Notes: generated by a model not told the origin, from the sequence alone. Positions 1 through 42,091 are shown, counted from the first letter of the stretch. The stretch is DNA of 42,091 nucleotides from Candidatus Cloacimonadota bacterium (GCA_028695495.1 JAQVIX010000011.1:1-42091), one strand, 5' to 3'. Numbers and translations: made by a program.

Positions 1-127
1 GCTCTTCCATACTGTCTTTATTGCCGATAAAGAAGCATTCATGCCCGGCAGCTTTTAGCTCCTTTGCCAAAGCCAGCGCAGGGATGATGTGTCCACCAGT
101 TCCACCGGCACCAAAGGCAAACCTCAT
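1..127 (-). CDS. murG: MurG N-terminus (partial, cut by window edge)
   Basis: Only the first 42 codons are present. The translation starts MRFAFGAGGTGGHIIPALAL, which carries the glycine-rich N-terminal loop (GAGGTGGHI) of UDP-GlcNAc:lipid I N-acetylglucosaminyltransferase. In the known pathway MurG converts lipid I to lipid II on the cytoplasmic face of the inner membrane. The ATG at 127-125 overlaps the ftsW stop as ATGA, so the two genes are translationally coupled. The gene order ftsW-murG is the usual dcw order. The rest of the gene and any downstream murC, murB or ftsQ/A/Z lie outside the window. Confidence 0.93.
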   Translation of the reverse strand, partial: MRFAFGAGGTGGHIIPALALAKELKAAGHECFFIGNKDSMEE

Positions 128-1269
128 AGCTCCCTCCGCTGGGCACTTATATTCAGCAGTGCCCCTACTGCCACGCTATCCATCATTAGGGCGCTGCCGC
201 CATAGCTGATAAAGGGCAGGGTGTTTCCCGTGGAGGGGATGATGGACATAGCTACTCCCGTATTTACCAATACGTTAATATAGATATTCAGTGCCAAGCC
301 CACCCCCAAAAAACGCAAATATTGGTTTTCATTGCGGTTCGATACCCGGATGGCAAAAAAGAAGAGCAGGCTATGCAGCAGGAATACGATCATCGCCCCA
401 AAATAGCCGAATTCTTCGCCGATAATGGTAAATACATAGTCTGTGCGTGCTTCCGGCAGATAGTAATGCTTGCCGCGTCCGCGCGCGATTCCCGTGCCAA
501 AAAGACCGCCACTGGTAAGTGCGGTAAGGCTTTCTTTTACCTGATAGTCTTTTTGATCTGTTTCTTGTACTTCTCTATCCTTGAAAAAGAGATTGTATTT
601 CTTGTAGGTTTCAATGCGTTGCTTGCGGTAGGCTTCACTGTGGTTCGACATAAAAAAGGCGCCCGCTACTCCTACGATAAGCAGGATCAGCATAATGCGT
701 TTGCGGATGCCGGCATACCACAGCATGCCCAGCAGGGTAATTCCGGCAATAATGATGCTGGATAGATGCTTTTCGGCATAGATGAGGTAAAATACCACGC
801 CGCTTAGCACCGTAAGCTCCAGAAAGTTCTTCGGGAAATGAAAGATGTTTTTGGTGGCGCGCAAAAGCTCGTTTTTGTAGTCCAGGATATGGGCAAAGAG
901 GAAGACCAAAGCTACTCTCGCTATAAAGGAGGGCTGTAAGCTGATGAGCTTCAGGTCTATAGCGCGGGTGGCGCCCTTTTTGGTAACCCCCTTGATGAGC
1001 ACCAATACAAGGAGCGCAATGGTAAGATATACCAAGTAGATGTTTGCCCGCCTGATCTTCTCAAAATTGAATAAATATAAGACTACCAAAGCCACTATAA
1101 AAGAAGCCACAAAGAAAAACAGCTGCTTGTAAAAGTATTGTAAAGAGCTTTGTACCGAAGAGATATTCAGCATTACAATGAGTCCGATAACGCACAAAGC
1201 CAGGTAGCACAAGAGAATACCTTTGTCGTAGCTCTTGATATAGGTGCGGAATCTGCTACCTTTCTTCAT
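124..1269 (-). CDS. ftsW: FtsW, SEDS-family lipid II polymerase
   Basis: A 381-residue polytopic membrane protein of the SEDS family, which polymerises lipid II into glycan strands at the septum with its partner transpeptidase (FtsI, same operon). Visible motifs are the large extracytoplasmic loop at residues 258-287 (GTGIARGRGKHYYLPEARTD), whose Asp277 aligns with the catalytic Asp of SEDS proteins, and PSTGNTLPFISYGGSAL at 345-361. Its place between murD and murG argues for FtsW over RodA. The start ATG overlaps the murD stop by 4 nt (ATGA), and its own stop overlaps murG. One oddity: the conserved QPSE motif of SEDS proteins reads QPSF here (residues 112-115). Confidence 0.93.
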   Translation of the reverse strand: MKKGSRFRTYIKSYDKGILLCYLALCVIGLIVMLNISSVQSSLQYFYKQLFFFVASFIVALVVLYLFNFEKIRRANIYLVYLTIALLVLVLIKGVTKKGATRAIDLKLISLQPSFIARVALVFLFAHILDYKNELLRATKNIFHFPKNFLELTVLSGVVFYLIYAEKHLSSIIIAGITLLGMLWYAGIRKRIMLILLIVGVAGAFFMSNHSEAYRKQRIETYKKYNLFFKDREVQETDQKDYQVKESLTALTSGGLFGTGIARGRGKHYYLPEARTDYVFTIIGEEFGYFGAMIVFLLHSLLFFFAIRVSNRNENQYLRFLGVGLALNIYINVLVNTGVAMSIIPSTGNTLPFISYGGSALMMDSVAVGALLNISAQRREL

Positions 1270-2600
1270 GCCTTTAGCTCTCTTACCAAATCTTTAAAGT
1301 ATTCTCCCCGCTCTTCAAAGTTTTGAAAGCGGTCAAAGCTGGCGCAGGCAGGGCTTAATACTATGCTCTCGCCCGGCAGCGCCTCGGCAAAAGCAAGTTT
1401 TACCGCTGCATCAAAATCCGGCTCCAAAGCCAAATCCAGCTTCCCTTCCCACGCCTCTTGCATGCGGGATAGCGTTGCGCCGGTAATATATACCTTTTGC
1501 GCCTTTTGCTTTAGCAGCGGGGTCAATTGCCCAAAATCCTCTCCTTTATCCGAACCGCCCATGATGATGCGGATAGGCACCTCGAAGGAATTAAGCGCAC
1601 TCTTTACGGAATCGCAATTTGTCGCCTTGGAATCGTTATAGAACTTCACCCCGCGGATGGTATCCACATATTCCAGGCGATGGCTCAATCCTTTGAAAGT
1701 GTAGCACGCATCTACCGCCTTCTTGAGATTCCCGCCTATCGCCTTAATCGCCAAGAGTGCCGCAATCAGGTTCTGATAGTTATGCGGTCCTTTGATGATT
1801 AGCTTATCGGTATTTAGTCGTTCTTGACCGATGATAATCTCTTTGCCCTTTAGATAAGCATCTGCCAGAGGATTGTCCATGGAAAAGCAAAGCTGCTGCG
1901 CCGCAAGATCCGGCAATAGCTTCAGAGTCTGCTCCGAATCCCGGAAGTAGATAGCGTAATCTGCCGCACTTTGATTCTCAAAAATGCGCATCTTGCTAAG
2001 GCAATAAGCTTCATAGCTGGGGTAGCGATTAAGGTGATCCGGCGAGAGATTGAGCAAGATAGCCACCTGCGGTGCAAAACTTTGGATGAGATCCAGCTGG
2101 AAGCTGCTAATCTCCAAAACGATGTATTCGATGCCTGGCAAATGGATGGGGAAACTGCAGAAGGCGGCACCGATATTGCCCGCCAGGATGCTATTTTTAC
2201 CTAAACTCTGTAGTAAATGATGGATCAGGCTTGCCGTGGTACTCTTGCCATTGGAGCCGGTAACGGCGATGATGCGGCTATCCGGCGCTTTGATGCGGTA
2301 GCCAAACTCAATCTCGGAGATTAGTTCAATCCCCTTTGCCCTTGCTTTGTTTAGTATCTCGATATCCAGGGGGATGCCGGGGCTTACTATCCAACAAGCG
2401 CAATCAAAAAGCCGCTTGCTATGCCCGCCAAACTCGCACTCAAAATCCTGCACCAATTCGGCACTATTTGCCACCCTATCCACTGGCACGGAATCGCTTA
2501 AAAACACATCGCCACCCAGCTCTTTGATCTTGTAAGCTGCGGCAATCCCACTGCGGGCGATGCCCAGGATTGCGTATTTTAAGCTCGTATCAAACGCCAT
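1266..2600 (-). CDS. murD: MurD, UDP-MurNAc-L-Ala:D-Glu ligase
   Basis: A 444-residue Mur ligase, the normal MurD length. It adds D-glutamate to UDP-MurNAc-L-alanine in the cytoplasm using ATP. The N-terminal Rossmann-like segment begins near residue 8. The ATP-binding loop is GSNGKST at 115-121. EISSFQL at 163-169 and LSPDHLNRY at 185-193 are central-domain motifs. The C-terminal SPACASFDRF (from residue 416) followed by FEERGEYF is diagnostic for MurD among Mur ligases. It starts 9 nt after the mraY stop and overlaps ftsW by 4 nt. Confidence 0.95.
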   Translation of the reverse strand: MAFDTSLKYAILGIARSGIAAAYKIKELGGDVFLSDSVPVDRVANSAELVQDFECEFGGHSKRLFDCACWIVSPGIPLDIEILNKARAKGIELISEIEFGYRIKAPDSRIIAVTGSNGKSTTASLIHHLLQSLGKNSILAGNIGAAFCSFPIHLPGIEYIVLEISSFQLDLIQSFAPQVAILLNLSPDHLNRYPSYEAYCLSKMRIFENQSAADYAIYFRDSEQTLKLLPDLAAQQLCFSMDNPLADAYLKGKEIIIGQERLNTDKLIIKGPHNYQNLIAALLAIKAIGGNLKKAVDACYTFKGLSHRLEYVDTIRGVKFYNDSKATNCDSVKSALNSFEVPIRIIMGGSDKGEDFGQLTPLLKQKAQKVYITGATLSRMQEAWEGKLDLALEPDFDAAVKLAFAEALPGESIVLSPACASFDRFQNFEERGEYFKDLVRELKA

Positions 2601-2609
2601 TTCTATACC

Positions 2610-3716
2610 CTATCGAAGCTTTATGGTGCTAAGCCCCACGGCTACTAAAAGCATTGCCACGATGTAAAAGCGCATAACGATCTTGGATTCGTGGATGCCG
2701 CGCAGCTCAAAATGGTGATGCAGGGGAGCGCAACGGAATACGCGTCTGCCGCTGCCATATTTCTTTTTTGTATATTTGAACCAATAGCGTTGAATGATAA
2801 CGCTAAAGGTTTCAGACACAAAGATAAAGCCAATGATAAAGAGAAAGATTTGCTCTTTGAGCAAGATGGAGATTACCGCCAAAATACCGCCCAGCGCCAG
2901 CGAACCGGTATCGCCCATAAAGATTTCTGCCGGATAGCTATTGTACCACAAAAAGCCGATGAGCGAGCCAATTAAGGCAGAGATAAATACGGTAAGTTCA
3001 CCCGCAATGGGGATGAATTCCAGGTTCAGATAATCCGCTGCCACAAAGTTTCCTTTCAGATAGCTCATTACCCCCAAACCGAAGGCGGTAAATACCAAGG
3101 TGCCAGCCGCCAAGCCATCCAGCCCGTCGGTAAGATTTACCGCATTGGAGCTACCCGTAATCATAAAGATTACAACGGGAATAAAGAAGATACCCAGCTC
3201 GATATAGAGATTCTTGAAAAAGGGAATCTGCATGGCGGTAATGCTATATTCGCCATCGGCAAAGCTGTAATAGATTGCCAGTGCAAGGATAAGCGCAAAG
3301 GAGATTTGCCCCCAGAGCTTATACTTGGGCACCAAACCCTTTTTTGCTTTTACAAAGTTTTTCAGGTAATCATCCAAAAAGCCCAAAATCCCCAGCCACA
3401 AGGTGCTAAGGTACATCATCAAAATGGCATAATTTGTAAGGATATTCCATAGCAGCGAGGAAAAGAGCAGCGCCAGCAGGATGATAAGCCCACCCATGGT
3501 GGGTGTGCCCGCTTTGAGGCGATGCTTTTCTGGCATATCTTCATCGATGCTTTCCACTGCGGCTTTGCGCTTGAGTAGCGAAATAAGCGCAGGACCAAAA
3601 AACAGGGTAAATATAAGCGCCGTGATAAATGCCGCAATGGAGCGGAAAGTGAGATAACGCAGGACGTTAAACACTATAGAATAATCTGCCAGAGGGTAAA
3701 GCAAATGGTACAGCAT
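2610..3716 (-). CDS. mraY: MraY, phospho-MurNAc-pentapeptide translocase
   Basis: A 368-residue polytopic inner-membrane enzyme that transfers phospho-MurNAc-pentapeptide to undecaprenyl phosphate, making lipid I. Diagnostic motifs are KAGTPTMGG at 68-76, GFLDDYLK at 112-119 (paired catalytic aspartates), NAVNLTDGLDGLAAG at 191-205, MGDTGS in the C-terminal half, and APLHHHFELRG near the C-terminus. Its ATG shares one base with the TAA of murF (TAATG), so it is coupled to the upstream murE/murF reading frame. That coupling matters because the murF frame is interrupted further upstream. Confidence 0.96.
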   Translation of the reverse strand: MLYHLLYPLADYSIVFNVLRYLTFRSIAAFITALIFTLFFGPALISLLKRKAAVESIDEDMPEKHRLKAGTPTMGGLIILLALLFSSLLWNILTNYAILMMYLSTLWLGILGFLDDYLKNFVKAKKGLVPKYKLWGQISFALILALAIYYSFADGEYSITAMQIPFFKNLYIELGIFFIPVVIFMITGSSNAVNLTDGLDGLAAGTLVFTAFGLGVMSYLKGNFVAADYLNLEFIPIAGELTVFISALIGSLIGFLWYNSYPAEIFMGDTGSLALGGILAVISILLKEQIFLFIIGFIFVSETFSVIIQRYWFKYTKKKYGSGRRVFRCAPLHHHFELRGIHESKIVMRFYIVAMLLVAVGLSTIKLR

Positions 3717-4285
3717 TATGAGGCTCCTTTCAGACGGGGGATGATCTTTTCCAATTGAATGCCGTGTGAAGCTTTGATTAGGACAATAGCGCTATCTGGC
3801 AACGCAGGAAATACCGCAAGCAAATCCTGCACTTTTGAAAAATGCCGGCTTTGATCTGGATTAAATACCATAGAGTAGCTCCCTATGCTATAGAGTTCAT
3901 GATAGTTACCCGCCTTCAGGATGGCTGCAATCTGCGCATGATATTTCTCGCTTTGGCTGCCCAGCTCCAGCATATCCCCCAAAAAGGCAATATGCGGTTG
4001 CTCGGGCAAAAAGCCCTGCCAATACTCAATCGCTGCCTGCATGGAAACGGGATTGGCATTGTAGCAATCCAATATCAGCCATCTGCCATTTACCTTTTCC
4101 ACCTGCATTCTATGCCCCAAATCCAGGTTTTTATATAGTGCACTTTGGATATCCGCATCCTGTAAACCCAGTTCCTTGCCCAAAGCGATACCAAAGGCGG
4201 CATTGCTTACAAAATGCGGTGCCTGATGCTGGATATAGTATTTGCTGCTATTCAGATAGAAGCCTTGCCCCTGCTCTTCTCTCTT
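3716..4285 (-). pseudogene. murF: MurF C-terminal part, separated by an in-frame stop
   Basis: This stretch continues the murE/murF frame without a frameshift, directly after the TAA at 4286-4288. It encodes about 190 residues of MurF: the end of the central domain (VSNAAFGIALGKELGL) and the whole C-terminal substrate domain, including LDCYNANPVSMQAAI and FLGDMLELG, which match the MurF family motifs around DSYNAN and GDMxELG. The nearest usable start is a TTG at 4183-4181, but it has no visible Shine-Dalgarno sequence. The amino-acid sequence between the TAA and the TTG still looks constrained (GFYL, YYIQ, then NAAFGIAL). This fits a recent nonsense change, a sequence error or recoding better than an old pseudogene. 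It ends in a TAATG overlap with mraY. Confidence 0.75.
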
Positions 4286-6517
4286 TTACCCGCAGATGCG
4301 ATAATCCGCTGAAGCGTCGTGCCCTATGCACTTACCCGAATCTCGGACCTCCGAACAGCGCAAGTCATCGGCGGGGAAGAGCTTGAGATGCAGATTGCGG
4401 CGAAATAGCTCGGTCTTTTCCCGGTAAACTCCGGTTTCATCCACGAAATACTCTAAGTGTGAGGCACCTACATTCAGGATGATTCCCGCTTGTGGACGGA
4501 TACATTCCGCCATTTCGGCAATCTCGCCAAAGTGGTTCGTGCCCACCTCAAATATCGCATATTCATGATACGCTTCCAGGCGCAGGATGGTTTTACATAC
4601 ACCAAGTATGTTGTTCTCGTTTTTATCGGATTTCAAGGTGGGCGCCACGCTGGAGAGGATATTGTAGATAAGCTCTTTGGAGCTGGTTTTGCCCGTGGAG
4701 CCGGTAATGGCAATCTTATATACGTCAAAGATTTGCAAGTATTTATGCAAGAGAAGCGTCATTAGCTCTTGCGGCTGCGGATGCTGTAAATAGCGGGGGT
4801 GGTCGATACCCTGCCTTTTTCCTACAGCAAAGCAATCCGGAGTATCCAGCACCTTACTGATAAAATCATTTCCATCAAAGGTTTCCCCTTCCAAAGCAAA
4901 GAAGAGAGAGCCGGGCTTGATACTGCGGCTATCCGTAGAGATGTATCTATATAGCGCTTGGGATTCTAAAGATTTATAGTCGCATTTCCCTTCGCATAGA
5001 AGCTCCAGTAAAAGCGGATCCAAGGGTAAAAGCAGTTCATCTGCCGCTTTGCAATGCCGGGCTTCTCTTGCCGCCTCTGCCGCTACCTGGCGATCGTCGA
5101 AAGGATACCTGGTGCCGCCTATTTCCTGATAGTTTTCATGCCCCTTACCGCAGATTACCACCACATCCCCGCTTTGGGCAATATTCAGCGCTGTTTTTAT
5201 GGCTTCCTTGCGGTCTCGAATTACCCACCAGGGCAGGGAAAAATCGCGGTCTTTTACGATGTTGCCGATAATCGCAGCAGGCTCTTCGCTGCGGGGATTG
5301 TCGTTCGTTACGATCACCACATTGCTATGCCTGAGTGCTGCTTGCAACATCAGAGGGCGCTTGCCGCTATCGCGATCTCCACCAGCACCGATAATGCTGA
5401 TAATACGGCGGTGCGGCAATTTCTCTACGCTTTTTAAAAGGTTGATAATGGCATCCGGAGTGTGGGCATAATCCACATAAATGCCCACGCCACGCTCGTT
5501 TGCCACCTTCTCGATTCTGCCTGGAACTGCCATCAGCTGCGGGATTTGCTCTTCCAATTTGTTTGCCTTAATACCGCTTTGCATTACGCTCACCAGCGCC
5601 AATGCCAGGTTATCGATATTAAAATCCCCAATCAAGGGGCTATTTGCCTTTAGCACCTGCTGTGCACTATCTTTTAGTAAAAATGAACTGCCATCCAAAC
5701 CGATCTGACGCTCTTCAATCCTATAATTCGCTTCCGTTTGCGACCCCAGTGTAATCACCCGGGCATTCTGCTCCTGCAAAAGCCGCGCTATCTCCTGACC
5801 CTTGGCATCATCGATATTGATGATGGAAATGCCGCCTTTTAATGCAGCGCGTTCAAATAGCAGATATTTAGCCGCAAAATACTCATCCAAATCCTTATGG
5901 AAATCCAAATGATCGCGGCTGAAATTGGTAAATAGATTGTAATCAAAATCAACGCCATAAACCCGATCCAGCGCCAAGGCGTGCGAGGAAACCTCCATTA
6001 CCACCTGCGCCACCCCGGCATCTGCCATCTGTTTAAATATCTGGTGAAGCTCCAGGATGTCTGGCGTGGTATGTTTGGTTTCAAAGTGTTCATCCTCTAT
6101 TTTGTAGCCCAAAGTGCCAATCCAAGCGCATTTCTGCCCCTGCATCCTTAGCAATTGATAAAGCATTAGCGAGCTGGTGGTTTTACCATTGGTACCCGTT
6201 ACTCCAAAGAGCGTAAATGCCTGGGCGGCTTTGCCATAGTATTCTTTGGCATAAAGCGCCACTGCCTTGCGGCTCTCCTTTACCTGAATATCGCAAATAT
6301 CGCTCTCGCCAATGATTAGCACTGCGCCTTTATCCAAAGCGGCGGGGATTACCTTGTGTCCATCGAAGCTGGCGCCTTTGATGGCAAAGAAGGCATCACC
6401 CGGCTTTATCAAACGATGGTCATACACCGGTTGTGGCAGAGCCTTATACTCCTGTGTAAGTTTTACGCCTTTTAGCAGATCGCGCTCGCGTAAAAGCTCC
6501 AAATAACGCTGCATCAT
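4286..6517 (-). CDS. murE: MurE-MurF fusion, ending at a premature in-frame TAA
   Basis: The first ~490 residues are MurE, which adds meso-diaminopimelate to UDP-MurNAc-L-Ala-D-Glu. P-loop GTNGKTT lies at 108-114, and DNPR at 406-409 is the motif for meso-DAP rather than lysine. From about residue 500 the same frame continues into MurF (D-Ala-D-Ala adding enzyme), with STDSRSIKPGSLFFAL and P-loop GSTGKTS at 606-612. Fused murE-murF genes are known in some bacteria. A TAA at codon 744 (4288-4286) ends the frame before the MurF C-terminal domain; read through it, the protein would be 933 residues, the expected sum of both enzymes. The start was set at 6517 because that ATG overlaps the ftsI stop (ATGA) and has GGAGG 7 nt upstream. 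An earlier in-frame ATG at 6538 lies inside ftsI. Confidence 0.88.
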   Translation of the reverse strand: MMQRYLELLRERDLLKGVKLTQEYKALPQPVYDHRLIKPGDAFFAIKGASFDGHKVIPAALDKGAVLIIGESDICDIQVKESRKAVALYAKEYYGKAAQAFTLFGVTGTNGKTTSSLMLYQLLRMQGQKCAWIGTLGYKIEDEHFETKHTTPDILELHQIFKQMADAGVAQVVMEVSSHALALDRVYGVDFDYNLFTNFSRDHLDFHKDLDEYFAAKYLLFERAALKGGISIINIDDAKGQEIARLLQEQNARVITLGSQTEANYRIEERQIGLDGSSFLLKDSAQQVLKANSPLIGDFNIDNLALALVSVMQSGIKANKLEEQIPQLMAVPGRIEKVANERGVGIYVDYAHTPDAIINLLKSVEKLPHRRIISIIGAGGDRDSGKRPLMLQAALRHSNVVIVTNDNPRSEEPAAIIGNIVKDRDFSLPWWVIRDRKEAIKTALNIAQSGDVVVICGKGHENYQEIGGTRYPFDDRQVAAEAAREARHCKAADELLLPLDPLLLELLCEGKCDYKSLESQALYRYISTDSRSIKPGSLFFALEGETFDGNDFISKVLDTPDCFAVGKRQGIDHPRYLQHPQPQELMTLLLHKYLQIFDVYKIAITGSTGKTSSKELIYNILSSVAPTLKSDKNENNILGVCKTILRLEAYHEYAIFEVGTNHFGEIAEMAECIRPQAGIILNVGASHLEYFVDETGVYREKTELFRRNLHLKLFPADDLRCSEVRDSGKCIGHDASADYRICG

Positions 6518-8688
6518 ATAGATGCCTCCAATACACATACGCTCTGCTTGGTTATTAGCGAGCCGGGAAGCAGCGATTGCTTGCGCACTATTCCCGAACC
6601 CTCAATGCGGATGGGGATATTGTGTTCGGCGGCAGTTTGCGTGGCTTTGCGCAGGCTTAACCCCACCAAATTTGGCATATTACCCCTTGCCACCTGCTGC
6701 GGAGCTTCCTTGGTGCCCTTGCCTATTTTCAGGGTAATGGGATGGTTTTTATCTACATAAATCCCCGCTTTGGGGAATTGGTCAATTACCGTGGAAGCGC
6801 TATCTGGTCCCTCTACCTTATATAAGAAGCCATAGCGGTTCAGCGTTCTTTCGGCGCTCAAGATATTTTCGCCCACGAGCTTTGGCATGGTAAGCGAGCT
6901 TTGCATCAGGCGCTCATTGTAAGGAAGTATCTGGCAATCTGGCATAAAGAGGATGTTTTCCACTATCTTGCGGAAGCTGGGTGCGGCACTCATGGAGCCA
7001 AACCGGTAGTAATGCGAGGGTTCATCGTAAAATATCACGATTACCATCTGCGGGTCTTCCACCGGGAAAAGCCCCACAAATACGGAATTGTATTTACCGC
7101 TGGAATAGCCGCGCGTGCCTTCCACGTGCTTTTCTGCCGTTCCGGTTTTGCCGCCCATACTGATGTAATTCATCTGAATATGTTTCGCAGTGCCGTCGTC
7201 CACCACATCCTGAATATAAGAGAGCATGGTGTCGCAGGCGGCTTTGCTGGATACCTGCCGTAGCATTACCGGATCAAAGCTTTCTATTACCTTGCCGTTA
7301 TCATCCCGGTAGCTATCCACGATGATGGGTTTCATCAGCTTGCCGCCATTTGCCATGGCGCTATATGCCGTGGCGAGCTGGATGGCAGTAACCGAAATGG
7401 ATTGCCCAAAGGATAGGGAATGCAGGGAATAGCCATCCCAATTTTCCAGCTTGGCAAATAGCCCGCTGGATTCGCCAAAGAGATTCAGCGCACTCTTTTG
7501 CCCAAAGCCCATGGAGATAAACTCTTCATAAAGGCGGGTTTTACCGATGCGCTCGGCGATTCTTGCCACGCCCACGTTGCTGGATTTGGCAATGATGCCG
7601 CGGGGATTTAAGGTACCATAATCGTGCGTATCGCGGATGGTGCGGCGCCCTGCCTGATATCTGCCACATTCGATGTATTCGTTGGGGCGTACGAGCTTGT
7701 GTTCCAAAGCGGGAAGCAGGGTGATGGGCTTCATGGTGCTGCCGGGTTCAAACATAAAGCTGGCAGGGATGTTTGATCTGCTGCGCACGATATTGGGGTC
7801 ATCCGTTTGATCTGTATTGGATACACCGGCAAGCGCCAATACACGTCCGGTTTTGGGGTCCATTACCACCGCCCCGCCGTGTTTGGCCTCGTATTTACTT
7901 ACTCCCTCATAAAGCACGTTTTCCACCACTTCCTGCACTTTAGCATCTATGGTAAGGTAGATGTTGCTGCCGTGTTTGGGCTTCTTTTCGTGCAAATCCG
8001 GGTAGGGTATGGGTTTGCCATTGGCGTCTTTTACCACTTCGCGCCAGCCATATTCGCCGGCTAAAGTTTTATCATAAGTAGCTTCCAAGCCGTTGATCCC
8101 TGCCAGTTTATACAGGGATTTGCTATTGGTAACGGGGTCGTAACCATTGGAAGCTTCGCGCACAGAGCCTACCAGTCGCGCTGCCAAAATGCCCTTGGAA
8201 TGGGTACGGCGCATGTGGGAAAAACTATAAATCAAGCCGGGCAGCTTTTGTTTTCTAAAGTCTTGCAGGATGTTATCCAGCTCCGCTTCGCTTATCTTGT
8301 TGCTTATCTGTATCGAGCTGGTCTTATTTCCCATATTCAGGCGTTTGTAAACGAAATCCTCTTTCAGGCTGCTATTTTGGATAATGCTCTGCGCCACCTT
8401 TTCCATAGTGTCTTCCGCATTCTTATCATTTCGCTGCGCCCATGCCCTTACCGAAGCCCTATCGATATCTATCTGATAGTAATTTATACTGCTTACCAGC
8501 AAATTGCCTTTGGCGTCGTAGATAGAGCCGCGCCGGGGGATGAGGATATCCTTATGCGGGGTATAGCGGACGCGCCTGAATTGGGATAGATTGAAGGGAT
8601 CCAAAATCTGGATACAAAAAAGGTATCCGCACCAAAGCAGAACGATAAGCCCAAAGCCAATAAGCAGAGAATAATAACGAGAGCGCAT
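6514..8688 (-). CDS. ftsI: FtsI/PBP3-like septal transpeptidase with two PASTA domains
   Basis: A 724-residue class B penicillin-binding protein anchored by an N-terminal membrane helix (residues 7-28). It cross-links peptidoglycan in the periplasm at the division site, with FtsW as glycosyltransferase. The transpeptidase motifs are complete: STMK at 317-320 (nucleophile Ser317), SSN at 369-371 and KTGT at 514-517. The pedestal segment RRGSIYD is near residue 52. Two PASTA domains follow, at about 600-656 (MPKLVG) and 671-722 (MPNLVG). PASTA domains are typical of Gram-positive PBPs and some Gram-negative phyla. The gene lies 6 nt after ftsL and overlaps murE by 4 nt. Confidence 0.94.
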   Translation of the reverse strand: MRSRYYSLLIGFGLIVLLWCGYLFCIQILDPFNLSQFRRVRYTPHKDILIPRRGSIYDAKGNLLVSSINYYQIDIDRASVRAWAQRNDKNAEDTMEKVAQSIIQNSSLKEDFVYKRLNMGNKTSSIQISNKISEAELDNILQDFRKQKLPGLIYSFSHMRRTHSKGILAARLVGSVREASNGYDPVTNSKSLYKLAGINGLEATYDKTLAGEYGWREVVKDANGKPIPYPDLHEKKPKHGSNIYLTIDAKVQEVVENVLYEGVSKYEAKHGGAVVMDPKTGRVLALAGVSNTDQTDDPNIVRSRSNIPASFMFEPGSTMKPITLLPALEHKLVRPNEYIECGRYQAGRRTIRDTHDYGTLNPRGIIAKSSNVGVARIAERIGKTRLYEEFISMGFGQKSALNLFGESSGLFAKLENWDGYSLHSLSFGQSISVTAIQLATAYSAMANGGKLMKPIIVDSYRDDNGKVIESFDPVMLRQVSSKAACDTMLSYIQDVVDDGTAKHIQMNYISMGGKTGTAEKHVEGTRGYSSGKYNSVFVGLFPVEDPQMVIVIFYDEPSHYYRFGSMSAAPSFRKIVENILFMPDCQILPYNERLMQSSLTMPKLVGENILSAERTLNRYGFLYKVEGPDSASTVIDQFPKAGIYVDKNHPITLKIGKGTKEAPQQVARGNMPNLVGLSLRKATQTAAEHNIPIRIEGSGIVRKQSLLPGSLITKQSVCVLEASI

Positions 8689-8694
8689 GGCTAT

Positions 8695-9051
8695 TTAGTC
8701 AAGCAAGATTTCCACGTTTTTGGCTTCAGCTTTGGAAGCAATCAAATCCAGAATGGTATAGCTGCTCTCCTTTTTACCCGGAGCGGGTTCATGCACATAG
8801 ATTACTCTTCCCGCTTCTTGTTCGGGAATAAACTGGCTCATCTCCACCCGCACCAGCGAAGCGATATGACGCCCGCTTTTCAGGTCGTCATGCTCCACCA
8901 AAAGCTCGGTATTGATGTTTTTCTCGGCATTCAGGCTCTTCTCTTGTTCCGCCAATTTTGCGGTACAGGCAACTACCTCATTTTTATTGTAAAAGTTCAA
9001 AAAGCCGCAGATTAGGGCAAGGATTACAAGGATGATGATTCTGGCTCTCAT
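8695..9051 (-). CDS. ftsL: FtsL-like division protein
   Basis: A 118-residue bitopic protein with a very short cytoplasmic tail, one membrane helix (about residues 3-20) and a polar, heptad-like region (about 28-60) that could form a coiled coil. Sequence identity to FtsL is not obvious, as is normal for this fast-evolving family. The call rests on size, topology and its position between rsmH and ftsI. FtsL bridges FtsI/FtsW with FtsB/FtsQ in the known divisome. It is coupled to rsmH by an ATGA overlap and followed by ftsI after 6 nt. The C-terminal ~45 residues extend beyond the coil and are unlike anything I recognise. Confidence 0.7.
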   Translation of the reverse strand: MRARIIILVILALICGFLNFYNKNEVVACTAKLAEQEKSLNAEKNINTELLVEHDDLKSGRHIASLVRVEMSQFIPEQEAGRVIYVHEPAPGKKESSYTILDLIASKAEAKNVEILLD

Positions 9052-9983
9052 TTTTTCTCCTTCACTTTTTCCGCCACGCGCAGCTTCGCACTGCGGGAGC
9101 GGGGGTTTGCCGCCAGCTCTTCTTCACTGGCGCATATAGGCTTTGTGTTTATTATCTTTAGCTGTTTTATGTGCTTGCAAACGCACAAGATGATGGCAGG
9201 TGGGCAGATGCAAGCTGTAGCTACCTCTTTAAATACGTTCTTTACTATGCGATCTTCCAAAGAGTGGTAGCTCATTACGGCTATGCGTCCACCCGGATTC
9301 AGCAGGTTAATCGCGTCTGTCAATACATCCCTCAGCGCATTCAGTTCGTCATTTACCTCTATTCTTATAGCCTGAAAGATGCGCACCTTGGTTTTTAAGG
9401 ATTCTTTGCTGCCTTTGCCCGCAACGCTTTCGATGATTTTTGCCAGCTCGCCGGTGCTGTGAATTTCCTGGCGCGCTCTGGCTGCTAAGATGGCACGGGC
9501 AATGCGTTTGGCAGCATCTTCTTCGCCATATTCTTTAAATATGCGTGTTAAGTGATATTCACTATAGCTATTTACCACTTTTTTGGCGCTGAGTTCACTC
9601 TCCCTATCCATCCGCATATCCAGTTCGGCATCCTTATCCAGGCTAAAGCCGCGTTCAGCACAATCAAGCTGGTAGGAAGAAACCCCTAAATCAAACAATA
9701 TGCCGTCTATGCTCTTTACTTTATGGTAGGCAAGCTCCGTGCGTAAATGCCGGAAATTGCGATGGATCAATACCGGACTATGGTCTTCTAAAACCTCGGC
9801 GGCATAGTCCAGGGCATCGGCATCCTGGTCAAAGGCATAAAGCTTAATTGCCGGCTCTTTTTTGTACATTGCCAAAGCATGACCACCGCCCCCCAGCGTG
9901 GCATCCACGTAGGTCTTGCCTTTTGCCAATTTAAGCAAATCCAGGCAAGTTTCTGCCATTACCGGAGTGTGGTAGCTGCTCAT
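9048..9983 (-). CDS. rsmH: RsmH (MraW), 16S rRNA m4C1402 methyltransferase
   Basis: A 311-residue SAM-dependent methyltransferase that N4-methylates C1402 of 16S rRNA. The N-terminal HTPVM and the SAM-binding DATLGGGGHA (residues 27-36) are characteristic. FDLGVSSYQLD and the C-terminal NPRSRSAKLRVAE are also RsmH hallmarks. Length matches the family. It overlaps mraZ (ATGA at 9983-9980) and ftsL (ATGA at 9051-9048), so it sits second in the operon as in most dcw clusters. Confidence 0.96.
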   Translation of the reverse strand: MSSYHTPVMAETCLDLLKLAKGKTYVDATLGGGGHALAMYKKEPAIKLYAFDQDADALDYAAEVLEDHSPVLIHRNFRHLRTELAYHKVKSIDGILFDLGVSSYQLDCAERGFSLDKDAELDMRMDRESELSAKKVVNSYSEYHLTRIFKEYGEEDAAKRIARAILAARARQEIHSTGELAKIIESVAGKGSKESLKTKVRIFQAIRIEVNDELNALRDVLTDAINLLNPGGRIAVMSYHSLEDRIVKNVFKEVATACICPPAIILCVCKHIKQLKIINTKPICASEEELAANPRSRSAKLRVAEKVKEKK

Positions 9984-10420
9984 GTTTGATAATCCTCGCT
10001 GGTAAAGGTCTTTTGGTGCAATTCCAGCTTTGCCTTACGCTCTTCTTTATACTTCTCAGGATTCCACAACGAGATATAATGCCCTTCGCCTTTGATAATT
10101 ACGGTATCTGTAATACCGGCTTCTTCCAAGAGCATATTTTGAATCTTTACTCTGCCGGGACCTTCCAATACCTGCTCTGCCTGGGCAAAAAAGATCAATT
10201 GGCTGCGGTGAAGACGTTCTTTTTCACTGCCGCCTTTCGCTTCCATAACCATTTCGCGCCAGACGTCGATGGGGTAGATAGCAATAATATTTAAGGCACC
10301 CTTAGTAACCACTACTGTGTTTTTTGCAGCTTCAGAAAATTTCTTTTTGAAGCCAGAGGGGATGATTACCCGCTGCTTGTGCACAGAGTTTTCTGAGATT
10401 CCTAAGAACTCACCGGACAT
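9980..10420 (-). CDS. mraZ: MraZ, transcriptional regulator of the dcw operon
   Basis: About 146 residues, the normal MraZ size, with two SpoVT/AbrB-like swapped-hairpin halves. The first half includes GEFLGISENSVHKQRVIIP, where the usual slDeKGRi/vIP signature is recognisable but divergent. The second half includes GPGRVKIQNMLLEEAG. MraZ is known to bind direct repeats upstream of its own gene and control dcw transcription. The start was placed at 10420 because the protein then begins MSGEFLG as the family does, with AAAGG 7 nt upstream. An ATG 66 nt earlier (10486) lacks that fit. See the promoter and decamer repeats upstream. Confidence 0.88.
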   Translation of the reverse strand: MSGEFLGISENSVHKQRVIIPSGFKKKFSEAAKNTVVVTKGALNIIAIYPIDVWREMVMEAKGGSEKERLHRSQLIFFAQAEQVLEGPGRVKIQNMLLEEAGITDTVIIKGEGHYISLWNPEKYKEERKAKLELHQKTFTSEDYQT

Positions 10421-10507
10421 ATTCGACACCTTTTCTTTCCTTTTTCCTTCTCTTTGTGAGCTAAGTTGCGCCAAAGATGGCATCAACCTGGCTCGTTAAT
10501 GAACTTG

Positions 10508-10547
10508 TTTGAGATATTTTGAGATTATCTGATATCCTGTGAGTGCT
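10508..10547 (-). promoter_or_regulatory. Four tandem decamers, candidate MraZ operator
   Basis: On the plus strand four contiguous 10-mers read TTTGAGATAT, TTTGAGATTA, TCTGATATCC and TGTGAGTGCT, with TGAG/TGAT recurring exactly every 10 bp (10510, 10520, 10530, 10540). MraZ proteins are known to bind arrays of short boxes spaced at about one helical turn near the mraZ promoter, although box sequences differ between phyla. Here the array starts within the -10 hexamer and covers the expected transcription start, which suits repression. The assignment to MraZ is inference. Confidence 0.6.
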
Positions 10548-10573
10548 ATATTATGAGGCGGATTTCTTGTCAA
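10545..10573 (-). promoter_or_regulatory. Promoter of the mraZ-dcw operon
   Basis: On the minus strand a perfect -35 TTGACA (10573-10568) is followed by a 17-nt spacer and TATAGC (10550-10545). This is the best sigma-70-like promoter in the window and points at mraZ. It leaves a leader of about 115 nt. The -10 box overlaps the first decamer of the putative MraZ operator. Confidence 0.65.
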
Positions 10574-11207
10574 GAGCTTTTTTTGATTTATTCTTTTTTT
10601 GCACCTTTATTTGAAGCAGATAATTAGGTAAATAGCCATATAGTAGCACCTTATAGAATTAGAATATTTTATGCCTTTATTTCGTTTTCTGCCAAAACCG
10701 AATCTCGCTCAGGCATTTATTTCAGTCCTCAGGCCTATATTCTTCTGGCTAAGAAATGAGATTTTGTGAGATTTCAGGGTTCTTTGGGCAAATCATCCTC
10801 TATTAATGTATGAGTTGCCGGTAGATGCCGGATAAGATAGTTCATTGCTACTACCACGCAATCCCTGGGCTAAGAATAGTATAAAACAAGCAAACCGTTC
10901 GTAACTCGTTATTAACCCGTTGCTTACGCGGCGAATGGACGGGGAAGGGACGGGGGAGCAACGCAAATGCAGCAATATAATGCAGATATATAGATTTATC
11001 AAAAGTGGGGCAAAGCGCCTGAAATAACAAGGTATCTCTTTGATAACGCATAAATTAAATATACAAACTCACCTTGAGGACTCTTTGGACAAGCGACTTC
11101 AATACGGGGCACAGGCACATAAATCTTGACATATTGTGCGGCTTTAGATAGCTGTTCCCAATCAAATTATTATGCTAAGCAAAGAAAAATAAAGGAAAGG
11201 TTAGATC
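10574..11207. other. Intergenic region between divergent mraZ and acyl-CoA synthetase
   Basis: About 630 bp with no convincing gene; the short frames here have no start signals or family features. A second pair of TGAGATTT boxes spaced 10 bp apart lies at 10757-10774. A TTGACA at 11126-11131 could be the -35 of the downstream synthetase, but no good -10 is visible at 16-18 nt. An inverted repeat CGTTGCT/AGCAACG flanks a GC-richer patch near 10918-10963. Otherwise I see AT-rich sequence without structure. Confidence 0.5.
10754..10774 (-). promoter_or_regulatory. Distal pair of decamer boxes, possible second MraZ site
   Basis: Two copies of TGAGATTT start at 10757 and 10767, again with 10-bp spacing and the same core as the array next to the mraZ promoter, about 235 bp further upstream. 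It could be an auxiliary site for looping, or act on a second promoter. Two short boxes in AT-rich DNA could also be chance. Confidence 0.35.
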
Positions 11208-12845
11208 ATGATCGATGAAAAATTGATACCGCATTTGGTGGGTGCCATTCAGGAATATTGGGATTTACCCGCTTTTACAAATTACCCCGGCACTTCCATC
11301 CCTTATGCCGAGGTGGGTCGCAGAATGATGTGGTTGCATCATATATTCGAATTGGCAGGCATTCAAAAAGGCAGTAAAATCGCCCTGGTGGGCAAGAATT
11401 GCAGCAATTGGGCGCTTACTTGGGTTTCCACGCTCTGCTACGGTGCAGCGATTGTGCCCATTTTGGCAAATTTTTCTTATGAAGATACGCAACACATTGT
11501 AAATCATAGTGATGCCGAATTGCTTTTTGTTTCCAAAGACAAATATGATACCTTGGATCCGGATACCATGCGCAAACTGAAACACATCTTTATTTTGGAT
11601 GATATGCAGCTGGTCTTTAGCCGGGGCGACAAAGCGGTAGCGCTGCCCACATATTCCGAAAGCACGCAGTTTCATGCCCTTAAGCCAAATGATATCAAGG
11701 GTAATGACGCTTGCGATAATGACGATCTCGCCGCCATTATCTATACTAGCGGCACTACCGGCTTTTCTAAAGGAGTAATGCTGCCTCACCGTAGCCTTTT
11801 GGCAAATCTGATTGTGGCGCGCGAAAATCTGCTTTTCAACGTGGGGGTGAACGTGCTTTCCTTCCTGCCTTTGGCGCATGCTTATGCCTGTAGTTTCGAT
11901 TTGCTCTATCCCTTTACCCGCGGCAACCATCTGAACTTTTTGGATCGCATTCCGGCACCCAAGCTGCTACTGGCTGCGCTTCAAGATCTGAAACCGCAGG
12001 TGGTGCTTACAGTGCCGCTTTTGATCGAGAAAATCTACAAAAAGCAATTGCAGCCAACCCTTGAAAGCCCCAAAATGAAGGTAATGCTCAAAGTTCCGCT
12101 GTTGAATAAGGTGATACTCAAGAAAATACATGATAAATTGATGACTGCTTTCGGCGGAAACATCCGCGAGCTTATCACTGGCGGTGCGCCTATGAATGCC
12201 GAGGTGGAAAGCTTTATGAAAAAGATCAAGTTCCCCTTCACCATTGGCTATGGCATGACGGAATGCGGTCCCCTTATCTCTTATGCAAATTGGCAGATCC
12301 ACCGCTTTGAATCCAGCGGCAAACAGGTAAAATACATTAAGGTAAAGGTGAATTCCCCGCAGCCGGATAAGGTGCCCGGCGAGCTGATGATTCAGGGCGA
12401 ACAGCTGTTTCAGGGTTACTATAAATACGATGAAGCTACAAAGGATGTACTCAAAGATGGCTGGCTATATACCGGCGATATTGGCACTGTGGATAAAGAT
12501 GGCTTTGTATATATCCGCGGACGTAGCAAAAACGTAATTCTGGGACCCAGTGGCGAGAATATCTATCCGGAGCTGGTGGAGCAAAAGCTAAATAATATGC
12601 CCTACGTGGGCGAATCTCTGATTTTGGAGCGGGATCGCCAGCTTCATGCGCTGGTTTATCCGGATTTTGAAAGCTTGGACCACGAGCACATCCCCGAAAG
12701 CCAGATTCCAGAATTGATGGAAGAAAATCGCCAGGCTTTGAACAAGCTTTTGGCAGATTTTAGCCGCATTGTAAAGCTGCATATCATAAACGAGCCTTTC
12801 CAAAAAACGCCCACGCAGAAGATCAAACGCTATCTGTATTCGTAG
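11208..12845 (+). CDS. Long-chain acyl-CoA synthetase (AMP-forming)
   Basis: A 545-residue ANL-superfamily enzyme that activates a carboxylic acid, probably a fatty acid, to an acyl-adenylate and then acyl-CoA. The phosphate-binding loop is YTSGTTGFSKG at 179-189. The adenylate motif GYGMTECGP is at 347-355, followed by the hinge motif YTGDIGTVDKDGFVYIRGR. The C-terminal catalytic lysine is in KTPTQKIKR. There is no membrane segment, so it is cytosolic or membrane-peripheral. AAAGGAAAGG lies just upstream of the ATG. It begins a plus-strand run with an RNA methyltransferase, a transporter and secG. Chain-length preference cannot be read from the sequence; other ANL acids are possible. Confidence 0.85.
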   Translation: MIDEKLIPHLVGAIQEYWDLPAFTNYPGTSIPYAEVGRRMMWLHHIFELAGIQKGSKIALVGKNCSNWALTWVSTLCYGAAIVPILANFSYEDTQHIVNHSDAELLFVSKDKYDTLDPDTMRKLKHIFILDDMQLVFSRGDKAVALPTYSESTQFHALKPNDIKGNDACDNDDLAAIIYTSGTTGFSKGVMLPHRSLLANLIVARENLLFNVGVNVLSFLPLAHAYACSFDLLYPFTRGNHLNFLDRIPAPKLLLAALQDLKPQVVLTVPLLIEKIYKKQLQPTLESPKMKVMLKVPLLNKVILKKIHDKLMTAFGGNIRELITGGAPMNAEVESFMKKIKFPFTIGYGMTECGPLISYANWQIHRFESSGKQVKYIKVKVNSPQPDKVPGELMIQGEQLFQGYYKYDEATKDVLKDGWLYTGDIGTVDKDGFVYIRGRSKNVILGPSGENIYPELVEQKLNNMPYVGESLILERDRQLHALVYPDFESLDHEHIPESQIPELMEENRQALNKLLADFSRIVKLHIINEPFQKTPTQKIKRYLYS

Positions 12846-12875
12846 CCGGAAGCGGGTAAAAGCAGTATTAAAGAA

Positions 12876-14078
12876 TTGTTGCAGAATAAAAAGACATCAA
12901 AAGGAGGCGCTAAACCTCGTAAAGCCGCTTCCAAAGAGCTGCCCAGCAGCTTGCCCACCCTCTTTGCTGTGGTGGCAGGCAGCTTGGAAACCCACGCCGA
13001 AAAAGAGCTACAGGAATTAGGTGCGCAGATAGTTAGGCAAGTTCCTCGCGGAATCTACTTTAATTGCGATCTGCAAACGCTATATAAGATAATCTACTTA
13101 TCCCGCCTGGTGCAGCGCGTATTATACAATCTTTTAGATTTCGATTGCCATAGCGAAAAGTATCTCTACCAGCAGGCAAAAACGAATGTGCCCTGGACAC
13201 AGCTATTTGGCTTGGAACATAGCTTTGGCATCGATGCCAATGTAAGCAATTCTTTCCTCCGGCACTCGCTTTATGCCTCACAATTGCTAAAAGATGCCAT
13301 CTGCGACAGCTTTCGGGATGAGTATCAGAAGCGACCGGATTTTACGAATAAAACGCCGGACATTCTCTTCAACCTGCATATTCATAATAATCACGCCAGT
13401 ATTGCACTGGATATTTTGGGGCAAAGCATGCACCTGCGCGGCTACCGTAAATACAGCGTGGAAGCGCCTTTGCAAGAAACGCTTGCTGCGGCGATTGTAA
13501 GTATTGCGGATTACACAGGAGAAGGCAGTTTGCTTGATCCTATGTGTGGCAGCGGTACCCTTTTAGCGGAAGCACTCATGCGGCATTGCCAAATACCGGC
13601 GGGCTATCTGCGAGAGCATAAGCGCTTGCACTTTTTACCTTTGCATAACGCTGCGCTTTGGCAGGAAGTGCAAAATGAAGCGAATGCCCAAATCCGGGAG
13701 CTTTCTCCAAACTCCTTTTATGGCGTGGATATCTCCGTGAAAGCCATCGAAGCGGCGCGAGAAAACCTCGCTCTGCTTCCGGGCGGTGAACGGGTGCTGC
13801 TAAAACGTATGGCGTTTCAAGAGATAGATAGGCTTTCCAAGCGCACTATTATTACAAATCCCCCTTACGGAGTGCGGCTGGAATATCTGGCAAAAGTGCG
13901 CAAGCTCTATAACGATTTAGGCGATTTCCTGAAGCAAAAATGTCCGGATTCCAGCTCTTACATCCTCTGCGGCAGCAAGGATTTGGTAAAAGAATTGCGC
14001 CTGCGTGCCCACTGGACAAAAAAGCTGAAGAATGCGGATTTGGAAACCTATCTGGCAAAGATCATAGTACGGGGCTAA
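12876..14078 (+). CDS. THUMP-domain RNA guanine-N2 methyltransferase (RlmL N-half/YpsC-like)
   Basis: A ~400-residue protein resembling the RlmL-type 23S rRNA methyltransferase module. A THUMP RNA-binding region covers roughly residues 70-190. A Rossmann methyltransferase follows, with DPMCGSGT (221-228) for SAM and NPPYG (328-332) as the catalytic NPPY of amino-methylating enzymes. GVDIS at 283-287 is motif II. Such genes are often annotated as N6-adenine DNA methylases, but the THUMP domain points to RNA. The start is uncertain: TTG at 12876 opens the frame, there is no ATG before the conserved region, and a strong AAAGGAGG at 12900-12907 has no start codon behind it. Confidence 0.78.
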   Translation: MLQNKKTSKGGAKPRKAASKELPSSLPTLFAVVAGSLETHAEKELQELGAQIVRQVPRGIYFNCDLQTLYKIIYLSRLVQRVLYNLLDFDCHSEKYLYQQAKTNVPWTQLFGLEHSFGIDANVSNSFLRHSLYASQLLKDAICDSFRDEYQKRPDFTNKTPDILFNLHIHNNHASIALDILGQSMHLRGYRKYSVEAPLQETLAAAIVSIADYTGEGSLLDPMCGSGTLLAEALMRHCQIPAGYLREHKRLHFLPLHNAALWQEVQNEANAQIRELSPNSFYGVDISVKAIEAARENLALLPGGERVLLKRMAFQEIDRLSKRTIITNPPYGVRLEYLAKVRKLYNDLGDFLKQKCPDSSSYILCGSKDLVKELRLRAHWTKKLKNADLETYLAKIIVRG

Positions 14079-14094
14079 ACTCCAAAGGGCATAG

Positions 14095-14973
14095 ATGTAT
14101 AGCAATTTCCTTTTGCTTATTACCGCCGCTATCTGGGGCTTTGCCTTTGTGGCGCAGCGCTTGGGCATGGAAAGCCTGGATGCGTTTAGCTTCAATGCCT
14201 TGCGCTTTGCTTTGGGTGCGCTCTTTGTAAGGCTGGTCTATTATAGGCAATTCAAAAAGCCTGCTCAGCCGCAAGCCTTCCCCTGGAAATTGGGGCTTTT
14301 ACTCTTTATTGCCGCCACTTTGCAGCAGCTGGGCATCATTTTTACCAGTGCCGGTGCAGCGGGTTTTATTACCGGGTTATACGTAGTATTCGTGCCCATA
14401 ATCGGCTATTTCAAAGGGCAAAAGCCGGCACGCGTTCTCTGGCTGGCGCTAATCTTTGCCATCACAGGGATGTATCTGATGAACGATTTTGGCGAGCTAA
14501 AGGTAAGCTTTGGTAATCTTTTGGTGCTGCTTTCTGCCACCATCTGGGCATTGCATGTACAGGCAATAGATAAGCTTGCCAAGAGCTACTCCGCCAGCCA
14601 TTTAGCCTTTAGCCAATTTGCAGTTGCGGCGCTGCTATCTTTTATCTTCATGCTTCCCGCGCGCTTTTTGGAACATGGTGCATCTGCTTTTGGGGCAGCC
14701 TATTGGCAGGGCATAGCGCAGGCGGGTATGCCCATCCTGTATGGCGGCATTATGAGTGCAGGCATTGGCTATACCCTGCAAATAGTGGCGCAAAGAAGGG
14801 CAGAACCAGCTCATGCGGCGGTGATTCTCTCAAGCGAAGGCGTTTTTGCGCTCATCGGCGGCTATTTTGTCCTAAGCGAAAAGCTAAATGCTAAGATGCT
14901 GATAGGAGCGGTCTTACTGCTTTTTGCCATGCTTATTTTGCAGATATTTCCAAAAAAATCATTGACAGAATAG
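14095..14973 (+). CDS. EamA/DMT-family transporter
   Basis: A 292-residue polytopic protein with about ten hydrophobic helices in two similar halves, the EamA (10-TMS drug/metabolite transporter) pattern. The N-terminal AIWGFAFVAQRLGME and the second-half AHAAVILSSEGVFALIGGYFVLSEKL are typical EamA repeat motifs. The substrate is unknown; relatives export amino acids, metabolites or drugs. AAAGGG lies 8 nt before the ATG, and the gene begins 16 nt after the methyltransferase stop, so the two are probably co-transcribed. Confidence 0.85.
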   Translation: MYSNFLLLITAAIWGFAFVAQRLGMESLDAFSFNALRFALGALFVRLVYYRQFKKPAQPQAFPWKLGLLLFIAATLQQLGIIFTSAGAAGFITGLYVVFVPIIGYFKGQKPARVLWLALIFAITGMYLMNDFGELKVSFGNLLVLLSATIWALHVQAIDKLAKSYSASHLAFSQFAVAALLSFIFMLPARFLEHGASAFGAAYWQGIAQAGMPILYGGIMSAGIGYTLQIVAQRRAEPAHAAVILSSEGVFALIGGYFVLSEKLNAKMLIGAVLLLFAMLILQIFPKKSLTE

Positions 14974-14990
14974 CCTTAAAAATTTTGTAT
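14962..14990 (+). promoter_or_regulatory. Possible secG promoter
   Basis: TTGACA (14962-14967), 17-nt spacer, then TTGTAT (14985-14990), 34 nt before the secG ATG and overlapping the end of the transporter gene. The -10 is a poor match to TATAAT, but the same TTGACA-17-TTGTAT combination occurs before the lipoprotein gene near 30.1 kb. Confidence 0.4.
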
Positions 14991-15023
14991 GCACAAACTT
15001 AGTATTTGAACAAGGACATATAA

Positions 15024-15380
15024 ATGATTCTATACACATTAGCTCTGATAGTTCATGCAATCATCTGTATTGCATTGGTGCTAGTTATCTTGGCGCAAAC
15101 CTCCAAGGGTGGCTTGGATGCCAATCTTGGTGGCGCGGCAATGAACGTATTTGGCGGCAGTGGTGCCTCCAAAATGCTGAAGAAATGGACGCAGATTTTG
15201 GCAATCCTTTTTGCCGCTTCCTGTATCCTGCTGGCGTTTTTGGTTAAGAATGTAAATAGCGCACACAGAAATAAAGCTGCGGGTCTCCAAAGCGAGCTGC
15301 AAGATACCGAAGCACCTGATCCTTCAGCCCCCGCCGCAGCCGAAGAAACGATACCGATAGAACTTCCTCAGGCGGAATAG
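15024..15380 (+). CDS. secG: SecG, protein-export channel subunit
   Basis: A 118-residue membrane protein with two hydrophobic helices (about residues 3-24 and 55-74). The family motif lies between them: LAQTSKGGLDANLGGAA and FGGSGASKMLKKWT. SecG associates with SecYE in the inner membrane and aids SecA-driven translocation. The C-terminal ~40 residues are acidic and Ala/Pro-rich (APDPSAPAAAEE), a tail longer than in minimal SecGs. The tRNA-Leu gene follows 12 nt after its stop, so they may share a transcript. Confidence 0.92.
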   Translation: MILYTLALIVHAIICIALVLVILAQTSKGGLDANLGGAAMNVFGGSGASKMLKKWTQILAILFAASCILLAFLVKNVNSAHRNKAAGLQSELQDTEAPDPSAPAAAEETIPIELPQAE

Positions 15381-15392
15381 ATTTTGGTAAAA

Positions 15393-15480
15393 GCAGAAGT
15401 GGTGGAACTGGCAGACACGCAAGACTAAGGATCTTGTGCCTGTAACGGGTGTGCGGGTTCGAGTCCCGCCTTCTGCACCA
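15393..15480 (+). tRNA. tRNA-Leu with anticodon AAG
   Basis: A class II (long variable arm) tRNA. Acceptor stem GCAGAAG/CTTCTGC, D-stem GTG/CAC, anticodon stem CAAGA/TCTTG, T-stem GCGGG/CCCGC with loop TTCGAGT, discriminator A and an encoded CCA. The seven-base anticodon loop CTAAGGA places AAG at positions 34-36, reading CUU. The long arm and the discriminator A fit leucine. Adenosine at position 34 is uncommon in bacterial tRNAs other than tRNA-Arg(ACG) and would normally be deaminated to inosine. Confidence 0.93.
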
Positions 15481-15482
15481 AA

Positions 15483-15516
15483 AAAAAAGCTCCCCCAAAA
15501 TGAGGGAGCTTTTTTA
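15483..15516. terminator. Strong intrinsic terminator (both directions)
   Basis: A stem of AAAAAAGCTCCC (15483-15494) pairs with GGGAGCTTTTTT (15504-15515) around a 9-nt loop. A-tract and T-tract are symmetrical, so it can end the secG/tRNA transcript on the plus strand and the ygiQ transcript on the minus strand. Confidence 0.9.
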
Positions 15517-15586
15517 TTAACTGTGAGACTAAGAACTAAGAACTATCTGACAAACAAACTATTTCTGAGAATAGCGCAGCGTAATT

Positions 15587-17233
15587 CTACATTATGAGTA
15601 GCTTCTGCCTGCGCACTTCTCCCGGACTGGGTATATGTATCGGCTTTCCTGTTTCAAAATCCAAGCCCGTATAATACATGCAGCTGCTTATCGTCATGGG
15701 CGTAGGAGTAAATTCCTGCACCTGTTCCACCTCTATCTTGTTTGTCTTTAGCCAGCTCTGCAAATCCTTTGCATCCTGCAGGGTGGTGCCCGGATGTCCG
15801 ATGATGATATAGGGCACTATTTGGCGTTTGAGTCCCGACTTTTTCACTGCTTTAAAATACTCTTTGCTAAAGTCTTCATAGCACTTTATTGAGGGCTTGC
15901 CCATGAGCCTGAGAACCTTATCCGAGCTGTGTTCCGGCGCTAATTTCAGCCTGCCGCCGGTGTATTTACTTGCCAGGGCGCTTATGTAGCCTTCGTGTCC
16001 CAAAGCCATGTCGTGGCGGATGCCGCTGGCGATAAAGATATGCCGGATATTGGGCAGCTTTTCCAATTCTGCCAAAAGCTTAAGCTGGCTGGCGTGATCC
16101 ATTACCAGGTTTGGACAGATAGTGGGGAAGAGACAGCTTTGGCGTTTGCAGCTATTTGCCCAGCCCAGTTTGCAGTAAGAGCCGTACATATTGGCGGTGG
16201 GTCCACCCAGATCCGAAATCGTTTTCCTAATCCCTCTGGCTTCCCGGATAATGGAAGCAAAACTGCGGGATTGAATCTTCCGCCCCTGATGCGCGTAAAT
16301 GGCGCAAAAATGGCAGCCGCCATAGCAGCCGCGATGTGAGGTGATACTATTTCTTATCTGCTCAAAGGCGGGGATTCTTTGCCCTTGATAGCGGGGGTGG
16401 GGAGCATATTGGAAGGGCAGGGCATAGATGGCGTCCAGCTCCTTGGGGCTTAGCTCCGCAGCAGGGGGATTGTGCTTTAGCAGGCGTCCGCCATTCATCT
16501 GATACAGCGTCCGGCTCTGATGCTCGCTAAAAAAGACTTTATTCATCTGATAAAAGGTAGTTTTATCCTTACAAGCTTCCGAAGGTGGCAGATACAGCGC
16601 TTCTTCCGGCGCTTCTTGGGCATAGCATACCGTTCCGGGAATATCCTGCAATTCTTTGATGTCTTTTCCCTTGTCCAGCGCCTTCGCTATATCCACTATC
16701 GCCTTCTCCGCCATGCCGTAAACCAGGATATCCGCTTTGCTATCGCTCAAGATACTATTGCGTATCTTATCTTGCCAAAAGTCGTAATGTGCTATCCGCC
16801 TTAGCGATGCTTCGATACCTCCCAAAACTATGGGCTTGCCCTTAAATAGCCGCTTTATGATATTGCAATAGATGAGGCTGGCTCTATCTGGACGGTGTCC
16901 AATCTCGCCCTTGGGTGAATAAGCATCGTTATTGCGGCGTTTCCGCTGCGCCGTATAGTGATTTACCAGAGAATCCATATTGCCAGCGCTTATGCCAAAG
17001 AAAAGCCGCGGCGTACCCAGCGCCAGAAAGTCCTCATCTTGTGTCCAATCCGGCTGTGGAATAATACCCACCCGGTAGCCTGCCGCTTGCAATACCCGCC
17101 CTACTATCGCCGTGCCAAAAGAGGGGTGGTCTATATAGGCATCTCCGGAGATCAGGATGATATCCAGTTGATTGAATCCCAGTGCCTTCATTTCGGAGCG
17201 GCTGGTGGGGAGAAATTGCTGTTTCACGGTCAT
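15587..17233 (-). CDS. YgiQ-family radical SAM protein
   Basis: 548 residues. The N-terminal part (FLPTSRSEMKALG, SGDAYIDHPSFG, GISAGNMDSLVNHYTA, RPDRASLIY, LGGIEASLRR) matches the YgiQ/UPF0313 family closely. The radical SAM cluster is C303-x3-C307-x2-C310 (RGCYGGCHFC), which binds a [4Fe-4S] cluster and SAM. The C-terminus keeps KLAPEHSSDKVLRLMGKP. The reaction is not established for this family. I chose ATG 17233 because family homology starts right after it. An upstream GTG at 17263 would begin inside the hairpin that follows the cold-shock gene. No clear ribosome-binding site is visible for either. Confidence 0.9.
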   Translation of the reverse strand: MTVKQQFLPTSRSEMKALGFNQLDIILISGDAYIDHPSFGTAIVGRVLQAAGYRVGIIPQPDWTQDEDFLALGTPRLFFGISAGNMDSLVNHYTAQRKRRNNDAYSPKGEIGHRPDRASLIYCNIIKRLFKGKPIVLGGIEASLRRIAHYDFWQDKIRNSILSDSKADILVYGMAEKAIVDIAKALDKGKDIKELQDIPGTVCYAQEAPEEALYLPPSEACKDKTTFYQMNKVFFSEHQSRTLYQMNGGRLLKHNPPAAELSPKELDAIYALPFQYAPHPRYQGQRIPAFEQIRNSITSHRGCYGGCHFCAIYAHQGRKIQSRSFASIIREARGIRKTISDLGGPTANMYGSYCKLGWANSCKRQSCLFPTICPNLVMDHASQLKLLAELEKLPNIRHIFIASGIRHDMALGHEGYISALASKYTGGRLKLAPEHSSDKVLRLMGKPSIKCYEDFSKEYFKAVKKSGLKRQIVPYIIIGHPGTTLQDAKDLQSWLKTNKIEVEQVQEFTPTPMTISSCMYYTGLDFETGKPIHIPSPGEVRRQKLLIM

Positions 17234-17234
17234 A

Positions 17235-17262
17235 AAATTATGGCCGCTATTATAAGCGGCCA
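17235..17262 (-). terminator. Hairpin between cold-shock gene and ygiQ
   Basis: TGGCCGCT (17241-17248) and AGCGGCCA (17255-17262) form an 8-bp GC-rich stem with a 6-nt AT loop. On the minus strand it is followed by TAATTTTA, a weak U-tract. It lies downstream of the cold-shock gene and ends 8 nt before the ygiQ ATG. It may terminate the cold-shock transcript or act as a leaky attenuator before ygiQ. Confidence 0.55.
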
Positions 17263-17282
17263 CAATTGCATAAGCTATATCC

Positions 17283-17495
17283 TCAGGGGTTTATCCTGAT
17301 GATATTAATCGCTTGGATGCCCTTATCGGTTTCCATCAAATCAAAGGTAACGAGTTCGTCTTGCTCCAATACTTTGAGCTCGCGCGGGGAGTTTGTAACA
17401 ATGGACTTCCAGTGTACAAAGTATTCCTTGTTGTCATCAGTTATAATAAAGCCGTAACCTTTATTTTTATTAAACCATTTTACTCTTCCTTTCAT
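17283..17495 (-). CDS. Cold-shock-domain protein
   Basis: 70 residues from ATG 17495, the usual CspA length. It folds as a single OB-fold that binds single-stranded RNA/DNA. MKGRVKWFNKNKGYGFI contains RNP1 (KGYGFI, residues 12-17). RNP2 is YFVHW (25-29), slightly off the common VFVHxS. The upstream ATG at 17522 would add nine residues and place them before the conserved start, and GAGG 6 nt before 17495 supports the shorter form. Csp genes act as RNA chaperones in growth or cold adaptation. Confidence 0.9.
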   Translation of the reverse strand: MKGRVKWFNKNKGYGFIITDDNKEYFVHWKSIVTNSPRELKVLEQDELVTFDLMETDKGIQAINIIRINP

Positions 17496-17528
17496 AAGTA
17501 CCTCGGCTAATATATTTTTCATAATCCA

Positions 17529-17556
17529 TAAATATAATATAGCCTATTTCCGTCAA
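17529..17556 (-). promoter_or_regulatory. Possible promoter of the cold-shock gene
   Basis: On the minus strand TTGACG (17556-17551), 16-nt spacer, TATTTA (17534-17529) in a very AT-rich context with several alternative -10 hexamers (TATATT, TATTAT). It lies about 35 nt upstream of the start codon. Confidence 0.4.
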
Positions 17557-17614
17557 CATAAAAAAGCGTTTTTGCCATTATTCTTTTAATATTATATAAA
17601 ATTGCACTTTTTTA

Positions 17615-17643
17615 TTGACTTAAATCTGCCTGTCCATAATAAT
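17615..17643 (+). promoter_or_regulatory. Promoter of the receiver-ddl operon
   Basis: TTGACT (17615-17620), 17-nt spacer, AATAAT (17638-17643), 36 nt before the receiver-domain ATG. The string AATAATGCCTC at the -10 also occurs at the -10 position before the RocB-like gene (32235-32245). Confidence 0.5.
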
Positions 17644-17679
17644 GCCTCTAAGTGATAAATCTTTGAAAAAGGCGGTGTT

Positions 17680-18042
17680 ATGAGTCATAAGATTCTACTT
17701 GTAGATGATGACAGACTCCTAAGGGAAGTAATGGGTGAATTTCTTACGATGCACGGTTTCAGTGTGGAATTTGCCGAGAGTGCCGAGAAGGCGCTGGAGC
17801 TATTTGAGCCGGGGAAGTTTGATCTTGCCATTGTGGATTTGGTGATGCCGGGCATGAACGGCTTGGAGCTAATGCAAAAGCTGATGGCAGCGGATGCAGA
17901 GCTTTTTTGCCTGATCATGACGGGCTATCCCACCATCGATAGTGCCTATAAATCGATGGTGGAGGGTGCGTCGGATTATATTATCAAGCCCTTCCAGCTC
18001 AATGAACTACTTACGGCATTGAAGCAGCATCTCAAAGAATGA
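17680..18042 (+). CDS. Stand-alone CheY-like response regulator
   Basis: 120 residues, one receiver domain and no output domain. Asp9/Asp10 form the acidic pocket, Asp53 (VDLVMPGMNG) is the phospho-acceptor, Thr81 (MTGYP) the switch residue and Lys103 (IKPF) the conserved lysine. No histidine kinase is encoded nearby, so the phospho-donor is unknown. It probably signals by protein contact. Its stop overlaps the next gene as ATGA, which ties it translationally to the acyltransferase-like gene and to ddl. The weak GGCGG 4 nt before the ATG is not a strong ribosome-binding site. Confidence 0.9.
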   Translation: MSHKILLVDDDRLLREVMGEFLTMHGFSVEFAESAEKALELFEPGKFDLAIVDLVMPGMNGLELMQKLMAADAELFCLIMTGYPTIDSAYKSMVEGASDYIIKPFQLNELLTALKQHLKE

Positions 18043-18965
18043 AATACCGTTTGAGCCTTACCGAAGCCGAGCCTGATATCTTAAAGGAAATACCCTTTCC
18101 TTCCATCCATGGCTATGACTATTGGTACAACCCCCTCTATATGCAATATTTGGGGGAATTGCACGAGATCAAGCCCCTCTTACTAAGGGTATATAAAGGC
18201 GAAGAGCTAATTGCACTCTTGCCGCTATTTGAACGTAAAAAGCTGGGCATGAAAGCCTTAGTGTGCCCCGTGGGAGGCTATTATCAGGGTATTCATCTCT
18301 TTATGGACCCAAATACCTCCTCGCCGCGGGTGCTCTTGGACAATCTCGCCATATCGGAAAGAATAGCCCAGTTTTTAAACAAAGAATACTCCCGCATCAA
18401 TTTCAAACTGTTGCCGGATAATACGGATGTACGTGGCTTTACCTGGAATAAATACAGCGCCCGCCCCATGTACACCTTCCGGCACGATCTTAGCCAAAAC
18501 CTGCACATCCTGCAAGATGAAAAGAAGAGTTTGCGCAAAGCTGCTGCTGCCGGACTTAGCTTGGTGGAGCATTTTGATCCCGACCCCTATTTCAGGATGC
18601 AGGCGGAGCTGGATAAACGCAAGAACCATAGCTTTGGCGTATCTTTCGAGAGCCTGGCGCGCTATTTTGAGAAGCTGCACGCGGCAGATTTGCTAAAGCA
18701 ATATAATGTAATGCAGGGGGATAAAATACTAAGCAGCAATATCATCTATAGCGATGCGGGCAAAGCGGTATATACCGTATTTATGGCGAGCGAACCGGAA
18801 GGGCTAAAGCTGGGTGCCGCCACCTTCCATAGCATCGAGCTTTTAAGTCAGCTTCCACCAAGCTGCCGTATCTTCGATTATTGCGGCGCAAACGTGCAGG
18901 ATGTAGCCCGCTTCAAAGCCGCATTGGGCTTGCAACTACAAGTATTCTTCAATCTCAGCACTTAG
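18039..18965 (+). CDS. FemAB/GNAT-like acyltransferase of unknown substrate
   Basis: 308 residues, soluble. The fold class is suggested by YNPLYMQYL and LLPLF in the N-terminal half and by the C-terminal FDYCGANVQDVARFKAALG. The latter resembles the end of FemAB-like/GNAT proteins that add amino acids to peptidoglycan precursors or modify polysaccharides. The middle basic stretch (SLRKAAAAGL) fits the FemAB pattern near nucleic-acid or lipid substrate binding. Its location, overlapping a receiver gene and 7 nt before ddl, suggests a role in cell-wall precursor modification. That role is inference. Confidence 0.6.
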   Translation: MKYRLSLTEAEPDILKEIPFPSIHGYDYWYNPLYMQYLGELHEIKPLLLRVYKGEELIALLPLFERKKLGMKALVCPVGGYYQGIHLFMDPNTSSPRVLLDNLAISERIAQFLNKEYSRINFKLLPDNTDVRGFTWNKYSARPMYTFRHDLSQNLHILQDEKKSLRKAAAAGLSLVEHFDPDPYFRMQAELDKRKNHSFGVSFESLARYFEKLHAADLLKQYNVMQGDKILSSNIIYSDAGKAVYTVFMASEPEGLKLGAATFHSIELLSQLPPSCRIFDYCGANVQDVARFKAALGLQLQVFFNLST

Positions 18966-18972
18966 GAGCAGC

Positions 18973-19902
18973 ATGAAATCCATCTTGGTACTCAAGGGCG
19001 GCATCTCGCCGGAACGTGAAATCTCGCTCATCTCGGCACAAGCCGTGGGCGAGGAACTAAGCGCCGCCGGATACCGCGTTAGCTATTTAGACCCGCAAGA
19101 TTACCCCAGCCTGGCGCAGCTCTTATCTGCCATCAAAGAGCAAAAAGCAGATATGGTGTTTAACGCCTTGCATGGCGGTAGCGGCGAAAACGGACAATTA
19201 GCCGCTGCGTTGGAACTCGAAGGCATCCCCTTTAGCGGTAGCGGCTCCAAAGCCTCCTATCTGGCAATGGATAAATACCTTGCCAAGCTGGTAGTAGCCG
19301 CTGAGGGCATCCCCATCCCCAAACACCTCATCTTGAGAGCAAACCTATTGGAAGACTACAACGACCCGCAGGATTATAGCGGCTTTGTAGAGAATTATGG
19401 CTTGCCGTTGATCGTAAAACCCAATGACGCCGGCAGCTCGGTAGGCATTAGCAAAGTGGAAGACCTAAAAGAGCTAAAGCCTGCCGTGGAAGAGGCATTT
19501 CGTTATGGCGATAGCGTTTTGGTAGAAGAATATGTTGCCGGACGCGAAATTACGGTTAGTGTATTAAATGGTAAAGCACTGCCAGTAGTGGAAATCCAGC
19601 CCCACGCCGGCTGGTATGATTTCAAAAACAAATACACGAAGGGCAATACGGATTATTTGGTGCCGGCTCCCATAGATGAAGCCACGGCACACTTGTGTCA
19701 GCTATATGCCGAGCGCATCTTTTTTGCGCTATCCTGCTCGGTATATGCGCGAGTAGATTTTCGCCTGCGGGATGGCACTCCATATTTTCTGGAGCTAAAT
19801 ACGCTGCCGGGGATGACTTCGCTTAGCCTTACCCCCATGGCGGCAAAAGCGGCAGGTATCTCTTTTGGAGAGCTGCTAAAAACCATTTTAAAAGATAATT
19901 AG
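18973..19902 (+). CDS. ddl: D-alanine-D-alanine ligase
   Basis: 309 residues, the normal length for the ATP-grasp enzyme that makes the D-Ala-D-Ala dipeptide used by MurF. Family signatures are GGISPEREIS near the N-terminus, HGGSGENGQLAAALE, KPNDAGSSVGISKV (ATP-binding loop), VEEYVAGREITV, and the metal-binding ELNTLPGMTSLSL near the C-terminus. GAGCAGC just before the ATG is a weak ribosome-binding site. It is the third gene of the receiver operon and runs on after 18 nt into the exported-protein genes. Confidence 0.95.
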   Translation: MKSILVLKGGISPEREISLISAQAVGEELSAAGYRVSYLDPQDYPSLAQLLSAIKEQKADMVFNALHGGSGENGQLAAALELEGIPFSGSGSKASYLAMDKYLAKLVVAAEGIPIPKHLILRANLLEDYNDPQDYSGFVENYGLPLIVKPNDAGSSVGISKVEDLKELKPAVEEAFRYGDSVLVEEYVAGREITVSVLNGKALPVVEIQPHAGWYDFKNKYTKGNTDYLVPAPIDEATAHLCQLYAERIFFALSCSVYARVDFRLRDGTPYFLELNTLPGMTSLSLTPMAAKAAGISFGELLKTILKDN

Positions 19903-19920
19903 TAATTTAGGAGGAATGCC

Positions 19921-21015
19921 ATGAAGCGCATTTATCTAATAACGGTGCTTGTGATCTTTACCACCGCCCTTTTGGCGAACTTTAATCTCAGTTTTACGCC
20001 CCGGACGCTTACGGTAAATAGATTTAGCACTTTCGAACTGGACCCTATAAACCCTTTGAATCAACCCAATTATACTACACTTCACATTAGCAATCTGGGT
20101 GAAAGCACGAAGTTTGACCTGGAAGTGCAGATACTTTGGAATACTACCCCCATCATTGGTGAAAATGCCCTAATCTTAAAGAGTACTGAAGTATTTGAAG
20201 CCGGTGGTCAGCTTGATTATAGCAATCAAGACCTGGTAAATAATTCCGGTGGTATCCACTTCAGTGTTTCTGGTAATATCGACATCCTAAAAGCTGTAAA
20301 GAAAGTTCCCAAGCTGGAAGAAGCACTAATGGCGGGCTATTTTCCAGATGGCAAGCTTAGCCTTCAGGTGCGCATTCGCCCGGCAAATACCCGTACCTGG
20401 CAAGAGCCTGCGGCAGTGTTTGCTTTTACCATCAAAAACTCCAGCGCCATCCACCTTCTGGCTCCCGGTGCGCGCATCAATCAGGTGCCTCCCAAGCTCT
20501 CAAACCTGCCTTTGATCTTCAATTGGCATAGCTTTTTGGCAGATTTCAATGAAGAAATCCTGGTGCTCAAAGAGTTCCCGCCTATGCAGATTCCCCAAAG
20601 CCAAAATGTGGAACAGGCTGGAAAGGAAGTATTCCGCATGCCGGCAGTGCATAGCGGCTTTAGCGAATACCTGCCTTTAAACGAAGGCTGTTACTATGCC
20701 TGGCAGGTTTATTCACCCCAACACACCGGTTCAAACCCCTTAGCCGACGCCAAAAACGTCAATAATGCCCCCCGCATTTCCAGCCCCTGGTATGTATTTC
20801 AATACGTAAAAAGCGAACAAGAAGAGCAACAGCATGCGGAGCTGGATAATCTCCTGCAATTCCTGAATAACCCCCTGATTATGAACCTGTTGCTTGCCGG
20901 CTATTCTGCCACTGGCGAGGTAATCCTGGATGGCAGGGTATATAAAGGGCAGGAAGCTTTGGATATCCTCGAAAGCCTGCAAGGCAAGGTGCTCGAGATT
21001 GAGATCAAGGATTAA
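19921..21015 (+). CDS. Exported protein of unknown family
   Basis: 364 residues. It starts with a clear Sec signal peptide (MKRIYLITVLVIFTTALLA, cleavage probably after LLA). The mature part is rich in beta-type, hydrophobic-polar alternation and asparagine (NRFSTFELDPINPLNQPNY), with no motif I recognise. A C-terminal segment (LDGRVYKGQEALDILE) is more helical. It has a strong ribosome-binding site (AGGAGG). It lies 18 nt after ddl and 12 nt before the FecR gene, so it is probably part of the same envelope module. Without a C-terminal barrel signal it is more likely periplasmic than outer-membrane. Confidence 0.7.
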   Translation: MKRIYLITVLVIFTTALLANFNLSFTPRTLTVNRFSTFELDPINPLNQPNYTTLHISNLGESTKFDLEVQILWNTTPIIGENALILKSTEVFEAGGQLDYSNQDLVNNSGGIHFSVSGNIDILKAVKKVPKLEEALMAGYFPDGKLSLQVRIRPANTRTWQEPAAVFAFTIKNSSAIHLLAPGARINQVPPKLSNLPLIFNWHSFLADFNEEILVLKEFPPMQIPQSQNVEQAGKEVFRMPAVHSGFSEYLPLNEGCYYAWQVYSPQHTGSNPLADAKNVNNAPRISSPWYVFQYVKSEQEEQQHAELDNLLQFLNNPLIMNLLLAGYSATGEVILDGRVYKGQEALDILESLQGKVLEIEIKD

Positions 21016-21027
21016 AGGAGCACTATC

Positions 21028-21705
21028 ATGAAGAAGCTAATATTAGTCTGTCTTATCGCAATTTTGGCGCTTAGCCTCTTAAACGCCAATGCCATAGCCA
21101 CTTTGGCAGCATATAAAGGAAAGCTCAGCATTCAGCGTGGTAGCAGCCAGCTCAAATACAAAAACGGCGAGCTTCTGATGAACAAAGACCTGCTGAAAAC
21201 CGGCGATGAAAGCTTTGCCGCCTATAAATATGCCGATGCCAGCACCACGGTAAAGATGTTTGCCAATAGCATTGCCACCCTTAGCGCCAGCAAAAACGGC
21301 AAACAATTGGACAAAAGCGTGGATATAAAACAGGGCAAAGTCCATAGCAGCATCCAAAAAGGCAAAGGCTCTTTTCAGGTAATTACCCCCACCACAGTGG
21401 CATCTGTAAAAGGCACGGAATTCTTTACCCAGGTGGAAGATAACGGCAGAAGCACCTTTGTAGTAAGCGATGGCGAGGTGGAAGTGCGCATCTTGGCTAC
21501 AGATGAAGTAGCCAGAGTAGGCAAAGGCAAAACAGCCATCATCAGCCCCAGTGGCGAGCTGCTTTTGCGCGATACCATGTCCGGCGATCTCAGCCAGATC
21601 GAAGAAGCCGAGCTGGAAGCCGAAGGAAGCGCAGAACCACGCAAAATCCGCATCCCCATGCTGGATGAATTCGGCAATCTCAAATACATCGAGATCAGCT
21701 ATTAA
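21028..21705 (+). CDS. Periplasmic FecR-domain protein
   Basis: 225 residues with a signal peptide (MKKLILVCLIAILALSLLNANA). The mature N-terminal half is a FecR domain: GKLSIQRGSSQLKYKNGELL, LLKTGDESFAAYKYADAST, and TPTTVASVKGTEFFTQVEDNG ... VSDGEVEV. FecR domains are periplasmic sensor/transducer modules, classically linked to anti-sigma factors, but here there is no membrane anchor or sigma factor. The acidic C-terminus (EEAELEAEGSAE) precedes a conserved-looking RIPMLDEFGNLKY end. AAAGGAG upstream, 12-nt gaps to both neighbours. It probably interacts with the barrel or with the CHASE2 domain of the cyclase encoded downstream. Confidence 0.82.
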   Translation: MKKLILVCLIAILALSLLNANAIATLAAYKGKLSIQRGSSQLKYKNGELLMNKDLLKTGDESFAAYKYADASTTVKMFANSIATLSASKNGKQLDKSVDIKQGKVHSSIQKGKGSFQVITPTTVASVKGTEFFTQVEDNGRSTFVVSDGEVEVRILATDEVARVGKGKTAIISPSGELLLRDTMSGDLSQIEEAELEAEGSAEPRKIRIPMLDEFGNLKYIEISY

Positions 21706-21717
21706 AGGAGCAGATAG

Positions 21718-24123
21718 ATGAAAAAGTATCTTTTCGTGCTAATTGCTCTGATTAGCCTAAATGCTTGGGCGGCTATCAGTTCCATGCACATACCTCCTGA
21801 AAGCTTTAACCCGAAACAAGATTTGGAACTAAAGCTGGAAATACTACAGGGCGGCGAGAGCCTGAAGCGCATTACCCTGCAATATCGCCAGGTGCCGGAT
21901 GAAAACTGGCTAAGCAGCCCCTTGCGTGAAGAAGAACCAGGCATCTTTTTCGGATATATCCCCCGCGGTGTTCTTAGCGGCGAAGCCGTTCAATACCGCT
22001 TTGAATTTGAAACCGATAGCGGCGCCAATGAATACTTGCCGGATTCCCGCTCGCTTACGCCATATTACCATCTGGCACTCATGGGCAAAACGGGCACCCA
22101 AAGCAGCGCCTTTATTCGTCTCAATGATGAAGACCGCATTAGCACAGATGATGATTACCTCTTGGTAGTAAGCTTTTTGGAAATTGCCGACGAGCTTGAC
22201 CTCCGCAGCCTGAAGGTATTTGTAGGGGGCAGAGAGGTAACCAATAAAGCCGAAATTAGCGGCGGCACTCTGCTATATCGGGATGAAAATCCTATAGCCG
22301 GCATCGCAAAAGCCTATATCACTGCAAAGCAAAACGGCAGGGACATCCATTCCGAAACCTGGATTACGGAAATCCTACCCGGCACAAAGTCCCGCATTCC
22401 TCTGCATTATAGCGGCTCCATCAATATGGCTGCCAATGCGTATTCCCCCTCGGATAAAACCCTTAGCTTTGGTGATACGCACAACGATTTTGCCACCTGG
22501 AGCGAATTGTACGGCAGCTACGGCTGGTTGCAGCTTAGCTCCAATCTCTATTTTTCCAGCTTGGAAGAAAGCAATAAACAGCCGGTAAACCGCTACAATA
22601 TCGGGCTTAAAATGCCGGTATTGGAAGTAATAGCCGGAGATTATAGCCCCACGCTTTCGGATTATAGCTTAAACGGCAGAAACATCCGCGGACTTCATGC
22701 CAAGCTGGATACCAAACACCTGCGTTTGCACTGGACGCATGGTGAATCCGTGCGCAAAACCCTTGCCAAAGAGGACGCTTTGGGAATAATCGGCAACGAT
22801 TCAAGCTTCAAGCAGGAAGCTATCGGCGCCAAACTTTCCATTGGTGAGGAAGATGGCTTTAGCTTAAATATTATTGCCAGCCGCCACCGCGACCTCAAAA
22901 GCTCTTTAGACCCCAAATACTATCTGCTCGATAGCAGATTCAGAGATGGCGAGGCTGAAGCTGAAGACCCCGCTGCTGAGATTACCCAATACAAACTAAA
23001 TGCCGTGGATGCCGCAGTGGCAGCAGTGGATTTGCGCATTAACGTTCCCGAACAAGATGTGCTGATGGGCGTGGAAGTTGCCGGTAGTCTGTTTAATAAA
23101 AACACCTTACCGGGTGCCTTTTCCGAAGACACCCTGGAGGATTATGGCATAAATCTGCCCATTTCCCCCAGCGATATTGCAGACATCTTTGTAATAAACC
23201 AAAATCTGGAACCCTTTGGGCTTAGCGCCTCAAACCTGGCATGGAAAGTATATGTGCGCAGCTATATGCTAAATAATATGATTAGCGTGGATTACCAGGA
23301 AGTGGGTAATAGCTTTACTTCGCTGGGCAGCTTTGCTCCCCTGCAGGATGCCCGAATCTTAAGCGTAGCCGATCAATTCCACTTGGGCAGATATTTCCTT
23401 TTGAGCGGTTCTTACAATCTCACCAAGGATAACCTGATGGGTTTCAACGAGATCAGTAATCGCTTCCAGGCTATTCAGGCGCAGGCGATCTTACGCATAC
23501 CCAAAATGCCTCAGCTCAAAGCGGCATTCAATTTGGATGGTGCCCAAAACAAAAAGAATACGGAATTGGATGATTTTGATTTCAAGCCCTACAAAGCCGA
23601 CCGCAAAAGCCTGAATATTGGTATGGGCTACAATATCATTCAAATCCCTTATGTACCTACCCAGATTGATCTTGGCTACCGTTTTGGCGACGACTACCGC
23701 AAGGAAATACGAGATAGCACCGCTTATACCATGCTCAGCGAAAACAAACATAATGGCTTGAATATCAGCATGATCAATCGCTTTAAGATCTTGCCACTAA
23801 AAACCTACTTAAGCTATAACAATGGTGAAGTGAAAAACCTCATGGGCGAGACCAGCAAGAAAAACAGCCGCATCTATCTAAAGGCGGAGTATTCGCTCTT
23901 TAACGAGATTCTAAAGCCCTATTTATCAATAAGCAATAGCTCTCTTTCCGGGGATCAGGATACGCAAAATTATAATACCATTGCCCTGGGGCTTACCGCC
24001 TATCCCATCAAAAACATGAATGTAAATGCGGATTACATCCTGCAAAGCTACAAAAACAAAACAAACAGCATCACAGATTATGATAATAGCACTCTCCGGC
24101 TGCTGCTTAGCCAGAGATTCTAA
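21718..24123 (+). CDS. Large outer-membrane beta-barrel protein, unknown family
   Basis: 801 residues. Signal peptide MKKYLFVLIALISLNAWA. Residues ~20-230 form a soluble region of Ig-like/beta character. From about residue 235 the sequence shows long runs of amphipathic strands (for example WSELYGSYGWLQLSSNLYFS and FLLSGSYNLTKDNLMGF). It ends LRLLLSQRF, matching the C-terminal aromatic signature of outer-membrane barrels recognised by BamA. I do not recognise a specific family. AAAGGAG lies upstream and it follows the FecR gene by 12 nt. A strong terminator lies 39 nt after the stop. Confidence 0.75.
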   Translation: MKKYLFVLIALISLNAWAAISSMHIPPESFNPKQDLELKLEILQGGESLKRITLQYRQVPDENWLSSPLREEEPGIFFGYIPRGVLSGEAVQYRFEFETDSGANEYLPDSRSLTPYYHLALMGKTGTQSSAFIRLNDEDRISTDDDYLLVVSFLEIADELDLRSLKVFVGGREVTNKAEISGGTLLYRDENPIAGIAKAYITAKQNGRDIHSETWITEILPGTKSRIPLHYSGSINMAANAYSPSDKTLSFGDTHNDFATWSELYGSYGWLQLSSNLYFSSLEESNKQPVNRYNIGLKMPVLEVIAGDYSPTLSDYSLNGRNIRGLHAKLDTKHLRLHWTHGESVRKTLAKEDALGIIGNDSSFKQEAIGAKLSIGEEDGFSLNIIASRHRDLKSSLDPKYYLLDSRFRDGEAEAEDPAAEITQYKLNAVDAAVAAVDLRINVPEQDVLMGVEVAGSLFNKNTLPGAFSEDTLEDYGINLPISPSDIADIFVINQNLEPFGLSASNLAWKVYVRSYMLNNMISVDYQEVGNSFTSLGSFAPLQDARILSVADQFHLGRYFLLSGSYNLTKDNLMGFNEISNRFQAIQAQAILRIPKMPQLKAAFNLDGAQNKKNTELDDFDFKPYKADRKSLNIGMGYNIIQIPYVPTQIDLGYRFGDDYRKEIRDSTAYTMLSENKHNGLNISMINRFKILPLKTYLSYNNGEVKNLMGETSKKNSRIYLKAEYSLFNEILKPYLSISNSSLSGDQDTQNYNTIALGLTAYPIKNMNVNADYILQSYKNKTNSITDYDNSTLRLLLSQRF

Positions 24124-24161
24124 AAATATGGGGTGTCTTGCCGCCCAGATAAACCTTGTAT

Positions 24162-24195
24162 CCCGTGCAGTGGCAAGAAGCTGCACGGGTTTTTT
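24162..24195 (+). terminator. Intrinsic terminator between barrel and cyclase genes
   Basis: CCCGTGCAG (24162-24170) pairs perfectly with CTGCACGGG (24181-24189) around a 10-nt loop, followed by TTTTTT. It should end the ddl/FecR/barrel transcript. It ends only 18 nt before the cyclase ATG, so cyclase expression must come from read-through, a promoter overlapping this region, or regulated antitermination. Confidence 0.88.
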
Positions 24196-24213
24196 GCCTG
24201 GAAGTCAAGCGTC

Positions 24214-26079
24214 ATGAAAGCTGTATTAAGATTTATCCTATTGCCCCTGGCAATCCTCATCCTGAGCCTGGCACTCTTTCTATCCGCCTTTTTTGCCGGG
24301 CTGGAACACAAAAGTAAGGATAGCCTCTTTCGCCTGCGTGCCCCTCGCCCCCTTAGCGGGGATATCGTAATCATCGCCATAGATGACGCCACGGATAGCG
24401 CCCTGGATACCCGCTGGCCCTACCCCCGCGAATACCATGCCAAGCTGATTGATAATCTCTTCAAGCTGGGCGTAAAGCAAGTGGTATTTGACGTATCCTT
24501 TACCGAATCCTCGCACCCGGAAGCAGATAAACTATTGGCAGATACCGCTTTTTACCATCAAAATACCATCTTTGCGGGCAAGCTACTACGCGCCGAGCGT
24601 CCGGGCGAACCCTCCCGTTTGCAAAGCCCCATCAAAGCCATTCGCAACCATCAGTTAAGCTGGGGTTTGGTAAATATCTCTTCGGATGCGGATAACGTAA
24701 TTCGCCAATACACCCTCTTTGAAAAGCTGGAAGATACGCCACACTATACTATTGGAATCGCCTCGCTGGCAAATGAACGCATCTATCAAAGCGATTGGGC
24801 AGAGCATATCGCAGCGGTGGATGGCAAGCTAAAAGTGGCAGGCAAAAGCATCCCCATCCTGCACCGCAACCGCTCACTGATCAATTATTTCGGTCCCGCC
24901 GGATACTTCCCTTATATTTCCTACTCCTCGGTTTTGGATGATTCCACCGTCAGTATGCCGGGCTATATGGGCATTGAACTGGATGAATATTACGATCTGG
25001 AAGCCAGCGGAGAATTGCAAGGCAAGATCGCCCTCGTGGGCGCCAGCATCGATGAATTGCACGACAATTTCCCCACTCCCCTGGGGGGCAAATGGATGCC
25101 AGGAGTGGAGATTCATGCAAACTTCCTGGAAATGGCGCGCACTGAAGCCTATCTCAATACGCTTTCGCCCTGGCTCAGTGCGCTTATCCTCTTTTGCGTG
25201 TTGCTTATCTTAAATCTGGTCTTCCATTTTCTAAAACCCCAATACAGTCTCTGGATATTGCTTTTGATCTTTGGTGCCCAATACTTTATCGCCTGGGGGC
25301 TCTTTAGCCGGCAGCATCTGCTTATCCCCCTCGCCCAATCCTTTATCGCCTATTTTGCGCTTTATCTCGTTTCGCTTATCTCTCATTACCTGAAATCTCT
25401 CAAGGAGAAACGCTTCATCCGCAGCGCATTCCAACAGTATTTAGCGCCAGAATTGGTGAATGAATTGCTCAAAGACCCCGGCAAAATAAGCTACGGTGGT
25501 TCGCATCAGCATATCTCCGTTCTCTTTAGCGATATCCGGGGCTTTACCACTTTTTCCGAAAAACACGGTCCGCAAGAAACAGTAAACGCTCTGCGCGAAT
25601 ACCTTACTGCGATGGTAAGCGTAATTACCGCCAATAACGGCATTCTGGATAAGTTTGTGGGCGATGCTGTAATGGCGCTTTTTGGCACCCCGCTGCCTTT
25701 GGCAGACCACGCCTTTTCTGCCTGCAAATGCGCTCTGGAAATGCAAAGCCGCTTGAAAGAACTAAATGCCAAATGGCAGGCGGAGGGGCGCGATATCTTC
25801 GAGATCGGCATCGGTATCAATAGCGGTGAAGCGGTGGTGGGAAATCTGGGCAGCGAACAGATCTTTGATTACACCGCCATCGGCGATACCGTAAACCTGG
25901 GCGCGCGCCTGGAAGCAATAAATAAGGATTACTCTACCCAAAGCCAAGTTATCATCAGCGAATACACTTATGAATTGGTAAAAGACAAAGTAATAGTAAA
26001 TTACCTGGATGAAGTAAAGGTAAAGGGCAAGGATATCGCCGTAAAAATATACGAGCTAAGCGGATTGAAAAACGGCTAA
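24214..26079 (+). CDS. CHASE2-domain class III adenylate/guanylate cyclase
   Basis: 621 residues from ATG 24214. An N-terminal helix (4-28) leads into a periplasmic CHASE2 sensor (~35-315). Three membrane helices follow (about 320-340, 345-365, 372-392), then a class III catalytic domain (431-615). Metal aspartates are Asp440 (FSDIRGFT) and Asp484 (FVGDAVMALFG). Lys480 and Thr554 (YTAIGDTVN) occupy base-specifying positions and suggest ATP. Asn561 and Arg565 are the transition-state residues, so the enzyme should be active. It makes a cyclic nucleotide in response to a periplasmic cue. A longer reading from 24133 would run through the terminator hairpin, so I reject it. GGAAG lies 9 nt before the ATG. 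Confidence 0.9.
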   Translation: MKAVLRFILLPLAILILSLALFLSAFFAGLEHKSKDSLFRLRAPRPLSGDIVIIAIDDATDSALDTRWPYPREYHAKLIDNLFKLGVKQVVFDVSFTESSHPEADKLLADTAFYHQNTIFAGKLLRAERPGEPSRLQSPIKAIRNHQLSWGLVNISSDADNVIRQYTLFEKLEDTPHYTIGIASLANERIYQSDWAEHIAAVDGKLKVAGKSIPILHRNRSLINYFGPAGYFPYISYSSVLDDSTVSMPGYMGIELDEYYDLEASGELQGKIALVGASIDELHDNFPTPLGGKWMPGVEIHANFLEMARTEAYLNTLSPWLSALILFCVLLILNLVFHFLKPQYSLWILLLIFGAQYFIAWGLFSRQHLLIPLAQSFIAYFALYLVSLISHYLKSLKEKRFIRSAFQQYLAPELVNELLKDPGKISYGGSHQHISVLFSDIRGFTTFSEKHGPQETVNALREYLTAMVSVITANNGILDKFVGDAVMALFGTPLPLADHAFSACKCALEMQSRLKELNAKWQAEGRDIFEIGIGINSGEAVVGNLGSEQIFDYTAIGDTVNLGARLEAINKDYSTQSQVIISEYTYELVKDKVIVNYLDEVKVKGKDIAVKIYELSGLKNG

Positions 26080-26085
26080 AGGCTG

Positions 26086-26769
26086 CTATAAGACTTGCGG
26101 CATTATTCTTAAAAGATGCCCATGCTCTTTTAGCCAAGCCTTAAAACTCCGATAAGTGGGCAGATAGCGCTCCACCTCTTGCCAAAACTCCGGCGAATGG
26201 TTTGGGTGCCTTTGATGGCAAAGCTCGTGAATGATTACGTAATCTATTATGCCCCGAGGCGCCATCACCAAAGCGATATTTAGCGTCATATTCCCTTTGC
26301 TGCTATATGAACCCCAGCGGCTTTTCATCCAGCGGCAGCCAATCTTTACTTCATGAAAGCCGAATTCCCTCTGGATTTGCTTTGCCCTGCCTATCATGCC
26401 CGGAGCTTGTTTCTCGTAAAAGTCTTTGAGTACTGCCGGCACATTTCGTTCAAAGTATTTATCAATATAGAGTTTATTATCATATTTCCAGCAAAAGCCG
26501 GGCTTTTCTACGAAGGATATCTCCAAAGCCTCTCCAAATAATACTATTTGCGCGCCTTCTTTGTATTCTCGCCCCGCACTTCGTTCATTATGGCGCAGAA
26601 CCAGCCTATCCAAGACATCTTGCTTTTTTACCATCAAATCGTGCAGTTCTTGCGTAGTCATCGCCAGCGGCATCCTCACCTCCAGCCTGCCGTCTGCCAA
26701 GGTTTTGAACCTTACGCTTATTCTATCGCTGCGAATTATCAGGATTTTGTCATTATCAAGCATTATCAT
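26086..26769 (-). CDS. YgjP/WLM-type zinc metallopeptidase
   Basis: About 227 residues. The zinc motif HELCH (H181-E182-x2-H185) is followed by HPNHSPEFWQEVERYLP, the pattern of the YgjP-like (DUF45/SprT-fold) metallopeptidases. SRWGSYS at 150-156 corresponds to the family's RWGSC segment. There is no signal peptide. The physiological substrate is unknown. I set the start at ATG 26769 because it overlaps the arsC stop as ATGA; an ATG 15 nt earlier lies within arsC. Its stop is only 6 nt from that of the convergent cyclase gene. Confidence 0.85.
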   Translation of the reverse strand: MIMLDNDKILIIRSDRISVRFKTLADGRLEVRMPLAMTTQELHDLMVKKQDVLDRLVLRHNERSAGREYKEGAQIVLFGEALEISFVEKPGFCWKYDNKLYIDKYFERNVPAVLKDFYEKQAPGMIGRAKQIQREFGFHEVKIGCRWMKSRWGSYSSKGNMTLNIALVMAPRGIIDYVIIHELCHQRHPNHSPEFWQEVERYLPTYRSFKAWLKEHGHLLRIMPQVL

Positions 26770-27182
26770 AAGTTCCTCAGCCAATCTACTATCTCGATTT
26801 TCATCTTATCCCGCATATCTCTAAAGGTCTTCAACCCTTCTTCCTCGCTGCGGGCACGGTAATTGATGGGATCGGGGAAAGGGATATGCACGCGCTTTAT
26901 TGGGTGAAAAAAGTTTGGACAGCGGCGCGCAGCGCTATCACATACGGTGATAATCAAATCCAGATCTTCCCGATGCCAGTATTCGGCGATGGATTCGCTT
27001 TTCATTTGCGAGGTATCGATGCCCAGTTCTTCCAACACCTTGTGGGAATAGGGGTGTATGCTGCTGCTTTGCAAACCCGCGGAAAAGCCCTGCCATTTGC
27101 CCGCTAAATAATGATTTATCAAGCCTTCTGCTACAATGCTCCGGCAGGAATTTGCCGAGCAGATCACCAATACTTTCTTCAT
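26766..27182 (-). CDS. arsC: Thioredoxin-coupled arsenate reductase / LMW phosphatase
   Basis: 138 residues with the low-molecular-weight tyrosine-phosphatase fold. The P-loop is C8-S-A-N-S-C-R14 (CX5R). Cys81 and Cys88 (TVCDSAARRCP) fit the redox relay of thioredoxin-dependent ArsC, which corresponds to Cys10/82/89 in the staphylococcal enzyme. Asp104 (PFPDP) is the general acid. All catalytic positions are present, so arsenate reduction is the best call; a protein phosphatase role is the alternative. No arsB/acr3 or arsR is next to it. AAAGGAAG precedes the ATG, and it heads a two-gene unit with the metallopeptidase. Confidence 0.85.
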   Translation of the reverse strand: MKKVLVICSANSCRSIVAEGLINHYLAGKWQGFSAGLQSSSIHPYSHKVLEELGIDTSQMKSESIAEYWHREDLDLIITVCDSAARRCPNFFHPIKRVHIPFPDPINYRARSEEEGLKTFRDMRDKMKIEIVDWLRNL

Positions 27183-27210
27183 TGCTCTTCCTTTGTTTTA
27201 TGATGATTCC

Positions 27211-27239
27211 AATTCATTTATTTGCCGCCTGTATGTCAA
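27211..27239 (-). promoter_or_regulatory. Possible promoter of arsC
   Basis: On the minus strand TTGACA (27239-27234), 17-nt spacer, TGAATT (27216-27211), about 30 nt before the arsC ATG. The -35 is perfect and the -10 poor. Confidence 0.4.
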
Positions 27240-27266
27240 GAAGATTTGGCGGATGCCCGTTTAATA

Positions 27267-27327
27267 CCCTCGCAATGCCCTCACCTCTACCGGCAAATTC
27301 TGGGTAGAGGTGAGGGCATTGCGAGGG
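27267..27327. repeat. 25-bp perfect hairpin element
   Basis: Left arm 27267-27291 and right arm 27303-27327 are exact reverse complements over 25 bp with an 11-nt loop. The arm begins CCCTCGCAATGCCCTCACC. An imperfect relative with the same arm sequence lies at 39919-39981. There is no gene upstream for it to terminate and no T-tract, so it is better seen as a palindromic repeat than a terminator. Confidence 0.85.
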
Positions 27328-27352
27328 CGGCAATAGAGGAAGAGCCTATGCA

Positions 27353-27525
27353 CCGTGGAGTCCATGGCGGCAAAATATGTGTGCTATTATCGGGATTTAC
27401 GACCGCCATGGACTTCACGAACCTGGATATGATCCTATGTTTCCGCCACTTGAAGTCAATGTCGCTTGTGAAAGGCGTTGATAGGGTAAAAGGCGGATAA
27501 GCGCCATTAACTCCAAGGGCTTGCA
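27353..27525 (-). repeat. Dispersed repeat family K, copy 1 (long form)
   Basis: The reverse complement contains CTTGGAGTTAATGGCGCTTA ... GACTTCAAGTGGCGG and, further on, AAATATGTG ... flanked by CCGTGGAGT/CATGGCGGC. Both blocks recur in opposite orientation at 40018-40151. The copy here carries about 44 extra bases (27399-27442) between the two blocks. Shorter relatives of the first block lie at 29842-29928 and 30678-30768. Nothing suggests a transposase, so it resembles a MITE-like or REP-like family. Confidence 0.75.
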
Positions 27526-27639
27526 CTGAAATTGGTTGTTCTGAAAGTCCAAAACAAGCATTCCGAGCGGAGTTCCGTTAGGAACGCTATTTCAGATAGA
27601 ATTCCGGCAGCCTATCCACACAATTCTATAAAACCCTAT

Positions 27640-27700
27640 CCCCACCTCCTTTCGGTGCCCAAAATCCTTGGGGATTATGGGCACCGAAAGGAGGGTGGGG
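27640..27700. repeat. 21-bp imperfect hairpin
   Basis: Arms 27640-27660 and 27679-27700 pair over 21 bp with a single bulged G (core TTTCGGTGCCC/GGGCACCGAAA). The loop itself contains AATCC/GGATT. The right arm and following bases to 27728 resemble 31966-32012. Confidence 0.8.
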
Positions 27701-27728
27701 AATAAAAAACATTCATCAAAACGCAACC
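27681..27728 (+). repeat. Short repeat shared with 31966-32012
   Basis: The segment CACCGAAAGGAGG ... ATTCATCAAAA is matched at 31966-32012 by CACCAAAGGGAGG ... ATTCATCAAAA with a few substitutions. Both lie in intergenic DNA near the Sel1 genes. Confidence 0.55.
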
Positions 27729-27840
27729 ATTACCCAGGGTTTATCTTGCCCAAAACGAGCAAGCTCATTTTGGGACAAGAACACCCTAGGCTATCTAAAC
27801 TGCCGAGGCTGTCCAGTAATACGAAAAACCACACGACAAC

Positions 27841-27946
27841 AAGAAATGTCCACACCTGAAATGTAGGGGTTCAAGGCATTGAACCCGCCGAAAATTATTC
27901 GCAACAGCTAATCATTACGGACTCAGTATCAATTTCTTACGGTGTG
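27841..27946 (+). repeat. 106-bp direct repeat, copy 1
   Basis: Almost identical to 28133-28238 (offset 292 bp; I see about five differences). It contains GTAGGGGTTCAAGGCATTGA. With the CCCCTAC at 27990-27996 it forms a 134-bp unit bounded by inverted GTAGGGG/CCCCTAC. Downstream blocks at 28011-28057 and 28269-28314 are also similar, so a unit of roughly 250-290 bp was duplicated. Confidence 0.85.
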
Positions 27947-28132
27947 TGCTGCGCACACGCTTTATTAAAAGCGGGCGCAAAGCATTACGCCCCTACATTC
28001 TCGTTTCGTTGGATACCGTGCTTGGTTTTGGCATTTCAGGACAGCCTCTCCGCTCGGAGTGTATGTTTTGGCATTTCTTGAGGGTATCAAATTCCGAGCT
28101 TATCTAATATACAGTAAAATGAATAGCACTAC

Positions 28133-28238
28133 AAGGAATGTCCACACTTGAAATGTAGGGGTTCAAGGCATTGAACCCGCCGAAAATTATTCGCAACAGC
28201 TAATCATTACGGACTCAGTATCAATTTATTACGGTGTG
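28133..28238 (+). repeat. 106-bp direct repeat, copy 2
   Basis: Second copy of the repeat at 27841-27946. The unit here is shorter, bounded by GTAGGGG (28155-28161) and CCCTAC (28248-28253), having lost the segment between TACGGTGTG and the right border. Confidence 0.85.
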
Positions 28239-28641
28239 CCCTTTGCGCCCTACACTCCCAATGTGACAGATATCGTGCTTGATTCTGGCATTTCGGGACA
28301 ACCTCTCCGCTCGGCAGTCAAGCATTATATTCTCTGTTCAAGCTTCCATCTTTTATGATCTTAAAAATCTGTAAAAGCTTTGTGAAGATTTTGAGAGCAG
28401 ACACACGGGGCTGCCCCTACATTTCAGGGGTGGATATTTCTTGTTGTTGTGTTGTTTACGCATTTCGGGACAGCTTCAAGATTGCCAGGCATGTTGCAAG
28501 CATTTCAGGGCATCCTCAAATGAATGATGGCGGCAGTGCAAACGCAGGTTTTGAACCACCGAAAAAGACAAGCAATACTGCCAATTTACGCTAATTATGA
28601 AAAAACCTCAATCTGAACACTAACAGAATATCCTATCCACG

Positions 28642-28682
28642 TGCGTCAGCGCCTAACACCTAAAACCTAATACCTAACACCT
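28642..28682. repeat. Degenerate CCTAACACCT array
   Basis: Tandem near-copies of CCTAACACCT/CCTAATACCT after a GCGTCAGCG motif. The same unit (as AGGTGTTAGG or its complement) recurs at 29723-29764, 33980-34011, 34117-34150, 34735-34761 and 40230-40262, always in intergenic DNA and usually next to a GCGCTGACGC-like sequence. Confidence 0.6.
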
Positions 28683-28737
28683 GCGGAGCAAAGCGAAGCC
28701 TGCCACCTGCCACCTTAAAAATAGGCTAAGGCGTTTC

Positions 28738-29640
28738 CTAATCAAACAAGTAATTATAATCCTTAATAAAGGTCTCCCGCAGCTCGGGATTATTTTCGTC
28801 AAGCCATCTCAATACTCTGCTTTTTATCTTGATGAGATTGAGTGATGATATACCAGCCAAGCCGTCTTTTATCGCGTTATGAGCTGCATCATTTCCATAT
28901 AAAGCAGAAAGCAACATCCAAAAAAATGCTTCATTCAGGTCTTGCTCCATATCGTTTCCTAATATGTATTTAGCTCCGAGGTGAAACATGGCATATTCGT
29001 TTCCCTGTTCAGCTGCCAATTGAAGCAGCAGCATGGCTTCTTTGGGGTCTTTTTTTACCACTTTGCCCTTATCATAACAAAATGCAAGCTCAAGTTGGGC
29101 GTCCGGATCACCTTTGTCCGCCGCTTTCTTGTACCATTGAAAGGCTTCGGCGGGGTCTTTCTTTACTCCGATTCCGCCTGAATATAAAAAACCTAAATAG
29201 AATTCGGCTTCGGTATTTCCTTGATCTGCCGCCTTTTTCATCCAAAAGAAAGCGTTCCTTTCAGATTCTTTACTTGCTTCGCTAATATTTAAATACAATT
29301 CTCCCAGCACCTTTTGAGCGGAGGCATCACCACGCCTTGCACTTTTTTGAAGTAGTTCAAGGGCTTTATCTTCATCTGGTTCTACATGGATTCCAAAGGT
29401 ATATAGTATTCCCAATAATAATTCTGCTGCGGCATATTCATTTTCGGCAGCAAAATTCAATAAGCGTAATGCTTCCTCTGGTTCATGAACCAGGTAATGC
29501 GTAGCGAGCACATAAGATGCTTCCGGGTCTCCAGCATCCGCGCGGGCTTTTAGAGCTTCAATGTTTTCTGGCTCACTTAGCTTTTCAAGTTCGTTCTTCA
29601 AGTCCTTATTATTTTTATTACTTAAGAAGTTTCTATGCAT
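28738..29640 (-). CDS. Sel1-repeat protein, paralogue A
   Basis: 300 residues from ATG 29640, chosen because GGAGT lies 7 nt upstream; a TTG 33 nt earlier has no such signal. The body is made of roughly seven ~36-residue Sel1/TPR-like helical repeats with the motif A(E)xGxxxAxxxLGxxYxxGxGV (for example AEFYLGFLYSGGIGVKKDP). There is no signal peptide, so it is cytoplasmic. Sel1 proteins are adaptor scaffolds for protein complexes. It is a paralogue of the gene at 30999-31871: both end in a similar WxxENNPxL ... LFD tail and share upstream bases (GAAAATTGCTT). The binding partner is unknown. Confidence 0.85.
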   Translation of the reverse strand: MHRNFLSNKNNKDLKNELEKLSEPENIEALKARADAGDPEASYVLATHYLVHEPEEALRLLNFAAENEYAAAELLLGILYTFGIHVEPDEDKALELLQKSARRGDASAQKVLGELYLNISEASKESERNAFFWMKKAADQGNTEAEFYLGFLYSGGIGVKKDPAEAFQWYKKAADKGDPDAQLELAFCYDKGKVVKKDPKEAMLLLQLAAEQGNEYAMFHLGAKYILGNDMEQDLNEAFFWMLLSALYGNDAAHNAIKDGLAGISSLNLIKIKSRVLRWLDENNPELRETFIKDYNYLFD

Positions 29641-29841
29641 GTTTTTACTCCATAATTTATAGTATATTGCCAAGATAGGGAAGCGGCTGAGGCTGTCAAT
29701 GAAAATTGCTTCGCTTCGCTCAGCAGGTATTAGGCGATAGGTGTTAGGTGATAGGGCGCTGGCGCAAGGAGTGAAGTTGCCTTATTGTTTGGTTGCTTGG
29801 TTGCTAAGTGCAAAGGGCTTAGAGTAGAGAGCCTTGCATCC

Positions 29842-29928
29842 AGCCTCTTGGACTTCGGTGCGCTTATCCGCCTATCAGTTCGGGCAACGCCTTTGTTTAG
29901 TGCGCCGGAGTTCAAGGGGCTTTCCCAA
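29842..29928 (+). repeat. Dispersed repeat family K, copy 2
   Basis: AGCCTCTTGGACTTCGGTGC, then GCTTATCCGCC, CAACGCCTTT and GTTCAAGG, followed by CTTTCCCAA. The blocks are in the same order and spacing as at 30678-30768 and in the related copies near 27.4 and 40.0 kb. Confidence 0.7.
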
Positions 29929-29938
29929 ATTATATGAT

Positions 29939-29988
29939 AATGCGTCAGCATCTAAAAAACCATTGCGGGCAGAGCTAAGCAATACCGC
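29939..29988 (-). repeat. Dispersed GGTATTGCTCGC repeat, copy 1
   Basis: The reverse complement reads GGTATTGCTTAGCTCTGCCC, then GCAATGG, TTTAGATGCTG and GCATT. It matches the plus-strand copies at 30611-30660 and 39449-39497 in the same block order. Confidence 0.6.
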
Positions 29989-30045
29989 TAAAACCTGAGA
30001 CCTATCTTCCTGACACCTGCGAAGCGCAGCAAAGCGCTTTTGTGC

Positions 30046-30074
30046 TTGACAAATATTTCCACTTTTATTTGTAT
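30046..30074 (+). promoter_or_regulatory. Promoter of the small lipoprotein gene
   Basis: TTGACA (30046-30051), 17-nt spacer, TTGTAT (30069-30074). The predicted leader is about 110 nt. The hexamer pair and spacing are identical to the proposed secG promoter. Confidence 0.5.
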
Positions 30075-30191
30075 CTTGTTCTAAGTTAACTACATCATAG
30101 TCTTTGGCTTACATAGTGTGTAGCAGCTGGCTCCCTGTGCAAAATAGTCCGGCTGTCTTTCAAGAATAAAATAAATAAACGAGGTGATACC

Positions 30192-30503
30192 ATGAAACGC
30201 AATATCTTGATTCTCTTATTGTTATTAGTTGCTTTAAGCGCCTGCCGCCCCAGCAACAAAGTGATCAAAGACGCGATCAGCGATAGCATTATTAAGAGCA
30301 TTCCCACCACCTGGTCTGGCAGTTTATTGGGTGGCAAAGCTTTGAATATATACAGCCTGGAAATAGTAAAAGTAGGTAAATATAACAAACATGGCGAATA
30401 TTACCCGGTAAAAGTGCATTGCCACGGCACCGCCGAAGCAGACCTGCTCTTCGATAAAAAGATCAACGAATTCGATAAAGATGGCGAATTTCATGTATTC
30501 TAG
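30192..30503 (+). CDS. Small lipoprotein of unknown function
   Basis: 103 residues. The signal peptide MKRNILILLLLLVALSAC ends in lipobox LSAC (Cys18), so the mature lipoprotein has about 86 residues; Arg at +2 does not indicate inner-membrane retention. The mature part is short, lysine-rich and has VKVHCHGTAEADLLFDKK, resembling small lipoproteins that bind or inhibit other proteins, but no family is recognised. A good ribosome-binding site (GAGGTG) lies 6 nt before the ATG. It stands alone between repeat-rich gaps and the two Sel1 genes, which are on the opposite strand. Confidence 0.8.
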   Translation: MKRNILILLLLLVALSACRPSNKVIKDAISDSIIKSIPTTWSGSLLGGKALNIYSLEIVKVGKYNKHGEYYPVKVHCHGTAEADLLFDKKINEFDKDGEFHVF

Positions 30504-30562
30504 GATGAATACGGTGAATGGAAGGCGAGATATTCCGGGGGATTGTAGGGCTGCGCAAGCGA

Positions 30563-30610
30563 AGCAATGAATGATGAATGATGAATGGTGAATGATGAAT
30601 TATGAATGAT
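30563..30610 (+). repeat. GAATGATG-type tandem repeat
   Basis: About six imperfect copies of a 7-8-bp unit (GAATGAT/GAATGGT/GAATTAT). A similar tract lies at 39408-39448, and both sit directly 5' of a GGTATTGCTCGC repeat and 3' of a GCGCAAGCGAAGCAATG-like sequence. Confidence 0.75.
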
Positions 30611-30660
30611 GGCGGTATTGCTCGCGAGCTTCGCAATGGTTTATTAGATGCTGGCGCATG
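30611..30660 (+). repeat. Dispersed GGTATTGCTCGC repeat, copy 2
   Basis: GGCGGTATTGCTCGCGAGCT, then CGCAATGG, TTAGATGCTGGCGCATG. It matches 39449-39497 and, inverted, 29939-29988. Confidence 0.7.
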
Positions 30661-30677
30661 GTGTGTGGGATTGGGGA

Positions 30678-30768
30678 AAGCCTCTTGGAGTTTTTGCCGC
30701 TTATCCGCCTTTTAGTGCTGCCAACGCCTTTCCTTAGCGGCAAAGACTTCAAGTAGCCCTTTCCCAAG
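30678..30768 (+). repeat. Dispersed repeat family K, copy 3
   Basis: AAGCCTCTTGGAGTTTTTGC, then GCTTATCCGCCTTTTAG, CCAACGCCTTT, GACTTCAAGTAG and CCCTTTCCCAAG. Closest to copy 2 (29842-29928). It shares CTTGGAGTT and GACTTCAAGT with the long copies near 27.4 and 40.0 kb. Confidence 0.7.
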
Positions 30769-30998
30769 TTCGCGGAGCCTGTCCTCCGCTCTAAGCTCTT
30801 TATTTTGTCCATAGATTAACACTAATTATCACAAATTACAACTAATTAGCTTTGCCCTATGCTCTTAGCTCTCTGCCCGCCTTTACTGGAAACTCACAAC
30901 TGATAACTTCAAACCGAGCGTAAGCTATAATTTAATTGCACTTGCGCAGCCAGCATTGTTCATTATTCATTTACGAGCTTACGAGTTCGCGCTCCTCC

Positions 30999-31871
30999 TC
31001 AATCAAACAAATCTTCAAACTCCTCATCAAAAAGGTCTTGCAGATCAGGATTGTTTTCTTTTATCCATTTTTGCACTCTTTTCTTTACCCTTTTCAGTTC
31101 TTGTTGCCCTAAATCATCTATTTCAAAACTGAGAAGCTCATCCGCCTTTTGATTTTCATGCAAAGCAGCCAGAATTATCCAAAAGATTCCTTCTTCGGAG
31201 TCTTGTTTTACACCATCACCCGTATAGTATTTGCCGCCTAAATATAGCATTGCCTCTTCATTTCCACCTTCTACGGCGGACTTTATTAGGCTAAGAGCTT
31301 TTTCCTTGTCCTTTTTTACTTTGATTCCTTCATCATAATACATAGCAAGTTCAAATTGGGCATCTGGATTTCCCTGGGCAGCGGCTTGTTCATACAATTC
31401 GATTGCCTTTGCCTGGTCCTTTTTTACCCCTCTGCCGGCGGCATAGCTTACCCCCAAACAGTATTGCGCTTCAGCATCTCCCTGAGCCGCTGCTGCGTTA
31501 AACAACTTGAAAGCTTTTTTGAAATCGGTAGTGGGCAAATCATCATAAGCATACATCATTCCCATAATTACCTGAGCTTTGGCAAATCCGCGTTCGGCGC
31601 TTTTTTGCAGCAGTTCGACGGATTTCATCGGATTTGGCTTGACTATGTCTCCATCCTCATATAAGGAGCTCATTACATATAATGCTGCCGGATGATCTTG
31701 CTTTACAGCCATTTCCAGCCAGCGCAGTGCTTCTTTGGGATTGGGTTTTGTGCCAATGCCCTTTAGAAAAGCATAGCCTTGCTTGAATTGGGCATCTGCA
31801 TCGCCTGCTTCTGCTTTTGGGACAAGTTCTTGCATTTCTTCTTTGCTGATTTCTAATTCTAAGTCTATCAT
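30999..31871 (-). CDS. Sel1-repeat protein, paralogue B
   Basis: 290 residues, cytoplasmic, made of seven ~36-residue Sel1-like repeats (for example AEAQYCLGVSYAAGRGVKKDQAKA, given here in shortened form: LGVSYAAGRGVKKD). It is an evident paralogue of 28738-29640: both have a short acidic N-terminus, the same repeat number and a highly acidic C-terminus ending in LFD. AGGAGT lies 7 nt before ATG 31871. Sel1 proteins usually scaffold complexes or act in stress and host-interaction pathways; no partner is evident here. Confidence 0.85.
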   Translation of the reverse strand: MIDLELEISKEEMQELVPKAEAGDADAQFKQGYAFLKGIGTKPNPKEALRWLEMAVKQDHPAALYVMSSLYEDGDIVKPNPMKSVELLQKSAERGFAKAQVIMGMMYAYDDLPTTDFKKAFKLFNAAAAQGDAEAQYCLGVSYAAGRGVKKDQAKAIELYEQAAAQGNPDAQFELAMYYDEGIKVKKDKEKALSLIKSAVEGGNEEAMLYLGGKYYTGDGVKQDSEEGIFWIILAALHENQKADELLSFEIDDLGQQELKRVKKRVQKWIKENNPDLQDLFDEEFEDLFD

Positions 31872-31965
31872 TATGGGTACTCCTATCTTGTTTTGATTGC
31901 CACATTTGGTGAGGGCGCTGAAGCGTCAACTGAAAATTGCTTTGTGGGGTGTTTGAACGCAGTGT

Positions 31966-32012
31966 GCACCAAAGGGAGGAGGTGGCGGATAAAAGATATT
32001 CATCAAAATACA
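31966..32012 (+). repeat. Short repeat shared with 27681-27728
   Basis: CACCAAAGGGAGG ... GGATAAAAGATATTCATC with a few substitutions relative to the copy at 27681-27728. Confidence 0.55.
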
Positions 32013-32212
32013 TCCCTCCCCCAAAAAATAATTCTGGTTTTGTCCACTGCTTGTCCACTAATAGCGTATTGGAGGCTGGGTGCAATGTGGCGGTCTTTTA
32101 TACTCATCAAGAATGATATGCTATTACAAGATTGCAACGTCTTCGCACCATATTCATCGTGTGCGTCAGCTTAATTTTACACTCTACATTTAATGGCTGT
32201 GCCTGATTTTCC

Positions 32213-32240
32213 TTGACCTTATTTCAGGCTATAAAATAAT
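32213..32240 (+). promoter_or_regulatory. Promoter of the RocB-like gene
   Basis: TTGACC (32213-32218), 16-nt spacer, AATAAT (32235-32240), about 84 nt before the ATG. The -10 region continues GCCTC, as at the promoter of the receiver operon. Confidence 0.45.
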
Positions 32241-32323
32241 GCCTCATAATGAGTAAAGTGCGCAAAATGCGTTATTTACCCGATAACTGATAATAATAAA
32301 TAAGATATAAAAGGAGTAGCTAA

Positions 32324-33970
32324 ATGTTTGAAGCATTAGCCCAAAAAATCGAGAAGCTTACTTTGGAGCTTGTAAATATCCAAAGCGTGGTGGGAAGCCC
32401 GGACGAAAATAAGGTTTCCGAAAAAGTGTATGAGAAGTTCAGCCAGATGCCTTACTTTATTAAGCATCCGGAAAACTTAAGATATGTTTTTACCAAAGAC
32501 GATCCCTTGCAGCGCAAATCCGTAGTGGCGGTGCTAAAAGGCAAAAAGAACAATAGTAAAAAGACTTTAGTAGCGATAGGGCATACCGATACCGTGGGTA
32601 TTTCGGATTATGGCACGATAGCCGAATATGCCACGAAGCCTTTGGAATTGGCAGAAAAGCTGCGCGAACTGAGCCTTTCTCCGGACGCCCTAAAAGACCT
32701 CAATTCCGGTGAATATCTCTTTGGTCGCGGTGTATTTGATATGAAATGCGGCACTTCCACTTTGATGAGCATTCTGGAAGCGCTTTCCGAAAAGCCGGAA
32801 GACTTTGAAGGCAACCTGATAATGGCAGCCGTTTGCGACGAAGAAGGTGGCTCCAAAGGGATGCTGGCAGTGGTGGAAGAGCTTATCGAACTGCAAGCGA
32901 GTGAAGGCTTTGAATATATGGCGGTATTGGATACGGATTACAGCGCGCCGCGCTACGAAGGCGATAATACGCGCTACATTTATGTGGGCACCGTGGGCAA
33001 GCTGATGCCCAGTTTTTATGTAATCGGCGCCGAAGCGCATGCCGGAGACCCCTTCAAAGGCGTGGATTCAAATCACGTTTCCTCTGCCATTATGGAGGAA
33101 ATGAACTTCAATACCGAGTATTGCGACGCTGCCGAAGGCGAAGTGACGGTTCCGCCCATCTCCTTGCGTCAGCAGGATTTGAAGCCAGAATATTCCGTGC
33201 AAACCAATCGCGCCAGCTATCTGTATTTCAATTTTAGCACCCATAGCAGCACTCCGGATAAGGTATTGGAATTGATGAATAAAGGCGCCCAAAAAGCCTT
33301 CCAAAAGGTGATCGACAGCCTGAACGAAGAATATAAAAAGTATTGCGATAGCAACAAGTTTCCTTACGAAAAGCTGCCCTGGGTAGCCCGCGTAATGAGC
33401 TATGAAGAGCTTTATGAGAAAGTAAAAGCCGAGCGTGGGGCAGAGCTGGATAAGGCAATGAAGGAGCTGAGTGCGCGCCTAATGCAGGATGAAAACCTGG
33501 ATGAGCGCATCTTTGCCCTGAAGATGGTGGAAGAATTGCACAATATGTGGTCGGACAAAAACCCCGTGGTTATCTCTTACTACTCGCCGCCTTATTACCC
33601 GCATATCTATGTGAAAAACGAGAATCCGCTGGAGAAAAAGCTGCTGAGCACCCTAGAAAATGTGTTGAAAAACACCGAGAGCAAATACGATATTGCGATT
33701 AAGAAGTTTTATCCTTATATCAGCGACCTCAGCTATGCCGCCGCACCCCGCGAGGCAAACGCCATCGACTCTTTGAAGAACAACATGCCCGGCTGGGGCG
33801 AGCGCTACAATCTGCCCATCGAAGCCATGCAAAAGCTGAACCTGCCGGTGCTGAATATTGGTCCCTTTGGCAAAGATGCGCATAAATACACTGAGCGGCT
33901 GGAAAGGGATTATTCCTTTAATGTGGCACCGAGGTTGGTGTATGCGACGGTGCTTGGTTTGTTGAGCTGA
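32324..33970 (+). CDS. RocB-like M20-family metallopeptidase/deacylase
   Basis: 548 residues, longer than ordinary M20 peptidases and the length of the RocB (arginine-utilisation protein) branch. Zinc-site motifs are GHTDTV (His87, Asp89), GRGVFDMKCG (Asp139) and CDEEGGSKG (Glu173/Glu174). The C-terminal FGKDAHKYTERLE supplies the last histidine region. The enzyme is cytosolic with no signal peptide, and probably cleaves an amide bond in an amino-acid or peptide substrate. That fits an amino-acid-fermenting organism, but the substrate is not known. Strong ribosome-binding site AAAAGGAG. It stands alone with its own promoter. Confidence 0.85.
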   Translation: MFEALAQKIEKLTLELVNIQSVVGSPDENKVSEKVYEKFSQMPYFIKHPENLRYVFTKDDPLQRKSVVAVLKGKKNNSKKTLVAIGHTDTVGISDYGTIAEYATKPLELAEKLRELSLSPDALKDLNSGEYLFGRGVFDMKCGTSTLMSILEALSEKPEDFEGNLIMAAVCDEEGGSKGMLAVVEELIELQASEGFEYMAVLDTDYSAPRYEGDNTRYIYVGTVGKLMPSFYVIGAEAHAGDPFKGVDSNHVSSAIMEEMNFNTEYCDAAEGEVTVPPISLRQQDLKPEYSVQTNRASYLYFNFSTHSSTPDKVLELMNKGAQKAFQKVIDSLNEEYKKYCDSNKFPYEKLPWVARVMSYEELYEKVKAERGAELDKAMKELSARLMQDENLDERIFALKMVEELHNMWSDKNPVVISYYSPPYYPHIYVKNENPLEKKLLSTLENVLKNTESKYDIAIKKFYPYISDLSYAAAPREANAIDSLKNNMPGWGERYNLPIEAMQKLNLPVLNIGPFGKDAHKYTERLERDYSFNVAPRLVYATVLGLLS

Positions 33971-33979
33971 TGCGTATCA

Positions 33980-34150
33980 AGGTGTTAGGTGATAGGTGTT
34001 AGGCGCTGACGCTCATTGCAGAATGCGCTTGCTTGCGCCTAATATTGAGAATAGTGTAAGGGATAAGGTGGCAGCGCTTTGCAAGGTGGCAGGTTGCAGG
34101 TCGCAGGCGCTTTGCAAGGTGTTAAGTGATAGGTGTTAGGTGTTAGGCGC
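33980..34150 (+). repeat. AGGTGTTAGG low-complexity arrays
   Basis: Two arrays (33980-34011 and 34117-34150) of AGGTGTTAGG/TGATAGG units separated by a patch with repeated GCGCTTTGCAAGG. Both end in GGCGCTG-like bases. The same unit is scattered through the other gaps of the window. Confidence 0.6.
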
Positions 34151-34236
34151 TGCGCTGGGAGATAAGATACCCTGCAAGCGGTTTTCAGGATCGGAGGGCA
34201 TGAAAATGAAAGAAAGCGGGTACAAGGAAAGTGATT

Positions 34237-34609
34237 ATGAAAGAAACAAAAAAAAAATAGCTACAAAGATTTGATTGTATGGCAGAAAGGAATGGATTTG
34301 GCGGTGATGGTTTATAAAGTTACAGCCAATTTCCCAAAAAATGAATTGTATTCGCTCACGTCTCAAATGCGCCGTGCAGCAACATCGATTGTTTCTAACA
34401 TTGCAGAAGGAAAGGGAAGAGATTCCAAGCCAGAATACTTGCATTTTCTCGCAATATCTGAGGGATCGCTTTGTGAGCTTGAAACGCAGATATTGCTTTC
34501 TGTTCGTCTAAATTATTTAGGTGAAACGGATTCAAAAACTCTGCTGGAACTGTGCGATGAAATAGGCAGAATGCTTACAACATTGCGCTCAAAACTAAAG
34601 GTGGTTTAA
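34237..34609 (+). pseudogene. Four-helix-bundle (23S rRNA IVS-type) protein, frameshifted in an A10 tract
   Basis: ATG 34237 has AAGGAAAG 5 nt upstream. The family start appears as MKET ... followed by NSYKDLIVWQKGMDLAVMVY, the classic beginning of the four-helix-bundle S23/IVS family. The two parts are in different frames, divided by ten adenines (34248-34257). With nine adenines the gene is open for about 123 residues and ends LTTLRSKLKVV. The remaining 112 residues (from TTG 34271) include SLTSQMRRAATSIVSNIAEGKGR, a family hallmark. The function is unknown; relatives are encoded in 23S rRNA intervening sequences but also elsewhere. The tract could be a sequence error, a disabled gene, or a slippage switch. 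Confidence 0.75.
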
Positions 34610-34812
34610 GTAACTTACTCTAATACTTAGGTGCCAGGCGATAGTTTTTGGTGAAAATGGACGGTATAAACGTTTTGCAGCAGGCTTTCGGCTACAGCGC
34701 TAAGATCTTAATCAACAAGATAATTTCGCCCCGAGCGTCAGCGCCTATCACCTAACACCTTGCAATGCGAAACAAGAAAAGTTGCAGGATACCACGATTT
34801 ACACAGTATCAC

Positions 34813-34818
34813 TATAAT
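34813..34818 (+). promoter_or_regulatory. Possible -10 box of the efflux operon
   Basis: A perfect TATAAT lies 28 nt before the tolC-like ATG. The -35 region (around 34790) is a poor match, so an activator or another sigma factor may be involved. Confidence 0.35.
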
Positions 34819-34846
34819 AAAGACATAAGAACCAAAAAGAGGTAAA

Positions 34847-36091
34847 ATGAAACGATTTCTGCTCCTCATCCTCTTGCTGCCGGCTTTGTTGGTGGCAGGG
34901 GAGTACAGCTTGGATGGGCTTATCGAACACGGGATTGCCCACAGCTATCAGATTCAGAAGGAAGAGCTTAGCGCAGGGATTAGCGCCAGTTCGCTTAGCA
35001 GTGCGAAGTGGAATATGGTGCCGGAAGTGGCGCTAAATGCGGGGATTTCGCAGGATTTTGATCCAGCGCCCGCGCGCAGCGCTACCAGCAGCAATGCCGG
35101 AATAAGCGTAAGCAAAAGCATCTCCCTGAACGATCCGGCATATTTTGCCTATCGCCAGGCTTTAATCGATAAGAATAGCGCCGCGCTCAAATTTCAGCAA
35201 GGCTACAAAAGCTATGTGTATCAGGTGTTTCAGGCATATCTGGAAGTGCTTTCCGCACAAAAGCGCAAACAGGCTTTGGAAGAGAACCAGGCAATTCAAA
35301 GCCGGGTATTGGAGCAAAGCCAGCTGCTACTGCGTTTGGGCAAAGTAACGCCATTTGAGGTAAAGCAAAACGAGATTGCGCTGATGAATTCGCAGATCAG
35401 CATCTTGCAGCTCGAAAATAGCATCTCCAATAGCCGGGCAAAGCTTTTTGCTCTGGTGCGCATGGATGATGAGGGCTTTGATTTGCAGGATTTAGAGGTG
35501 GATTTGGAAAAGAACATTCCCGCTTTGGAACAGGAGCAAATACTTGAGCATCTTTTGCTAAAGCAAGAGCTGAAGCGCCAAGACCTTACCAAAAAGCAGA
35601 ACTCGCTGGATGACATTCCCAGCCTGAGCCTTAGCTACAATTACTCACGAAGGGTATCTGGCGAAGACTTTGATTTTGACCAATACAGCACTTCCCACGG
35701 CTTGAATCTGGGCATATCATATTCTTTGTGGAACTATTTTCGCCACGGTGAAAATAAGACGCGCGCCAAAATCAACCGTCAGATTACCGAGATGAATCTT
35801 AGCGATAGTCAGGAGCAAACGCAGCGCGAATATGAAAGCATCGTAAAAGAATTGCAGTATCTTTTGCGGTTGGAAGAGCTTAATTACGAGCGTTTGCAGC
35901 AATCCACCCAGCAGGTGAGCATTGCAGAAGAGCGTTATCGTTTGGGGCTTATTCAGCTTTTGGATTTGGATAAAACGCGCACGGATTATATCGCGGCGGA
36001 TATCGATTATCATACAAACCGGTATCAGATCATCGCCAAACAAGAGGCATTGAACTTTCTGCTTTCGGGCAATATCTTAGGCAAATGGTAA
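34847..36091 (+). CDS. TolC-family outer-membrane efflux protein
   Basis: 414 residues with a signal peptide (MKRFLLLILLLPALLVAG). The mature protein shows the duplicated TolC layout: two long helical hairpins rich in Gln/Glu/Lys/Leu (for example ALEENQAIQSRVLEQSQLLL and IVKELQYLLRLEELNYERLQ) alternating with short strand segments. The second repeat ends in RYRLGLIQLLDLDKTRTDY, a common OEP motif. It forms a trimeric tunnel through the outer membrane. It is first in a four-gene unit with a MacA-like adaptor (6-nt gap), ABC ATPase and ABC permease. AAAGAGG lies upstream. Confidence 0.88.
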   Translation: MKRFLLLILLLPALLVAGEYSLDGLIEHGIAHSYQIQKEELSAGISASSLSSAKWNMVPEVALNAGISQDFDPAPARSATSSNAGISVSKSISLNDPAYFAYRQALIDKNSAALKFQQGYKSYVYQVFQAYLEVLSAQKRKQALEENQAIQSRVLEQSQLLLRLGKVTPFEVKQNEIALMNSQISILQLENSISNSRAKLFALVRMDDEGFDLQDLEVDLEKNIPALEQEQILEHLLLKQELKRQDLTKKQNSLDDIPSLSLSYNYSRRVSGEDFDFDQYSTSHGLNLGISYSLWNYFRHGENKTRAKINRQITEMNLSDSQEQTQREYESIVKELQYLLRLEELNYERLQQSTQQVSIAEERYRLGLIQLLDLDKTRTDYIAADIDYHTNRYQIIAKQEALNFLLSGNILGKW

Positions 36092-36097
36092 GAATCT

Positions 36098-37417
36098 ATG
36101 AAGAAATACATCAAATACATCGTAATCGTAATCGTAATCGCTGCGGCGCTAATAGCTTTTAGCACTTATCGCAAGAAAAGATCGGCGCCAGAATGGAGAA
36201 CCGATGGTGCCAGCAGGGGATCGGTGCGCGAAGTGGTAACCGCCACGGGTTCGCTAAACCCCTATCTTTTGGTAGATATAGGCACCGAAGTTAGCGGCAA
36301 AATAGAGAAACTCTATAAGGATTTTAACGACACCGTAAAGAAGGGCGAGCTATTGGCAAAACTGGATACCGAGCTACTGGATACCAGCCTGGAAGCCTCG
36401 CGCGGGGATTTGAATAAAGCGCTAACGGCGATGGCGGAAGCTAAGCTGGATTATGACCTTCTCACCGAGCTTTATGAAAAGGATATGAGCCCGGAATATG
36501 AGATGCGCAAGGCGGAATTTAAGTATCAAACCGCACAGCAAAACGTGGCAAATGCGCGGCTGAACCTGCAGCGCGCCCAGAAAAACCTGGATAATGCCTA
36601 TATCAAAAGCCCCATCAATGGCGTAATCGTTTCCCGCAATATCGATGAGGGGCAAACGGTGGCGGCAAGCCTGAATTCACCTACTTTGTTCCTGATTGCG
36701 AATAACTTGGAACGCATGCAGATCAAAGCCAGCGTGGATGAAGCGGATATCGGCAAGATCAAGATGGGTATGCCGGTGGAATTTAACGTGGATGCGCATC
36801 CCAGCCAGCTTTTTACCGGCAATGTGCAGCAGATTCGCCTGAATTCCAATACGGAATCGAACGTGGTGAGCTATACGGTGATCATCGACGCCCAAAATCC
36901 GGAGCGTAAATTGCTGCCGGGAATGACTACAAACGTCACCTTCATCATCCAGGCTAAAGAGGGCGTGATGCGCATTCCGGAGATGGCTACGCGCTTTCGC
37001 CCCAGCAAAGAAACCTGGGAACTCTTTGGGCTGAAATGGGATGATGAGCTTCTAAACGCTGGCGCAAAACTGCGCGCCGATGCAGCCGCCAAAGCCGCGG
37101 AAGCTGCGAAAGGTTCCGAAGCTGCGGTAGCTTCTGCGGGTAAAGGCATGGGTGGAATGGGAAATACCGGCGCCAAAGGCGGCATGGGCATGCGCGGTGC
37201 GGGTGGTGGTGCAAATGCCGGACGCAGCACCGTGGTTTGGATTCTAAAAAACGATGTGCCTTCTCCAGTTTTGGCAAAAACCGGCGTTTCTGACGGTGCA
37301 TACGTGGAACTCATCGAAGGCGTAAGCGAAGGAGATATCCTGGTAACCGGCGTGATTTCAAAAGATAACAAATCTAACTCTCAAAGCTCAGCCAGACCCG
37401 GTATGAGAGGATTCTAA
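36098..37417 (+). CDS. MacA/HlyD-like periplasmic adaptor with Gly-Met-rich insert
   Basis: 439 residues. An N-terminal membrane anchor (~5-22) is followed by a biotinyl-lipoyl-like domain split by a helical hairpin: GTEVSGKIEKLY at 62-73 and IKSPINGVIVSR at 169-180. A beta-barrel segment and a membrane-proximal domain follow. It links the MacB-type transporter in the inner membrane to TolC. Residues 328-376 form an unusual low-complexity insert, first Ala/Lys-rich, then GKGMGGMGNTGAKGGMGMRG with six methionines, which could bind soft metals such as Cu or Ag. Its stop overlaps the ATPase start (TAATG). Confidence 0.88.
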   Translation: MKKYIKYIVIVIVIAAALIAFSTYRKKRSAPEWRTDGASRGSVREVVTATGSLNPYLLVDIGTEVSGKIEKLYKDFNDTVKKGELLAKLDTELLDTSLEASRGDLNKALTAMAEAKLDYDLLTELYEKDMSPEYEMRKAEFKYQTAQQNVANARLNLQRAQKNLDNAYIKSPINGVIVSRNIDEGQTVAASLNSPTLFLIANNLERMQIKASVDEADIGKIKMGMPVEFNVDAHPSQLFTGNVQQIRLNSNTESNVVSYTVIIDAQNPERKLLPGMTTNVTFIIQAKEGVMRIPEMATRFRPSKETWELFGLKWDDELLNAGAKLRADAAAKAAEAAKGSEAAVASAGKGMGGMGNTGAKGGMGMRGAGGGANAGRSTVVWILKNDVPSPVLAKTGVSDGAYVELIEGVSEGDILVTGVISKDNKSNSQSSARPGMRGF

Positions 37418-38172
37418 TGCCGGAGGTACTGCTTAAAACCATCGGTCTGGCAAAGACTTACCAGATGGGTGAAGTGCAGGTGCAGGCCTTGCGCTGCGTG
37501 GATTTGGAAGTGCGTAGCGGAGAGTTTATCGCCATCATGGGCGCCAGCGGCAGCGGAAAGACCACATTGATGAACCTCTTAGGTTGCCTGGATCACTCTT
37601 CTACCGGAGAGTATATTCTGGATGGAATCCCCGTGCACAAAATGAACGATAACGAGCTTACCGCTATCCGAAATCAAAAGATTGGCTATGTGTTTCAAAG
37701 CTTTTATTTGCTGCCGCGCACTACTGCTTTGGAAAACGTGGAATTACCCCTTTTGTATTGCCACAAATGCAGACTGCGCGAGCGGCATGAAAAAGCCACC
37801 AAAGCGCTGGAAATAGTGGGAATACAAGATCGCGCGCATCACCATCCAAATCAGCTTTCCGGCGGACAGCAACAGCGGGTGGCGATCGCACGTGCCATCG
37901 TAAATGACCCCGTCTTCATTTTGGCAGATGAACCTACCGGAAATCTGGATACCCGCACCAGCATCGAAGTAATGAACGTATTTCAACAGCTGCATGCCCA
38001 AGGCAAAACCGTGGTGCTCGTTACCCACGAAATGGATATCGCGATGTATGCCCAAAGGCATCTCACGTTTCGGGACGGGCGCTTGATCTCGGATAAGATA
38101 AATCCAAACCCCAAAAGCGCTAAAGCAGACCTTTTGAAGCTGCCCAAAGCGGATGCGGAGGAGACAACATGA
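37417..38172 (+). CDS. MacB/LolD-type ABC transporter ATPase
   Basis: 251 residues. Walker A GASGSGKT at 42-49, Q-loop in [10 protein letters not shown], signature LSGGQ at 147-151, Walker [13 protein letters not shown] from 167 and the switch His in VTHEMD. The sequence belongs to the MacB/LolD/FtsE branch, which powers mechanotransmission rather than direct transport. In E. coli MacB the ATPase and permease are one chain; here they are two genes overlapping by ATGA. The C-terminal ~30 residues are a Lys/Pro/Asp-rich tail. Confidence 0.92.
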
Positions 38173-39380
38173 GTATTTTGGGAATCTTAAGAATAGCGCT
38201 TAAATCTTTGGCGCGCAATAAAACCCGCACCTTTCTTACCATGCTGGGCATCATTATTGGCGTAGCCGCCGTGATCGCCATGCTCGCCATCGGGCAGGGT
38301 GCCAAAAAGATCGTGGAAGACCAGGTAAACTCCATGGGCACAAACGTGATCCAAGTCTTTTCAAACTTTAGCCAATCCACTGTGCGCGCAGGTGCGGGTG
38401 GGGGTAATTTGCTGAACATGGGAGACATGGAAGCCATTCGCGATCAAGTAAATGGCGTGCTCTATGTATCGCCAATCTACAATACATTTGGTCAGCTAAA
38501 ATACGAAGGGAAAAACTGGCGCACGGGCGTAATGGGCGTGGATGCAGATTTCTTTTTGATTCGGGATATGAAAATTGCTAAAGGCGAAAGCTTTCATAGC
38601 TCGGATGTGGATAACGGCGCCAAGGTATGCGTGATCGGTAAAACCGTGGCGGATAATCTCTTTGGCGATATCGACCCTGTGGATAAGATCATCCGCATCC
38701 GAAATATCCCCTTCACCGTGAAAGGGGTTTTGGAAGCCAAAGGACAAAGCGTGATGGGGGGCGATCAGGATGATACCGTAATCGCACCATATTCCACCGT
38801 TTATACCCGCCTTTTGGGACACCGCTGGCGCATGATGACCATCATCGTTTCCGCCGTTAGCCGGGAGCAAATCCATCTTGTACAACAGGATATTCTGGAG
38901 CTTTTGCAAGTGCGCCATCGCGGCACCACCAGCGAAGAATTTATGGTGCGCTCGCAAACAGACCTGGCAGAATCTGCCAATGAAGTATCGAATACTATGA
39001 CCATCCTTCTGGCGTCAATCGCTGGCATCTCCTTACTGGTGGGCGGTATCGGCATTATGAATATCATGCTGGTATCGGTTACAGAACGCATCAAAGAGAT
39101 TGGTATCCGCCGCGCGGTGGGTGCTGGCAAACAGGATGTGCTCTTGCAATTTATCATCGAAGCCGTATCCATCAGCATTATGGGCGGCATCCTGGGCATC
39201 TTCCTGGGCACCGGAGCCGCCAAGGTGGTAAGCAACGCCATGAAATGGAATGTGGCGGTTACCGCTTGGTCTGTAATCCTCTCCGTGGGCTTCTCCATGG
39301 CGATCGGCATCTTTTTCGGCTGGTATCCAGCAAAAAAAGCAGCGAATCTTAATTTGATTGATGCTTTACGCTATGAATAA
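38169..39380 (+). CDS. MacB-type ABC transporter permease
   Basis: 403 residues. The N-terminal helix (KTRTFLTMLGIIIGVAAVIAMLAIGQG) precedes a large MacB-type periplasmic domain (~45-270). Three FtsX-type helices follow in the C-terminal third, with GIMNIMLVSVTERIKEIGIRRAVGA, shown here in shortened form (TERIKEIGIRRAVG), the ATPase-coupling loop of this family. The gene completes a TolC-MacA-MacB-like tripartite pump likely to expel antibiotics, peptides, lipids or other envelope-active compounds from the periplasm. The exact substrate cannot be read from the sequence. Confidence 0.92.
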   Translation: MSILGILRIALKSLARNKTRTFLTMLGIIIGVAAVIAMLAIGQGAKKIVEDQVNSMGTNVIQVFSNFSQSTVRAGAGGGNLLNMGDMEAIRDQVNGVLYVSPIYNTFGQLKYEGKNWRTGVMGVDADFFLIRDMKIAKGESFHSSDVDNGAKVCVIGKTVADNLFGDIDPVDKIIRIRNIPFTVKGVLEAKGQSVMGGDQDDTVIAPYSTVYTRLLGHRWRMMTIIVSAVSREQIHLVQQDILELLQVRHRGTTSEEFMVRSQTDLAESANEVSNTMTILLASIAGISLLVGGIGIMNIMLVSVTERIKEIGIRRAVGAGKQDVLLQFIIEAVSISIMGGILGIFLGTGAAKVVSNAMKWNVAVTAWSVILSVGFSMAIGIFFGWYPAKKAANLNLIDALRYE

Positions 39381-39407
39381 TGGCGCTTGAGCTTCGCTGC
39401 GCTACGC

Positions 39408-39448
39408 AATGAATAATGAATGATGAACGATGAATGATGAATAATGAA
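39408..39448 (+). repeat. GAATGATG-type tandem repeat
   Basis: About five imperfect copies of GAATGATG/GAATAATG, next to the GGTATTGCTCGC repeat as at 30563-30660. Confidence 0.75.
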
Positions 39449-39497
39449 GGTATTGCTCGCAAGCTCGCAATGGATATTTAGAAGCTTACGCATCGTG
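39449..39497 (+). repeat. Dispersed GGTATTGCTCGC repeat, copy 3
   Basis: GGTATTGCTCGCAAGCTCGC, then AATGG, ATTTAGAAGCTTACGCAT and CGTG; same block order as 30611-30660. Confidence 0.7.
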
Positions 39498-39557
39498 GCG
39501 AGAATGTCCAGAAATACGAAATGTGGTCAATAACAGGAGATTTCGGAGCGCGAAAAT

Positions 39558-39585
39558 GTAGGGGGCAGGTCGATGTGCCTGCCCC
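39558..39585. repeat. GTAGGGGGCAGG hairpin
   Basis: GGGGCAGG (39562-39569) pairs perfectly with CCTGCCCC (39578-39585) around an 8-nt loop. It begins with the GTAGGGG motif that also borders the duplicated units near 28 kb. Confidence 0.65.
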
Positions 39586-39918
39586 AAAACAGTATAATAA
39601 CGTAAATGATGAAACTACCGTACCAGCTTGCCCTGGACGGGGCAACATGCCTGCCGGATTAGTTCCGGAGGAACGAAAGTTTAGGTAGCATTAAATGTCC
39701 CACACGAAGCATAAAAAATAAAACTCCAGCCCCTGACGGGGCAAGATTGTCAGGCAGGTAGCAAGCATTTCAGGACAACCTTAAGATTGTTTATGTTTCC
39801 ACATTTTCTGGATAACTGCATGCCTTGCAGATTACTCAAGGAATTACCCACCACGAATGAACAAACGCCTAAAATTATGAGATGAAGCCCAATGTGTGAG
39901 AGGTGCAGCTCTTTTCCC

Positions 39919-39981
39919 GCCCTCACAATGCCCTCGCCTCTCCGCCTAAATAGTGGGGAGAGAGGACGGCATTGCGAGGGC
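39919..39981. repeat. Imperfect copy of the 25-bp hairpin element
   Basis: Left arm GCCCTCACAATGCCCTCGCC ... and right arm ... CGGCATTGCGAGGGC pair over about 25 bp with a few mismatches. The arm matches that of the perfect hairpin at 27267-27327. Confidence 0.75.
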
Positions 39982-40017
39982 ATCAATAAGGAAAAGAATG
40001 GCAAAAAAAGGTGCGGC

Positions 40018-40151
40018 ATGCAAGCCCTTGGAGTTAATGGCGCTTACCCGCATAACACCATATCAACGCATTAAGAAAGCGACATTGACTTCAAGTGGCG
40101 GCAACAAATCCAGATAATGGCACACATATTTTGCCGCCATGAACTCCACGG
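40018..40151 (+). repeat. Dispersed repeat family K, copy 4 (long form, inverted)
   Basis: TGCAAGCCCTTGGAGTTAAT, GCGCTTACCCGC, GACTTCAAGTGGCGG, then AAATCCAGATAATGGCACAC and GAACTCCACGG. It is the reverse complement of 27353-27525 but lacks that copy's ~44-bp central insert. Confidence 0.75.
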
Positions 40152-40370
40152 CTTCGTATGAAGCTGAGCCTGCACAATACCCCGAACATATTCCTACGCA
40201 AATAGATGCAGCTATATGTTCAATACTGGTTATTGACACCCGACACCTGACACCTAACACCTATGCGAAAAACGGAGTTTTTTTAGTGGACAAGGATTCC
40301 CCCTTTTTTAAATTGGTTTACTATATAAAAAACCGAGTTAATTCAGCTAAAGATAAAGGATTTTGTGGTT

Positions 40371-42091
40371 ATGAAAAGCGACAGTGAGAGTTCGCTCTCA
40401 AAGATACGAAATATTGGCATTATGGCGCACATCGATGCCGGCAAGACTACTACTACGGAACGGATACTATTCTATACCGGGTTCTTGCACAAGATGGGCG
40501 AAGTGCACGATGGAAATGCTTTTACAGACTGGATGGAGCAGGAGCGCGAGCGCGGAATTACCATTACATCAGCTACGGTGAATTGCCCCTGGCACGATAA
40601 CCTGATCAATATCATCGATACTCCGGGGCACGTGGATTTTACCGCCGAGGTGGAGCGTTCTTTGCGCGTATTGGATGGTGCAGTGGGCGTATTTTGCGCA
40701 GTGGGCGGGGTGGAACCCCAGTCCGAAACAGTGTGGCATCAGGCAGACCGCTACAAGGTGCCGCGCCTGGCGTATATAAACAAAATGGATCGCATCGGGG
40801 CAGATTATGAACGGGTAATAATGATGATTCATGAACGGCTGAATCCCAAAGCCTGCGCCATCAATATCCCTATCGGCAAAGAGGATTGCTTCGAGGGTGT
40901 AATAGACCTTGTAAGCATGGAAGCCTGGTATTTTGATCCCCTTACTCAAGGCTCGGAGACGCGGCATCTGGAGATTCCCCAACAGCTTATACCGGGTGCC
41001 TTGGCAGCACGTGAACACCTTTTGGAAAAAATCGCGGAGTATGACGATGAGCTAATGATGCTCTATCTGGAAGGGGAAGAGATTCCCGAAACCCTCATCA
41101 AGAAGGCGATTCGCAAGGCGACCATCGACCACGGCTTCATCCCCGTGCTCTGCGGCTCTTCGCTGAAAAACAAAGGCTTGCAGCTATTGCTAAACGCCGT
41201 GGTGGACTATCTGCCTAGCCCCATCGATATTGGGGATACCCATGCCTTTGATGCCGAAACCGGCGAGCCTGTGCCGCTGGCGCCGAATCCGGATGGTCCT
41301 CTGGTGGCGATGGCGTTTAAGGTGCAGATGGATAAATATGTGGGCAGGTTGGTATATATCCGCGTTTATTCCGGCACTCTCAAGAAAGGCGGCAGCTTTA
41401 TAAATATGAATGGCGGAAAGCGCGAGCGCGTATCCCGGCTCTTGCAGATGATGAGCAATAAAAAGCAAGATTTGGATTGCCTTCATGCCGGCGATATCGG
41501 CGCAGTGGTGGGCAGTAAGCATCTGGTAACGGGCGATACCCTTACCGATGGCAAGCTGGATGTATTCCTTACCCAAATGCACTTTCCAGATTCCGTAATC
41601 TCCATTGCCATCGAGCCTAAAACCAAGGCAGACCAGGAGAATCTGGGAGCCGCTTTGGCAAGGATGGAAGAGGAAGACCCCACCTTCAAAGTGCATGTGG
41701 ATAAGGATACGGGGCAAACGCTGATCTCCGGAATGGGCGAATTGCACCTGGATATTATTGTGGATCGCATCCGCCGCGAGTTTGGCGTAAATGCCAATGT
41801 GGGCACTCCGCAGGTAAGCTACAAAGAGACCATTACCCAATGCGTGGAGCATCAGGAAGTTTTCCAGCGCGAGATGGCAGGCAAGGGAAACTATGCAGAT
41901 GTAAAGCTGCGGCTTTGCCCCATTGCTTTGAATAGCTTGCCTGAGGATACCAAGAATACCTTCAAATGCTGCATTCCGCCGGAAGTGATTCCGAGCGAAT
42001 ATTGGAAAGCCATCGAAGAGGCGGCGTTGAACGCTTTGGCAGATGGACCCCTAATCAGTGGCAATGTGGAACGCGTAGCGGTAGAGCTTAT
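40371..42091 (+). CDS. fusA: Elongation factor G-family GTPase (partial, runs off the right edge)
   Basis: 573 codons are present; about 120 are missing. The GTPase motifs are complete: G1 AHIDAGKT at 19-26, G2 RGITI at 61-65, G3 DTPGH at 83-87 and G4 NKMD. Later conserved blocks are EEEDPTFKV and [23 protein letters not shown] drives ribosome translocation with GTP. Domain IV is divergent: the usual GGxGQ(Y/F) loop reads AGKGNYADV, and the GFEF/GG region is replaced by [18 protein letters not shown]. It may therefore be an EF-G paralogue rather than the housekeeping copy. ATG 40371 has AAAGGA 10 nt upstream. Confidence 0.85.

Follow-up and report, generated by a model that had tools for sequence, protein, structure and literature searches.

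A conserved FecR, outer membrane barrel and CHASE2 cyclase gene block in Cloacimonadota as a probable trans-envelope sensor resembling NsrA-CyaK

The window analysed here, a stretch of 42,091 nucleotides from a Candidatus Cloacimonadota bacterium, contains seven closely spaced and co-directional genes at positions 17680-26079 (contig C29 of source genome G000, plus strand), which encode a receiver, a FemAB-like protein, a D-alanine--D-alanine ligase, an exported protein (EXP), a FecR-domain protein (FECR), an outer membrane barrel (OMB) and a CHASE2 cyclase (CYC) in that order (Table 1). The named close relatives of the source genome are Candidatus Cloacimonadota MAGs. ORF calls and domain searches recovered all of the genes reported in an earlier note on this DNA at their given places, on the same strand and with tight spacing. 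The note had described a tight operon followed by the cyclase. A strong intrinsic terminator or attenuator lies in the gap between OMB and CYC, and the cyclase is therefore not simply the final gene of a single tight operon. Of 22 other loci of the family, nine also have hairpins with T tracts in this gap, whereas in f9 and f10 there is mostly no such gap, with OMB directly adjoining or overlapping CYC.

Table 1. Positions of the genes and of the terminator within the window.
Feature	Position	Strand	Evidence and remarks
REC, lone receiver domain	17680..18042	+	PF00072 1.4e-28; family-level neighbour, doubtful part of the system
FEM, FemAB/GNAT-like, family unproven	18039..18965	+	neighbour
ddl, D-alanine--D-alanine ligase	18973..19902	+	NCBIfam NF002378 3.2e-98; frequent neighbour, outside the unit
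EXP, exported protein	19921..21015	+	signal-peptide-like N-terminus; adjoins FECR in every readable locus
FECR, periplasmic FecR-domain protein	21028..21705	+	PF04773 1.9e-11; FecR domain 21190-21483
OMB, outer membrane beta-barrel	21718..24123	+	predicted structure; barrel about 22402-24120
Intrinsic terminator/attenuator, OMB-CYC gap	24162..24189	+	10-bp stem, 7 G-C pairs, T6 tail
CYC, CHASE2 class III adenylate/guanylate cyclase	24217..26079	+	PF05226 2.1e-46, PF00211 6.6e-27

Homology alignment placed the start of CYC at ATG 24217 and not at GTG 24133. Counted from this ATG, the protein has TM-like segments at residues 1-31 and 311-388, giving a layout of one TM helix, the CHASE2 domain (24256-25209), three more TM helices and the catalytic domain (25501-26052). 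All six catalytic residues (D439, K479, D483, T553, N560 and R564) are intact in the same numbering and are conserved in 56-59 of 59 homologues, which bears out the earlier claim of an intact catalytic site. The domain order together with the two metal-binding Asp residues, the Asn/Arg pair of the transition state and the adenine-type Lys/Thr identifies CYC as a CHASE2-domain class III cyclase, and judging by the Lys/Thr specificity residues its product is probably cAMP.

The AlphaFold model of EXP (pLDDT 85.5) consists of tandem Ig/FnIII-like beta-sandwich domains followed by a small helical C-terminal domain, and Foldseek matched these folds to FnIII/Ig. FECR is the sole Pfam FecR match in the source genome and has a signal peptide but no cytoplasmic anti-sigma part. 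The model of OMB (AlphaFold, pLDDT 84.5) has two N-terminal beta-sandwich domains and then 26 barrel strands, a prediction that backs the earlier description of a large outer membrane barrel, and its C-terminal Phe (F801) is invariant. The closest PDB fold was MtrB (6r2q chain B; Foldseek top match, 12% identity, TM-score 0.40-0.47), with which OMB shares the overall barrel fold and the number of 26 strands, but we found no evidence that OMB has cytochrome partners as MtrB does. The Pfam search found no TonB-dependent plug or receptor domain in OMB, and a FecA-like receptor identity was rejected for want of a plug.

Reading of orthologous neighbourhoods at about 70 loci showed that EXP, FECR, OMB and CYC (19921-26079 in the window) follow one another without interruption and in this order at 42 Cloacimonadota loci, which represent nearly every family of the order. 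The arrangement is thus more than chance, and the comparison across relatives that the earlier note had called for found the genes not to be scattered. EXP-FECR-OMB was contiguous wherever it could be fully read, with the single exception of G043, which lacks OMB. The parts can also occur separately: EXP-FECR-OMB stands apart from CYC in the family f13 genomes that were read and is kept without a CHASE2 cyclase in G032, G035, G067 and G039, and CYC is kept without the other three genes in G097 and G055. Among 125 genomes of the phylum, 91 possess both a CHASE2 and a FecR protein, 23 possess neither and 11 only one. This co-occurrence (Fisher P = 5e-15) ignores the relatedness of the genomes, so that the argument is carried by events placed on trees, namely one transfer of the block and at least three independent losses of an Arg in a cyclic nucleotide-binding kinase, which are described below. 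The four genes form a conserved and transferable unit in Cloacimonadota.

Genus g5 has lost CYC from the ddl-linked locus. Three of its genomes (G032, G035 and G067) retain the receiver, FEM, ddl, EXP, FECR and OMB genes at this locus, three others (G066, G028 and G023) retain only receiver-FEM-ddl and G072 retains FEM-ddl. After the loss of the cyclase in g5, FECR has decayed to 25-30% identity, and in the three CYC-less genomes its mean identity to other genera of family f1 is 25-27%, in comparison to 41-50% for control loci; its decay exceeds that of EXP, OMB, FEM and DDL, with DDL, FEM and EXP identities remaining near their usual values. A counterexample is G039, where FECR is well conserved though no CHASE2 cyclase was found. 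The cyclase of G043, a genome that has lost OMB, has its Me1 Asp and catalytic Asn replaced. The catalytic residues of the G021 cyclase are replaced as well. In two further g5 genomes, G070 and G071, EXP-FECR-OMB-CYC is found at a different genomic site, without a receiver, FemAB-like gene or ddl. This block grouped with genus g4 at a support of 1.0 in both the EXP+OMB tree and the CYC tree, whereas the genomes' own ddl and FEM genes, and a second EXP/OMB copy in G071, grouped with g5. Because the block clusters with g4 but ddl and FEM with g5, the trees indicate that the four genes moved horizontally as one unit without ddl, by which G070 and G071 re-acquired the whole block.

A precedent for this arrangement exists in Sinorhizobium meliloti. 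CYC is a full-length homologue of S. meliloti CyaK (31% identity over 597 aa), and on pSymB cyaK overlaps by a single base with a gene for a protein of 1219 aa that has a FecR domain at residues 85-179, TPRs and a C-terminal part ending in Phe. This FecR-TPR-barrel protein fits NsrA and is identified as NsrA by that fit; in the published description the NsrA barrel spans residues 600-1200, and genetic evidence showed NsrA to be needed with CyaK for signal-dependent responses (PMC7529298). The FECR profile matched the FecR domain of the protein upstream of CyaK (hhalign 97%, E 1e-10), and a gene of the FecR-TPR type likewise precedes a CHASE2 cyclase in Rhizobium. OMB and the C-terminal part of the S. 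meliloti protein had no detectable sequence similarity (hhalign probability 0.2), and sequence homology of OMB to the NsrA-like barrel was rejected on this ground.

What NsrA-CyaK (PMC7529298, PMC13001267) and the Cloacimonadota block have in common is a CHASE2 cyclase with an exported FecR domain and a large, predicted outer membrane barrel that ends in Phe encoded just ahead of it. In S. meliloti, however, FecR, TPRs and barrel are joined in one polypeptide, whereas Cloacimonadota have separate FECR and OMB proteins, no TPR and the extra EXP. The two also differ in output, which in S. meliloti is the CRP-type regulator Clr, whereas no protein combining a cNMP-binding domain with an HTH was found in the source genome. 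The block most likely works like NsrA-CyaK, by analogy, but it is not classed as a member, because a single-polypeptide receptor, barrel sequence homology and a CRP-family output were all looked for and were absent. The single FecR-barrel protein of S. meliloti, and proteins of about 710 aa within Cloacimonadota in which FecR and barrel are apparently fused, argue that FECR and OMB act together. The earlier proposal that barrel, FecR protein and CHASE2 cyclase belong together was thus upheld by synteny, co-occurrence, block transfer and the fused receptor beside CyaK.

Related pairings have been published in other bacteria. A Campylobacterota cluster comprises a CHASE2 cyclase, a FecR outer membrane protein, a TPR protein and a phosphodiesterase (PMC9239204); likened by description only, it resembles the Cloacimonadota block in pairing a CHASE2 cyclase with a FecR-domain protein, but its phosphodiesterase and TPR genes are absent from the cluster in the window. 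In Burkholderiales the BiofilmReg operon encodes a response regulator, a LysM-FecR protein and a CHASE2 histidine kinase, and FecR-CHASE2 with a histidine kinase output also occurs in P. aeruginosa (PMC5192318). Here the likeness is a FecR gene adjoining a CHASE2 transmembrane sensor with a response regulator gene in the operon, whereas the output domain is that of a histidine kinase, LysM is part of the FecR protein and no barrel is described; FECR has the FecR domain only and CYC has a cyclase domain. With NsrA-CyaK, Campylobacterota and Burkholderiales in print, the earlier statement that no such complete system was known does not stand. The Cloacimonadota version nevertheless departs from the published systems in the split of FECR and OMB, in the added EXP and in a 26-strand barrel unlike that of NsrA in sequence. 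Cyclase matches on Vibrio, Gemmobacter, Skermanella, Pseudomonas and Tardiphaga plasmids had no annotated FecR neighbour, but most of them match the cyclase domain only and thus provide no test of the pairing.

Taken together, we consider it probable (at about 0.7) that EXP-FECR-OMB-CYC is a self-contained, NsrA/CyaK-like trans-envelope sensor that reaches from the outer membrane to the cyclase. Gene content, conservation, co-loss, block transfer and the FecR-barrel linkage of the related system are the observations behind this reading; the FECR-CHASE2 contact, the direction of signalling, the ligand and the output are what we infer from it. OMB, together with EXP and its own beta-sandwich domains in the periplasm, would detect a ligand or some condition of the outer membrane surroundings, and periplasmic FECR would hand the signal to the CHASE2 domain of CYC. 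CYC would then make a cyclic nucleotide in the cytoplasm, which may be bound by a soluble cNMP-histidine kinase encoded elsewhere. What CHASE2 domains sense has been stated as not known (PMC5192318), and our analysis names FecR as a candidate for the direct CHASE2 partner. The order-wide pairing of CHASE2, FecR and barrel also points to NsrA-CyaK as one case of a general relay from outer membrane to cytoplasm, and not as a speciality of symbiosis.

The earlier note had gone further and proposed that the module senses the state of the cell wall and ties D-Ala-D-Ala supply, through ddl and the FemAB-like gene, to the cyclic nucleotide. The position of ddl gives this idea some appeal, since ddl lies beside the block in most families, mostly upstream and downstream of CYC in f10, and where the block is separated it stays either with EXP-FECR-OMB (L105, L106), adjoining these three genes but not CYC in f3 and f11, or with CYC (L078, L107, L147), adjoining CYC but not the three genes in G055, G097 and G115. 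The Burkholderiales FecR proteins paired with CHASE2 kinases also carry the peptidoglycan-binding LysM (PMC5192318). However, the block has no adjacent ddl in f6 and f7 or where it was transferred, and at the g5 loci listed above receiver-FEM-ddl or FEM-ddl outlived all genes of the block. Domain profile searches found no recognised peptidoglycan-binding domain in FECR or EXP, and since several families have an aroA-like gene next to ddl, ddl may be no more than a stable housekeeping neighbour. Outside family f1, just one genome, from f2, has the receiver and FEM at the block locus. FEM itself (18039-18965) had no Pfam, NCBIfam or PDB-profile match for FemAB or an acetyltransferase; its C-terminal GANVxxVARFK stretch bears a possible resemblance to FemAB/GNAT transferases. 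The ddl and FemAB-like genes are neighbours and not parts of the unit. Given that ddl varies in position, persists without the block and stayed behind in the transfer, the D-Ala-D-Ala link was rejected as a necessary part and a cell wall sensor of this kind appears quite improbable.

A less specific alternative is that EXP-FECR-OMB serves outer membrane transport or assembly and that the CHASE2 cyclase just happens to lie nearby in many genomes. This agrees with the three genes being the most constant part, surviving without CYC and standing separately in f13, and with a barrel fold nearest to MtrB and not to a signalling receptor. It is opposed by the joint presence and joint loss of FecR and CHASE2, the decay of FECR after cyclase loss, the movement of the four genes as a block and the genetic evidence for the S. 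meliloti FecR-barrel/CHASE2 pairing, which together make it unlikely. The combination of a FecR domain with a large outer membrane barrel also recalls the FecI-FecR-FecA sigma factor systems, to which the cyclase would be an add-on. We regard this as extremely improbable, since no sigma factor was present in the ten ORFs scanned, OMB has no TonB-dependent plug and 26 instead of 22 strands, and FECR, with its signal peptide, is no transmembrane anti-sigma protein.

On the output side, the source genome (95% complete) has three cNMP-binding proteins, none of them with an HTH, and a search for a CRP-type regulator with PF13545 (HTH_Crp_2) gave one weak partial match in another ORF. Of the three, only one has a canonical phosphate-binding cassette (FGEM...PRSA), namely a soluble kinase with a cNMP-HisKA-HATPase layout (G000:C129:11293-12399), which is present in 49 of 50 genomes of the family and in several other families. 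Most f9 genomes have CYC, and the kinase was not found in them at the threshold used. The cassette Arg was intact in all 29 sampled kinases from cyclase-bearing genomes, a set that leaves out G070 and G071 with their transferred cyclase and a kinase lacking the Arg, and was lost in all eight g5 genomes that yielded no class III cyclase domain. According to the kinase tree, the Arg disappeared independently at least three times, in G066, in G015 and in a six-species clade that also holds G070 and G071. The apparent truncation of the kinase in G021 reflects the end of a contig and was left out of account. The Arg is kept in three g5 genomes whose only class III cyclase is a different one; CYC is thus neither the sole source of the ligand nor a necessary one, and the kinase is tied to class III cyclases in general. 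This cNMP-binding histidine kinase, and not a CRP-type transcription factor, is the likely cyclic nucleotide receptor of the lineage.

The kinase would read the product of CYC and phosphorylate the receiver of the operon. The full chain, in which barrel and FecR switch CYC, the cyclic nucleotide gates the kinase and the kinase phosphorylates the lone receiver, is a tentative scheme that we think rather doubtful as a whole; if true, a second messenger would take over the transmembrane step found in two-component signalling. G036 has the receiver and no kinase, and the phosphoacceptor motif of REC is eroded in g5, the genus with the cyclase lost from the locus, in a pattern that does not follow the kinase pocket species by species. 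The loss of the kinase pocket itself correlates with class III cyclase loss and provides an independent handle on the output.

In the genus g5, which lost the CHASE2 cyclase of the conserved unit from this locus, loss of the phosphate-binding Arg of the soluble cNMP-binding histidine kinase, the proposed receptor of the cyclic nucleotide, goes in step with loss of class III cyclases. The DxxMPG motif of the lone receiver was eroded in every g5 copy examined, and its phosphoacceptor Asp was gone in three relatives' genomes (G032, G067 and G071; loci L133, L135 and L136 were compared).

Besides the cyclase of the unit, the source genome and relatives (L100-L103) encode a second one with a CHASE2 domain; it measures about 730 aa in the relatives and has exported neighbours of its own. 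In G115, a class-level relative (L107), a periplasmic binding protein (PF13458) is encoded after the CHASE2 cyclase that is linked to ddl, and it could be another kind of CHASE2 partner.

At L093-L099 the FecR proteins are about 710 aa long, and no cyclase occurred in the vicinity of their genes in the loci read. Their C-terminal half ends in Phe, as in outer-membrane barrels, and they are probably FecR-barrel fusions; several of the genes adjoin TatD-like and ThiF/E1-like genes.

Within family f9 an aroA-like gene, called by eye from the EPSP-synthase-like motif SKSxLNR, adjoins ddl at L109, L118, L119, L125, L126 and L147, which suggests that the surroundings of ddl are a conserved housekeeping neighbourhood. 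A whole-genome ddl search of G015 (99% complete) gave no convincing match (best E 1.6e-4).

Judged from sequence, two paralogous Sel1-like repeat proteins are encoded close together in the window.

Features of the window and of related loci
Feature	Location	Strand	Length (aa)	Remark
Receiver, window copy	17680-18042
Sel1-like repeat protein 1	28738-29673	-		judged from sequence
Sel1-like repeat protein 2	30999-31871	-		judged from sequence
Histidine kinase P0001	G000:C129:11293-12399 (L152)
Second CHASE2 cyclase	G000:C141:1-3600 (L155)
Its exported neighbour 1			216-237	FecR and TPR likeness, under Pfam cut-off
Its exported neighbour 2			1514-1530	TPR/NHL
ddl-linked cyclase, then binding protein	L107:4632-5795
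FecR protein (example)	L095:5979-8102
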